Assembly (NCBI RefSeq): GCF_900100345.1
Contig: NZ_FMTT01000003.1
Coordinates: forward strand, 1-64,000
DNA length: 64,000 nucleotides
Direction of reading: 5' to 3'
Source: Paenibacillus tianmuensis
GTDB taxonomy: Bacteria; Bacillota; Bacilli; Paenibacillales; NBRC-103111
How positions within the stretch are numbered: the first letter of the stretch is position 1; every line of letters begins with the position of its first letter. The notes beneath the pieces were generated by a model. It saw nothing but the letters and a program-made list of their open reading frames with translations. It ran no database searches and was not told the origin of the DNA. The position numbers and the translations under genes are program-made. Positions 1 through 64,000 of the stretch are shown in pieces.

Positions 1-96
1 TAAAATTCGGAGAGATCACCAGACGCCAGATTGAACTTTATGAAGCGCTGGAAATCTCAGCGCCTGCCTCGTTATAATTTGACTGGGGATTTAGGG

Positions 97-133
97 AATA
101 TGTGGAAATGGCGTTGTAGCGGGGTTTTTATGG
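97..133 (+). promoter_or_regulatory. CRISPR leader end, array 1
   Basis: The ~37 bases just before the first repeat (AATATGTGGAAATGGCGTTG onward, ending TTTTTATGG) recur before array 2 at 5910-5946 with one mismatch. Shared sequence directly before the first repeat is what is expected of the leader-proximal segment where new spacers are inserted. Similarity to the array-2 leader stops upstream of base 97. Confidence 0.75.
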
Positions 134-565
134 GCTTTGAACGTACCTATGAGGAATTGAAACCCGTTTTTTTACCGACAAATTACCGGATTAGCATGGC
201 TTTGAACGTACCTATGAGGAATTGAAACTCGAACTGAGCGCAGGCTTAAAATCCCCTCGACCTTGCGCTTTGAACGTACCTATGAGGAATTGAAACACCA
301 TTCCGAATCCAGCAGGAATATCAAAATTCATAGCTTTGAACGTACCTATGAGGAATTGAAACCCAACAGGACCATAGAATAAGAGCGAAATTTGAAATTG
401 AGCTTTGAACGTACCTATGAGGAATTGAAACCCGTTCCCGTTTAGCCGCCTCCATTTGCCGTCTGAGCGCTTTGAACGTACCTATGAGGAATTGAAACTT
501 AATCGCCATCATTGCACCCTCTTAGTCTATTTAAGGCTTTGAACGTACCTATGAGGAATTGAAAC
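134..565 (+). CRISPR. CRISPR array 1, 7 repeats, 6 spacers
   Basis: Seven 30-base repeats start at 134, 199, 267, 333, 402, 469 and 536. Each begins GCTTTGAACGTACC and ends TATGAGGAATTGAAAC. All seven appear identical. Spacers are 35-39 bases and unrelated to each other. The ATTGAAAC 3' end is typical of type I (often I-B) repeats and sets the reading direction to plus, with the leader on the left. The last repeat is not degenerate, so decay at the trailer end is not visible. No cas gene is in the window, so subtype is an inference from the repeat alone. Confidence 0.97.
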
Positions 566-657
566 TGGGCTTACCACGTATTTATTCACTCTGCATGTGC
601 CCGTTACTTGAATAATTCGTTTCTGAATCTGACCATCGTGTTTGGAAAAATCCCCAC

Positions 658-700
658 AAAAAAAGCGCCGGCTCACGATGTTATCATGAAACCGGCGCTT
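658..700 (-). terminator. Rho-independent terminator (minus)
   Basis: Arms AAGCGCCGG (663-671) and CCGGCGCTT (692-700) form a GC-rich stem. On the minus strand the stem is followed by a run of seven T (658-664). It sits just past the stop of the SLH-like remnant and would serve leftward transcription. Confidence 0.75.
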
Positions 701-860
701 ATTCGATCGTTTCCACATATACGTTCAAATGGAGCTGCTTTAACAACCGTTCCAAGAGCACCGCCGCTTCCACCCGGGTCGTATGTGCCAAGGGTGCAAA
801 TTGATCAGCGCTGCGCCCCTGGGCCTACTCGTCCCATTGGGCGCCGCGGGACTCCGGCTG
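699..860 (-). pseudogene. C-terminal remnant of an SLH-domain protein
   Basis: Read leftwards from about 860 to the TAA at 699-701, one frame gives a piece ending in TTRVEAAVLLERLLKQLH, preceded by ADQFAPLAH. The G-x-FAP...TRAEAAVLL pattern is the hallmark of the third S-layer-homology repeat at the C-terminus of Gram-positive surface proteins, where the TRAE tetrad binds pyruvylated secondary wall polymer (here TRVE). An in-frame TAG interrupts the piece after WDE. There is no start or upstream body because the hydrolase gene begins at once. I infer the tail of a larger deleted surface protein gene, still carrying its terminator. Confidence 0.5.
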
Positions 861-882
861 GTTGCTATTCAGGAAGCGCGTG

Positions 883-1779
883 TCAATTGCGACGAGCCGT
901 TCGATCTATGCCATCAGCGGTTACTTTGTACAGTTGGTGCGGCAGGTCGTGTCCCATGCCGTCAACCAACATTAGCTCGGCGCCCGGGATGGCAGAAGCC
1001 GTGTCCTCGCCACACGCCGGGACGAACAGGGGATCGTCCACCCCATGAATGACAAGTGCTGGTACTTTTATGGTCGCCAGCCGCGGACGACGGTCACCGG
1101 AGACAGCGATCGCAGCAATTTGTCGTCCGACACTGCCTGGATCGTAGGCTCGCTGGACTTCCTCCAGAATGAGTGCCCGATAAGCGTCTTCTTCAAACGG
1201 ATAGCCAGTGCCAGCGATGCGTTTGGCAAAAGAGAGGCTGTGCGCCAAAAATCCTGCTTCATCCTCAAAGGGGTTCGGCGCCGGTTTAGTCATCATCGCC
1301 ATGACATCCGGGGAAGCTTGCGGAAGGGTGGGATTACCGGAACTAGACATAATGGAGGTGAGTGATAAAACCCGTTCAGGGTACTCACTGGCTACAATCT
1401 GGGCGATCATTCCGCCCATCGACCTGCCAACGAAATGTGCCCGGTCAATTGAAAGGGCGTCGAGCAGTCCGATAGCGTCGTTGGACATGTCATCGAGAGT
1501 GTAAGGGATGTCCGGTCGCTGTCCTGACATGAGAGCAGTCGCCAGTGCGTCAAAATCCAGCGCCCGATAATGGCTAAAGTGTGTCGAGCAACCTACGTCG
1601 CGATTGTCAAAGCGGATTACGCGAAAGCCCCGCGCTGCTAATATCCGACAAAACGGAACCGTCCATCGAATCATCTGGGTTCCAAGCCCGGCGATTAGGA
1701 TAATAGCCTCGTCATTTTCGTTACCGAAACTGTCATAGGCCAAATCAACGCCGTTGACTTTCAGAATATTCATGATCAT
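883..1779 (-). CDS. Alpha/beta-fold hydrolase
   Basis: A 298-residue serine hydrolase of the alpha/beta fold. The nucleophile elbow is GRSMGG (Ser about 120), the oxyanion region is AGLGTQ near residue 30, an acid candidate lies in HGVDDP near 247, and the His is in DGMGHDLP (about 277). The overall pattern resembles small-molecule esterases/lactonases such as RdmC-like methyl esterases; the substrate cannot be told. I chose ATG 1779 because GGAGG lies 5 bases before it; a TTG four codons upstream would overlap the ribosome site. It directly follows the DUF1330-like gene (stop 1792), so the two are probably co-transcribed leftward. Confidence 0.9.
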   Translation of the reverse strand: MIMNILKVNGVDLAYDSFGNENDEAIILIAGLGTQMIRWTVPFCRILAARGFRVIRFDNRDVGCSTHFSHYRALDFDALATALMSGQRPDIPYTLDDMSNDAIGLLDALSIDRAHFVGRSMGGMIAQIVASEYPERVLSLTSIMSSSGNPTLPQASPDVMAMMTKPAPNPFEDEAGFLAHSLSFAKRIAGTGYPFEEDAYRALILEEVQRAYDPGSVGRQIAAIAVSGDRRPRLATIKVPALVIHGVDDPLFVPACGEDTASAIPGAELMLVDGMGHDLPHQLYKVTADGIDRTARRN

Positions 1780-1791
1780 GTTCTCCTCCAA

Positions 1792-2232
1792 TTAATTCGG
1801 TATCGGAAGTTCTGCCATAGGCAGAAGGCGTGAATCTTCGATCGCTGCAGTCCGATGCCCGATACCGGCCAGGTAGTCTTGATGACTTGAAAAAGCAAGA
1901 AACGACTGCGAGCTGCTCTTGCGGATCAGCATAACAAGATCCCATCTTTCGTCTTCGTGTCCGATAAGAAACTCTCCGCCATCGCCAAGAAACATGATTT
2001 CACCTCCACTTTCACGGAGAAATGGGAGGGTGTGCTCAATATAGCGGTTGAAAGCTTCGGCACCGCTGATTGGGTCCTCCGGTGTTAGTTCAGGATTGGC
2101 TGTGTAATCGGCAACATCACGAAAACGCAGCAGGTTCAACATGACGATGCTGCCCTCAATGCCTCGTTGCATGAACCTCATGCTAGCGCGTTGCGATGGT
2201 TCGATGTAACGAATAGATTCAAACTCTGTCAT
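1792..2232 (-). CDS. DUF1330-like small protein
   Basis: A 146-residue protein. The core VMLNLLRFRDVADY, then a GAEAFNRYIEHTLPFL stretch and a late SFLAFSSHQDYLAGIGHRTA region, match the DUF1330 / dimeric alpha-beta barrel layout. Members are small dimers whose function is mostly unknown. An AAGGAGCC-like ribosome site precedes the ATG. It is the first gene of a two-gene leftward unit with the alpha/beta hydrolase 12 bases downstream, so a joint catabolic or detoxifying role is plausible, but that is inference. No signal peptide or membrane segment is seen. Confidence 0.75.
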   Translation of the reverse strand: MTEFESIRYIEPSQRASMRFMQRGIEGSIVMLNLLRFRDVADYTANPELTPEDPISGAEAFNRYIEHTLPFLRESGGEIMFLGDGGEFLIGHEDERWDLVMLIRKSSSQSFLAFSSHQDYLAGIGHRTAAIEDSRLLPMAELPIPN

Positions 2233-2286
2233 AGCGGCTCCTTTCGTAGTTCCTTTTTTAATTCTTTACCCTCCAAATGCCTTCAT

Positions 2287-2898
2287 TCATAAGTTCTCTT
2301 CAGGGAACGCATTAGCGGCTAATCTTTTGACATGGTTTCTGATATCAGGTGCCCAGTCATCGATGAAGTGGTAAAAACGATCCAAATCACCAGCATACAG
2401 TGCCCGCAGAGCTTCTTCGTATTGATGGAAGTTCCCGGCCATAGCTGTTATAAAGTTATATGTTGCTTCTTGTGACTCTCGGATATTGCTCTGTTTTTCT
2501 CCAGCACGGCGAGCCTCATCAATGAGTTTTCGTAATGTTACCGACGCCCCTCCAGGTTGACTCTTGAGCCATTCCCAATGCCGTGGCAATAACGTAACCT
2601 CACCGGAAACAACCCCCAGCTTGGGTCGACCGACCCGCCGTGTAGGCTGGTGATTCACTTCCGTACCGGGTAAGTCACCAAACTGTTCTTCTAATCGTTT
2701 GAGCACATCATCTGTCTTCCCACGAAAATCAACATCTACTGGCTTCCCCGTGGAATCGTCAAATAAAAGCAACTGTGTGAGGTCTCTGTCATCCAGAGCA
2801 TCCTTCACTGTAGTAACAACGTGCTGTAACGAACCACTGGCGACGACTCCCACACCCAAAAATGCCGTGCAGTAAAAGCGCGTTAGGGTATTACTCAT
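2287..2898 (-). CDS. DUF2239 family protein
   Basis: A 203-residue cytoplasmic protein. The N-terminal half has FDDSTGKPVDVDFRG. A basic linker, TRRVGRPKLGVV, is followed by EVTLLPRHWEWLKSQPGGAS and LRKLIDEARR, then a helical tail. This arrangement is characteristic of the DUF2239 family, which has no settled function. The middle segment looks able to contact DNA or another protein, but nothing proves it. A GAGGAGGTCAGC ribosome site precedes the ATG. The gene stands alone and 55 bases separate it from the DUF1330 gene, so it could share the same leftward transcript. Confidence 0.85.
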   Translation of the reverse strand: MSNTLTRFYCTAFLGVGVVASGSLQHVVTTVKDALDDRDLTQLLLFDDSTGKPVDVDFRGKTDDVLKRLEEQFGDLPGTEVNHQPTRRVGRPKLGVVSGEVTLLPRHWEWLKSQPGGASVTLRKLIDEARRAGEKQSNIRESQEATYNFITAMAGNFHQYEEALRALYAGDLDRFYHFIDDWAPDIRNHVKRLAANAFPEENL

Positions 2899-3709
2899 GC
2901 TGACCTCCTCTCTGATTGCCTCACCAATTATACCCGGATAAAAATAAAAATCAATATTACCCGGATAAAATGTATTTTCTCGTTCGTTATGGAGGGAATA
3001 AATGCAAAAGACACGGCCTAAGAGGAACCGCGCTGTTGAGGGCGGAGCGACGAAATAATCAATGTTACTGTCGAGTGGAAAGGTATTAAAGAAGAGCTAC
3101 AGCTTTCAACTAACGGGCAGATTAATGCAGCAACTTGGAAACTTATACCTGAGAATTGCGTATGTAAATCAAGACGGAAAAGAGTGTGGAATGACATATG
3201 AAATATCTTTTTTCAGTTTTAGTGTTAGTTGGTGCAGTAGTACCAATTGGGTGAACACAGGGAGGATAATGGGATGAGAATGCCGAGCGACAGTGAGCTG
3301 ACGTTTCTATTCGAAGGAGACGAGCGACAGCTTCAACAATTTATTGAAAATCATGCTATATCACGATTCGCGGGTTCCAGGAATTGATCAGGGACAAATA
3401 CGAAATTCGTCTGTTTGCAGCCTCGTATCTTTCCGATACCCACGAATTTTTGATATTACCGAAGCGGCAGTGGGAGGAGCTGGATGCCCGGTATCCGGCG
3501 CGGAATAGGGAGATGTTCCGCGTCATCGATGGCGAGCTGGACTTTCCGTAACCTCAGGACAATATACGAAGGTTTGGAGGGGGCTTCATTACGACGGGTA
3601 CGATAACGCCATTTTAACCATCACGAGGCGGGCAGCCTTGTTAAGCTATTGGGCAGGATAATGCAGCAACAGCTGAGAAATAAACAGTAGTTGATCTTAG
3701 GGGGTTATT
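2899..3709 (+). other. Stretch of gene debris
   Basis: About 800 bases hold no intact long gene. A GGAGGGAATAA site precedes an 18-codon reading frame (3002-3058). Next is a short frame with QLSTNGQINAATWKLI (about 3077-3203), slightly like the end of a peptidoglycan-binding domain. Then come a tiny 18-codon hydrophobic frame starting at ATG 3198 and the frameshifted frame listed at 3274-3551. From 3552 to 3709 I see only AT-rich spacer and the ribosome site of the phosphotransferase gene. Confidence 0.5.
3274..3551 (+). pseudogene. Frameshifted hypothetical protein
   Basis: After a GGAGG site, an ATG at 3274 opens a frame starting MRMPSDSELTFLFEGDERQL that hits a stop at about 3385. The plus-one frame continues with FQELIRDKYEIRLFAASY and LILPKRQWEELDARYP to TAA 3549-3551. 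Both halves look like coding sequence of one ~90-residue soluble protein, and the shift falls around 3360. The family is not recognised. A sequencing error is possible, but the location among other wrecks favours real decay. Confidence 0.5.
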
Positions 3710-4615
3710 ATGGATAACGATTCTCAAAAAGCTCTTAGTAAATCGAAAGAAATTTTTCATGGTTTAGTAAAAAACATCGATGTACCTTGGGAACATAGTG
3801 CATGGTCACAGTGCTATAAAATATCGCTAAATAATAACTCGACTTATTTCCTTAAAGGCACTCCTCGGCAACGGAAAGAAGCGTTGGTAACAAAACATCT
3901 TCATATACTTTCACCTAACATTGTACCTGAAGTTATCAACGATGATTTGATCCCGGAATCTACATGGCGATGGTTTCTAGTTACAAACGCAGGAACATGC
4001 TACTATGAAGGAATTGAGGTGAAGTATGCTTTAAAGGCAGCGTTCAATTTGGGAAAACTGCAGAGAATGACGTTTAATGAAGGTTCTTTCATTTCAAAAT
4101 TTTTGCCACAGTGTGAGGCCCAACGTTTACAAGAAGCAGTGGATAATGTAGGCAGGTGGGCCCTAAAGTTTTCTAATGCTGAAGAATCCGAAATAATTCA
4201 ACGACTTTTATCCATAAGCTCTGACTATTATGATGATCATGTGAAAAATCTGAATAGTATTCCATCTACGTGCGTTCATAAGGATTTTTGGTCAGGAAAT
4301 ATAGCAGTAAAAGATGAAAATGTTATGATAATTGATTGGGGAGATGCATTATGGGGAGTAGGTGGCATCTCAATAGTTAATATGATCTTATCTGATGACG
4401 GTTTATCAAGCCAATCAAACATCATTTGGGACGAGTATTTCAAAGGACTTAATAGAAAATTCGATAAGGATTACATAAAAAGCAGTCAAATAGCTTATCT
4501 AGTTTCAGAACTTGTAACAGAACAAGAAGTCGCAGATTTACAACAACAAAAATATGGGCCTGGATTAATTCCATCCGTCAGGCGGTTGTACAAAGAGCTA
4601 ACCCAGAACTGTTAA
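3710..4615 (+). CDS. APH-type phosphotransferase
   Basis: A 301-residue member of the aminoglycoside/choline-kinase-like phosphotransferase superfamily. The catalytic loop is HKDFWSGNI (His190, Asp192, Asn197) and the metal-binding motif is MIIDWGD (Asp209). The N-terminal lobe carries YFLKGTPRQR, where Lys may contact ATP. Members phosphorylate hydroxyl groups of antibiotics or small metabolites; the substrate here is unknown and antibiotic resistance should not be assumed. A GGGGG ribosome site lies 5-9 bases before ATG. The gene is AT-rich compared with the 15-30 kb core, stands alone, and lies between the two CRISPR arrays with other accessory genes. Confidence 0.85.
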   Translation: MDNDSQKALSKSKEIFHGLVKNIDVPWEHSAWSQCYKISLNNNSTYFLKGTPRQRKEALVTKHLHILSPNIVPEVINDDLIPESTWRWFLVTNAGTCYYEGIEVKYALKAAFNLGKLQRMTFNEGSFISKFLPQCEAQRLQEAVDNVGRWALKFSNAEESEIIQRLLSISSDYYDDHVKNLNSIPSTCVHKDFWSGNIAVKDENVMIIDWGDALWGVGGISIVNMILSDDGLSSQSNIIWDEYFKGLNRKFDKDYIKSSQIAYLVSELVTEQEVADLQQQKYGPGLIPSVRRLYKELTQNC

Positions 4616-4790
4616 TACAAGTAAACACATTTTATTCAATTAAAGGGATACTATGGCTAATTAAACAACCATGACGAAGATGCCAGCACATGATCGGCAG
4701 TTTCTTTACGTCAACGGGCAGGATAGTTCAATCATTTCGTGAAGTGTGTTTGGAACAAAATTTATATTATCTAAAAAATGAGGTGTTAAT

Positions 4791-5351
4791 TTGGATCAAT
4801 TGATAAAAATTACCGAAAAAGACGCAGACATCCAATTGGGTGAGTTTGTATCAACTAATTTTAAAAAAATAAAATATGATAAAAATGGTTGTGATGTTAT
4901 AGTAGAACCACCATTTAAATCTGCTCAAATAACAGTTCGTATGAATGATGGTGTAGATTTAGCTTATGCAGAACAATGTGCCAAACACTTTAATAATTTA
5001 AGTCCAGATACTATCTGCAAGTTGTTGGAATCTTCATGGCAATTTTGTCTTAAATATTGTGATTATTATGGGGAAGAGTTACCCGAAATAAAAGAACTTA
5101 ACGAGCTTTTATATTATATAGAACCATTTTGTATAGACATCGATAAGCCTAAAAGCAGTGATACTGCTTATACAGTTGAATTGCATTGTGATTGGGACGT
5201 CGAACACGGAATGTCTTGGATAATTAGAAATAGTGAAGTTCTTTATGTTGGTGTAGGAATGGTTCATTTTCAACTCAATGCTTGGGAAGATTTTGATGCC
5301 TACAAGAATAATGAAGGAAATTTTGTATTTGGTGTTCCAAACTGGGAATAG
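4791..5351 (+). CDS. DUF6985-like protein
   Basis: A 186-residue acidic soluble protein starting at TTG 4791 after GAGGTG (5 bases). The C-terminal half (about 125-186) reads YTVELHCDWDVEHGMSWIIR, then a VGVGMVHF strand and a terminal FGVPNWE. An acidic protein with a strand-rich end and a HCDWD...HGM core matches DUF6985-like proteins, often found singly in accessory regions and sometimes proposed as immunity-like. I recognise the layout, not a function. No partner toxin is adjacent. AT-rich composition suggests recent acquisition. Confidence 0.65.
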   Translation: MDQLIKITEKDADIQLGEFVSTNFKKIKYDKNGCDVIVEPPFKSAQITVRMNDGVDLAYAEQCAKHFNNLSPDTICKLLESSWQFCLKYCDYYGEELPEIKELNELLYYIEPFCIDIDKPKSSDTAYTVELHCDWDVEHGMSWIIRNSEVLYVGVGMVHFQLNAWEDFDAYKNNEGNFVFGVPNWE

Positions 5352-5556
5352 TCATGACTTTTTAGGCTATATCCTGTTCCAGTTTGTTCTGTCGTGCTAG
5401 CACGGAGTAAAAATTGTTTGTCTGATATGGCCGCTCTTTGGGGAGCAGAAATTTTGTGCGGATAAAATTAAAAAAGTTCAACAAACTCGTGCAATATGCG
5501 CAAAAATTAAAGCAATAAAGTGAAAAGAGGAGCTTCGAAGCTCCTCTTTCTGGATT
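5352..5556. other. AT-rich intergenic stretch
   Basis: No reading frame with a ribosome site is visible. The only structured element is the palindrome at 5524-5549. Confidence 0.5.
5524..5549. terminator. Perfect palindromic hairpin
   Basis: AAGAGGAGCTTCGAAGCTCC continues to TCTTT, a perfect self-complementary stem flanked by A and T bases on both sides. It could terminate transcription from either direction, after the DUF6985-like gene or facing it. The T-run is short (TTTC), so efficiency is doubtful. Confidence 0.55.
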
Positions 5557-5789
5557 CACACCTCTCCCGCCGATCGGTGTTGCTCGTGAGATCGACAGGA
5601 TGATGAAGGAATTCCAGATGAAACAAGGGGATATCGCCCAAAAGCTCGGCGTTACCCAAGCCTTGGCCTGAACCACTTCTTGGAATGCTGGAACGTGGCG
5701 AATTGAGCCAATCTACCGCACGTACGATTGTCGGGGTTGACGAAGTCGGGAGATCATGGGCTTGGAAAAAGACGGACAAAGCCTTATAA
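5557..5789 (+). pseudogene. Remnant of an HTH regulator
   Basis: One frame reads REIDRMMKEFQMKQGDIAQK then LGVTQALA and stops with TGA near 5670. A second frame resumes with LLGMLERGELSQSTARTI and runs to TAA 5787-5789. Helix-turn-helix sequence of the GDIAQKLGVTQALV type followed by LERGE is typical of small XRE/Cro-type or related regulators. There is no start codon with ribosome site and a frame break lies in the second helix. I infer a decayed regulator lying right against the leader of array 2. Confidence 0.5.
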
Positions 5790-5805
5790 TTTAACTATGC
5801 TTTTT

Positions 5806-5946
5806 GTCGTCGACCCCCAATGCTGCAAAAAAGCCCGGGGGTCGACGACAACGAAAGCTTCGCGGCAGAAGGGTTTGTAGCGTTAGCTGTTGGAGATACG
5901 AGAGTGTGGAATATGTGGAAATGGCGTTGTAGCGGGATTTTTATGG
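5806..5946 (+). promoter_or_regulatory. Leader of CRISPR array 2 with 13-bp hairpin
   Basis: The AT-flanked segment before array 2 contains a perfect 13-base inverted repeat, GTCGTCGACCCCC (5806-5818) and GGGGGTCGACGAC (5837-5849), with an 18-base loop. Bases 5910-5946 match the end of the array-1 leader with one mismatch. The hairpin has no counterpart in the 96 bases upstream of the shared block of array 1. The repeats read away from this segment, so it should hold the array promoter. Confidence 0.65.
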
Positions 5947-6721
5947 GTTTTAAACGTACCTATGAGGAATTGAAACGTCTTTCACTCCATTTGGTCCGGC
6001 CGAAGATGAATTGAGTTTTGAACGTACCTATGAGGAATTGAAACATTGGAGCAAATACCAATCTGGTGACCACGAAATTGAGTTTCGAATGTACCTATGA
6101 GGAATTGAAACATAAATCAGCAACACCATCAGGACCATTCTTCGCCAGTTTCGAATGTACCTATGAGGAATTGAAACCGTGTGAGGCGATCCAAACGCCA
6201 GATCACGATCATGTCGTTTCGAATGTACCTATGAGGAATTGAAACTCGTTTTGGAGCTTGTATTCAGTCTCCCGATCATCTGCGTTTCGAATGTACCTAT
6301 GAGGAATTGAAACCATGGCTTAATGGGGGCGACAAGGAGGACGTTATATGGTTTCGAATGTACCTATGAGGAATTGAAACGCTTCTTGGTGTACTCGCTC
6401 AGATCCATCTCGGTCCAGGTTTCGAATGTACCTATGAGGAATTGAAACATAAAAGTGTTATCCAGCTTCAAGAAGTTGTAGTACCTAGTTTCGAACGTAC
6501 CTATGAGGAATTGAAACCAGCATTGGACCTATGAGGAAAAGCGTGTGTTCTCAAGGTTTTGAACGTACCTATGAGGAATTGAAACTGGGCATAGAAATGC
6601 CCGGGTTCAGAAAGGGAGGTCATCGTTTTGAACGTACCTGTGAGGAATTGAAACTTCGCTGGCGCTCTCTTCTTCTAGTATATGTTCAATCGTTTTGAAC
6701 GTACCTATGAGGAATTGAAAC
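5947..6721 (+). CRISPR. CRISPR array 2, 12 repeats, 11 spacers
   Basis: Repeats of 30 bases start at 5947, 6015, 6082, 6148, 6216, 6284, 6351, 6419, 6488, 6556, 6625 and 6692. The 3' part (ACCTATGAGGAATTGAAAC) is constant except for CTGTGAGG in the repeat at 6625. The 5' part varies in blocks: GTTTTAAACG (first), GTTTTGAACG (second), GTTTCGAATG (six repeats, 6082-6448), GTTTCGAACG (6488) and GTTTTGAACG (last three). Spacers are 36-39 bases. Direction is plus, as in array 1, and the repeat is clearly the same family. No cas genes lie between or after the arrays in this window. Confidence 0.98.
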
Positions 6722-6811
6722 CCTTTTCCCAGTTTCGGCATTTTAGACCATAGCCAAACACGAACTCAAATTTTGAACCAAAACAGATCACCTGAAGCCT
6801 GGTTTTCTCCA

Positions 6812-6910
6812 TGTAAAACATTAATCGGGATAGATGGCGGAGCTGTGTTTGGAGGATATTTGCTAGGTTTGTCTATTAATGAGGATGGATATACCGAATA
6901 TTCGGTATAA
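6812..6910 (+). pseudogene. Possible metallophosphoesterase tail remnant
   Basis: Between the array and the next gene, one frame reads KTLIGIDGGAVFGGYLLGLS and ends EDGYTEYSV before TAA 6908-6910. IDxGAVFGGxL is a conserved piece near the C-terminus of PrpE/PP-type phosphoesterases. No upstream body exists because the CRISPR array ends at 6721. The last codons overlap the 20-base palindrome at 6890-6909. The identification rests on a short match. Confidence 0.3.
6890..6909. repeat. 20-bp perfect palindrome
   Basis: TATACCGAATATTCGGTATA is perfectly self-complementary. It lies in sequence with no intact gene on either side, so an operator role is not obvious; see findings. Confidence 0.6.
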
Positions 6911-6980
6911 AAGTACTGGTGGATTTTTTAAGAAACGCGTCACATCGATGGGGATTGTTTTTCTGGATGAAGATAGCATG

Positions 6981-7013
6981 AGGGAGTGATTAACACTCCC
7001 TACTTTATTTTGT
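6981..7013 (+). terminator. Terminator after CRISPR array 2 / gene end
   Basis: AGGGAGTG and CACTCCCT flank ATTAA, followed by TACTTTATTTT on the plus strand. It would stop rightward transcripts running out of array 2. It also lies just beyond the stop of the leftward lipoprotein gene. Confidence 0.6.
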
Positions 7014-7535
7014 AATAACCTCGCCAGAGTCGGAGTTAATTTTTACTGGGATTACCCTTTCCTTTTCTAATAAGCTACCAATCTCAATAGTCCATTGCTT
7101 TAAATCAGCATTAAATTGAACCTTCCTTATATAAGGCACATCTACTATGGTTTCTGAAAATCTTAAAGCTTTTTCTACTGCTGTTGCACGGCTTATTGAA
7201 CTATCAGTGTTGTTTGTTTGTGATTTAATGATCAATTTAGAACCTATTGCCTGTTCAGGATAGGATTCTGCGATTGCACCCGTAACCCATACTTCAACTT
7301 CCATACCTAGTTTTAATTGATTCTTTTCAAGATATCCTTTTTTTTCATCAATGATTTTTGCTTTAGAAATGGATACAGATATTGCTCTCGGTTCTTTTGC
7401 TTTCTCTTCAATAACTAAAACGGAGTTTTCTTCCAGTTTAGCAATGATCCCCGTCATAACATTCCTTTCTTTTTCTGCACAACCTGTTACAATGACGAAT
7501 AATAAAAATGAGAAAAAAAGAAAACTATATCTCAA
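7005..7535 (-). CDS. Lipoprotein, DUF3221-like with PepSY-like tail
   Basis: A 176-residue predicted lipoprotein. A hydrophobic signal (about 4-17) ends in the lipobox VTGC, so Cys19 would be lipidated and the protein tethered outside the membrane. Residues about 25-105 (MTGIIAKLEENSVLVIEE ... GMEVEVWVTGAIAESYPEQA) match the YobA/DUF3221 small beta-barrel pattern. The C-terminal ~65 residues (AVEKALRF...VQFNADLKQWTIEI...SGEVI) resemble a PepSY-like fold. Start is TTG 7535, with GGGGATGA upstream. Function is unknown; a periplasmic-face binding or folding role is only a guess. Confidence 0.75.
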   Translation of the reverse strand: MRYSFLFFSFLLFVIVTGCAEKERNVMTGIIAKLEENSVLVIEEKAKEPRAISVSISKAKIIDEKKGYLEKNQLKLGMEVEVWVTGAIAESYPEQAIGSKLIIKSQTNNTDSSISRATAVEKALRFSETIVDVPYIRKVQFNADLKQWTIEIGSLLEKERVIPVKINSDSGEVITK

Positions 7536-7574
7536 TTTATCATCCCCATGTTATCAAGGTAAGTAGGACAATTT

Positions 7575-7603
7575 CAGGTAGCTACTAAAAAAGTAGCTAC
7601 CTG
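7575..7603 (-). terminator. Hairpin after protease fragment
   Basis: CAGGTAGCTAC (7575-7585) and GTAGCTACCTG (7593-7603) form a perfect 11-bp stem with an A-rich loop (T-rich on minus). It lies 14 bases past the stop of the leftward protease fragment. Confidence 0.55.
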
Positions 7604-7616
7604 ATAAAAAGCAATA

Positions 7617-7990
7617 CTATGGACTAGTTGTAATCGGATATATCCCCATAGCATTTATTGCATTTTGGACATGCGTATAAATTCCACCAGAACCTGTGTG
7701 AACCCCCATAAGTGTAAATCCAGCCCAGATCGTTGAGCCGCTATCTCCCTTCATCGAAGAATAACTAGCTTTTCTTAAATTAGTATGATAACCTGTGTCC
7801 TTGAATTCACCAGACCAGTTTCTTGATTCTAATGTACCACAACTTGTATTGTCTGAGAAACCTGCTGAAATACATACGGTTTGACCTACAGTTTCTTGAT
7901 CTACTTGTTCAACAAATGATACTTTTGAAAAATTCAATTGATTATAGGCATAGATGTAAGCTGTGGCGTTTGACGAATGTATTCAACTGT
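7617..7990 (-). pseudogene. S1-type serine protease, C-terminal fragment
   Basis: The frame ending at 7617 encodes about 106 residues from TTG 7937, and the same frame stays open to about 7990 without a start or ribosome site. MKGDSGSTIW carries the S1-family catalytic Ser motif (GDSGS), followed by GVHTGSGGIYTHVQNAINAMG, the usual C-terminal helix region. GQTVCISAG...TSCGTL matches the disulphide pair before the active-site loop of streptogrisin-like proteases. The His and Asp of the triad and the signal peptide are missing, so this is a headless fragment. The upstream side runs straight into another headless gene. Confidence 0.7.
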
Positions 7991-8290
7991 GTAAAACTGG
8001 AGTGCTTTTGGAGAAAAAGGATACGGAATTAAAGGCAAGGAAGAAAGAATATGATAAAGCTGTGCCTATGCTTCAAAACTATATAAAGGAACTTGGTAAG
8101 GAAAACAAAGTACATTTGGTAATTGAACTTTTGGACATTTATTTACAAACTGAGAACATGAAAGAAATTGCTGAAATTTTAGATTCTGAAGCCGAGCTTT
8201 TACCCTATCGCCCACAGACACCACAAAAACATTTTGATATAGTTATCATCAAAGTAAACAAAGAAAAAGTTTTATCTGATGCATTCATCT
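7963..8290 (+). pseudogene. Truncated TPR regulator (RRNPP-like)
   Basis: The frame MAFDECIQLCKTGVLLEKKD ... has no ribosome site. It continues with VIELLDIYLQTENMKEIAEI and LDSEAELLPYRPQTPQKHFD. This parallels the C-terminal TPR part of the intact regulator at 11878-13170 (LLEVLLQMNDDDSIEKLI, then FFPFENATPYQYSEMGKY). The HTH and most TPR repeats are missing at its left end, where it abuts the protease fragment. The last ~40 codons of the open frame run through the terminator of the next gene, so the homologous part stops near 8250. I infer a decapitated paralogue. Confidence 0.55.
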
Positions 8291-8325
8291 CAAAAAAAGA
8301 AGTCTTCAGTTCAAATGCTGAAGAC
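8291..8325 (-). terminator. Terminator of PH-domain gene
   Basis: On the minus strand GTCTTCAG (8318-8325) and CTGAAGAC (8302-8309) pair, followed by TTCTTTTTTT. It lies 40 bases beyond the stop of the leftward gene ending at 8367. Confidence 0.8.
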
Positions 8326-8366
8326 TCCATTCTTGGATTTAGCTTATATTGGCTTGCATCTCCGTC

Positions 8367-8798
8367 CTAATCCAGCTTAATCGGAATGCGGTCGGAAGAG
8401 TGCTTCCGCAGCGCGGACACAAATGCTTCCCGGTCCTTAGGCGCAACGTGCGCAAAGCTCATTCCGTTGTTATATTGGATATTAAGCCGATTCGTGGAAA
8501 AGGCAGGTCCCGCCAGCAGCGTTTTTATGCTTGTTACGGACGTGATGGAATCCAGCGGAATTTTACTTTTAAAAATACCGAGTACAATAATGACATGCGT
8601 GTCTGTTATGACATAATGGGTATTATACCAAACCAGCAAGAAAAACGTTTCAAACACCATAATAACCAAAATCAGCGGAATTTTTTCTCCAAGCGTCGCT
8701 GGAGCAAACCAAATGGCAACGATAACAGCCAGAAGAAGTAAAACAATGATGCCGAACAAGAACGCAAATGCTGCGTCCCTTTGAGGTTCAAAACGCAC
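8367..8798 (-). CDS. Membrane PH-domain (bPH_4-like) protein
   Basis: A 143-residue protein with two membrane helices (about 10-32 and 41-58), then a cytoplasmic PH-like domain. The stretch HYVITDTHVIIVLG, IPLDSITSV, RLNIQYNNG and APKDREAFVSALRKH follows the pattern of DUF1200/bPH_4 proteins. Start is GTG 8798 with GGAGGGG six bases upstream. It lies directly after sdpC on the same strand but behind sdpC's own terminator. Such proteins have no fixed function. Its position raises the possibility of self-protection against the Sdp toxin, which is inference only. Confidence 0.8.
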   Translation of the reverse strand: MRFEPQRDAAFAFLFGIIVLLLLAVIVAIWFAPATLGEKIPLILVIMVFETFFLLVWYNTHYVITDTHVIIVLGIFKSKIPLDSITSVTSIKTLLAGPAFSTNRLNIQYNNGMSFAHVAPKDREAFVSALRKHSSDRIPIKLD

Positions 8799-8840
8799 CT
8801 GGTTCCCCTCCCTAATGACTTCGCCAGCATTCCCATGCGC

Positions 8841-8890
8841 AGAAAAAACAAACAGCAGGATCGGGGAGCATACTGAGATGCCCCCGATCC
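8841..8890 (-). terminator. Terminator of sdp operon
   Basis: GGATCGGGG and CCCCGATCC arms (8858-8890, with extra GCAT/ATGC pairing) are followed on the minus strand by TGCTGTTTGTTTTTTC. It lies 37 bases past the sdpC stop. Confidence 0.8.
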
Positions 8891-8926
8891 CCGGCAGACC
8901 ACGGATATTGAGTTGCTACGTTTAAC

Positions 8927-9568
8927 TTACTGCTGACTCGAAAGTCTGTCAATCACTTTATTTACAAATAATTCTTTTTCAAGCTGAGAAGAAGCGGTCA
9001 TTTCCGCTTTAGGCCAAAATTTCACTTTGTTATAAACCCAATAAGCAAATCCGGCCACCACCTGAACGCCCGCCGCCGCGGTATGAACTACGGCCGCATA
9101 GTTATAGACGCCTGCGCCTATCATGACAACAACCCCTGCCGCGAATGCGTTTACCGTGGGATCATCGGCATTCTGGTACATGAGGCCTTGTCTGTTTATC
9201 GCTTCATTCAACAAGGTTCCGCCTTTGATGAAGGCTTGATCAATGGCCACGTAATCTTTGCTGTAAACGGCCTTTTCAAACTCGTCAAAAAAGGCGGGCG
9301 AGCTCTGTTTCATGTCCGCGACGGTTAAGGCGACCCATTTCTTCGCTTCTTCACTGTTCGTATCCTTCAGAGTGTTTGTTGGCCATATTTCCGGAAAAAG
9401 ATTGCTTACCGGTCCTTGCCCGAAAACAATGCCGACAAACATTTCTTCTCCCGTAAACGCTCTACGTTCGCCCGACTTCGCCCACACGGATGTGTACGTG
9501 CCGATTGCCAATACGAAAACCAGCATAGCTGCGATGATCGCCTGCATTTTTGACCTGATAAGGATCAA
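8927..9568 (-). CDS. sdpC: SdpC family toxin precursor
   Basis: A 213-residue secreted precursor. A signal peptide (about 8-30, ending SVWA) precedes FTGEEMFVGIVFGQGPVSNL and FPEIWP, the family's conserved N-terminal block. A helical propeptide follows, then a long Ala/Gly/Val hydrophobic stretch (about 135-180) where the mature peptide of Bacillus subtilis SdpC is cut out. That peptide collapses the membrane potential of sibling cells during early sporulation. This homologue has no cysteine at all, so it cannot form the disulphide of B. subtilis SDP. Start is TTG 9568 with GGAGG 8 bases upstream. It is the last gene of the sdpABC operon. Confidence 0.9.
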   Translation of the reverse strand: MILIRSKMQAIIAAMLVFVLAIGTYTSVWAKSGERRAFTGEEMFVGIVFGQGPVSNLFPEIWPTNTLKDTNSEEAKKWVALTVADMKQSSPAFFDEFEKAVYSKDYVAIDQAFIKGGTLLNEAINRQGLMYQNADDPTVNAFAAGVVVMIGAGVYNYAAVVHTAAAGVQVVAGFAYWVYNKVKFWPKAEMTASSQLEKELFVNKVIDRLSSQQ

Positions 9569-9675
9569 GGATCATACCTCCCTAAAAAGAATATTTTCCC
9601 ACCGCATTCCTCACATTTTATGCGTATGTAAGCCCTTGATGCAGATCCGTGGCCTGCCTTTTATCGTGTGAGGCT

Positions 9676-10650
9676 TTAGTGAGCTTCGTCAAACGAAGGG
9701 GCCGCCCGCCGACGACGGGTAAGACTCCATGTTCTTAATCTTTTGAGAGAGCTACGGAAGCGGTATTCTTGTTCAACCGGCCTCAGATACAAGATAAGCA
9801 GGCCGAACATAATCAACGAAAAGCTGTACAGACCGATCATGATTGCAATCACTCCATGAAGAGCAAAGCCCAGGAACAAAAAATAGCTCCAATAACGCTT
9901 TGGCACAAACAAAGCTGCGAATAAGAGAATTTCCGCGACAAACGTTCCCCAAGTAGGTATGACTACCAAGCTTGTATTCAGAACAAATTCGGTCGCTTTA
10001 ATCAGCAAGGGCGGCATGCCAAGCAGGGAATCGTTCAGAAAATAATAAGTGGCGGTGCCGTCAATCCATTCTTCTTGTTTTAACTTTGCGACAGCTGCGT
10101 TCAAATAAAGGATGGAGGCCTGAAAACGGATGGCAACAATGGTCAATAGCGCGACAATATGCGGAAGCACAGCGCCGCTTCGGACTTGGTCGGCTTGCGT
10201 TTGAGCATCGATATTTTCCCAGTGCCATTTTCTGGAGTCTGTTAACGTAAGGGGCAATAAAAGCAACGTAAGCACCGCACTGACTTGCTCCCCGCCATCC
10301 AACGTCAACGCCGAGGTCTGCATGCTGTGTGCAATCCACCAGTGGAATACTCCCGTGATTCTTGGCCTCCAGCCGATGGCAACCAACAGAAGAATCCCGA
10401 TACAAAGCCATCGAATCAGATTTAAATAAGAATATTCGTTCGGTACCGTACAAAAAATGCTAAGGTTATAAGAACAATTGGGATATTCGGCAATGCCGGC
10501 GGCAGGCCGAAAAAATATGGTCGCATCATTCAGCAACAGCGTCAGCAAGGTAGATACCGCCAACAAAGTTCTTGCCAAACCGTAAACGTTTGTCCATGGA
10601 TATACCGACGACAACGTGTGTAAAGTGTATTTTCCTATTTTTTCGAGCAT
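9676..10650 (-). CDS. sdpB: SdpB family maturation protein
   Basis: A 324-residue membrane protein with about eight hydrophobic segments, of the HTTM (vitamin-K-carboxylase-like) superfamily to which SdpB belongs. Recognisable pieces are YGLARTLLAVSTLLTLLLND near the N-terminus and the central SILYLNAAVAKLKQEEWIDG then ATYYFLND. In B. subtilis SdpB works with SdpA to turn the SdpC precursor into active SDP peptide. Its start overlaps the end of sdpA by 16 bases, implying translational coupling. The basic C-terminal tail is cytoplasmic. A 107-base gap with no terminator separates it from sdpC. Confidence 0.9.
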   Translation of the reverse strand: MLEKIGKYTLHTLSSVYPWTNVYGLARTLLAVSTLLTLLLNDATIFFRPAAGIAEYPNCSYNLSIFCTVPNEYSYLNLIRWLCIGILLLVAIGWRPRITGVFHWWIAHSMQTSALTLDGGEQVSAVLTLLLLPLTLTDSRKWHWENIDAQTQADQVRSGAVLPHIVALLTIVAIRFQASILYLNAAVAKLKQEEWIDGTATYYFLNDSLLGMPPLLIKATEFVLNTSLVVIPTWGTFVAEILLFAALFVPKRYWSYFLFLGFALHGVIAIMIGLYSFSLIMFGLLILYLRPVEQEYRFRSSLKRLRTWSLTRRRRAAPSFDEAH

Positions 10651-11201
10651 TGGACCGACACCCTTACAATTTTTGATGGCATCACGATATTATTTTTTTG
10701 TTTGCTCCATGCCCACGGAACCGGTTGTTGCAGCACAAGACCGAGTTCGTTGCATAGCGTGGGCTTCGGAGAGGTATTGATAACGCTTATTTTAGCTTGT
10801 GATTCCGTTAAACATATTGACGGTTCCTTTGAGCATTTGGTCCACGCATCGCTTTTAATGGAGGCTTGGATTAGCCCCACTTCCAATCCTTGCGCCCTTC
10901 CCGACCGTTTGATGCCGAACCAATTTTCCGTCCGGTTGTTAGGCCAGTTCACTGTTGGGCGTTGAGTCGATAGATCGTACACGAGCAACTGGTCGTCTCT
11001 CGGATTTTTACTGTAAAATCCCCACCCTTGCGGGAACACGGACTTAAACGCATTCAAGTCGGGGATCAGTTGGGACACAGGATTCACAGGCATGGATGAC
11101 GTAATAGAGAGCAGAAAGACGAATAGCCACAGCAAGCTGACCAAAACCGCAAAGGCCCCCAAACGATAGTGCAGTTTCCGCGCATCAGCAGGGGAGTTCA
11201 T
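10635..11201 (-). CDS. sdpA: SdpA family maturation protein
   Basis: A 188-residue protein with one membrane helix (about 14-36, ALVSLLWLFVFLLSI region). The extracytoplasmic or soluble part is marked by FPQGWGFYSKNPRDDQLLVY and NWFGIKRSGRAQGLEVGL, which is the SdpA signature. Together with SdpB it is needed for SDP toxin maturation. I took ATG 11201 because AAGGAAAGGAGCT lies about 10 bases before it; an ATG 25 codons upstream has no ribosome site. Five cysteines, four of them in the C-terminal third, suggest disulphides. First gene of the operon. Confidence 0.9.
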   Translation of the reverse strand: MNSPADARKLHYRLGAFAVLVSLLWLFVFLLSITSSMPVNPVSQLIPDLNAFKSVFPQGWGFYSKNPRDDQLLVYDLSTQRPTVNWPNNRTENWFGIKRSGRAQGLEVGLIQASIKSDAWTKCSKEPSICLTESQAKISVINTSPKPTLCNELGLVLQQPVPWAWSKQKNNIVMPSKIVRVSVQCSKK

Positions 11202-11348
11202 TCCAGTACCAGCTCCTTTCCTTCCAGTTATTTGAGCAGTGGGACTAAATCGGGCAGACAGTTGTTCACTTGTCATATTCTTGCAAGCTGTTTCTCCTGC
11301 CCCTCCTTGTAAGAAGTAAATCTTTTTATTTGCCAGGCCATCATAATT

Positions 11349-11585
11349 TTATGAATACAACACTTCTTTAACTGCCTTGTATGCATCCACAGTTGAGATT
11401 GGGACATTTGAATCCGTTGCATCAACACAAAAATACTCATTGACATCGGAAGAATGAGTACTTGTGATGTGTCGCTGAGGAGAATAAGAGAAATGAACAG
11501 AAGCCGCACTCGCAGATACTAAAAACAAACAAAGTAAAAACAAAAGAAATTTAACTGGCTTCAATTCAAGCAACTTCCTTAGATT
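11349..11585 (-). CDS. Small secreted protein
   Basis: A short frame with a clear signal peptide. From a TTG start near 11570-11585, behind AAGGAAG, it reads LKPVKFLLFLLCLFLVSASA followed by a polar ~50-residue tail with VHFSYSPQRHI and YFCVDATDSNVPIST. It is transcribed away from the intact RRNPP-type regulator at 11878, about 300 bases apart. No family is recognised. Secreted short proteins beside such regulators are sometimes signalling precursors, but the tail is long for that. The exact start is uncertain. Confidence 0.45.
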   Translation of the reverse strand, partial: NLRKLLELKPVKFLLFLLCLFLVSASAASVHFSYSPQRHITSTHSSDVNEYFCVDATDSNVPISTVDAYKAVKEVLYS

Positions 11586-11694
11586 ATTAATCTGCGAACA
11601 ATTCGTCGCGACCTCATCATTCAAACATAATTTATCATAATCTCATAAAATATGCTATAGGAATTAATATCTATTTTTATTACAGCGATTACTT

Positions 11695-11714
11695 GAAATT
11701 ACCCGAGTAATTTC
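11695..11714. promoter_or_regulatory. Inverted repeat, candidate operator
   Basis: GAAATTAC (11695-11702) and GTAATTTC (11707-11714) flank CCGA. It lies in the divergent intergenic region, about 100 bases upstream of the regulator's promoter. It could be the target of the regulator at 11878 or an RNA hairpin; nothing decides between them. Confidence 0.4.
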
Positions 11715-11807
11715 AGTTATTACCAAATAATCACTTATACTATGTAGAAATTTATCGAACCGTTGTATCTCGGACGAAATTAGGGGAATATCATAAAAAT
11801 CAATTAA

Positions 11808-11836
11808 TTGTAAAACAAAACGCATTTTGCTATAAT
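11808..11836 (+). promoter_or_regulatory. Promoter of the HTH-TPR regulator
   Basis: TTGTAA (-35) and TATAAT (-10, 11831-11836) are separated by exactly 17 bases. Transcription would start near 11843, leaving a 35-base leader that contains the GGAAGG ribosome site before ATG 11878. Confidence 0.65.
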
Positions 11837-11877
11837 CGACCAATGTATAATATTGAATAAAAGGAAGGTAATGTATT

Positions 11878-13170
11878 ATGGTGGATATTAAGCATCGGAA
11901 TAACACCATCGCAGATTTCATCTTCCAACTTAGAAAAGAGAAAAATTTGACATATGCGAATCTTGAGGAACTAACAGGTGTTCGCAGCGCAGTGCTTCAT
12001 AAAATTGAATCGGGGGCCACAAAACATCCAGAATATAAGACGGTGAAAGCCTTGGTTCGAGCCTTGCCAGTTCATTACGAACAGATCATAAAGGCTTACA
12101 TAGAAGAAGAAGAAGGAACAGAAACCTTATTTGAAATATTGCGAGATACTGTTGCCACAGGGGAAAATGATTCTTTAATCTCCATGACAGCATTGAGGCT
12201 ACTACAATCATCTCAAAAGAAAACGGAAGAATCACTTCAGCGATTGTTTGATTTTACGGAAACATTAAATGAAGACAAGCTGAAAGTGCTTCTTTATACG
12301 GTAATTATTAAATATTCCAGAGAACGTGGATTGCCTTGTTTTGTTGGCAAAGGTACTTTTAAAAAATATTTGATTAATCGAAGCAATTTATCTTTGCTAG
12401 ACGAGACTTTTAGAGAAGGCGAAGAAGTTATTCATTACACTGATTTTTTAGCAAAAGAAGAGAAGTGTATATATTATTACCGCATGGCACTTCATGCCTA
12501 TGCTCTTAAAAAATATGATAAGTGCATTGAATTAGGGAAATCGGGCCATGCCGTAGATACTACACATAATGGACTCAAAGAGCAGGTTGCTTTAGCAATT
12601 TGTAATTCATTTTGGTACCAAAGAAACTATAATGCTTTGGAGGAACATATCCAACTCTATGATAAGTTGAATTATCAAATTATCATTGATCGTTTGAAAA
12701 TCTTTCGTGCCATGATTCTAGCACGAACCGATAGATATGTGGAATCTCTTCCGTTATTGTGGGAATGTCTAGATGAAGCGCAGGGGGATAAACGTCTACC
12801 TAGATTGAATTTACTATTAGAAGTATTGTTACAGATGAATGATGATGACTCAATAGAAAAACTGATTAACTCGGATGAAGAACAATTCTTTCCTTTCGAG
12901 AATGCAACACCTTATCAATATTCTGAAATGGGAAAGTATTACAAGTTTAAAGGTACATTTTTTACTAAAAAGGGTCTGACTAATCAAGCGATAGAGACCT
13001 ACTTAAAAAGCGTAAATTATTATGGCAAAATTGGCTCTTATCAAGATATCGTCGAACTTTCTTATGACATTTTTTCCTCTTTGAGTTCTAATAAAAATAT
13101 ACTGGACTTAGGGCTTCTAGAAGAGACAAAAAAGGTATATAATGGAATCATAAACAAAGGGGAGGCTTAA
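11878..13170 (+). CDS. HTH-TPR regulator of the RRNPP type
   Basis: A 430-residue cytoplasmic regulator. Residues 10-65 form an XRE-type helix-turn-helix (IADFIFQLRKEKNLTYANLE, then LTGVRSAVLHKIESG). The rest is a helical solenoid with TPR-like repeats, for example YYYRMALHAYALKKYDKCIE and MGKYYKFKGTFFTKKGLTNQ. This layout and length (about 400 residues) match peptide-receptor regulators of the PlcR/NprR/AimR group, which bind a re-imported peptide in the TPR groove and change DNA binding. A 47-codon exported-peptide gene starts 3 bases after its stop, the standard partner arrangement. GGAAGG precedes ATG. A truncated paralogue lies at 7963. Confidence 0.8.
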   Translation: MVDIKHRNNTIADFIFQLRKEKNLTYANLEELTGVRSAVLHKIESGATKHPEYKTVKALVRALPVHYEQIIKAYIEEEEGTETLFEILRDTVATGENDSLISMTALRLLQSSQKKTEESLQRLFDFTETLNEDKLKVLLYTVIIKYSRERGLPCFVGKGTFKKYLINRSNLSLLDETFREGEEVIHYTDFLAKEEKCIYYYRMALHAYALKKYDKCIELGKSGHAVDTTHNGLKEQVALAICNSFWYQRNYNALEEHIQLYDKLNYQIIIDRLKIFRAMILARTDRYVESLPLLWECLDEAQGDKRLPRLNLLLEVLLQMNDDDSIEKLINSDEEQFFPFENATPYQYSEMGKYYKFKGTFFTKKGLTNQAIETYLKSVNYYGKIGSYQDIVELSYDIFSSLSSNKNILDLGLLEETKKVYNGIINKGEA

Positions 13171-13172
13171 CT

Positions 13173-13316
13173 ATGAGAAGGCTTATCATGTGCATTGCAA
13201 CGTTTTCAATAATAATGACATGCTCATTGACCATCGCAAATCATGATTTTATTTTGGCTCATCCCGAAAGTAACAAACCAGTAGCGAGATCTTATGTTGA
13301 CGATCCCGGCTATTGA
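13173..13316 (+). CDS. Exported signalling-peptide precursor (candidate)
   Basis: A 47-residue frame beginning MRRLIMCIATFSIIMTCSLT. It has the shape of a Phr/AimP-like pro-peptide: positively charged start, hydrophobic export segment to about residue 22, short polar linker, and a C-terminal end VARSYVDDPGY. GGGGAGG, located inside the last codons of the regulator gene, lies 7 bases before ATG 13173, so the two are translated from one message. A strong terminator follows at once. In RRNPP systems the active signal is 5-10 residues from the C-terminus; here SYVDDPGY or a part of it is the natural guess. No homologue can be named from memory. Confidence 0.7.
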   Translation: MRRLIMCIATFSIIMTCSLTIANHDFILAHPESNKPVARSYVDDPGY

Positions 13317-13344
13317 TATAAATAATTGAAAAGTAACTGCACAA

Positions 13345-13374
13345 AACAGGCGAGTATATGCCTGTTTTTTTTGT
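13345..13374 (+). terminator. Terminator after regulator-peptide unit
   Basis: AACAGGC (13345-13351) and GCCTGTT (13360-13366) form a stem, followed by TTTTTTTTG. It closes the regulator-peptide transcript. Confidence 0.85.
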
Positions 13375-13468
13375 TTTATTTCTTTGAAATTTATTTAATC
13401 CTTTTAAAGAAATAAATAATACACTAACTCCAGTTACCTAAATTAATGTTGTAAAGGGGAATATTTCC

Positions 13469-13690
13469 ATGTGCGAATCGGTATTCAGAAAGGAGGGTTA
13501 TGCCCGATACGATAGTAGCCATTTCAGCGACGAAACATTGCAGAACGTAATGAAAAACATCCTGAACCAAATGGAAGAGGCCGTACAGCAAGGCGAGAGT
13601 TTAACGAGTGAATATGTGGTCCAATTGAGCCAACAATTAGACGCATATGTTTTAATTGCTCAAATTCGGAAAATGCGATGTGTAAACTAG
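13469..13690 (+). CDS. Spo0E-like aspartyl-phosphate phosphatase
   Basis: A 73-residue protein. Its centre VMKNILNQMEEAVQQGESL, followed by VVQLSQQLDAYVLIAQIRK, fits the two-helix Spo0E family, whose SQxLDxxI motif inserts into the active site of Spo0A~P and removes the phosphate, delaying sporulation. The Asp of SQQLD is the key residue. An AAAGGGG ribosome site lies upstream of ATG. It sits between the RRNPP peptide unit and an AbrB-like gene, so the neighbourhood is rich in transition-state control. The N-terminal 20 residues are unusual for the family and may be extra. Confidence 0.65.
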   Translation: MCESVFRKEGYARYDSSHFSDETLQNVMKNILNQMEEAVQQGESLTSEYVVQLSQQLDAYVLIAQIRKMRCVN

Positions 13691-13717
13691 AAATCGTTAT
13701 TGTTCGAGGTGTGGTTG

Positions 13718-14194
13718 ATGCAAGATGGCAGAAGAACGGGAATTGTCAGGGTGGTAGACAATTTTGGGAGAATAGTAATCCCAACAGAGGTTAGGCATGT
13801 ATTGAATTTACATCCCAATGTCATGACAGAGTATTTCTGTGATGACGAGAGAAAGGCGATTATGGTTTATAGATATCAAGCAAAAGAGTGTTTGTTTTGC
13901 TCAGGTAAGGAACAAACCTTTTACTTCAAAAAATTTTATATTTGTATGTCATGTATTCAAAGTCTTCCAGCGCTTCAAGTTTTCCTTGAACGGGTGGAAC
14001 GCGAACGGTTAGGTGTGGCAAATAAAAACCTTTCAAAAAGGAAAAAATTGACTCCAAAAAGGAAAGAAGCATTGGAGCGTTTGCAGCAAGCAATAAAGGA
14101 AAACCCTAAAGCTTCGCAAAAAAAATTAGCCCAAAAGTTAGGAGTTTCGCAATCATGGGTTAGTCAGTTGCTTAGGCATCATGGAGATTCGTAA
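13718..14194 (+). CDS. AbrB-like regulator with CxxC pairs and C-terminal HTH
   Basis: A 158-residue protein with three parts. Residues 7-50 are a SpoVT/AbrB DNA-binding domain (GIVRVVDNFGRIVIPTEVRH). Residues 58-79 hold CLFC and CMSC, a likely zinc knuckle (Cys58, 61, 76, 79). Residues 131-155 form a helix-turn-helix (ASQKKLAQKLGVSQSWVSQL). AbrB-type proteins repress stationary-phase genes; the added zinc and HTH elements suggest a second DNA or partner contact. ATG 13718 is chosen because GAGGTG lies just upstream; a TTG six codons earlier has no site. It follows the Spo0E-like gene by 27 bases, so they may form an operon. Confidence 0.75.
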   Translation: MQDGRRTGIVRVVDNFGRIVIPTEVRHVLNLHPNVMTEYFCDDERKAIMVYRYQAKECLFCSGKEQTFYFKKFYICMSCIQSLPALQVFLERVERERLGVANKNLSKRKKLTPKRKEALERLQQAIKENPKASQKKLAQKLGVSQSWVSQLLRHHGDS

Positions 14195-14350
14195 ATTCGT
14201 TATTCTATATGCTAGCTATAATTATGGGGGAATAGATTTCTGTCCTCCATTTTGCATTTGTACAGGTACAGGATAATGAATATTAATATATCAACAGTAA
14301 AAAACAGAAACTACATATAAAGTTAGTTTAACAAAAGTAAACATATATGG

Positions 14351-14379
14351 TTGCAAAAGTAAATTAAATTGATTATAAT
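14351..14379 (+). promoter_or_regulatory. Promoter of small XRE regulator
   Basis: TTGCAA (14351-14356) and TATAAT (14374-14379) are 17 bases apart. The -10 lies upstream of ATG 14420, which rules out the longer in-frame start at 14369. Confidence 0.7.
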
Positions 14380-14419
14380 GGTAGTGTGTTGTTGTTCAGC
14401 AAGGGGGAGGACCGCAAAA

Positions 14420-14626
14420 ATGAAAATTAAAGCCAAAACGAACGCGATCGTACGAGCCCGGATCGTCAAAGGAATGACTCAGCGGGACCTGGCCCAGCTT
14501 TCGGGCTTGAGCTATGCTTATATCAGCTTGCTGGAGCGATCGGTCAAGGCCGTTGGCCCGGGCACGGCGAAGAAGCTCAGCGATCTTTTGGAGCAGCCTC
14601 TGGAGGAATTGTTCACCATAGAATAG
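14420..14626 (+). CDS. Small XRE-family regulator
   Basis: A 68-residue protein that is almost only a Cro/C1-type helix-turn-helix: VRARIVKGMTQRDLAQLSGL, then SYAYISLLERSVKAVGPGTA and a closing helix KKLSDLLEQPLEELF. Phage-repressor-like proteins of this size usually bind as dimers to short palindromes. The start is set by AAGGGGGAGG 9 bases before ATG and by the promoter at 14351-14379. It stands alone, ending at a hairpin 13 bases after its stop. Its targets cannot be read from the sequence. Confidence 0.85.
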   Translation: MKIKAKTNAIVRARIVKGMTQRDLAQLSGLSYAYISLLERSVKAVGPGTAKKLSDLLEQPLEELFTIE

Positions 14627-14639
14627 ACCTGCGACAGAT

Positions 14640-14664
14640 GCGGGAAGCCGGCTTCCCGCCTTTC
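14640..14664. terminator. Convergent terminator
   Basis: GCGGGAAGCCGGCTTCCCGC is a perfect 20-bp palindrome followed by CTTTCTTCC. It lies between the convergent XRE gene and the diguanylate cyclase gene. Confidence 0.65.
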
Positions 14665-14692
14665 TTCCAAGCGCGTACGGACCGGTATCGGC

Positions 14693-15835
14693 CTAGAAGC
14701 CGACGACTTTGTTTTTGCCGGACGTCTTGGCCCGGTACATCGCTTCATCCGCCTGCTTGATCAATTCCTCCGCGTTTACCCCTTTTTTGAACATACTGTA
14801 TCCCATACTTAACGTTACCATGGTTTCTGTCTCCACACGGCTTCGGATACGCTCCGACAAGCCTGCGGCATCGATTTCCGGGTTCGTAACCAGCACGACC
14901 ATTTCTTCCCCGCCGTACCGTCCGCAAATACCGGAGTCTTCCGTTTCTTCCTTCACGATCTGCGCCACCTGCTTAAGCACTTGGTCTCCCATATGGTGAC
15001 CTTTCGTATCGTTGAGCTTCTTGAAGTTGTCGATGTCGCTGAAGATGACCGATACCGGCGCTCGTTGCTGCACGTATTGGGTGACGCGGTTGTAAAAATA
15101 TTTCCGGTTGTACAGCTTCGTAAGCCCGTCCGTAATGGAGGAGTTGTAAATGGCCTGCATGATCTCGATGACCCGTTCGAAAATGAACAGGAAGAGAACA
15201 ATATAAAAGACGAACGGAATCGTTTGCTCCAGAAATTTCAGGGCGATCTGCTTGCTATCAAATAAATAGACGTTGGCCATATGAATCGTATGGGTCGTAA
15301 AATAAACGGTCAGCATTAACTGATACTTCCCGTTCTGGCCGATGCGGGAGTTCACGAGCAAGAAGCTCATGAACAGCAGCAAAAACAAGTACAGCTCCAT
15401 ACCAAGCGGACGAAGCAATCCGGAATGATCCTCGCTGCCCTGCAGCCAGTCCGGAGCGAACCAGTACGAAACCGAGACGACGGCGGTTAATAGGATAAAG
15501 AGGACGAAGACAACGAAGTCCCGCTTGCGGGTTGCGTTATACAGCTGATAAATACCGATATTGAGCGTGACAAAGGCAAGCACCTTGAGCAGCAGCGCGA
15601 TGAACTCTTGCACGGGGGTTATGTCGTGAGCCAAGGTCTTTTCGATGAGCTGGGCGTGTTGGACGAACAGGATACACAGCGCAATGATTATGGAGAAATA
15701 TCCGATTTTGCGGCGGGACAGCAACAGTCGGAATGAGACGATAAACGTCATCGCAATGATGACGATCAGCATCGAATGCATAAAGATCGAACCGGTCGGT
15801 CCGAAGATCAAATCCCAAATCGTCTGATTGTTCAT
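14693..15835 (-). CDS. Membrane diguanylate cyclase (GGDEF)
   Basis: A 380-residue enzyme. Residues 15-225 contain about seven hydrophobic helices forming a membrane sensor. Residues 230-380 are a GGDEF domain with DGLTKLYNRKYFYNRV, SDIDNFKKLND (metal and base binding) and the active-site loop RYGGEEMVVL (308-312). It should make cyclic di-GMP from two GTP. The loop reads GGEEM rather than GGEEF, a conservative change. I see no RxxD inhibitory site five residues before the loop, so product inhibition may be absent. The gene is divergent from the glycosyltransferase gene. Confidence 0.9.
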   Translation of the reverse strand: MNNQTIWDLIFGPTGSIFMHSMLIVIIAMTFIVSFRLLLSRRKIGYFSIIIALCILFVQHAQLIEKTLAHDITPVQEFIALLLKVLAFVTLNIGIYQLYNATRKRDFVVFVLFILLTAVVSVSYWFAPDWLQGSEDHSGLLRPLGMELYLFLLLFMSFLLVNSRIGQNGKYQLMLTVYFTTHTIHMANVYLFDSKQIALKFLEQTIPFVFYIVLFLFIFERVIEIMQAIYNSSITDGLTKLYNRKYFYNRVTQYVQQRAPVSVIFSDIDNFKKLNDTKGHHMGDQVLKQVAQIVKEETEDSGICGRYGGEEMVVLVTNPEIDAAGLSERIRSRVETETMVTLSMGYSMFKKGVNAEELIKQADEAMYRAKTSGKNKVVGF

Positions 15836-15999
15836 GAAACGCGCGGAAGCCTCACTTTGTAAACGGGTGCATGGTACTGATTATACCAAACATATATTCG
15901 TTTTGGGAAGTCTTGTCGTCGCATTCCGGAACTGTTAGGATGATAGTGACGAAGCGCCCTTGCGCTTCGCGAACAACGGGAGAGGCCGAGGTGGGTAGG

Positions 16000-17139
16000 A
16001 TGCGTATTCTTCAAGCGTTATTTTTTCCGCCGGAACAGCCTGGCGGGGTTTCTTCCATGGTTCCTTTCATGCTGGACCGCTTCAACAAGCGGGGCTGGGA
16101 GATGGAGCTCTTTTCGCTGCCCAAACGGGTGCGCGGCAAAGGCACCGGGGAAATTCGGTTCTCTACGTTCGACTGGGAGCCGTATGCCGGCCATCCGGTG
16201 GTCGATAAATACATACAAACAATGAAGGATTATATTTGGTGGACGAAGATGCGGATCAAGTCGACGTACGATTTGATTCACGCCCACCATCCGATCGCCG
16301 GGCTGGTCATGAAGCAGCTGTTTCCGGACACCCCGCTGATCATGACGGTTCACTCCAGCTATGAGCGAGAGCTTGTGCTGAACGGCAAAATTCCGGCAGA
16401 CGGCCCGGAGCATGCCTTCCTGACCTCGATTTACCGCGAGCTGGAGGAAAAGGCGGACCAGTTGATTACGGTGTCCAACTCGTTCAAGCAGTATTTGTCC
16501 GAGTACGTGCAGGAGCCGGAGCGGATCGGGGTAATTCCGAACGGCTTTGATGAGAAGCGGTTCCGTCCGGTCCATCACGAGAATCAAGTGCCACAGCTGA
16601 TCACGGTCTGCCGGCTTGTGCCCGCCAAAGGGCTTGATACGCTGCTGCATGCCTGCGCGGAGCTGAAACGTCGGGGGCAGCCGTTCGTGCTGCATCTGAT
16701 CGGAGACGGACCGATCCGTACGGAGCTGGAGGAGCTTGCGCAGCAGCTCGGGATTTATGAGGAAACGATTTTTTACGGCTATATGCTTCACCCGGAGGAC
16801 TTTATACCGTTCTTTGACGTGTTTGTCCTGCCTTCGCGGGCGGAAGCGTTTGGTTCGGTGTTTGCGGAAGCGGCGCTTTGCGGTCTGGCCGTTGTCGGCA
16901 CGAACGTCGGCGGCATTGCCGAGCAGATCGAGCATGGCACCAACGGCCTGCTGGTTCCGGTTGATGACGTCCAGGCGCTGGCCACGGCGCTGGAGAAGGT
17001 GATCGGCGATCCGATGTACCGGTATCAGCTGTCGCGTGTGGCGCTGGAGAAGGCGCTCAAGACGTACTCGATGACGCACGTCGTTCAGCAACTCCGAAAT
17101 GTGTATCGGACGTACCGCAAGGCGCCTCCTGCGGAGTAA
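16000..17139 (+). CDS. GT4 family glycosyltransferase
   Basis: A 379-residue GT-B enzyme. The N-terminal half has the PPEQPGGVSSMVPFMLDRF glycine loop and HAHHPIAGLV. The nucleotide-sugar half has VCRLVPAKGLDTLLHACAEL and the EAFGSVFAEAALCGLAVV motif, whose Glu residues hold the donor phosphates, then GTNVGGIAEQIEHGTNGLLV. It probably transfers a sugar to a lipid or polymer at the cytoplasmic face; acceptor unknown. ATG 16000 follows GAGGTGGGTAGG; upstream codons in the same frame lack a ribosome site. Its end is 39 bases before yhaO, but a functional link is not evident. Confidence 0.9.
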   Translation: MRILQALFFPPEQPGGVSSMVPFMLDRFNKRGWEMELFSLPKRVRGKGTGEIRFSTFDWEPYAGHPVVDKYIQTMKDYIWWTKMRIKSTYDLIHAHHPIAGLVMKQLFPDTPLIMTVHSSYERELVLNGKIPADGPEHAFLTSIYRELEEKADQLITVSNSFKQYLSEYVQEPERIGVIPNGFDEKRFRPVHHENQVPQLITVCRLVPAKGLDTLLHACAELKRRGQPFVLHLIGDGPIRTELEELAQQLGIYEETIFYGYMLHPEDFIPFFDVFVLPSRAEAFGSVFAEAALCGLAVVGTNVGGIAEQIEHGTNGLLVPVDDVQALATALEKVIGDPMYRYQLSRVALEKALKTYSMTHVVQQLRNVYRTYRKAPPAE

Positions 17140-17178
17140 GGGCTTAGGCCGGAGAGAGACAAGGACGGAGGATTGGAA

Positions 17179-18474
17179 ATGACGCGGGGGTTTCGGTTTA
17201 TTCATGCGGCGGACCTGCACCTGGACAGTCCGTTTCGGGGATTGTCCGGTTTGCCGGACGGGCTGAGGGAACGGGTGAAGGCGTCGACGTTCACGGCGCT
17301 TGAACGGCTCGTCGACCTGGCGGTTCGCGAGCAGGCGGATTTTGTCGTCGTCAGCGGCGACATCTACGATGCAAAAGACCGCTCGCTGCGCGCTCAGCTG
17401 CGGTTTCAACAAGCTTTGGAGACGTTGGCGGGACACGGGGTGCCCGCCTTTGTCGTTCATGGAAATCACGATCCGCTGCACGACGGGTACAGCGCGAAGC
17501 TGCGCTTGCCGGAGACGGTAAAAGTATTCGGAAGCGATGCGGTGGAAAGTGTCATCGTCCGGGCACAGGACGGCGAGCCTGTTGCGCGGGTATCGGGCAT
17601 CTCGTTCGGCCGTTCCGCGGTGACGGATAATTTAACGCCGGGCTTTGTCCGGCATAACGACGGCTTGTACCACATCGGAATACTGCATACGAATGTGGAC
17701 GGTGATGCGGGACACGACAATTATGCGCCTTGCAGCCTGCGGGATTTGACGGGCGGGCAGGTGGACTACTGGGCACTGGGCCATATTCACTCGCGCCGGG
17801 TGCTGCATGAGCGGCCCTGGGTGGTGTATCCCGGTAATCTGCAAGGCCGCCACGTCCGCGAAACTGGTCCTCGCGGCTGCTACGTGGTCGACGTGGCGGA
17901 AGGCGGCGCATCGCAGTTGCGGTTTCAGCCGCTGGACGATGTGCGCTGGGAGGTCCGGGAGCTATCCATTGCCGGGCTGGAGACGGAGCAGCAACTGAAG
18001 GACGCGCTGGAGGAGGAACTGGAGGCGGCCTGCGCGGCAGCGGAAGGACGCGCGGTTCTGGCGCGTCTGTTGCTGATCGGACGCGGGCCGCTTCATACGG
18101 CGCTTCGCCGCAGCGGATGGCTCACGGGGCTGGCGTCCGCGCTGAGAGAGAGCGTGGCTTCGGGCGCGGAAGCCGTCTGGATCGAGAGCATCGAGGATCG
18201 GACCGGAGCTGCCGTTTCGCGCGAAGACTTGGCCGCAAAACCGGGGTTTCTGGGCGATCTGCTGCGTCTCGCGTCGGAGGCCGGCGAATCCCCGGAGCGG
18301 CTGTCGGCCTTCGCAGAGGAAGCGCTGGTTCCGCTCATGGGACAATTGCAGCTTGCCGCTCTGCTAAGCGAGTGGGGGCCCGAGGAATGGGCCGCATGGC
18401 TGCAGGAAGCCGAAGAGCTGGCGATCGATCTGCTGGCGGACGGCAGCGGCGCGGAGACGGGGTGGAGCGAATGA
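17179..18474 (+). CDS. yhaO: YhaO-like DNA exonuclease (SbcD/Mre11 type)
   Basis: A 431-residue calcineurin-like phosphoesterase. Metal-binding motifs are present: HAADLHLD (9-16), SGDIYD (near 61), GNHDP (near 99), GILHTN and GHIHSR. It ends with a capping region rich in Ala and Glu. In Bacillales YhaO pairs with YhaN as an SbcCD/Mre11-Rad50-like nuclease for DNA ends. ATG 17179 has GGAGG 7 bases before it. Its stop overlaps the next gene's start (ATGA), so the two are translationally coupled and made in matched amounts. GC-rich, like its partner. Confidence 0.92.
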   Translation: MTRGFRFIHAADLHLDSPFRGLSGLPDGLRERVKASTFTALERLVDLAVREQADFVVVSGDIYDAKDRSLRAQLRFQQALETLAGHGVPAFVVHGNHDPLHDGYSAKLRLPETVKVFGSDAVESVIVRAQDGEPVARVSGISFGRSAVTDNLTPGFVRHNDGLYHIGILHTNVDGDAGHDNYAPCSLRDLTGGQVDYWALGHIHSRRVLHERPWVVYPGNLQGRHVRETGPRGCYVVDVAEGGASQLRFQPLDDVRWEVRELSIAGLETEQQLKDALEEELEAACAAAEGRAVLARLLLIGRGPLHTALRRSGWLTGLASALRESVASGAEAVWIESIEDRTGAAVSREDLAAKPGFLGDLLRLASEAGESPERLSAFAEEALVPLMGQLQLAALLSEWGPEEWAAWLQEAEELAIDLLADGSGAETGWSE

Positions 18475-21400
18475 GAATCGAACGGCTCGACATTCGCCGC
18501 TACGGTGTGCTAAACGATGTGGAGCTTCTGACGGATGCCCCGGTTACTCTCTTCTATGGCCCGAACGAAGCGGGGAAAAGCACGGTTCTGGGCTTTATCC
18601 GGGATGTGCTGTTCGGCTTTCCACGTGGCGGCTCGGCGGAGCGGATGACTGCGCCGGGGGAGGGCGGACAAGGCGGGGCGATTACGCTCGTTGACGAACA
18701 AGGCCGTCGTTACCGGGTCGAACGGTGGGAGCGCCCAAGCGGAGGACGGGGGCGTGGGCCTGCGGCCGGCAGCGTTCGCGTGACGTTTCCGGACGGAACG
18801 ACCGGGGGCGAGCGGGAGCTGGCTGCGTTGTTAGGCGGGATTACGCCCGAATTGTTCCGCAGCCTGTTCGCCTTCGGGCTGACCGAGCTGCAGGAGCTTG
18901 GGACGCTGCAATCGGGCGAGGTCGGCAGCTTCTTGTACAGCGCGGGACTCGGCGCGAGCGGCAGCGTGATTCGCGGAGCGGATAAGAAGCTCGCGCAGGA
19001 GCTGGAGCAGCTGTACCGCCCGCGCGGACGCACGCCGCTGATGAACCGGGCGCTGCAGGAGTTGGCGGCTGCGGAAGCGGAGCTCGCGCAAAGCCGCGGC
19101 CGAGCGGAGCGCTACAATGCGCTGGAGGCGGAGGTGAACCGCCTGGCTGCGGAGCAGGAGACGCTGGAGCTCGAACTCGACAAGCTCCAGCGCGAAGCCG
19201 ACTGGCTTGCACGGTGCATCCGCGCCCAGCCGCACTGGCTGCGGAGGGAGGAGCTGCGCCGCGAGCTGGCGGAGCTGCCCGAGACGCTGGATGCGTTCCC
19301 GGCCGATGCGCTGCCGCGGATGGAAGCAGCGCTTGCCGAGCGGGATCGGCTCACGATCGAGCTTGACCGGGTCGCCCTCGCGCTGTCCGATTTGAAGGAA
19401 AGCTTGCGGACGGCCGAGGCGGAAGCGGAGGCAGAGGGCGCGGTGCTGGCGCGCCGGGCGGCGCTTGAAGCTTTGCTGGACCGGCTTCCGGCTTACGAAG
19501 AAGCGAAGCGGACGCAGGCGGAGTCGGAAGCGGAAGAAGAGCAGCTTGGGCTGGAGCTGGAGCGGATGCTTCGCCGCATTCATCGGGCATGGACGCCGGA
19601 CCATCTGGACCGTCTCCCTTCGACGGTCATGCTCCGGGAGGAGGCGTCCGCTTTCCGCGAGGAATGGCGCGTCTGGCGGCAGAATGAATCGCTGCTGGAG
19701 GCGGAAGCCGAACGACTGCGAAACGAATCCGGGGCGGAGGAGCTTGAGCCGACGGGTGGCGGGAGCGGGGCCGAGGTTTGGGACGGAGAAGGCGACGGGC
19801 GCGGCTCGATGCTGGAGGATGGCCCTGGCCGCAGCCGGAGCATCGATGGAGCCCAGGCTAAGGAGAGGTTGACGCTGGAAGACGATCACGCCTCAGTCGA
19901 AGAAGGACTGGACCGGATTCGGACGGCAAGGCGTTTGTTCCATGAATGGAGGGAAGCGCTGCGCGAGGTCCGGTTCGAAGCGGAGCGTGAGCAGGACCGT
20001 GAGAAGCTGAGCCGTCTGGAAGCGCAGGCCGGGCCGGAGAAAGCCCGCTCCGGCTCTTCCGGTGTCCCGCTGTATGTTCTCTACGGCGCAACGCTGCTAC
20101 TTCCCGCTGCACTGGCGGCGCTGCAGCAGACTGCTGCGGCTATCGCAGCGCTCGCCGTGCTGCTTGCCGCCAGCGCCGCTTGGACGCTTGCGCGCCGCCG
20201 CGCCGCGCAGAGCCGCAGCGACCGCGGCCTCCGCCCTTACGCGGGCGGGGCTGGGCCCGCTGCGGCAGCGCCTGCGCTTGTGGCGCTGCGCGAGCAAGCC
20301 GCTGCGCGCGAGGCCGCGCTGGCGGCGGAGCTGCGCCGCCTGGCGCGCTACGCGGCGCAGCCGCCTGCGGCGGGCCTTGCCGCCGCCGCGGCCGAGCCTG
20401 CCGCGCCCGCGGGCCGCGCGCTGCCGCTGCCGGCGGAGGACATCGAGCCGTGGCTCGATGCCCTCGAGCGGCAGCTCCGCGCGCGGCAGGCGCGGCACGC
20501 CGGGCGCCTTGCCGCCGCCGAGCGGTTGGCGGCGCTGCGCGCCCGGCGCGAGCGCCACGCGCAGGCGGGCGAGCCGCTGCGCCGCCGCTGGCGCGCGTGG
20601 CTGCAGGCGCAGGCGCTGCCCGCGGACGCGAGCGCCGAGGCGGCGCTGGAGCTGCTGCAGCTCGCGGAAGCGGCGCAGCAGCAGCTCCAGCGGCTGCGCC
20701 GCCAGGCGGCGCGCTGCGAGGCGCTGCGGGGCACCGCCGCGGGCTTTGCCGCGGAGGCGGCCGCGCTGCTCGGCGAAGCTGCCGGCCGGGAGCCCGGCCC
20801 AGCGCTGAAAGCGTGGCAGGCCGCCCGCGACCGGCAGCTTGCGCGGCAGGAGCAGCTTGCGCGGGACGGCCGGCAGCACGCCGAGCTGAGCCGTCAGTCC
20901 GCGCTGCTGTCGCAGCAGTTCGAACGCACGGCCGCGAAGCGGCAGGAACTGCTCGATACCGCGGGGGCAGACGGGGAAGAGGCGCTGCGGCGTCTCCATC
21001 GCCAATACTTTCGCCGTCAGGAGCTGCTGGGAGAGCTGAGACAGGACGAGCTTGCCATTCGGACGCTGGTAGGTGAAGCGGGGATGAAGCCGCTCGACGA
21101 AAGGCTTGCGAGCGTCACCGGAGGAGAGCTGGAGGAAGAGCGGGCGCGTTTGTCGGAACAGCGGGATGCGCTCCGGGAGCGGCTGGAAGCGTGCCGGGAG
21201 GCAAAAAGCCGCAAACGCTTCGAAATCGAACGGCTGACCGAAGGCGGAGATCATGCGGACAAGCTGCAGCAGGCGGAGGAACGCCGTACCGAGCTAAGGC
21301 GTTTGATGAAGCGCTGGGCGGTGGTTTCCATGTGCGGAACGCTGTTCGCACAGACGAAACGATTGTACGAGCACGAAAAACAGCCCTCCGTCATGCAGAG

Positions 21401-21788
21401 GGCTTCCCGGTACTTCGAAAAGATGACATCCGGCCGGTTCATGCGGATGATTGCGCCGCTCGGCGAGCAGCGCGTATTGGCGGAGAGGGCGAACGGCGAG
21501 CTGTTGGATGCGTCCGCGCTCAGCCGGGGTACGGCCGAGCAGATGTATCTGTGCATCCGCTTCGCGCTCGCGGACGAATACGCGGCGTCCGGGGTCCGGC
21601 TGCCGCTCGTGATTGACGATTTGTTCGTGAATTTCGATGACGAGCGGCTCGGATACGGCATGGAGCTGCTGCACATGGTGGCCGAGGGCCGCCAGTTGCT
21701 GCTGTTTACGTGCCACAAGCACGTGCTGGATGCGTACGTTTCCCGTTTTTCCGCAGCATCCGTCCAGTATTTAAGCCGCAAGACGTAA
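18471..21788 (+). CDS. yhaN: YhaN-like SMC-type ATPase
   Basis: A 1105-residue ATPase. Walker A is GPNEAGKST (30-38). The signature and Walker B region near the C-terminus reads ALSRGTAEQMYLCIRFALAD then LPLVIDDLFVNFDDERL, and ends with LLLFTCHKHVLDAY. Between them are long Glu/Arg/Ala coiled coils. About halfway is a hydrophobic hairpin (YVLYGATLLLPAALAALQQT, AAIAALAVLLAASAAW) typical of YhaN, suggesting membrane contact. ATG 18471 overlaps the yhaO stop; a longer in-frame reading to 18117 is only the GC-rich shadow of yhaO. Bases 20180-20830 are exceptionally GC-rich, giving Ala/Arg/Leu repeats. Confidence 0.92.
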   Translation: MRIERLDIRRYGVLNDVELLTDAPVTLFYGPNEAGKSTVLGFIRDVLFGFPRGGSAERMTAPGEGGQGGAITLVDEQGRRYRVERWERPSGGRGRGPAAGSVRVTFPDGTTGGERELAALLGGITPELFRSLFAFGLTELQELGTLQSGEVGSFLYSAGLGASGSVIRGADKKLAQELEQLYRPRGRTPLMNRALQELAAAEAELAQSRGRAERYNALEAEVNRLAAEQETLELELDKLQREADWLARCIRAQPHWLRREELRRELAELPETLDAFPADALPRMEAALAERDRLTIELDRVALALSDLKESLRTAEAEAEAEGAVLARRAALEALLDRLPAYEEAKRTQAESEAEEEQLGLELERMLRRIHRAWTPDHLDRLPSTVMLREEASAFREEWRVWRQNESLLEAEAERLRNESGAEELEPTGGGSGAEVWDGEGDGRGSMLEDGPGRSRSIDGAQAKERLTLEDDHASVEEGLDRIRTARRLFHEWREALREVRFEAEREQDREKLSRLEAQAGPEKARSGSSGVPLYVLYGATLLLPAALAALQQTAAAIAALAVLLAASAAWTLARRRAAQSRSDRGLRPYAGGAGPAAAAPALVALREQAAAREAALAAELRRLARYAAQPPAAGLAAAAAEPAAPAGRALPLPAEDIEPWLDALERQLRARQARHAGRLAAAERLAALRARRERHAQAGEPLRRRWRAWLQAQALPADASAEAALELLQLAEAAQQQLQRLRRQAARCEALRGTAAGFAAEAAALLGEAAGREPGPALKAWQAARDRQLARQEQLARDGRQHAELSRQSALLSQQFERTAAKRQELLDTAGADGEEALRRLHRQYFRRQELLGELRQDELAIRTLVGEAGMKPLDERLASVTGGELEEERARLSEQRDALRERLEACREAKSRKRFEIERLTEGGDHADKLQQAEERRTELRRLMKRWAVVSMCGTLFAQTKRLYEHEKQPSVMQRASRYFEKMTSGRFMRMIAPLGEQRVLAERANGELLDASALSRGTAEQMYLCIRFALADEYAASGVRLPLVIDDLFVNFDDERLGYGMELLHMVAEGRQLLLFTCHKHVLDAYVSRFSAASVQYLSRKT

Positions 21789-21908
21789 TACGATAATGCC
21801 GATCAAGGCAAGCAAAAGGCCGCCTGCTTCGAGGCGGCTGAATTTTTCTTTCAAGCCGACCGCGAAAGCCCATCATTCCACATAGGAGTACAAAATGCCA
21901 TAGCCTGC
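21771..21908 (-). pseudogene. C-terminal remnant of a DMT-type transporter
   Basis: Read leftward, one frame gives GNAGYGILYSYVE, an in-frame TGA where Trp is expected, then WAFAVGLKEKFSRLEAGGLL and LALIGIIVLRLAA before TAA 21771-21773. A final amphipathic EAGGLLLALIGIIVL helix is typical of EamA/DMT exporters. No start or upstream body exists. The remnant overlaps the last 18 bases of yhaN in antisense. It includes the GCCGCCT/AGGCGGC hairpin at 21819-21838, which may have been taken over as the yhaN terminator. Confidence 0.5.
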
Positions 21909-21972
21909 GTTCCCAGGAAGCTATATAATAAGCAAGTATAAAGTAAAGCCATTTGAAACGGAGGTACGTGGG

Positions 21973-22260
21973 GTGAAGCCTGAAGATCGCGCACCGCGCG
22001 AAATTACATACCGGATCGGCTGGAAGCGCGGCACCATCGTTCCGAGCGGGCAGGGCCCTCCGGCTGCGGCATCCGGACATTCCCCGGACATGTCCATCAT
22101 CCGGGAATCCCGCATGCAGCGGTGGAACCTCAGCTATCTATGGCGCAGGGCGCCTTCACCGGGCCATCGGCCGCTGCAAGTCGCCGTATTTGCGATGCCG
22201 GTTCTGCTCTTTGCGCTATTTCTGTGGATGGTATACGAGCTTGCCCGGCATGCCCGATAA
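21973..22260 (+). CDS. Hypothetical single-pass membrane protein
   Basis: A 95-residue protein starting at GTG 21973, with GGAGG 8 bases before it. The first ~65 residues are basic and proline-rich. A single C-terminal membrane helix (about 69-90, LQVAVFAMPVLLFALFLWMV) leaves a short basic tail. No family is recognised. It is followed 25 bases later by another small membrane protein on the same strand, so they are likely one transcript. Confidence 0.6.
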   Translation: MKPEDRAPREITYRIGWKRGTIVPSGQGPPAAASGHSPDMSIIRESRMQRWNLSYLWRRAPSPGHRPLQVAVFAMPVLLFALFLWMVYELARHAR

Positions 22261-22285
22261 GATGAAGTATACGAGGTGTTGACTC

Positions 22286-22810
22286 ATGATGATGACGCTT
22301 GCTTGGTTCGGCGGGGCTATTGGGCTTATCGTGACGGGATCGGCCGTTTTGCTGGCCTGGACCGTCTATTCGCGGGCCCAAGCCGAAGCTGCGCCTTCCG
22401 CCGTTCCGGAGGAGGCGGCTGCCCAAGATACGGCTAACCCAGAGGACAGCGGGAACGCTGCGGTCCGGACAAAAGAAAGGCCGGAAGACCAGCCGTCCTT
22501 ATCCGCTGTCTTGGTCCGGCAGGCCGGCCCGCATTTGGCCCGTTGGACGTTTTTCGATTATGCGCTGCTTGCATTGTTTCTGATCGGCAGTTTGTTTCTG
22601 TTTACGGATCTGCTTGCCGTCCTGCGGGATGCGGAGCAATATCCGCCTTATCATTTCCCATATTTGCTGTGCGGCTTTGTCTTTACGCTGGCCGGCATGC
22701 TCATGATGCTCGTCCGGCTCGCGCTGACGATTGCGTTAGTTCGTTCCGAACGGCCGCTGCCTGCGCCAGATCATCAGGACCATCCAGGCGATGCTGAGCA
22801 GGCCCAGTAA
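22286..22810 (+). CDS. Hypothetical three-helix membrane protein
   Basis: A 174-residue protein. One helix at residues 4-26 is followed by a polar, Ala/Pro/Glu-rich loop to about 85, then two helices (about 91-112 and 124-150). GAGGTG precedes the triple ATG start by 7 bases. No family is recognised. Its last ~75 bases overlap the 3' end of the convergent ykvI-like gene in antisense, so one or both ends may regulate the other or one stop may be shifted. Confidence 0.6.
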   Translation: MMMTLAWFGGAIGLIVTGSAVLLAWTVYSRAQAEAAPSAVPEEAAAQDTANPEDSGNAAVRTKERPEDQPSLSAVLVRQAGPHLARWTFFDYALLALFLIGSLFLFTDLLAVLRDAEQYPPYHFPYLLCGFVFTLAGMLMMLVRLALTIALVRSERPLPAPDHQDHPGDAEQAQ

Positions 22811-23782
22811 CGGATAGAGCGACGAGAGCAGCGTTTTGAAGCCGATGTGACTCACCACATAGCAGAGCGCAAGAAGGAGCGGCACGATGATCTGATAAGA
22901 CAAGGAGCTTCGCTGCTCGATCTGCAGCGCCAAGCCGTAAACGTCGGCCAGCAAGGTTGTGAAAATTTCCCCATAGATCACCAGAATGAACGGAAGCTGC
23001 AGCAGCGGGCCGAGTCCGTGAATCAGGTGTCCCATCGGGATGTCGAACTGCGCGATCCCCGGCATTTGGGCGGACAGCGCATAATGACCGGCCAGCAGCA
23101 TGGCTCCGATGCCGATTCCTCCCCACACGCCGCCCCAATACAGCACCGACCGGTCCTTGATCTGAGCCCCAAGCGGTACGAGCACCGCTTGAGCCATAGT
23201 CAGGTTGAACGCCGCGTAGAGGAGCGGGGAGAACCATATGCGCTGGGCGGAATAATCCGATTCCATGTGAAGCCAGTTGCCGGCCCCGGGCGAATCCCAC
23301 GTATTCCATACGGCAATGCAGCTGAAGCCGATCATGAGCGGGACGATGACGGAATTTACGGCCATGATCGCCTTCATCCCCCGGATAAGAAGGACATACG
23401 CCAGCAGCAGGGTAACAAACAGCCCGGACTGAAGAGGCAGATTCAAATGCTCGGCGAAAACCGATCCCGCTCCGGCCAGCATGACCGTCGATACGCCGAA
23501 CAGAGCCACCAGGGTAAACAAGCTGACGGCGTTTCCGACGGTTTTTCCGAATAACAGCCTGTTGAGATCTTCGTAAGACTTGGCGCGGGTATCGTGGGCC
23601 AGCAGCATCAGCTTGATGCCCAACCATATAAACAAGGCGCTGGCGACGCCGATGCCAAAAGTCGCCATCCAGCCATAGCGGGTGAAGAACTGGATAATTT
23701 CCTGCCCGGTCGCGAACCCGGCGCCTACTACGGTGCCTACATAGGTGAAGCTGACCTGCAAAATGCTCCCCCATTTTCTCAT
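22736..23782 (-). CDS. YkvI-like membrane transporter
   Basis: A 348-residue protein with about ten membrane helices of the LeuT/APC-like fold. The first helix is SFTYVGTVVGAGFATGQEII, whose broken GAGFATG segment is the substrate site of such carriers; this start is characteristic of YkvI. Later pieces are YAAFNLTMAQAVLVPLGAQI and LVIYGEIFTTLLADVYGLAL. Substrate unknown. I take ATG 23782 (MRKWGSILQ); the AAGGGGG site is 13 bases away, slightly long, and a TTG four codons upstream is a rival. Divergent from dedA-like gene. Confidence 0.8.
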   Translation of the reverse strand: MRKWGSILQVSFTYVGTVVGAGFATGQEIIQFFTRYGWMATFGIGVASALFIWLGIKLMLLAHDTRAKSYEDLNRLLFGKTVGNAVSLFTLVALFGVSTVMLAGAGSVFAEHLNLPLQSGLFVTLLLAYVLLIRGMKAIMAVNSVIVPLMIGFSCIAVWNTWDSPGAGNWLHMESDYSAQRIWFSPLLYAAFNLTMAQAVLVPLGAQIKDRSVLYWGGVWGGIGIGAMLLAGHYALSAQMPGIAQFDIPMGHLIHGLGPLLQLPFILVIYGEIFTTLLADVYGLALQIEQRSSLSYQIIVPLLLALCYVVSHIGFKTLLSSLYPLLGLLSIAWMVLMIWRRQRPFGTN

Positions 23783-23992
23783 TTCGCTCGCAAGTCCCCC
23801 TTCCTGACGGCTTCCTTTATGATACAGCGTATGAGAAGGGGCCAAGCCTCATGACTTTTTGTTTGTGCAGGACAGGCCAACCTGTCTGGAGGGAAGCTTG
23901 TTCTTGGGTTAACGGACGAATTCTGATACAATGATAAAGGATTTGAGCGACGTTCGACATGATCTGAAATTACTTGGCTGGAGCGTGTGAAG

Positions 23993-24604
23993 GTGGAGCA
24001 TCTTTTGCAGATGATTGATCAATACGGGTATATAGCTCTTTACGGTTTGCTTGCGCTCGGCATTGTCGGCATACCCGTGCCGGATGAAATATTAATGACG
24101 ACCGTGGGCTCGCTTACGGTAGGAGAAAATCCGCTGCTTGATTTCGGCACTTCACTTGTTGTCTGCTTCAGCGGGTCTATGACAGGCATGCTGATCAGTT
24201 ATTTTTTAGGCCGGACCGTGGGCAAGCCGTTTCTTTACAAGTATGGTAAATGGATCAAGCTGACGCCCGAAAGGCTTAACGTGGCGGAGGGCTGGTTTCA
24301 CAAATATGGCATGTGGGCGGTTACTTTCGGCTACTATGTACCGGGAGTGCGGCATTTTACGTGCTATTTGTCCGGCGTTAGCAATGTCGGAATTTGGCGG
24401 TATCTCCTTTACGCGGGAGTGGGGGGCTTAGTCTGGTGCTTGTCGTTTCTTACCCTGGGGCACTTCATCGGGATCAATGCTCCGCATATTATTGAGGTCG
24501 CTCAACGATACATGGGGATCACGGTCGCGATACTGGTCGTCCTGGTCATCATTATCGGTTATTTATATTGGCGGCACCGCAAGCGGGCCTTAAACCGGAC
24601 ATAA
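23993..24604 (+). CDS. DedA family membrane protein
   Basis: A 203-residue protein of the DedA/VTT superfamily. Marks are GIVGIPVPDEILMTTVGSLT near residue 25, FSGSMTGMLISYFLGRTVGK, and the conserved VTFGYYVPGVRHFTCYLSGV in the re-entrant region. Bacterial DedA proteins move lipid carriers or phospholipids across the membrane; recent work assigns some to undecaprenyl-phosphate recycling. Which lipid applies here cannot be read. Start GTG 23993 lies 9 bases after GGAG; GTG 23987 is too close to the site. A perfect stem terminator follows directly. Confidence 0.88.
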   Translation: MEHLLQMIDQYGYIALYGLLALGIVGIPVPDEILMTTVGSLTVGENPLLDFGTSLVVCFSGSMTGMLISYFLGRTVGKPFLYKYGKWIKLTPERLNVAEGWFHKYGMWAVTFGYYVPGVRHFTCYLSGVSNVGIWRYLLYAGVGGLVWCLSFLTLGHFIGINAPHIIEVAQRYMGITVAILVVLVIIIGYLYWRHRKRALNRT

Positions 24605-24639
24605 CAAAACCTTGACAGGAAGCTCCTGTCAAGGTTTTG
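24605..24639. terminator. Bidirectional terminator
   Basis: CAAAACCTTGACAGGA and TCCTGTCAAGGTTTTG form a perfect 16-bp stem with loop AGC. It serves the convergent dedA-like and lipoprotein genes. Confidence 0.9.
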
Positions 24640-24651
24640 TGGCTTGCGATG

Positions 24652-25374
24652 CTATTCCGCGAACAATTTGATGGAATTGACCTTCTGCGATTTCGGGTCG
24701 ATATCCAGCTTCAGCACAGCTCCGGTCGCTTTATACGTGAGAACGAAGCTGGTGTTCGAATCTGGCTTGCCGAGCGCTTTAGTAACCTCTCCAACCGGAT
24801 CGCCGAGCTTGAGGCCGTTCAGGCCCGGATTGACGTCAGCGCTTCGAACATCGACAAAATGCAGCTGCTTCTGCTTGTCGAAGCCGACGAGGAAATCGGT
24901 GTAATCGTACACCGTAATCGGATCGGTGTCATCCTCCATGACGAATTGCTCTTTCGGCTTGCCGAATTTCTCTGTAATTTCCGCGGTGCTCGTTTTGAGC
25001 GTCAAGCCCAGCAAGGTCGGCTTGGCCTGCGTATACGGCGACTTGATTTCGATCTTCGGCTTCGTTTGCGCATTGGGCTTCGCTGCCGGAGGAGTCTGCT
25101 CGCCCTCTCCTTTGTCCTTGTCGCTCTTGTCGGCGCTTGCGAGCGATACTTTATCCGCCTGATTTTCCGCCGACGTAGCGGGAGAAGGGACAGACGGATT
25201 CGTGATCGTCTCGTTCTGAGGCAAGGACGTCTCCGTCGGCGTAACGACCGTCGTTTCCTTCGGCTGGACGGGCGTCGGCTCCGCCGCCTGTTTCGGTTTG
25301 CACCCCGTTGCTACCATCATCATGATCATTATAACGGACAAGATTCCGATGAAGGCTTTCTTTCTGTTCATCAT
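24652..25374 (-). CDS. Lipoprotein with DUF4309-like domain
   Basis: A 240-residue lipoprotein. The signal (about 5-24) ends in lipobox VATGC. A Pro/Thr/Ser/Lys-rich linker of ~80 residues follows, then a C-terminal domain from about 112: TLLGLTLKTSTAEITEKFGK, YDYTDFLVGFDKQKQLHFVD, LNGLKLGDPVGEVTKALGKP. The two G-x-x-x-x-E-V/I-x-x-x-FGKP half-repeats match DUF4309-type domains of Bacillales surface proteins. Function unknown. GGAAGC precedes the ATGATG start. The hydrophilic linker suggests the domain reaches through the cell wall. Confidence 0.8.
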   Translation of the reverse strand: MMNRKKAFIGILSVIMIMMMVATGCKPKQAAEPTPVQPKETTVVTPTETSLPQNETITNPSVPSPATSAENQADKVSLASADKSDKDKGEGEQTPPAAKPNAQTKPKIEIKSPYTQAKPTLLGLTLKTSTAEITEKFGKPKEQFVMEDDTDPITVYDYTDFLVGFDKQKQLHFVDVRSADVNPGLNGLKLGDPVGEVTKALGKPDSNTSFVLTYKATGAVLKLDIDPKSQKVNSIKLFAE

Positions 25375-25680
25375 GAGCTTCCTTTCCGTGTTACAATTTG
25401 GCTGTACCCTCTTTCAATCATACCGTGTACCCGGCTTATTTCACAAAGAGTGAAAATGCCCAAATCCCCGCCAATTGCTACGAAAATGCGGGAATTTCAT
25501 TTTCAAAGCTTCATTATCGTCCGGACATACATTTTTTCTTGTGCTATATCATTAGACGATGTTTGGAAGCAAAAAGTTGCATCTTTGTTTCCAATTCCGT
25601 AAAAGATGGTACTTGAAACCTAGTTTGCCGTTATGTTAAGTTTTACGGGAACAGGGAAATGAAAGAGCGGAGGCGTGGAG
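25375..25680 (+). other. Intergenic region upstream of xpt
   Basis: About 300 bases without a gene. I looked for a purine riboswitch and did not find its conserved core. The only symmetry seen is CCGTAAAA (25597-25604) with TTTTACGG (25641-25648), 36 bases apart, which might form a weak stem in the xpt leader. Confidence 0.4.
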
Positions 25681-25681
25681 A

Positions 25682-26251
25682 ATGGAATTATTGAAACAAA
25701 AGATCAGGGAAGTGGGTGTGGTCCTGTCGGATGAGGTGGTCAAACTGGACGCGATTCTGAACCATGTGGTCGATCCGGTACTGACGACAACCATGGGACG
25801 GGAATTCGCGCGTTTGTATCGTGACGAGAACGTTACGAAAATTTTAACGATCGAATCGTCCGGCATACCGATCGCATTCGCTGCCGCACAGGAATTGAAC
25901 GTGCCGCTCGTCTTCGCCCGGCGCAAAAAGTCGCTCAATACCGAGACGGAAACGTACTGCGAGCGCGTGCCATCGTTTACGAAAGGCATTGTCACCGACA
26001 TTATGGTCTCGAAGGAGTTTCTGCACGAAAAAGACCGCGTCGTGCTGATTGACGATTTTATCGCCAACGGCGATGCGGCACGGGGGTTGATCCGGATCAT
26101 TCAACGTTCGGGTGCAACGCTGCTCGGTCTTGGAATCGCCGTGGAAAAATCGTTTCAAGCCGGTGGACGAACGATCCGCGAGTCCGGCGTACGGGTGGAG
26201 TCGCTTGTGAAGATCGTATCGCTTGCAGGCGGGGAAATCCGGTTCGAGTAG
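25682..26251 (+). CDS. xpt: Xanthine phosphoribosyltransferase
   Basis: A 189-residue enzyme converting xanthine and PRPP to XMP for purine salvage in the cytoplasm. The PRPP loop is VVLIDDFIANGDAARG (about 120-135). The Xpt type is shown by the N-terminal MELLKQKIREVGVVLSDEVV and by SLNTETETYCERVPSFTKG, the flexible loop. Length matches the family (~190). GGAG lies just before ATG. In Bacillus, xpt is under purine riboswitch control; none is visible here, so regulation may differ. Confidence 0.95.
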   Translation: MELLKQKIREVGVVLSDEVVKLDAILNHVVDPVLTTTMGREFARLYRDENVTKILTIESSGIPIAFAAAQELNVPLVFARRKKSLNTETETYCERVPSFTKGIVTDIMVSKEFLHEKDRVVLIDDFIANGDAARGLIRIIQRSGATLLGLGIAVEKSFQAGGRTIRESGVRVESLVKIVSLAGGEIRFE

Positions 26252-26388
26252 CAACATTTGTCTCGGCTTTCTGCATGCTAAGCCTTCCATCCGTTCGCTT
26301 TTTCCTTTATAATGGATCATAGGCTGAAAATCTGAAGTTCGATCTTCGGCCAATTGGTGAAAGACAAAGATGGGGAGGTGCTACTTGC

Positions 26389-26712
26389 ATGGGGAAAGAA
26401 ATTCCGGCAGATTTTTTCTTGACCAAATTGAATGAGGCAAAAGTACACTTCGAACGTGCCCTTGATTGTAAACATACGGATTTTGACGATCTGTATCCCT
26501 ATATGATTGAGCATCCTCAATTTTTTTGGTACAAACGCTATGTGGCTTGGTCCGAGCTGCTGACCGTCGTCAAGCTTTGCAAAGAGCTGGACGTCGAGTG
26601 GGAACAGCAATTCTCGCAGCAGCAAGTGGAGTACATGAACAAACGGGTCATGTCCAGCAAAGTGCTCGATTATTGGTTCGAAACAAACGACACCAAGGAG
26701 CATGTAGGATAA
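26389..26712 (+). CDS. Hypothetical conserved protein
   Basis: A 107-residue soluble, helical protein with many aromatic residues (HPQFFWYKRYVAWSELLTVV). GGGGAGGTG lies 8 bases before ATG 26389, so it is well set for translation. No family is recognised. It ends in a clear terminator and is monocistronic. Confidence 0.65.
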   Translation: MGKEIPADFFLTKLNEAKVHFERALDCKHTDFDDLYPYMIEHPQFFWYKRYVAWSELLTVVKLCKELDVEWEQQFSQQQVEYMNKRVMSSKVLDYWFETNDTKEHVG

Positions 26713-26733
26713 CGTTGTTCCTGATCATAAATC

Positions 26734-26774
26734 GAACCTGTACCGGGCTCGCGTCCGCAGTACAGGTTCTTTTG
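26734..26774 (+). terminator. Rho-independent terminator
   Basis: GAACCTGTAC (26734-26743) and GTACAGGTTC (26760-26769) pair, followed by TTTTGTT. It closes the preceding gene. Confidence 0.85.
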
Positions 26775-27101
26775 TTATAGCCGTTCATGCCGGGGCAGCA
26801 CATTCATCGCTTCAATATGCTTTCTTGTATCCGGCGTGCCGAGCTCGTGAAGCATCCGGTAAATCTCCGTCAAGTTCCCGTCGTGTGCGTCGTTTTCTTT
26901 ATCCGAACGGTATTCCCGGTATTGAATCGTTGCCCGCACCGCCGTATCCTCTTCGTTCATGGCAAGCTCCTCGAACATATCCTGCAGCTTATCGACTTCT
27001 TCTTCCGTTGCCTGTATTTCGAACTCGAAGTTGCCGGTCGCCTCTTCCGGCTCCTGCATTTCGCCGCTTCCGACGGCGATATAGTACGTTTTCTTTTCCA
27101 T
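26775..27101 (-). CDS. Hypothetical conserved protein
   Basis: A 108-residue acidic protein. It begins with a strand-rich part, KKTYYIAVGSGEMQEP and FEFEIQATEEEVDKLQDMFE, and ends in helices. The start is set by GGAGGAGCG about 8 bases before ATG. It is convergent with the gene at 26389 and shares its terminator region. I know of no assigned function. Confidence 0.65.
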   Translation of the reverse strand: MEKKTYYIAVGSGEMQEPEEATGNFEFEIQATEEEVDKLQDMFEELAMNEEDTAVRATIQYREYRSDKENDAHDGNLTEIYRMLHELGTPDTRKHIEAMNVLPRHERL

Positions 27102-27237
27102 CTCGTATCCGCTCCTCCAATCCGGGCACCCCGCTAACGTTGTTTATTGTATCCCCCAAATGATGTATTCTTATTCCATAGCCAACATAAAGTGCAAGTA
27201 TGATTTTCCAACGAAAATTAGGGGGAATACCAATACC

Positions 27238-27465
27238 ATGATTTCAGACGAACAGTTGGACAAATACCGGGTGGAGGGGACGCTGCTGCGCGTTGTGCGC
27301 GATGCGGACAAGTCGAACGACGTTAAGGGTATCGTCGTTGCGTGGGATGACAATACGGTCATGATCCGCAAGCAGAACCGCCGCATCGTAAAGCTGGATC
27401 GCAGCTATCATTTTCAGCCGTTCCAAGAGCCGCGCATCGAGCTGTTTGAGGGGGAGCTGTCATGA
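27238..27465 (+). CDS. Small beta-rich hypothetical protein
   Basis: A 75-residue protein. LRVVRDADKSNDVKGIVVAW, then DDNTVMIRKQNRRIVKLDRS reads like a small SH3-like barrel. ATG 27238 has AGGGGGA 9 bases upstream. Its stop overlaps the cbiZ start (ATGA), so the two are translationally coupled. A helper role to CbiZ is possible but unsupported beyond position. Confidence 0.65.
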   Translation: MISDEQLDKYRVEGTLLRVVRDADKSNDVKGIVVAWDDNTVMIRKQNRRIVKLDRSYHFQPFQEPRIELFEGELS

Positions 27466-28208
27466 CTCCGGAGCGGCCTGCTTCCCGCCGTTACGCGGAC
27501 GAGCTGGTCTATTCCGACGTTCCGTTGGCCGGTTTCCGGTTCGGTTTCGCGAACTGCGGCTATGAGAGCTACTTCCTGATCGAGAGCGAGCGGCCGCTGC
27601 GGACACTGAATTCCTCGATGTGGGGGGAAGGGTTCGGGGAGTTCCGCCGCTTAATGAACCGGCAGGTGCCCAAGCAGTATGCCTCGGACGATCCGTTGGC
27701 CGAGATGAACGCTTTTATGACGGAAAAAGGGCTGGACCCTCAAAATACGGCCGCGCTCCTGACCGCGGCAAGCTTGGCGGACTTCGGATACGAGCATTTT
27801 CGTCTTCCCGGGGGGACGGATGTAAGCGCATGGGTGACAGCAGGGTTAAGCAACAAGGCGAGAGCGGGCAAGGCATGCGACGTCTCGTCTTTGTTCCCGG
27901 GCACGATCAATACGGTGCTGGTGATCGAGGGCTGTTTGACGGACGCCGCGTTCGTCAATGCCGTCATTACCGCGACGGAAGCGAAAACGGCTGCCCTACA
28001 GGATTTAAATATCCTCATGGAAGAAGGGGGACAGACCGCTACAGGTACGACGACCGATGCCATCCTTATTGCAGCGACGCAGCAAGGCGAATCGTACAGG
28101 TATGCGGGGACAGCAACCAGGCTAGGCTATGCGGTTGGCCGAACGGTCTATGAGGCAACGAAACGATCCGCAGCGCATTGCCTGAAGCGAATGGGAGGTC
28201 TGGTATGA
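27462..28208 (+). CDS. cbiZ: Adenosylcobinamide amidohydrolase CbiZ
   Basis: A 248-residue enzyme. Family marks are RTLNSSMWGEGFGEFRRLMN near residue 50 and the later GTTTDAILIAATQQGESYRY then AGTATRLGYAVG. CbiZ cleaves the aminopropanol side of adenosylcobinamide (or pseudo-B12) to adenosylcobyric acid, letting the cell remodel scavenged cobamides. No other cobalamin gene or riboswitch is nearby. It follows a small coupled gene. The usual GGG before R/N is changed to GEGF, a variant worth noting. Confidence 0.85.
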   Translation: MTPERPASRRYADELVYSDVPLAGFRFGFANCGYESYFLIESERPLRTLNSSMWGEGFGEFRRLMNRQVPKQYASDDPLAEMNAFMTEKGLDPQNTAALLTAASLADFGYEHFRLPGGTDVSAWVTAGLSNKARAGKACDVSSLFPGTINTVLVIEGCLTDAAFVNAVITATEAKTAALQDLNILMEEGGQTATGTTTDAILIAATQQGESYRYAGTATRLGYAVGRTVYEATKRSAAHCLKRMGGLV

Positions 28209-28261
28209 GCCCGTCCGGATTGGGTTAAGGTAAAATATTATGGCAGAAAAGGGGGGAGAAG

Positions 28262-28486
28262 ATGGACCAGGATCAGCATTCGAAGGAAGCCGAGCTGTTT
28301 TTGCAGCCTTATTATTTGCTGCGGATACGCTCGGACAGCGACGGGACGTCAGGCGAGGTATGGCTGCGCAATAACGCGGGACATGGAGGCGCAGGCACGC
28401 ATTTGTTCAACGTTCCGAGACAGGAAAGCGCGGAGGAGCTTAAACGCTGGGCCGAGCGGGCGCTCCGGGCCTATGAGGAAGGCTGA
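28262..28486 (+). CDS. Small hypothetical protein
   Basis: A 74-residue soluble protein starting at ATG 28262 after AAAAGGGGGGAG. It has a strand part (FLQPYYLLRIRSDSDG) and a closing amphipathic helix (SAEELKRWAERALRAYEE). No family is recognised. It stands 53 bases after cbiZ on the same strand. Confidence 0.6.
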   Translation: MDQDQHSKEAELFLQPYYLLRIRSDSDGTSGEVWLRNNAGHGGAGTHLFNVPRQESAEELKRWAERALRAYEEG

Positions 28487-28503
28487 TGAATCCGACCGCT
28501 GCA

Positions 28504-28725
28504 TCATGACCGGAAGGCGGACAACAGCAGCAGCACCCCAAGCGTCGCAAGGAGACTGATCATAACGAAAATAAGGCCGCCCAGCAAAAGCAGCAAGCCG
28601 GGAAATACGATTCCCAGAAGAAACGCTCCGCCAAGGACCCACAGCAGCGCCTTGAGCGTCAGTTTCAGCAAGCCCCAGAGCGCCAAAGCGAGCAGTATGC
28701 CTCCCATGATCTGCAGCAGCACCAT
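28504..28725 (-). CDS. Small two-helix membrane protein
   Basis: A 73-residue, very hydrophobic protein with two or three membrane helices (LLQIMGGILLALALWGLLKL, then LGGAFLLGIVFPGLLLLLGG). ATG 28725 has GGAGGG about 8 bases upstream, ruling out the longer frame to 28944. It is convergent with the preceding small gene. No family assigned; length and composition fit small membrane proteins common in Paenibacillaceae. Confidence 0.6.
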   Translation of the reverse strand: MVLLQIMGGILLALALWGLLKLTLKALLWVLGGAFLLGIVFPGLLLLLGGLIFVMISLLATLGVLLLLSAFRS

Positions 28726-28855
28726 AATATCGATCCCTCCTGTAGGAAAGTATATGGTGCAACGGAAAAAACATGTCATGCAGCCGGACAAGTCATGATC
28801 TGCCTTTATGCGGCATACAATGGGTTTTACCATCACTCGTGGGAGGCGTTGCCGT

Positions 28856-28960
28856 TTGAAGCAGGGCTCGGCGTTGAAAGGAACCGTAATTGGCGTCGTC
28901 CTGACGCTTCCGATCTGGGTGGTTATCCTATGGCTGGTGCGCAAATGGCTAGCTGATTAG
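28856..28960 (+). CDS. Very small membrane protein (34 residues)
   Basis: TTG 28856 is preceded by GGGAGG at a spacing of 8 bases. The frame reads KQGSALKGTVIGVVLTLPIW, then VVILWLVRKWLAD and TAG 28958-28960. It is one membrane helix with positively charged ends. It is read divergently from the gene at 28504. Its ribosome site and topology support it as real despite its size. Confidence 0.5.
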   Translation: MKQGSALKGTVIGVVLTLPIWVVILWLVRKWLAD

Positions 28961-28993
28961 GGGAGCGTTTGCCCGCTACTCGGCTCGGCTGCA

Positions 28994-30025
28994 TTATTGC
29001 AGATTTTCACGGACCAGCTCCTTCAGCCGTTCCTTATCGGGCTCCCAGTACCAAAGGGGAGAGCGGACAAGCGGGTCGGCTGCGACGACGGATTTGCCGG
29101 GAATTTGCATATATTGGATGTCCTGGCCCTTCATGCCCTTGAACAGCCAGGCGAGGCTGATGAGATCGCTGTCGGTCAAGTTGGTGTCGACCAGATCTTT
29201 TTTGGCCTGCTTCAGCAGCCCCGGAAGCTCGGTTAATTTCTCCGGCGCCAGCAGCTTCTGGACGACGGCCCGCATCACCTTCATATGATCCGCCTGTCTA
29301 CCGAAATCACCGTCTTCCAACGAATACCGTTCCCGGACGAAAGCGAGTGCAGTTAAACCATCCAAATGCCGGCTTCCCGCTTCCAGCGGCTTGCGGGTCA
29401 TGGACAGCCACATGTCTTCGGGAATGTCTACATCGATGCCTCCGATCGTATCGATAAAGGTGACGAATCCGGAGAAATTCGTTTTCACGTAATAATGAAC
29501 CGGAATCTGCAGCAGGTCGCTGACGGCTTGAATCGCCGCCTTGGTTCCCGCTTCCTTACCGCCATCCATTTCGGCCACGAAATGCGCATGGTTTATTTTG
29601 GTTAAGCCGATCCCCGGCAGTGGGACGCGGGTATCCCGCGGAACGGACACAAGATTTACTTTTTTCTCGGCTGGCACGACGTGAGCGAGCAGAATGACGT
29701 CCGAACGGGCGGTTTGGCCGCTCGTCGAGTCCAATCCGAGCACGAGTGCGTTAAATGCGGTCGATTTGTTTGGGCTGGCGGCTTGAAGCGGATTGGCGGC
29801 AGGGAGAGCCGTTGAAGCGGTTGAATCCTCGACAACTGTCGGATCGCTCGGCGGAAGCTTGGAATGGCTCGGAAGTTCTGTGGAGACGGCGACGGAGGGT
29901 GCGGCGACAACCGGAAGGGCTTTCATTTCAAAATGGCGGACAGGCTCCAAGTAACGATACAGCAGTCCGAGACCGGCTCCTGCGAAGACGACAACGGTAA
30001 GGCCGTAGATCTTCCATCGTTTCAA
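28994..30025 (-). CDS. LytR-CpsA-Psr (LCP) family ligase
   Basis: A 343-residue protein anchored by one N-terminal helix (about 8-25), followed by a Ser/Pro/Ala-rich stalk and an extracellular LCP domain. Marks are NALVLGLDS, ARSDVILLAHVVPAEKKVNL, VSVPRDTRV (the pyrophosphate-binding Arg/Asp), IDTIGGIDVDIP and LDGLTALAFVRERY. LCP enzymes transfer polymers from undecaprenyl pyrophosphate to peptidoglycan. Start is TTG with AGGTGATTACAC before it. The upstream region carries two TACAA-N-TTGTA dyads (30056-30096), so transcription is probably controlled by an unknown dimeric repressor. Confidence 0.9.
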   Translation of the reverse strand: MKRWKIYGLTVVVFAGAGLGLLYRYLEPVRHFEMKALPVVAAPSVAVSTELPSHSKLPPSDPTVVEDSTASTALPAANPLQAASPNKSTAFNALVLGLDSTSGQTARSDVILLAHVVPAEKKVNLVSVPRDTRVPLPGIGLTKINHAHFVAEMDGGKEAGTKAAIQAVSDLLQIPVHYYVKTNFSGFVTFIDTIGGIDVDIPEDMWLSMTRKPLEAGSRHLDGLTALAFVRERYSLEDGDFGRQADHMKVMRAVVQKLLAPEKLTELPGLLKQAKKDLVDTNLTDSDLISLAWLFKGMKGQDIQYMQIPGKSVVAADPLVRSPLWYWEPDKERLKELVRENLQ

Positions 30026-30053
30026 GTGTAATCACCTGATTTCATATGAATAT

Positions 30054-30098
30054 GATACAATTTGTAACTAAATATGGGTATTTAATACAAATTGTATC
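30054..30098. promoter_or_regulatory. Paired TACAA-N-TTGTA operators
   Basis: GATACAATTTGTA (30054-30066) and TACAAATTGTATC (30086-30098) are perfect inverted repeats of each other. Each half is itself a dyad, TACAA-N-TTGTA, with centres at 30061 and 30091, exactly 30 bases (about three helical turns) apart. They lie just upstream of the LCP gene and suit a dimeric repressor binding cooperatively. Confidence 0.6.
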
Positions 30099-30223
30099 AT
30101 AATATGATTCATAAAAAAATACTATTCCTAAAATGTTTGACTTAAGACTTGAACGATGGTACGATACTCCTTGTCTCCTTGAAAGAGCAGCTTTCAGACA
30201 ATTCGTTCGAGGGACAAAAATAT

Positions 30224-30308
<85 letters not shown>

Positions 30309-30372
30309 TCACTTCATCAATAACAGGTTTCTGATCTGCTTTTTCTGGCAGAGAAGGAACCTTTTTATTATT

Positions 30373-30485
30373 TTATATATTTAGGCTGCTGCTCATTACC
30401 TTGGCAGAAGATAGCTGTAGTGGAGAAATGAGTATGACCGAGCCATTCTTGAATCTCCTTCATGCTAGTATCCATTAATCGCAAA
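30373..30485 (-). pseudogene. Integrase C-terminal remnant 1
   Basis: Leftward frames read SMKEIQEWLGHTHFSTTA, the tyrosine-recombinase box around the second catalytic His/Trp (GH..FSTT). After a deletion that removes the expected NIYAHLDYSSK with the catalytic Tyr, a shifted frame gives LSSAKVMSSSLNI before TAA 30373-30375. It ends 65 bases from the tRNA-Leu, pointing at it, as phage and ICE integrases do next to their attachment site. Clearly inactive. Confidence 0.65.
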
Positions 30486-30533
30486 TCAGCTTGGAAAGAA
30501 CGTTCAACCTTTTGATCGGGTTGCGGCAATGCA

Positions 30534-31010
30534 TCATGGGCAGAGGCCATATTTTCGCTTGCCGTTTGTTGGAACAGCCAACTTCAGGAATTGAAACCTT
30601 TCGCCTTCAAAGGCTGCCGTCCACACGAGGCCATCCAAATAGTAGTTGTCCAACTCCTCGGCTCTCCTCGTGGGTGTTCCCAGCTTGGCTTCGATCTGGG
30701 CTCTTGAATCACTTTGTAACAATCCATAGGGAAGCGGACCGATATATTTTCCATGTTTCTTATCTTCTTCCATGATCGTCATTGTTAATTCGTCAAATAT
30801 ATAATCACCCTCGCTTTTCTTGGTGATACCGTTGTTTTCAGCGCCAATATCGAAATGGAGAACGACACCCTCTCCAGTCACAAAATAGGTCGTATCAAGA
30901 TTCCTCCGCACAGTCGGCCGCCAAGTTATCTTGTCCCTCGAAAACTGATCGACCAAAGGAGGGTAAACGCTGCTGTGTCCCAAATATTCAATGTAATCCA
31001 GAGGGTTCAT
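30534..31010 (-). CDS. Immunity-like hypothetical protein
   Basis: A 158-residue soluble acidic protein. GGAAGAGG lies 6 bases before ATG. The C-terminal half reads GPLPYGLLQSDSRAQIEAKL, then DNYYLDGLVWTAAFEGERFQ. A YGLxxSDSRxxIxxKLG...DGLxW layout is shared with several pyocin/contact-inhibition immunity-type proteins, including DUF6392-like ones. No toxin is next to it. It sits directly behind an integrase scar, in keeping with cargo of a lost mobile element. Function is inference. Confidence 0.55.
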   Translation of the reverse strand: MNPLDYIEYLGHSSVYPPLVDQFSRDKITWRPTVRRNLDTTYFVTGEGVVLHFDIGAENNGITKKSEGDYIFDELTMTIMEEDKKHGKYIGPLPYGLLQSDSRAQIEAKLGTPTRRAEELDNYYLDGLVWTAAFEGERFQFLKLAVPTNGKRKYGLCP

Positions 31011-31074
31011 TACTGCCTCTTCCTTCCTGCTTTTTTAGTTTTGATTATCCCGGTTTTTCGTTCAAGGGTCAATG

Positions 31075-31278
31075 TCACATTCTATACGCTTTGGTGATCT
31101 TGAATCGCGAAGGAAAAGACACCAAGCACAAGGCCGAGTGGAGAACCGAGCATCGCCACCGCCACAGCCGCCCTTTCAAAGATTCGTGAACCATGCGACG
31201 TGCATAGCTTGCGGTTATCCCCCATACAACACCGCCAGACACACCCGCGAAGAAACGGGATGCTATAGTTTGTTTCAA
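31075..31278 (-). CDS. Short hypothetical protein, possibly truncated
   Basis: A 67-codon frame from TTG 31278, with AAGGGGTG 8 bases before it. The first ~30 residues (ASRFFAGVSGGVVWGITASY) look like the start of a membrane protein. The remaining residues are Arg/Leu/Cys-rich and look non-native, so a frameshift or deletion around 31180 is likely. No family assigned. Confidence 0.35.
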   Translation of the reverse strand: MKQTIASRFFAGVSGGVVWGITASYARRMVHESLKGRLWRWRCSVLHSALCLVSFPSRFKITKAYRM

Positions 31279-31400
31279 TTTACTGACACCCCTTAATTTA
31301 TGATTTGCTTGATCAGTTGATCAAAGCCGGGTCGTGCATCTGATAATCAAGTATACTGAATCGTTTTAATGTTTTTGGCAAATTCTCGTTGCTTTTAAAA

Positions 31401-31455
31401 TTCAATTGACCAATTGAATTTGTTATTGACACATTGATAATTTCGCGGATATTAT
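31401..31455 (+). promoter_or_regulatory. Promoter with ATTCAATT-type palindrome
   Basis: TTCAATTG-AC-CAATTGAA (31401-31418) is a perfect palindrome directly before TTGACA (31426-31431) and TATTAT (31450-31455), 18 bases apart. Similar palindromes lie before the next transporter (33393-33404) and before the ArsR-rhodanese gene (35506-35524). An ArsR-type operator is the obvious inference. Confidence 0.6.
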
Positions 31456-31622
31456 AGATACGGCAAGTCTATTAATGAGGTGGTATCAACTCGTTGTTGC
31501 TTCTCCGGTCAAGCCTGTAGGTGTTCAATTCGTTACGGATCGTTATGTATAAAAAGAGTTTTTTTTGCTTTTATTGTAGATATAACGAGTCCTTAATATC
31601 TTGATTAAGAGGTTGAGCATTT
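31456..31622 (+). other. Leader region before TrxR-like remnant
   Basis: No gene seen; AT-rich sequence between the promoter and the broken oxidoreductase gene. A TTGCTTTTATTGTAG segment is the only T-rich block. Confidence 0.4.
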
Positions 31623-31879
31623 ATGATCTACGATTGCGCTGTTATTGGTGGAGGCCCCCCAACATTGTTGATAAGGAGGTGTTGCGTTATCCGTCTGTCG
31701 ATTATCTGCAAACCGAGGTGGTCTAAGCTCGCAAGATTGAGCCTGGGTTTGAGGTGTATCGATATGCTGCCGGGGATACTTCGTACTTTATGCTTTCCCA
31801 ATTGATTTTTGCCGCGGCCAGCGGCGGTCGAGCCGCTATGGACGTCAATATGGATTTAACGAAGGAGGATTTCAAATGA
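31623..31879 (+). pseudogene. Broken thioredoxin-reductase-like gene
   Basis: The N-terminus MIYDCAVIGGGP is the FAD-binding GxGxxG start of thioredoxin-reductase-like oxidoreductases. It is cut after ~12 codons. A second frame gives NIVDKEVLRYPSVDYLQTEV, a stop, then ARKIEPGFEVY. The C-terminus GDTSYFMLSQLIFAAASGGR ... ends with TGA overlapping the start of the next MFS gene. About two thirds of a normal ~300-residue protein is gone. It was the first gene of an operon with the MFS exporter. Confidence 0.7.
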
Positions 31880-33264
31880 CAAACCGCAAAAATCGACTCG
31901 CATTCACGATCTTGGCGATTATCCAAGCAACGCTGATCTTCACGATTTCGCTGATCATGATTCCACTGCCGAAGATTGCCAGTGAGTTCACCTTGGGTTC
32001 ATCGCAGCTGCTGTTGCTTCAGGTAGCCTACGGACTGCCTTTCAGCGGCCTGCTGTTGTTTGGCGGGAGGCTGACGGATCGCTATCGCGGGCGCCGGATG
32101 CTCGTGATCGGACTGATCGTCTTCGGAGCTTCATCTCTCGTCGCCGCTTTTTCCCCCAGCTTCGAGGTACTGGTTAGCATGCGTTTTGCGCAAGGCATCG
32201 GTGGGGCACTGACAGCCCCGGCCGCCATGGCCGTCTTGCGCGCTCTGTTCCCTGATTCTGTGGCATTCGGACGGGCCATGGCCATCTGGGGCGGGGTTTC
32301 CGTATTGGGCTCACTCGTGGGTTTCGTCGCCTCAGGCATTCTGACAACATGGATGTCGTGGCGTTGGATGTTCGTCGTTCCGATCTTGGTAGCTATCATG
32401 GGTCTTGCCGCGACACGTGGTTTGCTCCCGGCGGGTAACCTTGAGAATACCGCCCGCCGACCTGGTCTCGATCCGCTTGGAGCCATCCTTGCTACCTTGG
32501 GCATTGTGTTCGCCAGCTACGGCTTGGTTGCTGCCCAGGATCAATCTTGGGCTTCATCCGTCGTATGGGGGCCCTTGACTGTCGGTCTCGTGCTGCTGGC
32601 CGCCTTCCTGTTTGTCGAGCGCAGGGTGCGTGACCCGCTTCTTCCGCCCGGCTTCATTCTGGATCGCACCCGTTTCACAGGGATGCTTGGAATGCTGCTG
32701 GCCGCCGCAAGTTCGGCCCTGATCCAGTTCATCCTCTCACTCTATTTACAGCAGCTCCGAAACTGGTCGTCCTTCACCACAGCAGTCGGATTCCTGCCCT
32801 TCGCCGTGACCCTGATCGCTGCGAATCTGGCTGTTCCTGCTCTTGTGGGGCGATTCGGCGCACGGTTGGTCACCGTTGCGGGATTCATCCTTGGGGCAGT
32901 CGGGTTGGGGCTGCTCGCCGGAATCGACCGTGACACGGCCTATGCTTCAGGCCTCTTGCCCGGTCAGATTCTTCTGGCGGCCAGTGTATCGCTGATCTTC
33001 TCCGGAGCCGCCGTGCTTTCGACAGCCAACGTCCCGAAGCACCAAGCGGGTCTCGCCGGCGGTGTGATGAACACATCCATGGAACTCGGTCCGACAGTGG
33101 GGCTAGCGATCTTGATGTCCGTGGCGTCGCTACAGGCGGATGTCGTACAAGGCTATGCATGGGCTTTCGGGACGGCTGGCGTGGTCTATTTGTTCGCCGC
33201 AGTTGCCGCAATCATGCTAATCCGACGCGTCCCCTCGGGAGCTGGCGAGCCGACAAACCATTGA
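31876..33264 (+). CDS. MFS efflux transporter, DHA2 type
   Basis: A 462-residue carrier with about 14 membrane helices. The loop GGRLTDRYRGRRMLVIG carries MFS motif A, and RFAQGIGGALTAPAAMAVLR the motif after helix 4. The 14-helix type (QacA/EmrB-like) uses proton exchange to export drugs or small cations. AAGGAGG lies before ATG, which overlaps the TGA of the broken oxidoreductase, so it was coupled to it. The promoter with an ATTCAATT palindrome at 31401 probably drives it. Substrate unknown. Confidence 0.9.
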   Translation: MTNRKNRLAFTILAIIQATLIFTISLIMIPLPKIASEFTLGSSQLLLLQVAYGLPFSGLLLFGGRLTDRYRGRRMLVIGLIVFGASSLVAAFSPSFEVLVSMRFAQGIGGALTAPAAMAVLRALFPDSVAFGRAMAIWGGVSVLGSLVGFVASGILTTWMSWRWMFVVPILVAIMGLAATRGLLPAGNLENTARRPGLDPLGAILATLGIVFASYGLVAAQDQSWASSVVWGPLTVGLVLLAAFLFVERRVRDPLLPPGFILDRTRFTGMLGMLLAAASSALIQFILSLYLQQLRNWSSFTTAVGFLPFAVTLIAANLAVPALVGRFGARLVTVAGFILGAVGLGLLAGIDRDTAYASGLLPGQILLAASVSLIFSGAAVLSTANVPKHQAGLAGGVMNTSMELGPTVGLAILMSVASLQADVVQGYAWAFGTAGVVYLFAAVAAIMLIRRVPSGAGEPTNH

Positions 33265-33392
33265 AGTTCTCTTTCGAAATGAATAATTCTTGCTCATTGA
33301 AAAAATAAATTTAATCCTTAGCCATCGTGGGGCTAATTCGATGTAGAAAAAAATAACTTGAAAAATATAAGGTGATAATTTATAATTCAATT

Positions 33393-33404
33393 ATTCAATT
33401 GAAT
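33393..33404. promoter_or_regulatory. ATTCAATTGAAT palindrome
   Basis: A 12-bp perfect palindrome, preceded by ATTCAATT at 33384-33391, lies about 90 bases before the broken MFS gene. Same motif type as 31401-31418. Confidence 0.45.
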
Positions 33405-33495
33405 ATTGCAAAATGAAGTAAAGTTCACCAAGAAGGATATCTGTTCCATTTATAGTTTTGAAGCATCAATTAGAGAGGGGGATGCGTATAGGGTT

Positions 33496-34660
33496 ATGTC
33501 GGAAAATAATATTTTACAAACCTACGGCAATTCGCCGGAAAAACTGCAGCAACTGCAGCGGCGTACGTTGTTCATCGTCGTTGTTGCGCAAATTTTTGCC
33601 GGTGCGGGGCTTGCGGCGGGCGTCACCATTGGGGCGTTGCTGGCACAAGACATGCTCGGAACGGATAGCCTTGCTGGCGTTCCCTCTGCTCTCTTTACAC
33701 TTGGCTCGGCGGCCGCGGCGCTTTTAATCGGAAGATTTTCACAACGTTTCGGCCGTCGCATAGGACTGGCGGGAGGCTTTCTGGCTGGCGGGATTGGCGC
33801 AGTGGGCAAAGGCGATCAGTATTATTTTAACATCTACCACATTTGGGGCGGTTGCCGGTCCGAATCTGGTCAACGTAATGGGACGCTTTGCGGTGTCTAT
33901 CGGTATTCCCCCGCTGGTAGGGCCGTTCCTGCTTGCAGCCGCCGCTTTTATTCTTGCCGGTTTGGTGCTCCTGGCTTTTCTTCGGCCTGATCCTTTCCTT
34001 GTGACCAAAGCTGTGGCGCAGGCAAAGCTTGCGAATCAGCAGGTTGGTTCCGAAGAGAATCAGCCTCAGGTAACGAACAACCGGAAAGTGGCGGTGGGAG
34101 CGACGGTCATGATTTTATCCCATGTCGTAATGGTAGCCATTATGACCATGACGCCGGTCCATATGAGTCATCATGGGCATGGTCTGGGGGAAGTCGGACT
34201 GGTTATCGGCATTCATATTGCGGCTATGTATCTGCCTTCCCTGATCACGGGAATTTTAGTTGATAAGTGGGGAAGGACGGTAATGGCTTACGCCTCGGGC
34301 GTCACTTTGCTTGCGGCTGGGCTTTTGGCTGCCTGGGCACCGGTCAATTCCATGGCGCTTCTCATTCTCGCACTTGCGCTACTGGGGCTGGGTTGGAACT
34401 TTGGCTTGATCAGCGGGACCGCGATCATTGTGGATGCGACACCTGCAGCTATCCGCGCCAAAACCCAAGGAACCATTGACGTGTTGGTTGCTTTGGCCGG
34501 TGCTTCCGGTGGCGCGCTGTCCGGTATGGTCGTGGCGAACTCCAGCTACGCCACCCTTTCCTTAGCCGGAGGGATTTTGTCCTTGCTGCTTATCCCGGTG
34601 GTGATCTGGTCTCGCCGTCGTCCCAGTGAGGGACAACAAAAGGAAAACCTGTCACGTTGA
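33496..34660 (+). pseudogene. MFS transporter with deletion and frameshift
   Basis: The first frame from ATG 33496 gives about 110 good residues: FIVVVAQIFAGAGLAAGVTI and RFSQRFGRRIGLAGGFLAGG. It then loses frame near 33800. The second frame resumes at AISIILTSTTFGAVAGPNLV and runs to the stop at 34658-34660, ending in the usual C-terminal helices. Between the two, helices 3-5 of a normal 12-helix MFS protein are missing, so an internal deletion joined the halves out of frame. It cannot be functional. Immediately downstream are two thioredoxin genes. Confidence 0.75.
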
Positions 34661-34732
34661 ACCTCGTCTGGGTTACCGTCTGAAACAGGCGATGGTTAAA
34701 ACACGAAAAATCGAAGAGAAGAGGAAAATACA

Positions 34733-35050
34733 ATGACAATTTACAATGTTACAGATGCCACATTTAAAAACGAATTACAAAGCGAAGGATTAACCGTCGT
34801 CAATTTCTGGGCACCGTGGTGCGGTCCATGCCGGATGTTTGCGCCTATTCTTGAAGCCTATGACGCCGAAGGAAACAACGGAGTCAAGATTCTCAAAGTC
34901 AATGTGGACGAACAGGCCGAGACCGCTGCTATCTTCGGCATCATGGGCATTCCGGCTACGATTATTTTTAAAGATGGCGAAGCGGTCGATAAAGAAGTCG
35001 GCTACATGTCTGTTGAGCAACTGAAGCAATTCATCGCCAGAAATCAATAA
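34733..35050 (+). CDS. trxA: Thioredoxin (copy 1)
   Basis: A 105-residue thioredoxin. The active site is FWAPWCGPCRMFAP (Cys30, Cys33), with cis-Pro in MGIPATIIF. It reduces protein disulphides using electrons from thioredoxin reductase. AGAGGA precedes ATG. It is followed 53 bases later by a closely similar copy, so a tandem duplication is likely. The neighbouring reductase-like gene at 31623 is broken, so both copies must rely on another reductase. Confidence 0.93.
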   Translation: MTIYNVTDATFKNELQSEGLTVVNFWAPWCGPCRMFAPILEAYDAEGNNGVKILKVNVDEQAETAAIFGIMGIPATIIFKDGEAVDKEVGYMSVEQLKQFIARNQ

Positions 35051-35103
35051 TACTTGTTTAAGGGTCAACAGGCCAATTTGTGAAAAGAAGGAGAAGGTGC
35101 GAA

Positions 35104-35421
35104 ATGGCAATTTACAACGTAACCGATGCTACATTTAAAAACGAAATGCAAAGCGAAGGTCTAACCCTCGTCAATTTTTGGGCGCCATGGTGCGGACCGT
35201 GCCGGATGTTTGCGCCCATTATTGAAGCATACGATGCGGATGGAAATAATGATGTCAAGATTCTCAAGGTGAACGTGGATGAAAATGTGGAGACCGCATC
35301 CCTTTTTCAAATTATGGGTATCCCGGCGACGTTTCTATTTAAAGACGGCAAACTCGTGGACAAAAAAACGGGTGTCATGCCCAAAGAGGATCTAAAGCAA
35401 TTTATTGCCAAGCATAAATAG
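35104..35421 (+). CDS. trxA: Thioredoxin (copy 2)
   Basis: A 105-residue thioredoxin with the same FWAPWCGPCRMFAP site, and MGIPATFLFKDGKLVDKKTG near the C-terminus. The first 45 residues are nearly the same as copy 1, while the C-terminal third differs more. ATG 35104 follows GGAGAAGGTGCGAA. Both copies could share one transcript, ending at the stem near 35439-35488. Confidence 0.93.
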   Translation: MAIYNVTDATFKNEMQSEGLTLVNFWAPWCGPCRMFAPIIEAYDADGNNDVKILKVNVDENVETASLFQIMGIPATFLFKDGKLVDKKTGVMPKEDLKQFIAKHK

Positions 35422-35438
35422 TTTCAAGTTTCCAAGGA

Positions 35439-35488
35439 CCAGAAATGTAGCTCAAGTAAGGAGCTGCTTACTGGTTTCTTTTTTCTTA
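35439..35488 (+). terminator. Terminator after thioredoxins
   Basis: CCAG..GTAGCTC and GAGCTGCTTACTGG arms pair imperfectly, followed by TTTCTTTTTTCTT. Confidence 0.65.
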
Positions 35489-35505
35489 ATTTCACTTCGG
35501 ATAGC

Positions 35506-35559
35506 CTATTCAATTAATGAATAGAATAATTGTATTTTGCTGCGACTTCCCTGTATAAT
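35506..35559 (+). promoter_or_regulatory. Promoter and operator of ArsR-rhodanese gene
   Basis: CTATTCA (35506-35512) and TGAATAG (35518-35524) form an ArsR-style dyad. It is followed by TTGTAT (35530-35535) and TATAAT (35554-35559), 18 bases apart. The dyad is adjacent to the -35, so binding of the regulator would block its own promoter. Confidence 0.6.
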
Positions 35560-35592
35560 TTGTATGAATTGAATTTGAAAGGGCGGAGGAAC

Positions 35593-36261
35593 GTGGAAAG
35601 TTTACCGTCGGCAAGAAAATTTAAGGATGAATTATATCAGCAATATGCGCGGATTGGTAAATGTTTATCCAGCGATAAGCGGCTTGAAATATTAAGTTTG
35701 CTTTCTCAAGGGCCTAAATCTGTGGAGAATCTGGCACAGCAGTCGGAGATGAGTGTGGCCAATGTGTCTCGCCATCTTCAAATATTGCTGGATGCGCGGT
35801 TAGTCAAGTTTAATAAACAGGGAACTTACGTCATCTATACACTTGGTGATCCAGAGGTATCCAATTTTTTGCTTTCCCTATGGCGTCTTTGTGAAAGCCA
35901 ATTAGCGGATATATCACGAATGAAAGAAGACTTTTTACAGCATTTTGATGATGTGCAGACACTGTCACTCGATGAAGTGATGGACAAGTTGGAAGCTGGA
36001 ACGATTATTTTGCTGGATGTCCGTCCTACCGGGGATTTTGTGGCAGGGCATATGCCGGGAGCGATCTCTATCCCAATCGACGAAATAGACGAATATATAC
36101 AAAGTCTGCCTCGGGATATCGATGTAGCTGCTTATTGCAGAGGACCTTTTTGCATCTATTCAACAGAGGTTGTTAAAAAATTGCAGAATGAGGGCTTTAC
36201 AGTCTATCGACTTGAAGAGGGGTACTGGAATGGCATGTGGAGCTTAAAATGCCCCCTATAG
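35593..36261 (+). CDS. ArsR-family regulator fused to rhodanese
   Basis: A 222-residue protein. Residues 15-105 form a winged HTH of the ArsR type (RLEILSLLSQGPKSVENLAQ, then MSVANVSRHLQILLDARLVK). Residues 125-222 form a rhodanese domain (ILLDVRPTGDFVAGHMPGAI) with the active loop AYCRGPFCIYS (Cys182 and Cys187). Such fusions sense reactive sulphur, disulphide or related stress through the rhodanese cysteine. Start GTG 35593 is only 3 bases after GGAGG, but the promoter position excludes longer starts. Next to thioredoxins and efflux genes, a thiol-stress regulon is a fair inference. Confidence 0.85.
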   Translation: MESLPSARKFKDELYQQYARIGKCLSSDKRLEILSLLSQGPKSVENLAQQSEMSVANVSRHLQILLDARLVKFNKQGTYVIYTLGDPEVSNFLLSLWRLCESQLADISRMKEDFLQHFDDVQTLSLDEVMDKLEAGTIILLDVRPTGDFVAGHMPGAISIPIDEIDEYIQSLPRDIDVAAYCRGPFCIYSTEVVKKLQNEGFTVYRLEEGYWNGMWSLKCPL

Positions 36262-36314
36262 ACTGGACATTAATAAACCATCTATGTATGGGATATACTT
36301 GAAAACAGGGAACG

Positions 36315-36384
36315 AAAAACATCTCGCCTTTATCGTGAAATAGCCGATTCGCCGGCATTTCATATCAAGGGAGATGTTTTTTTG
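36315..36384. terminator. Long bidirectional hairpin terminator
   Basis: AAAAACATCTC ... GAGATGTTTTT is an outer stem. Inner matches CCTT/AAGG, TGAAAT/ATTTCA and CCG/CGG extend it to over 20 pairs. T-runs exist on both strands. It separates the convergent ArsR-rhodanese and MFS genes. Bases 36385-36482 hold no gene I can support. Confidence 0.75.
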
Positions 36385-36482
36385 AGATCAATTATGATGG
36401 CAGTGACGAAACCGGCCCGTATCTGGCGCTGTTTCAACCGTTATGAAGCTCATCATGGTGATGTTGATGGTCGACGTTCATG

Positions 36483-37679
36483 TCATTTGGTCTGGTATAA
36501 CCGATAGCTAGTAAAGGTAAGCAACGATGCAGCTAATGCCAGCACGCCGCCTGCCCATCCAGTGTGGAGCAGCCCGATATGGGTCGAAATCAGTCCTCCA
36601 ATCCCAGCTCCTGCAGCAATGCCCAAATTAACGGACACAGGAAATAAAGAAGCGGCGAACACCTTGGCTGAAGGAGAATACTCCCCGGCCAAATCGATCA
36701 AATACAGTTGAAATGTTACGTTAAATAAGTAAACGGCAAGACCGACGAATAAGATATTTATGAATCCGGGAACGGCAGAATGCAAAGTGAAATAAAGAGA
36801 GGCAAGAATTACGGCTTGAATGACAAACACAAACCTTAAATTCCTCAGTCCGTTGCGAGCGGCAATTTTACCGGCCAACAAAGTACTGATGATAGAGAAG
36901 GTCCCATATAGCAGCAAAATAAGGCTTGTATACTTGGCTGGGATAAGCAGCACATTTTCCAAAATAGGCGTGATATAAGTATACACGACATAAGTGGCGG
37001 CAATGCTTAGCGCCGGGACGAAAAATGCCAGGATCATCGGGGAATGTGTAAATAAACCTATTTGATTTTTTAATGAGCTTTGGGTCCCCTTCAAGTTTCT
37101 CGGAAGTGTAATTGCCAACATTACGAAGGAAACGATACCTAGACAAGCGGTGAACCAGAAAGCCATGTTCCAACCGCCAGCTTGCCCGATCCAAGTTCCC
37201 AGCGGAACACCCAGCACGCTTGCAATCGTAAAACCGGCAAATACGAGTGAAACGACAGTGCCTTTTTTCTCGGCAGGCATTGTCTCACTGGCAACCGTCA
37301 TGGCTATCGTCTGCATCAGCCCGCACGCAACAGCTGTAATCACCCTTGCCCCCATGAGCAGAGGATATGTAGAGGAAAGCGCACTGGTTATATTGCCCGC
37401 TATAAAAATCACCATGAACGTCAGCATTAGCGAATAAGCAGGATAACGGCTGACAAGAACGGTCACGATAGGGGTGCCGATGGCAACCGCAAAGGCAAAC
37501 CCGGATACCAGCGCCCCCGCCGCCGAGATCGTTATTTCCAAATCAGATGCAACCTCGGATAGCAATCCGACAATAACAAATTCGCTTGTACCTGTGACGA
37601 ATGTCAGTAAAACTAAAGCAAAAATCAGAAGCTTCTGCTGAGTACTCCAAGAAACTCCGATTGAATGTGCCATCCCCAT
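36483..37679 (-). CDS. MFS transporter, DHA1 (AraJ-like)
   Basis: A 398-residue, 12-helix carrier. It begins FALVLLTFVTGTSEFVIVGL, followed by SAAGALVSGFAFAVAIGTPI and the motif C-like ASVLGVPLGTWIGQAGGWNM, typical of AraJ/YdhP-type exporters. GGGGGG lies 9 bases before ATG 37679. It is divergent from an HxlR regulator, with a strong inverted repeat between them, so it is probably the regulated target. Substrate unknown. Confidence 0.9.
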   Translation of the reverse strand: MGMAHSIGVSWSTQQKLLIFALVLLTFVTGTSEFVIVGLLSEVASDLEITISAAGALVSGFAFAVAIGTPIVTVLVSRYPAYSLMLTFMVIFIAGNITSALSSTYPLLMGARVITAVACGLMQTIAMTVASETMPAEKKGTVVSLVFAGFTIASVLGVPLGTWIGQAGGWNMAFWFTACLGIVSFVMLAITLPRNLKGTQSSLKNQIGLFTHSPMILAFFVPALSIAATYVVYTYITPILENVLLIPAKYTSLILLLYGTFSIISTLLAGKIAARNGLRNLRFVFVIQAVILASLYFTLHSAVPGFINILFVGLAVYLFNVTFQLYLIDLAGEYSPSAKVFAASLFPVSVNLGIAAGAGIGGLISTHIGLLHTGWAGGVLALAASLLTFTSYRLYQTK

Positions 37680-37778
37680 AACTCGATTCCCCCCATTTGA
37701 AATTCATACCGCAGCCTGTTGCTTTCATTGCCTTGTGGTTGCTATTATGAATTAAAAATTTCAAAAATAGAAGTACAG

Positions 37779-37806
37779 ACTTTTTAGTGATATAGTCACC
37801 AAAAAG
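37779..37806. promoter_or_regulatory. HxlR operator in divergent region
   Basis: ACTTTTTAGTGA (37779-37790) and TCACCAAAAAGT (37795-37806) are near-perfect inverted repeats. They lie between the divergent MFS and HxlR genes, 34 bases before the HxlR start. Confidence 0.65.
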
Positions 37807-37839
37807 TAATAATTGCACAAACAAAGGGGAGTTGAGGAA

Positions 37840-38187
37840 ATGAGAACATACTACTGCACGCTTGAAGTTGCGATGAGTATCATTGGAGGAAAATGGAAAC
37901 CGCTCATTGTTTATCATTTAACAAAAAAGGCTAGGCGAACAAGCGAGTTAAAGCGGATGATTCAGGGGATAACACAGAAAATGCTGATCCAGCAACTAAG
38001 GGAGCTTGAAGAAGATGGAATCGTTATTCGAAAAATATACAACCAAGTCCCGCCGAAAGTTGAGTATTCGGTTACGGAGCTCGGAATGTCGATGGCCCCG
38101 ATCTTGACTGCGATGTGCGAATGGGGAGAGAGCTACCTGGAGGAAACCTTCGACCAAGGCGAATACGAAATTTTGAATAAATATTAA
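37840..38187 (+). CDS. HxlR-family regulator
   Basis: A 115-residue winged-helix regulator. MSIIGGKWKPLIVYHL and RRTSELKRMIQGITQKMLIQ, then QLRELEEDGIVIRKIYNQVP and PKVEYSVTELG are the standard HxlR sequence. Two early cysteines are absent, though Cys6 (YYCTLEVAMS) is at the position used by redox-sensing HxlR proteins. ATG 37840 has GAGG just upstream. It likely controls the divergent MFS gene through the repeat at 37779-37806. Confidence 0.9.
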   Translation: MRTYYCTLEVAMSIIGGKWKPLIVYHLTKKARRTSELKRMIQGITQKMLIQQLRELEEDGIVIRKIYNQVPPKVEYSVTELGMSMAPILTAMCEWGESYLEETFDQGEYEILNKY

Positions 38188-38315
38188 TATCTGCTCGTGT
38201 CCCAAATTCGAGAAAATGCATTCCATACTTCGATGAAGAACGAAATATTCTTCGTTTACAATGACACATGATGACGCTTCCGCGAATCAAAGTAAACGAA
38301 GGGGGATATCGCTGT

Positions 38316-39200
38316 ATGCATACAATCAAATTTGTGCCGTTGATCGTTTTAACAACCTTTTTCATGGGATCATCTTTCACTGTAGGGAAATTGGGACTGG
38401 CTTATGCTTCTCCTTTGTTATTGGCCGGATATCGCTTCATTCTGGCTGGAATCCTCATGGCAGTCTTTGTTATCGGGCTCCGAAGGCCGCATCCCGATTC
38501 CAAGCGCGTCTGGATCAGAATGCTGGTTATCGGTGCGTTTCAAACGGCAGGGGTTATGGGATGCATTTTTTTGAGTCTGCGAACCATTTCGGCCAGCCAG
38601 TCGTCCATCCTGACGTTTACGAATCCGCTGCTTGTGGTCATCCTGGGGACGGTTCTTCTTAAGGCACGGTATAAGCCTTATCAATGGATAGGGGTTCTGC
38701 TGGGGCTGACGGGTGTAGCTATAACATTGGGAACGCAGCTGGAAGTCAAAATCGGCCTGCTCTTCGGCTTGCTCTCCTCGGTATGCTGGGCGGTGTCGAC
38801 TTTACTGGTCAAACGGTGGGGAGGGAGTATCGACTCGTGGGTTTTATCCGCTTATCAAATGCTCTTCGGGGGCTTGCTGCTCTTATTGGCCAGCTTGGCT
38901 CTTGAACGGCCGTTCTTTATTGTCAACGGGCATTCCTTGGCGATTTTGCTATGGTTAAGCGTACTATCCTCCATTGTACAGTTTGCTGTCTGGTATTACG
39001 TGCTGCAGAGAAGTGATCCGGGAAAAACAAGCGCGTTTTTATTTTTGGCTCCTTTTTTCGGGGTGTTAACGGGCTGGAACGTATTGGGGGAGCCGCTGCA
39101 TCCTTTGATCATAGCAGGCGGTCTGTGCATCGGAACAGGGATTTTTCTTGTAAATTTGGACTTTAAGTCACGCCACGCCGTTTTCTCCGAGGACAAATGA
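38316..39200 (+). CDS. EamA/DMT family exporter
   Basis: A 294-residue protein with ten membrane helices in two EamA halves (MGSSFTVGKLGLAYASPLLL; SSVCWAVSTLLVKRWGGSID). Such carriers export amino acids, amines or other metabolites; the substrate is not readable. ATG 38316 follows AAGGGGG by 12 bases; an ATG at 38268 is possible in frame. A GAAGAA...TTCTTC dyad at about 38235-38253 lies upstream. It is the last intact gene before the second tRNA-Leu. Confidence 0.88.
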   Translation: MHTIKFVPLIVLTTFFMGSSFTVGKLGLAYASPLLLAGYRFILAGILMAVFVIGLRRPHPDSKRVWIRMLVIGAFQTAGVMGCIFLSLRTISASQSSILTFTNPLLVVILGTVLLKARYKPYQWIGVLLGLTGVAITLGTQLEVKIGLLFGLLSSVCWAVSTLLVKRWGGSIDSWVLSAYQMLFGGLLLLLASLALERPFFIVNGHSLAILLWLSVLSSIVQFAVWYYVLQRSDPGKTSAFLFLAPFFGVLTGWNVLGEPLHPLIIAGGLCIGTGIFLVNLDFKSRHAVFSEDK

Positions 39201-39309
39201 TAGAGGGATGCCATAACGAGGAATAGCAGATTTAACGCTTGACATGGCCAAGTGCCCGTTATATAATTCTATTTGCCGGTTCGAAATCGATCGAATCGTG
39301 GCGAAATAT

Positions 39310-39397
<88 letters not shown>

Positions 39398-39400
39398 TCC

Positions 39401-39538
39401 CTAAGAATGAATGAGCTCTTGAATTTCCTCCCGTGGAGATTCAGGAGCTTTTTGCATACTTGGGATATGCAAAGTGGTACTCATTACCTGGGCTGAAGAA
39501 ATTTTCGAGCTAAAGTCCAGATGAGCATAAATGTTCGC
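39401..39538 (-). pseudogene. Integrase C-terminal remnant 2
   Basis: A leftward frame reads [20 protein letters not shown], then TTLHIPSMQKAPESPREEIQ and ends at TAG 39401-39403, four bases past the tRNA CCA. ANIYxHLD with Tyr is the catalytic C-terminal box of tyrosine recombinases. Everything upstream is missing and replaced by a speE-like piece. Its nucleotide sequence (CTCATTACCTGGGCTGAAG) is close to remnant 1 (CTCATTACCTTGGCAGAAG). Confidence 0.65.
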
Positions 39539-39710
39539 TAACATCGCGAATAGTTCCGCCGACGACCAGAACCTTTTGCGGATTCGGATGTGTAAACAAA
39601 GGAACATGAACAATCATTTCGTGATAGACAAATTCATCCCGCTCCGTCGTCATAACCATATTGTCCAACAGCAGCATGTTTCCGAATTGCTCAGTTTCTA
39701 TCATATCGAG
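39539..39710 (-). pseudogene. speE (spermidine synthase) remnant
   Basis: Leftward frame [40 protein letters not shown] and [17 protein letters not shown] matches polyamine aminopropyltransferase. The expected GGGDGG after VLVV is shortened to GG, and the frame then runs into the integrase remnant. The N-terminus upstream of about 39710 is not recognisable. It is a fragment of about 60 codons. Confidence 0.7.
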
Positions 39711-40280
39711 CTGATCGCGGCGCTTAAAACCATTGCCATATACAAAATTCTTCTCCAGTCCGACAGAAAATCATGCGAATGTTTCAAACCCATGACCCAG
39801 CAAACTTCGAATACAGCACCAATTACGACATAAATATAAATCCACGCCTTTGCTCATCGCCAGTCTCCCTTAACCTACGCTTGAACACCTCGCCAATAAA
39901 AAAACCAGGAGGCTTGCAATCTTTTTTGACAGCGTTCTTTTCCTCCAAACAGCATTTCGACAATTATACTATTTGATTATCCAACTAACTCAGGATAGGT
40001 GATGGTTGCGGATAAAACACAACACTGAACAAGTCGGTTGAACAACAAAGGGAGCGTCCGTCTTAATCATGAGCAGATCCAATGGAATTCTTCGGACAAG
40101 CTTCCCGCATATGCTTGCCTCTGCGCTCATCGCACATCCAACCCATAATCCCGATGTAGAATCTCATATCCAAATAGGTGTCCATGATCCTCTCTGTTTG
40201 TCCAAGTATACCGTAACTTCATTTCTCCAGCGACCAAGTACGCCTGAACTATCCCGCCACTAACGGAATCGCGACAGAGT
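39711..40280. other. Region without recognisable genes
   Basis: About 570 bases with several short open frames but no ribosome sites or family sequence. It probably holds further debris from the same rearrangement that joined the speE and integrase pieces. Confidence 0.5.
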
Positions 40281-40282
40281 AC

Positions 40283-40314
40283 TTGACTTTACAGTCCACT
40301 AGAAAGTGTATAAT
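40283..40314 (+). promoter_or_regulatory. MerR-type promoter, cassette A
   Basis: TTGACT (40283-40288) and TATAAT (40309-40314) are separated by 20 bases, longer than the usual 17. The spacer holds an imperfect dyad, ACTTT..AGTCCACT..AAAGT. Long spacers with a central dyad are the mark of MerR-family activated promoters. Confidence 0.7.
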
Positions 40315-40346
40315 CGTACCGAAGAGCAAGAGGAGGGAAAAATAAT

Positions 40347-41174
40347 ATGTTTAAAATTAGCGAGTTTTCGCGGTTAAGCCGAATTCCACTGCAAACGTTG
40401 CGCTACTATGATCAGATTGGAATTTTAAAACCGGCCAAGACCGATACGGCGACCGGATATCGGTACTACTCCGCAGAACAATTGTTGGAGATAAATCGGA
40501 TCATCATTTTTAAAGAGTTAGGGTTTACGTTGCAACAAATCGCGCATCTGCTGAAAGAAGAGATATCGGCGGAACAAATTCGCGGCATGCTTCGACTGAA
40601 AGAAAGCGAGATCGAGCAACAGCTTGATCGCGAACGAATCAAATTAGCCCGCGTGCAAGAACGCATGAAGATCGTGGAGCGTGAGGGCAAGATGGATAAA
40701 GAACAGGAGATTGTGATCAAGCACGTGGATGCCATGCGCCTGATGACGCATGCTTCTACCGGGGTGGTTGAAGATATTCCACAACTCTTCCACATCTTCG
40801 AACAACAGCTTGATAGTCGCGCCCGCGCTTCTTTGTCCGGCCCGCAAACCCTGCTATGGAACGCTGCTGGCAGTGCGGAGCATGCCTTTGAGCTGGAGGC
40901 TGGTTATGCTATAAAAACGAACGATCAGCGGCTGCCCGAGCATCTCAATCTCCGTATTCTGCCTGCGGCAACGATGGCCACACTGTTGTTCCGTTCCGAT
41001 TCATCGTTTTCCGAGACCGCATGCGTAGACCTTGCTGCCTGGATTGAGCGCAACCACTATCGTATTCGGAGCGACCAGCCGGGAAGGGAAATTTACGTGC
41101 CGCTTGCAGGTGAGCCAGGCACTCGCCTTATCGAAATCCAAATCCCGATTGAAGAAGGAGCAGAACAGCTATGA
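40347..41174 (+). CDS. MerR regulator with effector domain, cassette A
   Basis: A 275-residue regulator of the BmrR/BltR type. Residues 1-75 form the MerR winged helix (FKISEFSRLSRIPLQTLRYY then LKPAKTDTATGYRYYSAEQL), residues 76-115 a coiled coil, and 120-275 a GyrI-like effector-binding domain. It probably binds lipophilic toxic compounds and switches on its own promoter. Its stop overlaps the MFS start (ATGA). A paralogue of equal length, mostly matching in sequence, is at 49828-50655. Confidence 0.9.
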   Translation: MFKISEFSRLSRIPLQTLRYYDQIGILKPAKTDTATGYRYYSAEQLLEINRIIIFKELGFTLQQIAHLLKEEISAEQIRGMLRLKESEIEQQLDRERIKLARVQERMKIVEREGKMDKEQEIVIKHVDAMRLMTHASTGVVEDIPQLFHIFEQQLDSRARASLSGPQTLLWNAAGSAEHAFELEAGYAIKTNDQRLPEHLNLRILPAATMATLLFRSDSSFSETACVDLAAWIERNHYRIRSDQPGREIYVPLAGEPGTRLIEIQIPIEEGAEQL

Positions 41175-42349
41175 AACCGAAATGGATCGTATCTATACTT
41201 GCGTTAGCCGTATTTCTCATTGGAACGGTGGAATATATGATTAGCGGCATTCTTCATCTTATCGCGGCCGATTTCGGAATTACGACCGCTGCGGCGGGCA
41301 TGCTCGTGACGGCATTCGCCCTGTCTGCCGCGCTTGGCGCCCCTTTCGTCATCGCGGTGACGATCCGCATAGATCGTAAAAAAATGCTGCTGACGATGCT
41401 CGCTATTTTCACTGCAAGCAGCTTCGCGGTCTATTTCAGCCCCTCTTTCGAGATCATGCTGGCGACGCGCGTCATCCAGGGCCTCAGCGGCGGCGTTGCT
41501 ACAGTCATTTCGATGGCCGTGGCTACGCGCTTGGTTGAAGCTGAGCAGCGCGGGCGAGCGATTGGCACGATTTTGATGGGGCTGAGCGGCGCGCTCGTCC
41601 TTGGCGTACCTGCAGGCACGTTTTTAAGCGAAGCGATGGGCTGGAGAGCGTTATTTATTTTAATTGGACTGCTCATCTTCATTCCGCTGCTGACCGTGTT
41701 TGCCAAAGTACCGTCCATAATGGAGCAAAAAGCAGTAACGATCGGCATGCAACTGGCGATTTTGAAAGAGAAAAAAATTGCGCTTGCGATTACATTGTTT
41801 TATATCGGCGGATACTCCACGCTGTTTACTTACATCGCCCCCTTTTTACAAACCAATGCTGAACTAACCGCCGCTGCGCTGTCGGGCATTTTACTGCTTG
41901 CGGGCTTGTGCAGCTTTGTCGGCTCGAAATTCGGGGGCTGGCTGGCGGATACGAAGGGGCCGCCGTTTACGATCTTTGTCGGCCTTTCGCTTCAAGCCGT
42001 CATGTTGTTGCTGCTTCCTTGGACCGGCGGATGGATCTATGCGGTCGTCCCGTTGATGATGATATGGATGGTGGGCACATGGATGACTTCCCCGGCTCAA
42101 CAATTAAACATGGTTTCCACCGTTCGCCACGCTCCTGATCTTGCGCTAAGCTTGAACACGTCTTTTGTCCAATTCGGTTTCGCTGCCGGCTCAGCGATAG
42201 GAGGGCTTGTCATCAACCGCTTCTCCATTGGCAACCTCAGTTTGGCTGGCTTTGCCATGGTCTTGCTGGCGCTCCTGCTTGCTGTTCGGTTGTTCGCTGT
42301 GCGGCGTACTCCAGGACAGGCCGCGACATACGAAAACGGGGGAAATTGA
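41171..42349 (+). CDS. MFS multidrug exporter, cassette A
   Basis: A 392-residue, 12-helix exporter of the DHA1 type. Segments are AVFLIGTVEYMISGILHLIA, TAAAGMLVTAFALSAALGAP, ATRVIQGLSGGVATVISMAV and LSGALVLGVPAGTFLSEAMG (motif C). Coupled to the MerR gene upstream by a 4-base overlap, so drug binding by the regulator would raise both. Paralogue of the gene at 48665. Confidence 0.9.
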   Translation: MKPKWIVSILALAVFLIGTVEYMISGILHLIAADFGITTAAAGMLVTAFALSAALGAPFVIAVTIRIDRKKMLLTMLAIFTASSFAVYFSPSFEIMLATRVIQGLSGGVATVISMAVATRLVEAEQRGRAIGTILMGLSGALVLGVPAGTFLSEAMGWRALFILIGLLIFIPLLTVFAKVPSIMEQKAVTIGMQLAILKEKKIALAITLFYIGGYSTLFTYIAPFLQTNAELTAAALSGILLLAGLCSFVGSKFGGWLADTKGPPFTIFVGLSLQAVMLLLLPWTGGWIYAVVPLMMIWMVGTWMTSPAQQLNMVSTVRHAPDLALSLNTSFVQFGFAAGSAIGGLVINRFSIGNLSLAGFAMVLLALLLAVRLFAVRRTPGQAATYENGGN

Positions 42350-42477
42350 ACATCTTTGCCCCCTCACCAACGTGCTGAGTGTAGAGAGTTATTATACTCA
42401 GCTTTTTTATTTGGGCCACTCTTATTTTTAGAGTGGCCTCAGACATATACTACGAAGATATGCGCTGTGTTTGAGAA

Positions 42478-42840
42478 TTACGAAGGAGGCGTTTCACTTT
42501 CAACTGTTTCCGTATAGTGTTCCTGTCCCCACGCACACAACATTTCGAGTACAGGCATCAGCGTCAAAGCTTTAGGCGACAAGCGGTACTCAACCTTCGG
42601 TGGAACTTGCGGATATTCCGTGCGGATTAGCATATCATCCGTCTCTAACTCTCTTAATTGAGAACTTAGCATTTTATGTGTCACGTTACCCAGCGCTCGT
42701 TTCAGTTCGCTATATCGAAGAACTTCTTTCTTCCACAGCCAGAATAAAATATGCATTTTCCACTTGCCATCTATTAAAGAGATTGCATATGAAAATGGCG
42801 ATACATTGACTTCTTCCGGAACATGTTTCTGCTTGTTCAA
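42478..42840 (-). CDS. HxlR-family regulator 2
   Basis: A 120-residue winged-helix protein. AISLIDGKWKMHILFWLWKK, RYSELKRALGNVTHKMLSSQ and LRELETDDMLIRTEYPQVPP fit HxlR. TTG 42840 has AAGGAGAG 7 bases upstream. It is divergent from the flavin oxidoreductase gene and probably controls it; the intergenic TAGTATC...GCATACTA dyad near 42863-42890 is a candidate site. No conserved redox cysteine is seen at the N-terminus, although one Cys is near the end. Confidence 0.88.
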   Translation of the reverse strand: MNKQKHVPEEVNVSPFSYAISLIDGKWKMHILFWLWKKEVLRYSELKRALGNVTHKMLSSQLRELETDDMLIRTEYPQVPPKVEYRLSPKALTLMPVLEMLCAWGQEHYTETVESETPPS

Positions 42841-42951
42841 TTTTATACTCTCCTTTTTAATAGTATCTAACTTTAAAGTGCATACTATACGAATAGTTTA
42901 CTTTTTTCTACAATAAATAGCGACCCCCAAAATTGAAAAGGAGTGATCATC

Positions 42952-44148
42952 ATGAATCATGGTCATTGGAACTTCCTCCAGCCTTATACGTTCACAAAAG
43001 GAGTCACATTAAAGAATCGAGTCGTCATGGCCCCCATGACGACCATGTCAAGCTTCTTCGACGGTTCGATTACTAGCGATGAGGTAAATTATTATGCAGA
43101 AAGAGCAGGCGGCCCCGGAATGATCATTACGGGCGTTGCATATGTTGCCGAGAACGGAAAGGGTTTTGAAGGCGAATTGTCGATTGCGAAGGATGCCGAT
43201 ATCCGAGGACTTTCCAGAATCGCCGAAGCTATTCATCAAGGCGGCACGAAAGCTGTTGTCCAAATCTTTCATGCAGGTCGCAAGACAAATAGCAGAATTT
43301 TAAGAGGTGTTCAGCCAGTAAGTTCCGGCCCCATCGCTGCTACACACCCGGCAGATTCAGAAACACCACGCGAATTAACGCCTGAGGAAATCGAAGATAT
43401 GATTCAGGACTTTGGCAAGGCCACTTTACGGGCAATCCGTGCAGGATTCGACGGGGTGGAGCTGCACGGAGTGAACACTTATCTCCTACAGCAGTTTTTT
43501 TCTCCGCACTCTAATCGACGGTCAGATAAATGGGGGGGCGGATTTGAACAACGGATGCGATTTCCACTAGCGGTTATTGATGAGGTTGCTTCCATTATCG
43601 CCACCCATGCGCATAAACCGTTTTTGCTGGGCTACCGTCTCTCCCCGGAAGAAATCGAAACACCGGGTATTCGTCTTGCGGATTCTCTGGACTTTGCCCG
43701 GAGACTAAGCGATGCTCCGATTGATTATCTGCACCTGTCATTGGCTAGTTATAAACGTACCTCCCTTCATGACACTTCCGATCAGGAACCGGTGCTTGAC
43801 AAGTTTATTAAGGCGCTTGAGGATAAAAAACCACTTATCGGCATAGGGTCGGTGGAGCGCCCGGAGGATGCGGAAACGGTTATTCGATCCGGCGCGGCTT
43901 TGGTTGCCATCGGTCGGGAATTGATCCGTGAGCCGAAGTGGGTGCAAAAGGTGGAAACAGGCGATTTGAGCAGTATCCGCTACCGCCTCTCGCCTTCCGA
44001 ACTGGATGAACTGCGTATCCCTCCAGCTATGCAAGCCTATCTCGAAGGGTCTTTCAGAAAGCTCATGCGCTTTACCACTGATGAGCCGGAGGAAGACAAC
44101 TATCAGCGTTCACTTGCACCAATGGAAGGTTTTGAGAAGAAAATGTAA
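42952..44148 (+). CDS. Old-yellow-enzyme NADH:flavin oxidoreductase
   Basis: A 398-residue FMN enzyme of the OYE family. LKNRVVMAPMTTMSS is the FMN-binding start. VVQIFHAGRKTN holds the HxGR substrate pocket. GFDGVELHGVNTYLLQQFFS and the late LVAIGRELIREPKWV are the phosphate-binding end. It reduces activated alkenes or related electrophiles with NAD(P)H. AGGAG lies 8 bases before ATG 42952. Divergent HxlR regulator; such pairs respond to quinones or electrophiles. Confidence 0.92.
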   Translation: MNHGHWNFLQPYTFTKGVTLKNRVVMAPMTTMSSFFDGSITSDEVNYYAERAGGPGMIITGVAYVAENGKGFEGELSIAKDADIRGLSRIAEAIHQGGTKAVVQIFHAGRKTNSRILRGVQPVSSGPIAATHPADSETPRELTPEEIEDMIQDFGKATLRAIRAGFDGVELHGVNTYLLQQFFSPHSNRRSDKWGGGFEQRMRFPLAVIDEVASIIATHAHKPFLLGYRLSPEEIETPGIRLADSLDFARRLSDAPIDYLHLSLASYKRTSLHDTSDQEPVLDKFIKALEDKKPLIGIGSVERPEDAETVIRSGAALVAIGRELIREPKWVQKVETGDLSSIRYRLSPSELDELRIPPAMQAYLEGSFRKLMRFTTDEPEEDNYQRSLAPMEGFEKKM

Positions 44149-44544
44149 GAAGGATTTCAGATCGTGGCTAGCTATTTGTGACTACAGTTCGGGTTCCTGT
44201 TTCGCAAGCTCTTCAAGCACACCTCTTACTATATTAAATAATGAGGCCTCTCTCGGGTAATCCCATAAAGAGATTGAATCAGCCAGATTTATTCTGGCTG
44301 TTTTTTTGTTTAAAGGAGATACCCTTTTCCCGAAAATATGGGACAGTCCTCGTGTAGGCAGCATGAGTCGTAATCTCAACCTGAAATTTCATCATTTCTA
44401 GCCATTCCACCATACCGGACTTAGGGGAGCACTGCTTAGTGTCAAATATGGATTGCTATATCTCTATAATTTTGGACGTTTATATTCATTCCAATGGCTG
44501 ATAAACTTACGTAGGAATACTTCAATATAATAGGAGTGATAACA
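44149..44544. other. Intergenic region
   Basis: Nearly 400 bases without an intact gene. A leftward frame with DYPREASLFNIVRGVLEELA suggests a small remnant of an unidentified gene at about 44182-44290. A terminator follows at 44280 and the ribosome site of the next gene near 44533. Confidence 0.4.
44280..44309 (+). terminator. Rho-independent terminator
   Basis: CAGCCAG (44280-44286) and CTGGCTG (44294-44300) form a stem followed by TTTTTTTG. It would end the flavin-oxidoreductase transcript. Confidence 0.85.
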
Positions 44545-45081
44545 ATGGATGGAGTGCGTTATAAGATAAGAGAAGTGTTGGACAAGAGCAGGATTGAGAC
44601 ATTTCTGCAGCAAGCTCGAATTGGACATCTTGGAATGGTTGATGGTCATCTGCCGTATGTTGTTCCGCTCAATTTTGTTTGGACAAATGGGAAGCTTTAT
44701 TTCCATGGAGCCACCGGTGGGAGACGAAATCAGGTTATGAGTGCTAACCCGGAGGTCTGTTTTACGGTTTGTGAGGAATATGGAACGATTACTGATCCGG
44801 TGCCAGCCAAGACGGACACAGCGTATATGAGCGTAATGATTTTTGGCAAGGCACAGCCCATCGTCGATCTGGATGAAGCTACACACATGTTGCAAGAAAT
44901 GATTTATAAGTATGTGCCTGGTTACTATAATCGGCCGTTACCCCAACAGCACGTAGACAAATACCGGTCAGCAGTATTCGGTGGTCCGGTACAGGTGTAC
45001 CGAATTGATCCACATCATATTACCGCGAAAGAAAATCCGATTGAAGAAGAAAAAATGTTCAAACCTGGAAAAACCGTGTAA
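44545..45081 (+). CDS. Pyridoxamine-phosphate-oxidase-fold flavoprotein
   Basis: A 178-residue FMN-binding split-barrel protein. ARIGHLGMVDGHLPYVVPLN, then LYFHGATGGRRNQVMSANPE and VCFTVCEEYG are the NimA/PNPOx-like sequence. Some members reduce nitroimidazoles, others bind flavin or heme; true pyridoxamine oxidase activity is not implied. AGGAG lies 8 bases before ATG 44545. It has its own terminator. Confidence 0.85.
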   Translation: MDGVRYKIREVLDKSRIETFLQQARIGHLGMVDGHLPYVVPLNFVWTNGKLYFHGATGGRRNQVMSANPEVCFTVCEEYGTITDPVPAKTDTAYMSVMIFGKAQPIVDLDEATHMLQEMIYKYVPGYYNRPLPQQHVDKYRSAVFGGPVQVYRIDPHHITAKENPIEEEKMFKPGKTV

Positions 45082-45099
45082 GATGTTTTTATTTATATG

Positions 45100-45132
45100 A
45101 ATGCTGCCGTTACTTATGCGGCAGCATTTGCA
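45100..45132 (+). terminator. Rho-independent terminator
   Basis: AATGCTGCCG (45100-45109) and CGGCAGCATT (45119-45128) pair, with a TTGCATT tail. Confidence 0.75.
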
Positions 45133-45179
45133 TTATTAACTATGGTTTCCCGTTAGCTTATAGAGAAGGAGGCAGGTCA

Positions 45180-46151
45180 ATGTTTAAAGTTCTGGTATCA
45201 GATCCCATAAGTGATTTTGGATTGCAGCAACTGACGCGTGCTGAAGATGTGGAGGTCGCCAAAATAACGGGGTTGAGCGAAGAGGAGCTCATTTCAATCA
45301 TCCGTCCCTATGATGCGTTGCTTGTCCGTTCTCAAACGAAAGTCACTCGGCGTATCATGAAGGCCGGTGTTCATTTGAAAGTCATCGGCCGGGCAGGAGT
45401 CGGTGTGGACAACATTGATTTGGATGCCGCAACGAGCCGGGGGATTATCGTGGTCAATGCACCCGACGGCAATACGGTCACGACGTGCGAGCATACCTTT
45501 GCGATGATGATGGCATTAGCCCGGCATATTCCGCAAGCGCATGCCAAAACCGTTGCCGGGCTGTGGGACCGTAAATCATTCCTTGGTGTTGAATTGCGAA
45601 ATAAGATACTCGGTGTGCTGGGACTTGGCCGTATCGGGATCGAAGTGGCCAAACGCGCAGCAGCATTTGGGATGACCGTTATCGGCTGCGATCCCTTTTT
45701 ATCGGAAGAAAGGGCCAACAAACTGGGTATCAAGCTGGCGACAGTAGATGAAATCATACAGACTGCTGATTTTATGACGGTTCATACGCCGCTAACGAAT
45801 GAAACGCATCATATGATCGCAGGGCCGCAATTCGATGTCATGAAACGGGGAATGCGAATTATCAACTGCGCCCGCGGGGGAATTATTGACGAGGCGTCTC
45901 TTATTGAGGCGCTCGACGAAGGAATTGTGGCAGGCGCAGCTTTCGATGTATTTGAATGTGAGCCTCCGGCGCCAGATCACCCATTCTTAAGGCATCCCAA
46001 AATGATTGTTACCCCGCATTTGGGCGCGTCCACTTTGGAAGCCCAAGAGAATGTAGCCCTTGATGTTTCCGAACAAGTTATTCGTATCCTGCGAAATGAA
46101 CCGTTTAAAAATGCAGTCACCATCTCGGTTCGGAATAAGTCAATGTCGTAA
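45180..46151 (+). CDS. Short SerA-like D-2-hydroxyacid dehydrogenase
   Basis: A 323-residue NAD-dependent dehydrogenase. The Rossmann motif is GVLGLGRIGIEVA. Catalytic residues are in INCARGGIIDEASL (Arg), FECEPPAPDHPFL (Glu) and TPHLGAST (His). Its N-terminus and GRAGVGVDNIDLDAAT match phosphoglycerate dehydrogenase, but it lacks the ~200-residue ASB/ACT regulatory tail of SerA. It could make 3-phosphohydroxypyruvate or a related acid. GAAGGAGG precedes ATG, and yggS follows 33 bases later in the same direction. Confidence 0.9.
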   Translation: MFKVLVSDPISDFGLQQLTRAEDVEVAKITGLSEEELISIIRPYDALLVRSQTKVTRRIMKAGVHLKVIGRAGVGVDNIDLDAATSRGIIVVNAPDGNTVTTCEHTFAMMMALARHIPQAHAKTVAGLWDRKSFLGVELRNKILGVLGLGRIGIEVAKRAAAFGMTVIGCDPFLSEERANKLGIKLATVDEIIQTADFMTVHTPLTNETHHMIAGPQFDVMKRGMRIINCARGGIIDEASLIEALDEGIVAGAAFDVFECEPPAPDHPFLRHPKMIVTPHLGASTLEAQENVALDVSEQVIRILRNEPFKNAVTISVRNKSMS

Positions 46152-46184
46152 ATGCCATTCGTGAGTAGAAAGAGGGTAGGAAAC

Positions 46185-46919
46185 ATGGGCCATCTAGTTG
46201 AAGAGAATCTCAAAACCGTAAGGCAGCAGATGGAATTGGCTTGCCAAGCCTCGGGGCGCAAGATCGGGGACGTGAAATTGTTGTTGGCGACCAAAACCGT
46301 ACCGCTTGAAAAGTTGCAAATGGCTATACAGGCGGGTGAGACTCTATTTGGGGAAAACAAAGCGCAAGAACTTCGGGACAAATTTCCGCTTATGCAGCAA
46401 TATCATCAGGTGGAATGGCATTTTATCGGACATTTGCAAACGAATAAAGTGAAGGACGTTGTCAAATATGTTACACTTATTCATTCTGTGGACCGTTTGA
46501 AATTGGGGCAGGCCCTGCACCATCAGCTCATCAAAGAGAACAAGACCATGGATATTCTGGTACAAATCAACACGTCCTATGAAGAAAGTAAATTTGGTGC
46601 TTCTCCGGAAACGGCGCTGGAGTTAGTGGAACAGTTGTCCCAGTTCGAAACGTTAAACGTGAAAGGCTTAATGACAATTGGAAAACTGAATGCTACAAAT
46701 GACGAGACCCGGCACTGCTTCCGATTATTAAAATGTATTCAAACACAAATTAGGGAGAAAAAGTTTCCGTGTGTAGAAATGGACATCCTCTCGATGGGCA
46801 TGTCCGGTGATTTCAAGGTGGCCATCGAAGAAGGAGCTACTATCATCCGCGTAGGGACAAGCGTATTTGGCCAACGTTACTTGCCGGACAGCCACTACTG
46901 GAACGAAAACGCGCGCTAG
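46185..46919 (+). CDS. yggS: YggS/PLPBP-family PLP homeostasis protein
   Basis: A 244-residue single-domain alanine-racemase-fold protein that binds pyridoxal phosphate. LLLATKTVPLEKLQMAIQAG holds the PLP lysine. Further marks are FGENKAQELRDKFPLM, VEWHFIGHLQTNKVKDVV, LSMGMSGDFKVAIEEGATII and RVGTSVFGQR. It is a carrier/regulator of PLP, not an enzyme. ATG 46185 has GAGGGTAGG upstream. In most bacteria yggS is near cell-division genes; here it follows a dehydrogenase and faces a PLP-binding MocR regulator. Confidence 0.93.
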   Translation: MGHLVEENLKTVRQQMELACQASGRKIGDVKLLLATKTVPLEKLQMAIQAGETLFGENKAQELRDKFPLMQQYHQVEWHFIGHLQTNKVKDVVKYVTLIHSVDRLKLGQALHHQLIKENKTMDILVQINTSYEESKFGASPETALELVEQLSQFETLNVKGLMTIGKLNATNDETRHCFRLLKCIQTQIREKKFPCVEMDILSMGMSGDFKVAIEEGATIIRVGTSVFGQRYLPDSHYWNENAR

Positions 46920-46952
46920 GACGATTAGGAGAGAGGCAGGGGAACGCTTGTA

Positions 46953-48383
46953 TTATAAAAGCATCCCTGCCAGACGATGAATGCCTGCTTCAATGGCTGC
47001 TTCATCTACTTTAGCAAAACCCAGTACCCATCCTTTTCGATCGCTTTCCAAACAATACTTGCTAAGCGGATAAACGCGGATTCCTTCTTCAAGCGCTAAG
47101 TTCGTCACGGCTTCTTCGTCAAACGATGGGTCAGCCTCAAGAAGCATATGCAACCCCGTTTCTACGCCGCTTAGTTTGAAGTGTTCGCTCAGACCTGTCG
47201 TGATGATGGCCTTCGTCATGGCTTCGTGTCTGCGCCGATATACGTTTCGAACTCGTCTCATATGGCGCATGAAATGACCATGTTCGATAAAATGAGTAAG
47301 CGTTAATTGCTCCATAATCGGAAGATGACGATAGGTTAATTCATGGACTTGGGCAAGCCGACGAATGGCCTCTTTGGGACCAATGATTGCCGATATCCGA
47401 ATACCGGGAGCGACCATTTTGGAAAAACTCATCATATACAACGTATTCTGAGGTCGCTGACTGAACAAGGTTGGAAGTGGGTCACCGCGATATCGAAATT
47501 CGCTGTCGTAATCGTCCTCAACAATCCAAAGCCGCTGCCCGGCAGCCATGTGTAACAATTGTTGCCTGCGAGGTTCCGACATAATAACTCCAACCGCACA
47601 CTGGTGCGATGGCGTAACAAACACAAGTTTGGACCCAGGGTGAACGCGGTCTACGCATAGCCCGTACTCGTCGACCGGAACGGGGACAACTTGCATACGC
47701 CGATACTTCATCGCCATCCAGGCGGCAGGGAAGCCGGGATCTTCAACCGAAGCCGTGTCTCCTTCATGTAAAAGGGCTTGGGCAATCAAATCAATGCTAT
47801 GTTGTGCGCCTGAAGTTAATATGATTTGATCGATACTCACATGAACGCCCCGTTCAAGTGACAAATAACGTTGAATCTGTTCCCGCAGCGGCAGGAATCC
47901 ATAGGCGTCGCCGTAAGCCCAGCTGCCCAGGTCTGTTTCTGTGGAGGCCTGTAAAAATGATTGTCTCCAATTTCTTTGAAAATGTTCGTCCAAATAAGGC
48001 TCATGGGGACTGAAATCGATCTCTACTTTTCGATGTTCTTTGTCTCCGAACCAACTGTGCAAATGACCGATTGCAGCGTTTAATAAAGGCAATTCGGGAG
48101 GGACGGGTCCTTGTGTCGCAGCATCCTCCGAAGGACGAGTCGCGTAGGTCCATTGGCTAACTCTTGTCCCGCCGCGACGAGAGGTTACGGTGTACCCGCG
48201 GCTGAATAACTCCTCGTAAACAATCTGTATGGTTGAACGGGAAACGCCAATCAACGGAGCGAGTTCGCGGGATGGGAGCAGCAATTCGCCTGGCGGCCAT
48301 TTTCCGGTTGTAATATTATGAATCGCTTGATCCAGAAGTTGCTGCCAGATGGGACGTTCGTCATCTCGGTTTACTTTTAGCAT
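46953..48383 (-). CDS. MocR/PdxR-type GntR regulator with aminotransferase domain
   Basis: A 476-residue protein. Residues 10-80 are a GntR winged helix (IWQQLLDQAIHNITTGKWPP, then GVSRSTIQIVYEELFSRGYT). Residues 115-476 are a class-I aminotransferase fold, with SGAQHSIDLIAQALLHEGD, EDDYDSEFRYRGDPLP and the PLP lysine in MSFSKMVAPGIRIS. MocR proteins sense PLP or amino compounds and act as activators or repressors. ATG 48383 has GGAGGTGAATGA upstream. Convergent with yggS; its divergent neighbour side is nearly empty, so the target may be the upstream debris or its own gene. Confidence 0.92.
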   Translation of the reverse strand: MLKVNRDDERPIWQQLLDQAIHNITTGKWPPGELLLPSRELAPLIGVSRSTIQIVYEELFSRGYTVTSRRGGTRVSQWTYATRPSEDAATQGPVPPELPLLNAAIGHLHSWFGDKEHRKVEIDFSPHEPYLDEHFQRNWRQSFLQASTETDLGSWAYGDAYGFLPLREQIQRYLSLERGVHVSIDQIILTSGAQHSIDLIAQALLHEGDTASVEDPGFPAAWMAMKYRRMQVVPVPVDEYGLCVDRVHPGSKLVFVTPSHQCAVGVIMSEPRRQQLLHMAAGQRLWIVEDDYDSEFRYRGDPLPTLFSQRPQNTLYMMSFSKMVAPGIRISAIIGPKEAIRRLAQVHELTYRHLPIMEQLTLTHFIEHGHFMRHMRRVRNVYRRRHEAMTKAIITTGLSEHFKLSGVETGLHMLLEADPSFDEEAVTNLALEEGIRVYPLSKYCLESDRKGWVLGFAKVDEAAIEAGIHRLAGMLL

Positions 48384-48664
48384 TCATTCACCTCCAGTGT
48401 TTTCTACTGGGATTATGGATTGCTCTAAACTCTGATTTATGGATATTCAGTAACACTCCATTGATTGATATACTAACATGACAAAAGTTGCTTTTGCAAC
48501 ACGTGATAACTTTTCCTTTATTTTGCTAAAATTGTCCAAAAAAAAATCCCGCCGAAGTCCTGGAGGCCAGAGCAAGCCGGTCTCAAGAATCGGAGGGATA
48601 CATATGTCTCAATTCGGATAACAAACTCAATCGGTACAGACGTTTCGTCTTTTGTGGTTTTCGT
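48384..48664. other. MocR upstream region with mini-ORF
   Basis: No intact gene. GGAGGG (48593-48598) is followed by ATGTCTCAATTCGGATAA (48604-48621), a five-codon frame, and the reading continues past TAA for about 40 codons. The segment 48384-48500 is AT-rich and is the likely MocR promoter and operator region. Confidence 0.4.
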
Positions 48665-49831
48665 CTACACCGTTACATGATCCGGTTTATTATTGTAAGC
48701 GAACAATCGGACAGCTAGCAGGAGCGCCAGCAAGACCATGAAGAACCCGGACCAGCCGAGATGGCCTATGGAGAAACCGCTGATCACCATTCCCCCGATG
48801 GCCGAGCCGAAAGCGAAACCGAATTGGATAAACGAAGTATTGACGCTTAGAGCGATATCCGGCGAGTGGGGTGCCAAGGAAACCATATACAACTGCTGTG
48901 CCGGGGAGGTCGCCCATGTACCCATCATCCATATCATGATCAACGGGATGATCGCATAGATCAAGCCGCCTGCCCAAGCCAGCAGCAGCAGCATTCCGGC
49001 TTGGACGGAAAGACCGGTATAGATCATGAACTTCGGCCCTTTCGTATCCGCAATCATTCCTCCAAATTTGGAGCCGACAAAACTGCAAAGGCCAAAGAGC
49101 AGCAGAATGCCGGAAAGCGCAGCCGCCGACAGCTTGGCATTCGCCTGCAAGAAGGGGGCTATATAAGTAAACAGCGTAGAGTATCCCCCTATATAAAACA
49201 GTGTAATGGCAAGCGCAGTAACAATTTTTTTGTTTTTCAAAATCGACAGCTGCATTCCGAGCGTTATGACTTTTTGCTCGGTAATGGACGGGACTCTGGC
49301 GAAAACCGCCAGCAGCGGAATCAACGATAGCAGCCCTATGAGGATAAATAACATTCTCCAACCAACGACTTCGCTTAAAAATGTGCCGGCAGGTACGCCG
49401 AGAACAAGAGAACTGCTTAATCCCATCAAAATCGTGCCGATGGCTCGTCCTCGATGTTGTACTTCGACCAGACGCGTAGCTACGGCCATTGCAATTACAG
49501 TAGCAGTGCCTCCACTGAGGCCTTGGATCACTCGCGTCACCAGCATCATCTCGAACGAGGGGCTGAAATAGGCCAGAAAGCTGCTCAGAATAAAAATACC
49601 GAGCATGAGCAGCAGCATTTTTTTACGGTCCACCTGGATGGTTGCCGCAATCACGACGGGGGCTCCAAGCGCTGCGGAAAGGGCGAACGCCGTGACGAGC
49701 ATTCCCGCAGAAGATGTCGTAATTCCAAGATCTGCTGCTACCATTTGGAGGATTCCGCTTATAATGTACTCAATTGTGCCGATTAGAAACACGGCCAGTG
49801 CAAGTAAATAGACGACCCATTTATTTCTCAT
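48665..49831 (-). CDS. MFS multidrug exporter, cassette B
   Basis: A 388-residue paralogue of the exporter at 41171, with the same landmarks: IGTIEYIISGILQMVAADLG, TSSAGMLVTAFALSAALGAP, TRVIQGLSGGTATVIAMAVA, LSSSLVLGVPAGTFLSEVVG. 12 helices. Its start overlaps the MerR stop (ATGA). Together with the upstream regulator it repeats the layout of cassette A in the opposite direction. Confidence 0.9.
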   Translation of the reverse strand: MRNKWVVYLLALAVFLIGTIEYIISGILQMVAADLGITTSSAGMLVTAFALSAALGAPVVIAATIQVDRKKMLLLMLGIFILSSFLAYFSPSFEMMLVTRVIQGLSGGTATVIAMAVATRLVEVQHRGRAIGTILMGLSSSLVLGVPAGTFLSEVVGWRMLFILIGLLSLIPLLAVFARVPSITEQKVITLGMQLSILKNKKIVTALAITLFYIGGYSTLFTYIAPFLQANAKLSAAALSGILLLFGLCSFVGSKFGGMIADTKGPKFMIYTGLSVQAGMLLLLAWAGGLIYAIIPLIMIWMMGTWATSPAQQLYMVSLAPHSPDIALSVNTSFIQFGFAFGSAIGGMVISGFSIGHLGWSGFFMVLLALLLAVRLFAYNNKPDHVTV

Positions 49832-50655
49832 TGACGATCCTCTCCAACTTCAATCGGAATTTGAATTTCGATAAGGCAAGTACCGGGCTCCCCCGAAAGG
49901 GGTACATAAATTTCTCTTCCGGGCCGGTCGCTTCGAATGCGGTAGCCGTTACGGTCGATCCACGAAGCTAGGTCCAAGCATGCCGTCTCCGAAAACGACG
50001 AATCCGAACGGAACAGCAGCGTGGCTACGGTCTCCGAGGGCAGGAAACGGAGATGGAGATGCTCGGGCAGCTTAGGAACGTCCGATTTCACGGCATAGCC
50101 GACCTCGAGCTCAAAGGCATCCACCGTGCTGCCGGGTGCGTCCCATAACACCGTCTGCGGACCGGATAAGGAAGCTCTGGAGCGGCTATCGAGAAGTCCA
50201 TCGAAAATTTCGAAGAGGTTTGGGATCACGTCAGTTGTGCCTGCGGAAGCATAAGTGATCAGGTGTATGTCTTCAACGCGCTTCATGACAACCTCCTGTT
50301 CTTTATCCATCCTTCCTTCGCGCTCCACAAGCTGCATTCGTTCTTTAACCCGGGCAAGCTTGGACCGTTCGATATCAAGCTGCCGCTCGATTTCGCTTTC
50401 TTTGAGTCTAAGCATGCCGCGAATCTGTTCAGCCGATATATCTTCTTGAAGAAGATGCGCGATTTGCTGCAGTGTAAACCCCAATTCTTTAAAAATGACG
50501 ATCCGATTCATCTCCAGCAGCTGTTCCGCGGAGTAGTACCGATACCCGGTCGATTCGTCCGTTTTGGCCGGCTTTAAGATTCCGAGCTGATCGTAATAGC
50601 GCAGGGTTTGCAGCGGAATTCGGCTTAGCCTGGAAAATTCGCTGATTTTAAACAA
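49828..50655 (-). CDS. MerR regulator with effector domain, cassette B
   Basis: A 275-residue BmrR-like regulator, paralogue of 40347-41174 along its full length. MerR helix (FKISEFSRLSRIPLQTLRYY), coiled coil, then a GyrI-like ligand domain with ALLFRSDSSFSETACLDLAS-type end (here VATLLFRSDSSFSETACLDL). Start TTG 50655, with AAGGAAGGTG upstream. The difference in ligand domains (for example, residues 140-200) suggests separate inducers for the two cassettes. Confidence 0.9.
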   Translation of the reverse strand: MFKISEFSRLSRIPLQTLRYYDQLGILKPAKTDESTGYRYYSAEQLLEMNRIVIFKELGFTLQQIAHLLQEDISAEQIRGMLRLKESEIERQLDIERSKLARVKERMQLVEREGRMDKEQEVVMKRVEDIHLITYASAGTTDVIPNLFEIFDGLLDSRSRASLSGPQTVLWDAPGSTVDAFELEVGYAVKSDVPKLPEHLHLRFLPSETVATLLFRSDSSFSETACLDLASWIDRNGYRIRSDRPGREIYVPLSGEPGTCLIEIQIPIEVGEDRQ

Positions 50656-50689
50656 TGCTTCACCTTCCTTTCTTTTATTTCGGTATGAG

Positions 50690-50722
50690 TATACACCCTC
50701 TAGTCGGGTATAAAGTCAAGAG
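50690..50722 (-). promoter_or_regulatory. MerR-type promoter, cassette B
   Basis: On the minus strand TTGACT, 20 bases, then TATACT. The spacer holds TATACCC...GGGTGTATA, a near-perfect dyad. The geometry equals cassette A. Confidence 0.65.
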
Positions 50723-50751
50723 CTGAGTCAGACTTCCGAGAGACGTTCTGT

Positions 50752-51771
50752 CTAATTTTGTCCCAGCTGCAAAAATTGTTTCAGATGGTTGTCTATCACG
50801 AGAGAATCCTGTTCGTTTTGTCCGATCCCGAAGCAGTGTCCCCATTTGGATTCGATAGGCCGGAAAATCGCATTCGGCATATGCTTCACTTCATACGCAT
50901 TATCCTCAGAAGGAAAAAACAGATCGGTCGATCCCGGCATGACAAGGGCATGAGCCGTGATCCGGTTTAATGCCTGCTCAAAATTTCCGTTGTCTTCAAG
51001 ATTGGCGCTAATATCCCCGTGTATACCCGTACGGAGCATGGCGATCAAGTCGTTGGCATCAAAGGAAAGAAACACCTGATCCCAATAGTCTTCCAGATAA
51101 GACTTCAACGTCGAATATCCCTCCGGCTGATAGAGCTGCTCCAAATAATAGGCCTGAGAAAACCCCCAAGGGGCGTAGGAGCGTCCCATTGCGGCGAGTC
51201 CTGCTACTGGTTGACGGGTATAGAAGCCTTCCTTCCAATTGGAATCCGCTTGCAACGCCGCAATAAGCGACTCAAAAACAACCTGAGCATGCGGCCTGGT
51301 CTTTGCTGTTCCGCCAAACGGTACAATCCGCTCGACCATCTCAGGATAACTTGCCCCCCATTGAAAGGTTTGTAGCGCTCCGAGCGACCAGCCAATGACT
51401 AAAGCAATCTTTGTAATGCCAAATTTCTCGGTGACGAGCCGATGTTGGAGCCGGACATTATCATAAATCGTGATGAGCGGGAAATTCGCTCTGTCCAAAG
51501 GGGCCGGAGTATTGCTTGGGGAGGAAGACAGACCATTGCCCAACATATTAGGCACAATAATAAAATAGTTGTCGGGATCGAGAGCTTTGCCTGGCCCAAT
51601 CAACCACTCATTATCGGTATGCAGACCAGCGAACCAGGTAGGATAAACAACAGCATTGCTCTTGGCGGCATTTAAGGTTCCGTAGGTTTTATAGGCAAGA
51701 AAGGCTTGAGGCAGCGTTTGTCCCGATTGCAGCACGACATCCCCAAGTGAATAAATTTCGTAATCTTTCAT
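50752..51771 (-). CDS. MetX-like alpha/beta hydrolase
   Basis: A 339-residue enzyme of the homoserine O-acetyltransferase branch. Nucleophile GWSLGALQ (Ser129), acid in PGSTDLFFP, His in SKWGHCFG. It starts with YSLGDVVLQSGQTLPQAFLA, AYKTYGTLN, as MetX does. The usual MetX length is ~370, and key acetyl-CoA-site residues cannot be checked by eye, so it may be a plain esterase. AGGAGAG precedes ATG. Divergent from a LysR regulator, likely its controller. Confidence 0.85.
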   Translation of the reverse strand: MKDYEIYSLGDVVLQSGQTLPQAFLAYKTYGTLNAAKSNAVVYPTWFAGLHTDNEWLIGPGKALDPDNYFIIVPNMLGNGLSSSPSNTPAPLDRANFPLITIYDNVRLQHRLVTEKFGITKIALVIGWSLGALQTFQWGASYPEMVERIVPFGGTAKTRPHAQVVFESLIAALQADSNWKEGFYTRQPVAGLAAMGRSYAPWGFSQAYYLEQLYQPEGYSTLKSYLEDYWDQVFLSFDANDLIAMLRTGIHGDISANLEDNGNFEQALNRITAHALVMPGSTDLFFPSEDNAYEVKHMPNAIFRPIESKWGHCFGIGQNEQDSLVIDNHLKQFLQLGQN

Positions 51772-51840
51772 GATTCGACTCTCCTCTGCTGTACAAGATT
51801 TTATGGTGAAGCTTGATTTTTACTCTACGATACGGTTACC

Positions 51841-51871
51841 ATCAAATCAACGAAACGTTTTTGATTATAAT
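51841..51871 (+). promoter_or_regulatory. LysR-type box and promoter
   Basis: ATCAAA (51841-51846) and TTTGAT (51860-51865) form a dyad in the region shared by the divergent lysR-like and metX-like genes. TATAAT (51866-51871) abuts it, giving the lysR-like promoter an autoregulatory layout. Confidence 0.5.
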
Positions 51872-51905
51872 GTTCATTTTATTTGAATAGAGAGGTGCTG
51901 TTCTC

Positions 51906-52799
51906 GTGGATATCCGCCAGCTAAAAACATTTTGGACACTTGCTTCCACCCGCAATTTTAGCCGAACGGCCGAATCATTGAACTATGTTCCGTCTACTGT
52001 CACGATGCAAATCAAAGCTTTAGAGGAAGAATTGGGGATCAAGCTGCTGGATCGCTTGGGCAAGAGTGTTGTGCTAACAGACGCAGGCCGTCGGTTTTTG
52101 CCCTATGCCAACAAAATTTTAAATGATGTAGAAGAGGCCCGGCATGCCGCAAGTCAAAGCGGGGAGTTGACCGGTACCGTCGTCATCGGTGCGGACGAAA
52201 CGCTCTGTACGTACCGGCTGCCCGCATTGCTGCGGCTTTTTCGCGAGCGTTATCCGCACGTTCGTCTTTTGTTCCGGCCCTTGTCCAGTCACAATTTGAA
52301 ACAGAGCCTGAGAGAAGGAAACGCGGATGTGGTCTTTATACTCGATGAACCCGCCGTATCTGCGGACCTTCATACGGAGCTTTTGCTGGACGAGCCCTTT
52401 CTTATGGTCGTTTCCCCCGACCATCCATTAGCTTCGCGGTCAACCTTAAGCATAGAAGATTTTCACCGGGAGCATATGTTATTAAGCGAAAAGGGCTGCT
52501 CTTATCGGACGTACTTCTATCGCACGTTGTTGAGAAAAGGGGCCGACAGCCTGACCGAACTGGAGTTTAACAGCGCAGAGACCATTAAACAATGCGCAAT
52601 GATGGGGCTAGGCATTGCCTTGCTGCCTGAAATGGCGATAAAGGGAGAGGTGGAGCGAGGAGAACTGATCGCTTTGCCTTGGGATTTATCTGAAATACGA
52701 TTTGCTACTCAAATGCTATGGCATCAAGAGAAATGGATTTCACCATCGATCAGGGCCTTTATGGAATTGGCTGGAAATGTATTAAAACGAAGCTCATAA
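51906..52799 (+). CDS. LysR-family regulator
   Basis: A 297-residue protein. Residues 1-60 are the LysR winged helix (DIRQLKTFWTLASTRNFSRT, YVPSTVTMQIKALEEELGIK). Residues 90-297 are the periplasmic-binding-like effector domain (VVIGADETLCTYRLPALLRL). GTG 51906 has GAGAGGTG before it. It probably controls the divergent MetX-like hydrolase gene. Confidence 0.92.
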   Translation: MDIRQLKTFWTLASTRNFSRTAESLNYVPSTVTMQIKALEEELGIKLLDRLGKSVVLTDAGRRFLPYANKILNDVEEARHAASQSGELTGTVVIGADETLCTYRLPALLRLFRERYPHVRLLFRPLSSHNLKQSLREGNADVVFILDEPAVSADLHTELLLDEPFLMVVSPDHPLASRSTLSIEDFHREHMLLSEKGCSYRTYFYRTLLRKGADSLTELEFNSAETIKQCAMMGLGIALLPEMAIKGEVERGELIALPWDLSEIRFATQMLWHQEKWISPSIRAFMELAGNVLKRSS

Positions 52800-52896
52800 G
52801 CGCGGTAAAAGCGATGGAATGCCAGGTCAGGCCAAGCGGGTGGCGTATTGCCAGGGCCGCCGATTGGCCTGCATTTCATTTTATCTTCTTTGGTTC

Positions 52897-53817
52897 TCAA
52901 TGAAGATCAAGATCCCATCGTTCTTCAATTAATTTCGTTGCGGACCATTCGTCGTTTGGTTTTTCTTCAGTTAATTTAAAGTTATATTTCCGGTAAATAT
53001 AGCGGGCCGATTCTAACGTACTTACGGTCCATAAGAACACATGTGCATAGTTTTTTTCTCTACAGAAGCTGAGGGCGGTCTCAATGAGTTTTTTTCCTAT
53101 GCCTCTCCCTTGAAAAGATTCATCCAGTATAAACCATCTGAGTTGGGCGACGGTATCGCTGGACTTTGTAATTGCAATCGAACCGACGATTCCACCGTTC
53201 ACTTCGGCAACCCATAGCTCTCCTCCCTCGGGATCTATCATAAAGTCTGCTAAACCTTTCATAACATAATATTCAAAAATTTGGCCAAACTTATAGGTCT
53301 TATCATAGATCCTTCCATGAAGATGTGCGACATATCCGGCATCTCCCGATTGAAATGGCCGAATGAGGACTTCTGAAGCGGAAGAACATTCTTTCGAGTA
53401 AACGGATTCGATGGTTTCCATGGCTGCGACCAGTCTGGACAAATCATTTTTTGATAAGGGTTTAATCATGTTATCTACTCCGCGACGCGCATGCTCAACC
53501 AAGTCTTCGTAAATATTCTCGCCATCTTTGGTTAAAAAGAGGGCATACTGTCGTTTATCCTCACTTGACTGTTTTTTGAGGATGATATTTTCATCCTCAA
53601 ATCGTTGGAGCATTCGGCTCATATAGCCTCGGTCGATCCCTAATTTTTCTCTAACCTCCGTTGCCGTACAGCCATTTCCATGATGGATTTCTGTTATCAC
53701 TCTTGCCTCTGTCAATGAAAAAGCTTGATTATAAATTTGTTGATCGATTTTACCTAGCACATTTGCATAAGACCGATTAAATTTACGAATTTTTTCAACA
53801 TATTGAATCGATTCCAT
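52897..53817 (-). CDS. MarR regulator fused to GNAT acetyltransferase
   Basis: A 306-residue two-domain protein. Residues 1-140 are a MarR winged helix (LTEARVITEIHHGNGCTATE, then GIDRGYMSRMLQRFEDENII). Residues 148-306 are a GNAT fold, with acetyl-CoA loop ESFQGRGIGKKLIETALSFC. Such fusions regulate transcription and acetylate an unknown amine. A TTGACT-T-AGTCAA palindrome (53873-53885) covers its -35 element, pointing to self-repression. Start is ATG 53817. Confidence 0.9.
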   Translation of the reverse strand: MESIQYVEKIRKFNRSYANVLGKIDQQIYNQAFSLTEARVITEIHHGNGCTATEVREKLGIDRGYMSRMLQRFEDENIILKKQSSEDKRQYALFLTKDGENIYEDLVEHARRGVDNMIKPLSKNDLSRLVAAMETIESVYSKECSSASEVLIRPFQSGDAGYVAHLHGRIYDKTYKFGQIFEYYVMKGLADFMIDPEGGELWVAEVNGGIVGSIAITKSSDTVAQLRWFILDESFQGRGIGKKLIETALSFCREKNYAHVFLWTVSTLESARYIYRKYNFKLTEEKPNDEWSATKLIEERWDLDLH

Positions 53818-53854
53818 AGGTTATCCCCCTGATCTTCCTAAGCTAAAATTAATA

Positions 53855-53885
53855 CTAGAATAATGTTTATAATTGACTTAGTCAA
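53855..53885 (-). promoter_or_regulatory. marR-GNAT promoter with overlapping operator
   Basis: On minus, TTGACT (53880-53885) and TATTCT are separated by about 17 bases. The perfect dyad TTGACTTAGTCAA at 53873-53885 contains the -35. Confidence 0.6.
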
Positions 53886-54012
53886 CTAATTTTCTTCGCG
53901 CGATTTCTTCTGTTAATGATTACACTCTATATTCATAACGCATAAAAAGCTATAATAGAAAGTAACCGGCACGATTCGTCTATGAATCAGGCATTGGAAT
54001 AGGGGGTTGGGA

Positions 54013-55854
54013 ATGGTTCCAAATCGGTTGATCTCGAACAACATACGACTCTGGAAAAAGTTTATTTTGATTTACGTGATCGTAACTATTATTCCAATCA
54101 TTGTTCTGGAATATTTCCTCTCGGACAGTATTAAATCTATCGCTTTCAAAAGCTCTCTGGAGCTGTCCAAGGTTTCAGTCGAACAACTTGATGAGAATTT
54201 AACGAATAAGCTGAAAGTCTACTACGATATGGCCGACGGGCTGTCGAACGACCTTCAGTTTACGAAATACTTGAATACCGAATATACATCGCCTTATGAG
54301 GCGCTGAATGATTTCAACCTGTTCGTCAAGCCGCTAATGTCCATGTTAAACTATAAAAATTCCGAAGCGCTTATTCGCGTCTATACTAAAAACTCTACCA
54401 TCGGGTTTTCCGGGATTACGAATCATTCTATGGATGATCTTGCAAAGGAAGGATGGGCGGATCTTTCAAACCCGGGAGGGGGGACGATCAAGTGGGCCGG
54501 AGCCGGAAACTCAATCAACCTATCCAATAAGGAGTATTTAGGAAATTACAGGTTTCTGTTTAGCGATACAAGCGAATATAAACCGAATTCCGTGCTTGCA
54601 GTCTTTTTCAGGAAAGATGAATTATACTCGATTATTTCAAAGGAGGTTGAAGGGGGGAAAAAAATATTTATTAGCGATGCCGCAGGTAACCTTGTTCTTT
54701 CTACCGAACACGAAAAAAAATATGTAAACTTGAATGAAGTCCCCTTCGAAGAAGAATACAGGAAGGACAGCAAAGAATATTCTTTTGCACGCTATGATGG
54801 AAGCGATTACATTATGCTCAGAAAACAGATCGATCATCCGTCGATCAACATAAACCATTGGAGCATTGTATATATGATTCCAGCAGGAGCCGTACATTCA
54901 AGCATTCAACAAATCAGAATGACAAGCGTTGTTCTTTCGGTGCTCTGCATCGTGTTTTCTTTCCTATTGACGATGCTCCTATCCAGAAATATCACGGGAA
55001 GAATAAGCAAGCTTCTACGAAAAATCAGCAATGTCAAAAGAGGAAATTTTACGATTTCGGATGAAGCAGAGGGCACGGATGAAATTAGCATCCTGGATAA
55101 CAGCTTTAATGAAATGATCGAAAGAATAGACACATTAATTCATGAGGTCTATGAAGCCGAAATCCGGGTAACGAAGGAAAAGCTCAAAAACAGCATTATT
55201 GAAACAAGGGCAAGGGAGGCGGAAATCCATACTCTGCAGAGCCAGATCAATCCGCATTATTTATTCAATACCCTTGAATCCATTCGTATGAAATTGCTCA
55301 CGAAGGGCGACAGGGAGTCTTCAGATATCATCGGAATGTTTGGCGAAACATTCAGGCTGGCGCTAAGCAACCATAACGATATTTACAAGCTTTCGGACGA
55401 ATTGCGGTTTGTCGAATCTTTTTTCCTGATCCAAAAATACCGTTATGGCGACAGGATCAACTACGAGAAAGATGTGCCTTCCGATGTGCTGAACGTATAT
55501 ATTCCGAAGCTGATTTTGCAGCCGCTGGTCGAAAATGCGATCTACCATGGAATAGAAAGAAAGGCGGCTGGGGGGACTGTAACGGTACGCGCCCGTATCG
55601 CCGATGGAAAGCTTGTTATTAAGATAACGGATAATGGAGCCGGGATGGATGAGGATGAGTTGAATCTATTGAGGGAGACGATCCATAAGAGCAATCAAGC
55701 AGACACTCCTAGGGGCTACTCCGGGATAGCACTCCGCAATATTCATACCCGGCTCAGCTTGTTGTTCGGGGATCAATATGGCCTGGTCATACACAGCGGC
55801 AAGGGGATAGGGACTGAGGTAGTGGTCAGTTTACCAGTAACGGACGCCAGTTGA
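54013..55854 (+). CDS. YesM-type sensor histidine kinase
   Basis: A 613-residue membrane kinase. Two helices (about 14-36 and 295-320) flank a large extracellular sensor. A HAMP domain follows, then the HisKA-type box TLQSQINPHYLFNTLESIRM with the phosphorylated His in NPHYLFN, and an ATPase domain with LVENAIYHGIER and ITDNGAGMDEDEL. It should sense extracellular sugars or cell-wall stress and phosphorylate the regulator downstream. ATG 54013 has AGGGGG 6 bases before it. The adjacent regulator starts 16 bases after it. Confidence 0.92.
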   Translation: MVPNRLISNNIRLWKKFILIYVIVTIIPIIVLEYFLSDSIKSIAFKSSLELSKVSVEQLDENLTNKLKVYYDMADGLSNDLQFTKYLNTEYTSPYEALNDFNLFVKPLMSMLNYKNSEALIRVYTKNSTIGFSGITNHSMDDLAKEGWADLSNPGGGTIKWAGAGNSINLSNKEYLGNYRFLFSDTSEYKPNSVLAVFFRKDELYSIISKEVEGGKKIFISDAAGNLVLSTEHEKKYVNLNEVPFEEEYRKDSKEYSFARYDGSDYIMLRKQIDHPSININHWSIVYMIPAGAVHSSIQQIRMTSVVLSVLCIVFSFLLTMLLSRNITGRISKLLRKISNVKRGNFTISDEAEGTDEISILDNSFNEMIERIDTLIHEVYEAEIRVTKEKLKNSIIETRAREAEIHTLQSQINPHYLFNTLESIRMKLLTKGDRESSDIIGMFGETFRLALSNHNDIYKLSDELRFVESFFLIQKYRYGDRINYEKDVPSDVLNVYIPKLILQPLVENAIYHGIERKAAGGTVTVRARIADGKLVIKITDNGAGMDEDELNLLRETIHKSNQADTPRGYSGIALRNIHTRLSLLFGDQYGLVIHSGKGIGTEVVVSLPVTDAS

Positions 55855-55869
55855 ACAGGAGGGGTAGAC

Positions 55870-57456
55870 ATGTATAAAGTTTTGTTTGTGGATGATGAGC
55901 CCAATATATGCGAAGGACTTAAGCTGATCATCGATTGGGAGAGCGAGGGATTCGGAATTGCGGGCGTTGCGCGTAACGGTTCGGATGCGCTCAAACAGTT
56001 GGAGTCAACGGCTGTCGATATCATTATTACGGATGTTCGAATGCCCGAAATGTCCGGCATCGAGCTGATAAAAAAGCTGAATGAAACGCGCAATGGCGCC
56101 AAAGTTATTATCATTAGCGGTTTCTCGGAGTTTGAATATGCAAGAGAGGCTTTACGGTACGGGGTCCGCAATTATATATTGAAGCCGATCAATAGGGATA
56201 TGCTGGAAAGCACGGTTCGATCCATTAAAAAAGAGCTGGATCATGAACGCACCAACGAACGGTCGCTAAAAAAGCAAGAGAATTTTATACGGGAAAAACT
56301 TCTTGTTCAGCTGGTCAAAACCGGAGCATGGGACCAAACGGATTACGATGTGGGGGGTTGGGGAAAAATCCTGACGGACAGCACCTGCTGCGTCTCCATC
56401 GTGCTGTTTGGCGATAATCGGTATGCAGACTGTACTCCAAGAGAAATGAAATACGGCATTTCAAAGCAGATCGTGAAGGAGATCATGAGCAACACGCTGG
56501 AGAAGCATAAATGCGGGTATGTGTTTGAACCGGAGCAGAAGGATCTGCTTGGGGCTCTTCTTTACAGCGGGGAGTATGACATGAGTTACATTAAAGAAGT
56601 GGTGCTGCCCGAGTTGTATACGGATATTCAGCATGTGACAAGCGGCGAGATTATCATCGGACTCGGAAATGAGGCCATGAGCGCCGCAGCCATTCCCGAA
56701 TCGTATCGAAATAGCTGCAGAGCCGCAAAATGGCAAGGGCTTGTTCACGGGGCCGGTATAGCGATCTACGATAATATGGAAATGGACTGCAATTCGGATT
56801 CCGCTTGGGATCATTCCGTCCTTATAAGCAAGGTTCGACAATGCGATGAGGCCGGTATCCTGCATGAGATGGAACGCCTCTCCCATTACGCGGATTCTTT
56901 ACAACAGCCGAATAAAGTGCTGTATTCCATCATGATCGGCATTTTTATGGAGCTTGCGACCATAATGAACGAAATCGGCGGCGACTTAAAAACCATTCTC
57001 GACAACGAAATCGATGCCGGGAATGTTAGTGCCAATAACGACGTACTGCAGCAGGTTGCGTTTATTGAGGCCGCATGCGTCAAAACGGCTTTCCATATCA
57101 AAGAGAAGTGCGGCGGTTTCGACCATGATGTGCTCAACCATATCGTTCAATATGTGAATTGCCATTATAATACAGACCTCAATTTGGCGATTCTCTCGAA
57201 CAAGTTTTTTCTTAACCAAGGATATATCGGCAAGCTGTTCAAAAAGCATACGGGCATGGGGTTCATCGATTATCTAAACGGGGTCCGAATGGAAAAAGCG
57301 GCAAAACTGTTGGAAGAAGGTTACTTGAAAACGTATGAAGTCTGCGAGGAGGTCGGCTATAAGGATTTAAATTATTTTTATCGGATCTTCAAGAAATTCA
57401 AAGGGGTTTCTCCGGCAGAGTACAAGAAAACGGTCCGGATGCGAAAATTTAGTTAA
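55870..57456 (+). CDS. YesN-type AraC response regulator
   Basis: A 528-residue regulator. The receiver (1-120) has VLFVDDEPN, phospho-acceptor Asp55 in IIITDVRMPEMSG and Lys105 in YILKPIN. A long middle helical region follows, then a C-terminal AraC HTH (LAILSNKFFLNQGYIGKLFK; YEVCEEVGYKDLNYFYRIFK). It should activate the sugar-related operon immediately downstream. GGAGGGG lies 7 bases before ATG. Confidence 0.93.
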   Translation: MYKVLFVDDEPNICEGLKLIIDWESEGFGIAGVARNGSDALKQLESTAVDIIITDVRMPEMSGIELIKKLNETRNGAKVIIISGFSEFEYAREALRYGVRNYILKPINRDMLESTVRSIKKELDHERTNERSLKKQENFIREKLLVQLVKTGAWDQTDYDVGGWGKILTDSTCCVSIVLFGDNRYADCTPREMKYGISKQIVKEIMSNTLEKHKCGYVFEPEQKDLLGALLYSGEYDMSYIKEVVLPELYTDIQHVTSGEIIIGLGNEAMSAAAIPESYRNSCRAAKWQGLVHGAGIAIYDNMEMDCNSDSAWDHSVLISKVRQCDEAGILHEMERLSHYADSLQQPNKVLYSIMIGIFMELATIMNEIGGDLKTILDNEIDAGNVSANNDVLQQVAFIEAACVKTAFHIKEKCGGFDHDVLNHIVQYVNCHYNTDLNLAILSNKFFLNQGYIGKLFKKHTGMGFIDYLNGVRMEKAAKLLEEGYLKTYEVCEEVGYKDLNYFYRIFKKFKGVSPAEYKKTVRMRKFS

Positions 57457-57466
57457 GCGCTTTCGT
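57452..57466 (+). promoter_or_regulatory. cre-like site
   Basis: GTTAAGCGCTTTCGT overlaps the yesN-like stop. The core AAGCGCTTTC matches the CcpA target, while the flanks deviate. It may give catabolite repression to the downstream transport operon. Confidence 0.35.
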
Positions 57467-57618
57467 AATCTGTGCTTTTTTGTCCTGCTATAATTACGGT
57501 TTTGTCATGTTACATTCACGATACGCCTCCTCTACAATAAAAGTGTGAGGAAGAGCACACGAACCATTAGAAATGAAAGGGCTTACAAATCTTGTCTATG
57601 ACTTAGGGGTGGATGAAT

Positions 57619-58767
57619 ATGACAATTAAAGTGGGGATCGCAGGAGTGCGAGGACTTAGCTCCCTTCAGGGCTTCCAGAGTTGCCCCGATACGGAAGTTG
57701 TGGCGCTTTGCGATCTGGATGGAGAGTACCTTCAGGAAGCGGCGCGTGAGCATGGAATACAGCATACCTACCGAATTTTCGAAGACATGCTGGAATCGGA
57801 CATCGATGCCGTAGTCATCTCTACCCCCATGCAGCTTCACGTACCGCAAACGATCGCAGCTTTGCAAGCAGGAAAGCACGTGTTTTGCGAAGTTACGGCG
57901 GGAGTTACGATGGACGAATTGTGGTGGTTGAAGGAAGTTGTGGAGTCGTCTAACAGCGTGTATATGATGGCCGAAAACTATTGCTATATTCCGGAAAATC
58001 AGATGATCACCAATATGGTGAAGAAAGGCTTGTTTGGTGAAGTCTACTTTGGCGAAGGGGAATATCTTCACGACGTTCGCAGTTTGGCTTACCAATTCAA
58101 CCGCACGAATGCAGCAGAGCAAACAGCACCGACTTGGCGCAAGTATTGGCAGTTGGGCAAGCGAGGGAATTTCTATCCGACACACAGCCTCGGGCCGGTC
58201 ATGAAGTGGTTCGAAGGCGACCGGATTCGATCCGTTTCTTGCTATGGTTCAGGGTGGCATACGGATTCCCGCTTTCGCCAAGAAGATACGACAATTACGC
58301 TCTGCCAGATGGAAAGCGGGAAGCTGATCAAGCTTCGCACCGATTGCATTTCGAAGCGGCCGCTCAATGTGAACTACACTCTGCAAGGAACGAAGGGATG
58401 CTTCGAAGCGCCGCGCGGTATGGGTGATCAGCATAAAGTGTGGCTGGAATCGATGGGAGGTGATCCCGCTTACAATAGGGAATGGCGCCCGCTGAGCGAC
58501 TTCTATGACTATTTGCCGGACCGCTACAAGAACGCAACGGAGGAGCAGAAGAATGCGAAACATTGGGGGAGTGATTATTTCATCATCGAGGATTTCGTAA
58601 ATGCGGTTAAAGGGTTGGAGAAACCCGCCATTGATGTTTACGACGCCTGTGAATGGACGGCCGTAGCGCTGTTATCCGAGCTATCCGTTATGAACGGCGG
58701 AAGAGCGATGGAGATGCCCAACTTCCGGAAGAGCGGTTCGTATGCGGATCAAATTATTAAATTGTGA
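57619..58767 (+). CDS. Gfo/Idh/MocA-family oxidoreductase
   Basis: A 382-residue NAD(P)-dependent sugar oxidoreductase. Dinucleotide end VGIAGVRGLSSLQGF, then VVISTPMQLHVPQTIAALQA and GKHVFCEVTAGVTMDELWWL; the usual EKP is replaced by EVTAG. C-terminal Gfo-type domain with GSDYFIIEDFVNAVKG. It should oxidise or reduce a sugar or inositol brought in by the adjacent ABC transporter. ATG 57619 follows AGGGGTGG by 6 bases. Confidence 0.9.
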   Translation: MTIKVGIAGVRGLSSLQGFQSCPDTEVVALCDLDGEYLQEAAREHGIQHTYRIFEDMLESDIDAVVISTPMQLHVPQTIAALQAGKHVFCEVTAGVTMDELWWLKEVVESSNSVYMMAENYCYIPENQMITNMVKKGLFGEVYFGEGEYLHDVRSLAYQFNRTNAAEQTAPTWRKYWQLGKRGNFYPTHSLGPVMKWFEGDRIRSVSCYGSGWHTDSRFRQEDTTITLCQMESGKLIKLRTDCISKRPLNVNYTLQGTKGCFEAPRGMGDQHKVWLESMGGDPAYNREWRPLSDFYDYLPDRYKNATEEQKNAKHWGSDYFIIEDFVNAVKGLEKPAIDVYDACEWTAVALLSELSVMNGGRAMEMPNFRKSGSYADQIIKL

Positions 58768-58803
58768 TTTGAGGGCAAGGGATACTTCAAGGGGGGGATG
58801 ACT

Positions 58804-60513
58804 TTGAAACTGTGGAAACGAATGACGGGGATTGGCGTAGCGGCGCTGTTGCTGTTTGCGACGGCTTGTGGGGGCACGGGTTCGAATCTGGGAGCAAGCG
58901 GCGACGCTCCGACAGGAGAGCGAGCGTTATATACCATCAAGGTATTAGTCACTTCGACGGGGAATACGATCGTGAAGAGAAGTGATGAGACTCCGGTCGG
59001 GAAAGTCATTAAAGATAAATTCAACATCGTATTTGAATTCATTCCTTTTAGCGGCGATTATCGGGACAAGCTGAACATGATGCTTGCTTCCGGAGACTAT
59101 CCGGAGATGCTGCGCGTAGAACGTCAGGATTTAGTAACCAAATATATCAATGCAGGCGCTGCGCTGCCGCTGGATGATTATTTGAAGGATGCCAAATATT
59201 TTAACGAGGCCAATAAGCCTTCCATTCCTTTCTGGCGGCTGCCGGCGAGCGACGGCAAATTGTACAAATGGGAAGCGAACGTACCACAGGATGTCAACAA
59301 CTTTTGCGAATGCAACGATATCGCCATTCGTAACGATATTCTCAAGGAACAAGGCTATCCGAAGCTGTTGAGCACGGATGACTATGTGGAATTCCTGAAG
59401 AAAGCGATCGCTGCGCATCCGACGACGAACGGCAAGAAAACGCTCGGGGTTGTCGCTCCTTTGGCGGAATCGTGGGGGATGGCTGGTATCATGCCCATTA
59501 TGTATGAGAAAGGGGACAAGTATATCTCGGTCGGCAATGAAGGCGTTATCTTCAATATAAAGGACCAGAAATTTGAAGATATGCTTTTGAATGCGTATAC
59601 AAAAGAATCGTACCAGTTTTTCAACAGATTGTATCGCGAAGGACTGCTCGACAACGAAAGCTTCACGGATACGCTCACCCAAGTGACGGAGAAAGTCAAT
59701 TCCGGCCAAGCCTTAGGCTTCTATTATACGATGTGGATTAAAGATCAGGTCAATACATCGCTGGAAAAAGCGGGACATCCGGATCTCGGATATATCCAGC
59801 TTCCGATTCAGACGAACACGATGGTCAAGGAAGGTCAGAAGAAAAATCTTCGTTTGGAAACGGTGCGCCCGTACGACTCCATCATCATTACGAAGAACGC
59901 CAAGGATCCGAAGCGGATTTTCGAGCTGATCGATTGGTTCTCTTCCGAGGAAGGGCAGATCCTGCTTCAAGCCGGTGTAGAAGGGGTTCATTACAAGCGG
60001 GTCGACGGCAAACGGGTTCTGACGGACGAATTTAAAAAAGGATATCGGGAAGACCCGAATTACTTATCCAAGCAAGGCATCGGCGTCGGTATGTCGTTCC
60101 TGGGGTTAAGACTTCTTACGGCGAAGGACAACCAGCCTTACAATCTCTTGAACGATACCGCGGCTTCCGACGAATTTTCCTTGACCAAGACGGTGGCAGA
60201 CACTTACAAAACGCTCGGATGGGCCAACTCGAAAGATTGGTTCAGGAAGAACGGTGTCCCTGCTCCGGGCGGATTGGCGAGCGGGATCATTATCGATCCT
60301 ACCAGCTCCGAAGGAATGATTTCCCAGAAAATCGTCGAGCTTCGCGTCAAAAATTCGGCTAAACTGGTCATGGCCAAGTCCGAAGCAGAATTCGAACAGA
60401 TTTGGCAAGACTTGATGAAGCAATATCAGGTGCTGAATCCGCAGAAAGTCGTCGACAAGTACAACGAGATCTTCCAGCAGCAGCAAGCCAAAGTGAAAGA
60501 GTATACGAAATAA
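58804..60513 (+). CDS. ABC sugar-binding lipoprotein
   Basis: A ~569-residue extracellular solute-binding lipoprotein. Signal to LLFATACGG, with lipidated Cys near 22. It continues with a KVLVTSTGNTIVKRSDET region and a YGDYPEMLRV-like binding part (here LASGDYPEMLRVERQDL). It delivers an oligosaccharide or polysaccharide fragment to the permeases downstream. TTG 58804 has GGGGGGG about 7 bases upstream; ATG 58798 would abut the site. Confidence 0.88.
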   Translation: MKLWKRMTGIGVAALLLFATACGGTGSNLGASGDAPTGERALYTIKVLVTSTGNTIVKRSDETPVGKVIKDKFNIVFEFIPFSGDYRDKLNMMLASGDYPEMLRVERQDLVTKYINAGAALPLDDYLKDAKYFNEANKPSIPFWRLPASDGKLYKWEANVPQDVNNFCECNDIAIRNDILKEQGYPKLLSTDDYVEFLKKAIAAHPTTNGKKTLGVVAPLAESWGMAGIMPIMYEKGDKYISVGNEGVIFNIKDQKFEDMLLNAYTKESYQFFNRLYREGLLDNESFTDTLTQVTEKVNSGQALGFYYTMWIKDQVNTSLEKAGHPDLGYIQLPIQTNTMVKEGQKKNLRLETVRPYDSIIITKNAKDPKRIFELIDWFSSEEGQILLQAGVEGVHYKRVDGKRVLTDEFKKGYREDPNYLSKQGIGVGMSFLGLRLLTAKDNQPYNLLNDTAASDEFSLTKTVADTYKTLGWANSKDWFRKNGVPAPGGLASGIIIDPTSSEGMISQKIVELRVKNSAKLVMAKSEAEFEQIWQDLMKQYQVLNPQKVVDKYNEIFQQQQAKVKEYTK

Positions 60514-60519
60514 TCAAAC

Positions 60520-60556
60520 CATGGGGAATTTATATTCACCTTGTAAATTCCCCATG
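60520..60556 (+). promoter_or_regulatory. Intra-operon hairpin
   Basis: CATGGGGAATTTA (60520-60532) and TAAATTCCCCATG (60544-60556) form a perfect 13-bp stem with an 11-base loop and no T-run. It sits between the binding-protein and first permease genes, where such stems stabilise the upstream message and lower permease levels. Confidence 0.65.
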
Positions 60557-60598
60557 TGCTCAAATTAAGCGTTTGTCAGGGGAGGAGGGCTCGCGCAG

Positions 60599-61564
60599 AT
60601 GGCGAAACAGGAAGCGGCGGTGATCGTCTCGGGAGCAGCACGACAATACCAAGCGACATGGGTAAAGAAAGTATTCAGGCAAAAATATTTGTTTCTAATG
60701 ATCTCTCCGGCAGTTCTGTTAACTGTTCTCTTCCATTATGTACCGCTGTTCGGATGGCTGATCGCATTCAAGAATTATCAGGTGGGCATCAATCTGTGGA
60801 AAGCTCCATGGATCGGTCTTCAGCAGTTTAAAATGTTTTTCATGGAAAGCACGGATTATATTTATTTAATCCGCAATACGCTCGTTATGAACCTCTCGGT
60901 CATTATTTTAAACCTGACGGTTGCCTTGGTGTTCGCCATATTGTTAAATGAGGTACGTCAGAAGTGGTTCAAAAAAATCATTCAAACCGTCTCGTTCTTC
61001 CCATACTTCGTTTCGTGGGTAATCGTGTATGCGATTATTCATGCACTGTTAGGGAGTTCGACCGGGGCGATCAATGTGTCGCTGATCAAGCTTGGGATTC
61101 TCGAGCAAGGCATTAATGTACTTGGGGATAAAGCGTATTCATGGCTCCTCGTCATCTTTGTGCAAGGATGGAAGTATTTGGGGTACAATGCTGTTATCTA
61201 TATTGCGGCAATCACTTCCATTTCTGCCGATCAGTACGAAGCGGCCGACATGGACGGAGCGGGAAGATTCCAAAAAATATGGCATATTACGGTGCCGAAT
61301 TTGATACCGACGTTCATCATTTTGTTGATTCTCAACATTGGATGGGTACTCAATTCCGATTTCGATCTTTTCTACCTGTTCACGAATCCGACCAACTGGG
61401 AAACGATGGAGGTTCTGGACATGTATATTTATAAATTCGGCCTCAAACTCGGAAATTTCTCTTATGCGACGGCGGTTGGCATTATCAAGACGATTGTCAG
61501 TCTGATTGTGGTCATCGGGGCCAACCAGCTATCCAAGAAAATGACAGGCAAATCATTGCTGTAA
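60599..61564 (+). CDS. ABC sugar permease, first subunit
   Basis: A 321-residue inner-membrane permease with about six helices and the EAAxxDGA loop (YEAADMDGAGRFQKIWHITV) contacting the ATPase. N-terminal FLMISPAVLLTVLFHYVPLF is typical of LplB/YteP-type permeases. GGGGAGGAGGG lies before ATG 60599. The matching ATPase gene is not in the operon, as usual in Paenibacillus, where one MsmX-like ATPase serves many such transporters. Confidence 0.93.
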   Translation: MAKQEAAVIVSGAARQYQATWVKKVFRQKYLFLMISPAVLLTVLFHYVPLFGWLIAFKNYQVGINLWKAPWIGLQQFKMFFMESTDYIYLIRNTLVMNLSVIILNLTVALVFAILLNEVRQKWFKKIIQTVSFFPYFVSWVIVYAIIHALLGSSTGAINVSLIKLGILEQGINVLGDKAYSWLLVIFVQGWKYLGYNAVIYIAAITSISADQYEAADMDGAGRFQKIWHITVPNLIPTFIILLILNIGWVLNSDFDLFYLFTNPTNWETMEVLDMYIYKFGLKLGNFSYATAVGIIKTIVSLIVVIGANQLSKKMTGKSLL

Positions 61565-61577
61565 AGGTGGGGCTGCC

Positions 61578-62459
61578 ATGGAAAATAGAACAACGTTCGA
61601 CCGGCTCTTTGACGCTGGCAACTATGTATTGATGACCTTTGTCGGGATAATCATGTTTTTTCCTTTCCTGTATATCATCAGCTATTCGCTCAGCGAACCG
61701 AGCAAATTGCCCCAGGGATTGCTGGTATTGCCGGCAGGCTTCACGCTAGACGCCTACGCGCGGGCGTTTGAAGATCCGGCGATCTTCCATAGTATATTGA
61801 TTTCTGTCGGAAGGACGATTCTCGGCCCGGTTGTCATGATTTTCGTAACGTCGATGGCGGCCTATTGTTTAACGAGAGACGATTTTATAGCGGTTCGCTT
61901 TTGGCGCAAGTTCTTTGTCTTTACGATGTATTTCTCCAGCGGGCTAATTCCGCTGTATGTTCTTATTGTTCAACTGAATCTTTCCAAGTCGTTTTGGGTA
62001 TACATCGTCACGACTGCTGTCAGCGTATTCAACATGATCCTGATCAAAACATTTATCGAAAGCTTGCCGGATTCGCTGGAAGAAGCGGCCGTCGTGGACG
62101 GAGCGAATGATTTGACGGTATTTTGGCGAATTATTTTCCCGCTGTGTCTTCCCGTTCTTGCCGCGGTAGTTCTATTTTCGGCGGTCGGGCAATGGAATAG
62201 CTTTATCGATACGCAGTTGTATAATGCGATGAATCCCGAATTGTTCACGCTGCAGTACGTGCTCTACCAAACGCTTTCCAACGCGAATAACGCGACCCTG
62301 ATGCAATCGGGGGCTTTGAACGCCAGCATGAACACGGTTACGCCGGAAAGCTTGAAGATGGCGATCACGATGATTACGGTACTGCCGATCATGTTGGTAT
62401 ATCCGTTCTTGCAGCGATATTTTATTTCCGGGATGCTGGTCGGTTCCGTCAAAGGGTAA
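61578..62459 (+). CDS. ABC sugar permease, second subunit
   Basis: A 293-residue YtcP/LplC-type permease. FVGIIMFFPFLYIISYSLSE near the start, and EEAAVVDGANDLTVFWRIIF, the coupling loop. It forms the channel heterodimer with the preceding subunit. AAAGGTGGGG lies before ATG. A terminator stem follows. Confidence 0.93.
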   Translation: MENRTTFDRLFDAGNYVLMTFVGIIMFFPFLYIISYSLSEPSKLPQGLLVLPAGFTLDAYARAFEDPAIFHSILISVGRTILGPVVMIFVTSMAAYCLTRDDFIAVRFWRKFFVFTMYFSSGLIPLYVLIVQLNLSKSFWVYIVTTAVSVFNMILIKTFIESLPDSLEEAAVVDGANDLTVFWRIIFPLCLPVLAAVVLFSAVGQWNSFIDTQLYNAMNPELFTLQYVLYQTLSNANNATLMQSGALNASMNTVTPESLKMAITMITVLPIMLVYPFLQRYFISGMLVGSVKG

Positions 62460-62494
62460 AGGCACGAGGAAGTGTTGGATAAAAAATCAATGAC

Positions 62495-62530
62495 AAACGA
62501 GCCTCGGAATTGCTTCTGAGGCTCGTTTAA
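62495..62530. terminator. Bidirectional terminator
   Basis: AAACGAGCCTC (62495-62505) and GAGGCTCGTTT (62518-62528) pair. It ends the transport operon and faces the convergent DUF418 gene. Confidence 0.8.
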
Positions 62531-62577
62531 AGTATGGGGCGAAGGCCCTCGTTGGCGTGCTGGCCGATTTATACGAC

Positions 62578-63657
62578 TCAACAAACTTTTCTCATGATCA
62601 GCTCAATTGGACCTCTTGTCTTCCATTTGATCCACAGATTCGAAAAGACGATTGCGACTATGAAATAAGCGGTTCCATAGGCCATTGCAAAAGAAAGTCC
62701 GCCATTTTCTAAATAGCCTAAGGCCTGAAGCAGCCCTAATCCGATAACGATGTGCCCGATATAATGGGATAACGATAATTGTCCAGTGTTGATCACCGCC
62801 TGCGTCAGAGGGGAATTCTCAAATTTGTCGACCACATAAAGACAGATCGCAATAACAGCCACAGATGAACAAATTCCGGAGAGAACATATAGCATTGTGG
62901 GCGGCATCGGTTTAGTTCCAAAAAGATATTTTGCTACTCCAACATTTAGTTCAGCAGAGGTCCATTGGATTAGGAAGAAAGAAAGGGTTTCAAAAACAAC
63001 CGTTCCCGATAGCGAATATAGCAGTACCTTTGATCGGTTTTCCTTATCCAGCCAACGCTTTCTGCCAATCCACAAGCCGATGAGGAAGAAGCACAACCAA
63101 GGAAAGACAGGATGAAATCCGTTAAATAACAGATTGCGAGTGAACCCTTCGATCGTCCAAAAGCCCGAGTATTCCCTAAAACTTGAGTTCCAACCGTTGC
63201 CGTAATTAAATATAACTAAAAATATTTGCGATGCTAACAGAACAATCGAGAACAGGCCGAGTATTTTATTGTCGGATACGGTGATCAAGACCGCAGCTAC
63301 AAGCATGAACACGGCATAGTAATGCAAAATGTCGGCGCTCCAGCCCATTAGCAATAACAGCACGCCAGCTATAAACAGGAAAGCGGCTCTACGGTACAAG
63401 CTGTTCCGGCTTTGACGAATGAGCTCCTCGTTCATCGAAGTTCGGGCTTTCGAGGTCATTAATGACACCCCGATTCCTGCCAGCACGACAAACAAGGCGG
63501 ATGATCTCCCTTCAAGCAAACCGGCAATCGATTGCAACCATGCCGGTCCGCCATTCTCTGCTTGCATGGCAAGCTTATAGTTCACGATAATCATGCCGAA
63601 GATCGCCAATGCTCTCGCAAAATCCAGGGCGGTTATCCGCTTTTTCGATTGACTCAT
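62578..63657 (-). CDS. DUF418 (YeiB-like) membrane protein
   Basis: A 359-residue protein with about ten membrane helices. ALDFARALAIFGMIIVNYKL, LEGRSSALFVVLAGIGVSLM and LSLSHYIGHIVIGLGLLQAL are the DUF418/acyltransferase-3-like pattern. Function is unknown; a lipid- or sugar-modifying role is inferred from the fold. AAAAGGATG precedes ATG. Confidence 0.88.
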   Translation of the reverse strand: MSQSKKRITALDFARALAIFGMIIVNYKLAMQAENGGPAWLQSIAGLLEGRSSALFVVLAGIGVSLMTSKARTSMNEELIRQSRNSLYRRAAFLFIAGVLLLLMGWSADILHYYAVFMLVAAVLITVSDNKILGLFSIVLLASQIFLVIFNYGNGWNSSFREYSGFWTIEGFTRNLLFNGFHPVFPWLCFFLIGLWIGRKRWLDKENRSKVLLYSLSGTVVFETLSFFLIQWTSAELNVGVAKYLFGTKPMPPTMLYVLSGICSSVAVIAICLYVVDKFENSPLTQAVINTGQLSLSHYIGHIVIGLGLLQALGYLENGGLSFAMAYGTAYFIVAIVFSNLWIKWKTRGPIELIMRKVC

Positions 63658-63696
63658 ACGATATCATCCTTTTACGATTCGTGCTGTGAAGTAAAT

Positions 63697-64000
63697 TCAT
63701 CGCGACTGCATCCCCGCATTATTTTTCCACAATACCGCCATCACAAAAGCGGCGAACAGGACAACTGCGGCGAAAATATACGGTAAATTAATATTTACAT
63801 CAAATAAAATACCGCCTAATGCAGGCCCAATAATAATTCCAAGACTTGTATATGTGGTACTCATCCCTGCGACAAATCCTTGCTCTTCCCCGGCCAATTT
63901 TGAAAGTAATGATGTCACTGCGGGACGAAGTATATCGCAAGCAAAAAATACAATACTGGAAACGGCCAAAATGCTCCAATAACCACTGGAAAAAACAGAA
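63697..64000 (-). CDS. MFS transporter, C-terminal part (runs off window)
   Basis: About 101 residues are visible; the frame is open to the window edge with no start. VAGMSTTYTSLGIIIGPALG and FDVNINLPYIFAAVVLFAAF are late MFS helices of the DHA1 tetracycline-type group. The stop is at 63697. Its N-terminal part lies outside. Confidence 0.8.
   Translation of the reverse strand, partial: SVFSSGYWSILAVSSIVFFACDILRPAVTSLLSKLAGEEQGFVAGMSTTYTSLGIIIGPALGGILFDVNINLPYIFAAVVLFAAFVMAVLWKNNAGMQSR

Follow-up and report, generated by a model that had tools for sequence, protein, structure and literature searches.

A probable RRNPP-type receptor and exported peptide pair in front of a Spo0E-like gene in Paenibacillus tianmuensis

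In the first 64,000 nucleotides of contig NZ_FMTT01000003.1 of Paenibacillus tianmuensis (assembly GCF_900100345.1), the stretch of DNA analysed here and called the window in the following, we found a receptor gene and directly behind it a 47-codon gene, which are likely to form a quorum-sensing pair of the RRNPP type whose peptide would control the hold of the receptor on the DNA in front of spo0E (Table 1). Judged from the sequence, the pair is probably a real cell-to-cell signal of a kind known from neighbouring families, and for several anatomical features of the locus we found no earlier description.

Results and Discussion

Table 1: Features of the receptor–peptide locus in the window.
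Feature	Position	Strand	Remarks
sdpC, toxin precursor	8927-9568	-	TIGR04032 136.2 bits, cut-off 99.2
sdpB	9676-10650	-	TIGR04033 272.2 bits, cut-off 178.4
sdpA	10635-11276	-	SdpA 148.8 bits, cut-off 25
Divergent exported-type ORF	11349-11564	-	71 aa, TTG start; heads a leftward unit that may reach sdpA
Upstream element GAACAATTCGTCGCGAC	11596-11612		between receptor and divergent gene; basis: site counts in genomes
Sigma-A-like receptor promoter TTGTAA-17-TATAAT	11808-11836	+	also conserved in the upstream alignment (window and 22 relatives)
HTH/TPR receptor, predicted transcription factor	11878-13170	+	ATG start, 430 aa, ORF intact
Ribosome-binding site of the peptide gene, AGGGGAGG	13158-13165	+	within the last codons of the receptor, read from the sequence
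Exported pro-peptide MRRLIMCIATFSIIMTCSLTIANHDFILAHPESNKPVARSYVDDPGY	13173-13316	+	ATG start, 47 aa, ends SYVDDPGY
Intrinsic terminator	13343-13368	+	3' of the peptide gene; stem, then T run
Dyad TTTATTTCTTTGAAA-12-TTTTAAAGAAATAAA	13375-13416		between terminator and spo0E; candidate receptor operator of spo0E
Spo0E-like gene	13469-13690	+	PF09388 24.1 bits, cut-off 23; likely output
AbrB/SpoVT-type gene	13700-14194	+	164 codons; N-terminus of AbrB/SpoVT type, HTH at the C-terminus and two CxxC pairs; likely co-output

A sequence-only reading of this DNA had proposed an intact HTH-TPR regulator at this place, which is borne out by the uninterrupted reading frame. Profile searches assigned residues 17–68 to HTH_3 (31.7 bits, cut-off 23) and the protein to phrog_32768 of PHROGs (2.8e-134); no curated TPR family of Pfam or NCBIfam matched. 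A structure prediction, suggested earlier as a check for a TPR peptide groove, spoke for the proposal: the AlphaFold2 model is all-helical with a mean pLDDT of 88.8, its C-terminal half is predicted to form a TPR-type superhelix, and AimR was the first Foldseek match, albeit with a low TM-score. In the VIA list TPR chains of LGN and O-GlcNAc transferase equal or exceed the scores of RRNPP receptors, so that the fold alone shows only an HTH and a TPR part. A sequence search of the PDB gave HTH or generic TPR chains among the best 60 of 67 matches, with Rap-Phr, NprR-NprX and PlcR-PapR absent from these 60. None of the Pfam, NCBIfam and PHROGs matches is named AimR, and these databases may hold no AimR model. 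The arbitrium system AimR-AimP resembles the window family in the predicted HTH and TPR fold and in its occurrence in phages, but the window receptor adjoins a sporulation regulator, as do the copies in the phages SecTim467 and Sundance. In front of the receptor promoter the window and its relatives share a conserved block, TTTATCGAAT (11745–11765), which we take to resemble a Spo0A box.

The 47-codon exported peptide gene directly after the regulator, the ribosome site inside the regulator's last codons and the terminator closing the unit, all claimed before, were found again, with two bases between the receptor stop codon (13168–13170) and the ATG of the peptide gene. An ACAG/CTGTT stem with a T run is present at the equivalent position in 25 of 33 aligned loci, counted by eye. 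For small ORFs behind homologous regulators, the search that had been recommended, we used a rule combining length, start position, a hydrophobic segment and a ribosome site. It was passed by 48 of 68 distinct receptor 3' ends, frame-shifted L038 included, versus 8 of the 274 other gene ends of these loci and 8 of the 680 shuffled sequences; the 68 receptors are distinct by the exact DNA around the 3' end only, with related species counted separately and broken copies included, and one of originally 69, located at a contig end, was dropped. These counts come close to excluding a small ORF that arose by chance next to a common HTH/TPR regulator, even if AT-rich DNA often has short ORFs and the L038 version is disrupted.

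The peptides are also conserved where a signal would be expected to reside. An expression for their C-terminus, written after seeing the peptides, matched 35 of the 68 receptor ends and none of the 274 control ends or 680 shuffles. Among 26 non-redundant peptides from the Paenibacillus/Brevibacillus part of the family (only members above 195 bits, L038 dropped, and the Sundance peptide (L115), which lies just below the hydrophobicity limit of the rule, added by hand) glycine is found at position −2 in all 26, proline at −3 in 22 and aspartate or glutamate at −4 in 22, and the last residue is H, Y, L, F, M or W. At the N-terminus K or R occupies position 2 in 24 and position 3 in 24 of the 26, and past this basic pair the export segment keeps its hydrophobicity with few fixed letters. 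This is the opposite of the pattern, a conserved signal segment with a variable C-terminus, that had been named as evidence against a signal. In Chengkuizengella-type peptides the usual ending is GW or DW. An export segment and the nearby Sdp toxin genes would also suit a small exported toxin or antimicrobial acting as an effector in its own right, but this is very improbable, as besides the MKK/MRR start the conservation lies mostly in the last four residues, like in a processed signal, the C-terminus is short and polar, and the peptide co-segregates with the receptor clade.

The mature signal is predicted to be the C-terminal SYVDDPGY or a shorter piece of it. Other members of the window clade end in SHVDDPGF, AYVDDPGF and AYVDDPGL, with the fifth, L038, appearing frame-shifted, and on the phage side the ends are AYTDDPGY (SecTim467), VYTDNPGY (Sundance) and AYLDDPGY (IMG/VR contig L149). 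The window peptide has an R at position −9. Of the eight peptides that are readable in the window and phage/plasmid clades, five (L001, L037, L023, L114 and L116; not L010, L115 and L149) have a basic residue right before the last eight residues, which would fit an octamer as signal.

Members of the family were detected in 14 of the 99 genomes searched, P. tianmuensis itself included. Its own genome has eight matching places: the window copy and L002 are intact, L003, L004, L007 and L008 are interrupted no more than about 350 bases away from a contig end, and L005/L006 represent one broken copy seen in two frames. The four other loci with a readable 3' side (L002, L004, L005 and L007) all continue with an exported small ORF, spo0E and the AbrB/HTH gene. 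The nearest genome is Paenibacillus sp. MZ04-78.2 (G015), with a receptor 97% identical to that of the window, and further named carriers are P. tyrfis, P. elgii, P. ehimensis, P. oleatilyticus, Brevibacillus and Chengkuizengella. Members also occur on Brevibacillus and Paenibacillus plasmids (7 of 72,556 plasmid records), on three IMG/VR contigs and in phages of Brevibacillus. For the phages 5 of 50,697 records matched, double entries among them; they represent SecTim467, Sundance and Jenst, the last with a remnant only. In Chengkuizengella, receptor-like genes of about 470 aa adjoin family members (L068, L073) and fail the small-ORF rule.

On the downstream side, the Spo0E/AbrB-like neighbours that had been proposed are secure in one half: Spo0E exceeds its cut-off, and for the second gene product the matches to spore_V_T and AbrB (SpoVT/AbrB) all stay below theirs, next to a match to phrog_4681 (5.2e-15). 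Spo0E is encoded behind 33 and the AbrB/HTH gene behind 30 of the 37 P. elgii-type receptors (own genome and nearest Paenibacillus relatives), where one spo0E behind two tandem receptors (L054) was counted twice; seven of the loci examined have less than 1300 bases behind the receptor. The earlier idea of a timing of sporulation is supported, as context, by this neighbourhood. Outside the P. elgii-type part a blastp rule found Spo0E behind two of 13 receptors and the AbrB/HTH gene behind none of the 13; Sundance, a miss by this rule, has an annotated spo0E.

The dyad in front of spo0E is, from its sequence and position, a candidate operator of this gene. L038 and L010 retain the arms of this dyad around a different spacer, and its exact core occurs once each in the own genome, in G015 and in P. 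tyrfis (G009), always before spo0E. One further copy of the core was found in G361, a polymyxa-group genome without family receptors, and none in G003. A reversed control pattern was found in none of these five genomes. All four dyads of the window clade reached a p of 0.05 or better (60 shuffles), versus ten over all 33 loci, three of which are probably terminators, and a dyad as a feature of all loci was rejected as too weak outside the window clade. At gathering scores Rfam gave no match in the intergenic regions between 5000 and 16000, the only matches being CRISPR repeats, which belong to an array of 12 repeats (CRISPR-DR2) at 5947–6721 on the minus strand.

Upstream of the receptor the locus has a second side. 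Among the 38 receptors whose upstream sequence is long enough, 24 have a divergent exported-type gene, versus 13 of 235 control genes, by a rule that was loosened once with equal limits for both sets; with the strict rule the counts were 15 of 38 versus 7 of 235. These genes start about 200–490 bases from the receptor (range searched 60–520). Five of their products (L038, L002, L005, L008 and L010) compared with Pfam gave an M23 peptidase, a C39-like protein, a DUF6426 below cut-off and two without match, and profile searches found no family for the 71-aa ORF of the window. Adjoining the start of the divergent gene is the element GAACAATTYGTCGCGAC, which lies about 275 bp before a family receptor at three of three sites in the own genome and eight of nine in G015. 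The ninth site in G015 (L130, about 1501, one mismatch) lies between two exported-type ORFs, with no receptor in the 2.4 kb of sequence around it. The exact form GTCGCGAC occurs in 10 of 41 upstream regions, and no such element was found in G009, G025, G361 and G066, of which G009 and G066 do have receptors.

The Sdp operon, which had been recognised beside the pair, holds with all three genes over their profile cut-offs. Sdp genes adjoin a family receptor in only one of six Sdp places in 25 genomes, and the Sdp link is therefore local. Sdp as a conserved partner was rejected since this adjacency is seen in the own genome alone. In G019 a family receptor lies on the same contig as an SdpC gene, at a distance of about 75 kb, and the own genome has a second SdpC-type gene (G000:C111:1063-1590). 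From the proposed timing of killing through Sdp there remains, beyond this single genome, the frequent divergent exported-type gene.

These data raise the question which side is the main output. A quorum switch acting mainly on the divergent exported-protein unit, that is the 71-aa ORF together with sdpABC, instead of spo0E, would explain the enrichment of divergent genes at the receptors, the position of the GTCGCGAC element, where present, beside their start, and the stretch between the 71-aa ORF and sdpA, in which no consensus terminator or promoter was found. We nevertheless think it rather unlikely: apart from the rare adjacency of Sdp, the divergent genes vary between loci, and the element is common to receptors with different recognition helices and missing from receptor-bearing G009. 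We keep spo0E as the favoured output.

The order of receptor, peptide and spo0E at the window locus is also that of AloR-AloP, and membership in this system was our first working idea. Voichek 2020 (PMC7425212) showed that spo0E expression is supported by AloR13 and shut off by the AloR13 peptide; AloR is named in PMC9765709 as well. Both systems consist of an HTH and TPR receptor with a short exported propeptide just downstream and often spo0E next, and both are found in Paenibacillaceae with many copies per genome. A primer given in PMC7425212 led us to AloR13 (8 of 392 genomes, one mismatch), and the L078 propeptide has at its end the AloP13 sequence known from publication, with SHGRGG. The peptides of the window family mostly end in DPG[HYFL] instead, and its receptor gave no significant match to the eight AloR13 proteins in blastp, phmmer and hmmsearch. 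In a two-sequence comparison the best hit had an E of 0.018 over 45 columns and paired HTH residues with the far C-terminus, and in three polymyxa-group genomes the matches of the family profile were limited to pieces of HTH size and a single piece of TPR size (E 0.005). A search of the own genome with AloR13 matched nine places, none of them a family locus; therefore both families coexist in this genome. A profile-profile alignment of the two families does extend over HTH and TPR (probability 97.3, 13% identity), and at this level the likeness is one of remote RRNPP kinship. With no significant sequence match and separate loci AloR membership was rejected, and it is quite improbable that the pair is another AloR-AloP system as in Paenibacillus polymyxa.

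The closest description is that of a novel Paenibacillaceae RRNPP cluster, cluster 8, which according to the accessible text of Bernard 2023 (PMC10075063) is present in chromosomes, plasmids and phages; the same text reports a plasmid of B. laterosporus LMG 15441 with one AloR and one cluster-8 system. In pBRLA33 of this strain (NZ_CP007807, L113) we found a family receptor at 9893–11167 with a 44-codon ORF behind it, in tandem with an AloR homologue at 11604–12968, and these are the only family member and the only AloR of the plasmid; the second plasmid, NZ_CP007808, carries a further AloR and no family member. From pBRLA33, and as far as the accessible text goes, the window family most likely corresponds to this computationally predicted cluster, which it also resembles in its distribution over Paenibacillaceae chromosomes, plasmids and phages and in its receptor with a Sec-type propeptide. 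The divergent exported genes, the dyad, the cassette swaps and the DPG ending are unmentioned in that part of the text, and in the open-access PMC literature we found no experiments on the window family. The pair had been called new-looking, which holds in so far as it is not AloR; it very probably falls within the cluster predicted in PMC10075063, and spo0E beside such pairs had already been published (PMC7425212 and, with spo0E or abrB genes adjoining phage RRNPP pairs, the accessible text of PMC10075063). A family receptor back to back with an AloR-like receptor was also observed in P. tyrfis (upstream of L064, G009:C6).

Comparison of loci suggests that receptor and peptide move as a cassette. 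The window copy lies on a 224-kb contig with bacterial genes on both sides, and the cassette has a G+C content of 0.35 versus 0.49 for the window. Compared with L037 of G015 (481–1919), a cassette 97% identical at a contig edge and without spo0E behind it, the identity per 100-base block is 92–100% over receptor, peptide and terminator (11880–13380), drops to 42–61% past 13380 and is 68–85% in the 300 bases upstream. Against the positional homologue L038 the picture is different, with 98–100% in the HTH part (11880–12079), 58–92% in the TPR part, peptide and dyad (12080–13479) and 92–99% from spo0E on. The simplest reading would be that the sensing half was exchanged between loci and the DNA-binding half retained. 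The accessible part of a 2016 phage paper places the SecTim467 copy within a putative transposable region and describes Jenst as keeping the DNA-binding part only. Elsewhere in the window, 7963–8370 is a decayed fragment of another family receptor (phrog_32768, 0.00073) and 7617–7937, on the strand opposite to this fragment, a secreted-protease-like piece (Peptidase_S39, below cut-off); it looks as if a second receptor locus had died there.

For the favoured reading, a receptor whose hold on the DNA before spo0E is set by its peptide, we propose the following model. The 47-aa peptide would be exported and cut to SYVDDPGY or a shorter C-terminal piece, which would re-enter the cell and bind to the TPR half of the receptor, and this binding would change the hold of the receptor on the DNA before spo0E, with the dyad as putative operator. 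By analogy with AloR13 only, the free receptor might support spo0E expression and the peptide shut it off, so that Spo0A-P would rise and sporulation would be favoured at high density.

A wider version of this model combines both sides of the locus into a density switch that works in two directions and whose pheromone cassettes are interchangeable. The receptor would control spo0E and abrB via the dyad and also the exported effector unit, here the cannibalism toxin Sdp together with a small exported protein, and one peptide would set both killing and sporulation. The receptor-peptide half would move from locus to locus, and phages of Brevibacillus, which carry almost the same signal (AYTDDPGY and AYLDDPGY versus SYVDDPGY) and a spo0E of their own, might listen in or speak. 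As a whole we regard this version as doubtful. Since the phage peptides end nearly alike, eavesdropping between phage and host on sporulation is directly testable.

Conclusion

In summary, this RRNPP subfamily gains a testable signal, a short peptide that mostly ends in D-P-G followed by H, Y, F or L, together with a candidate operator and a named output gene. For this group of Paenibacillus it means genomes with two families of peptide receptors, which share no similarity at the blastp level and both have spo0E neighbours.
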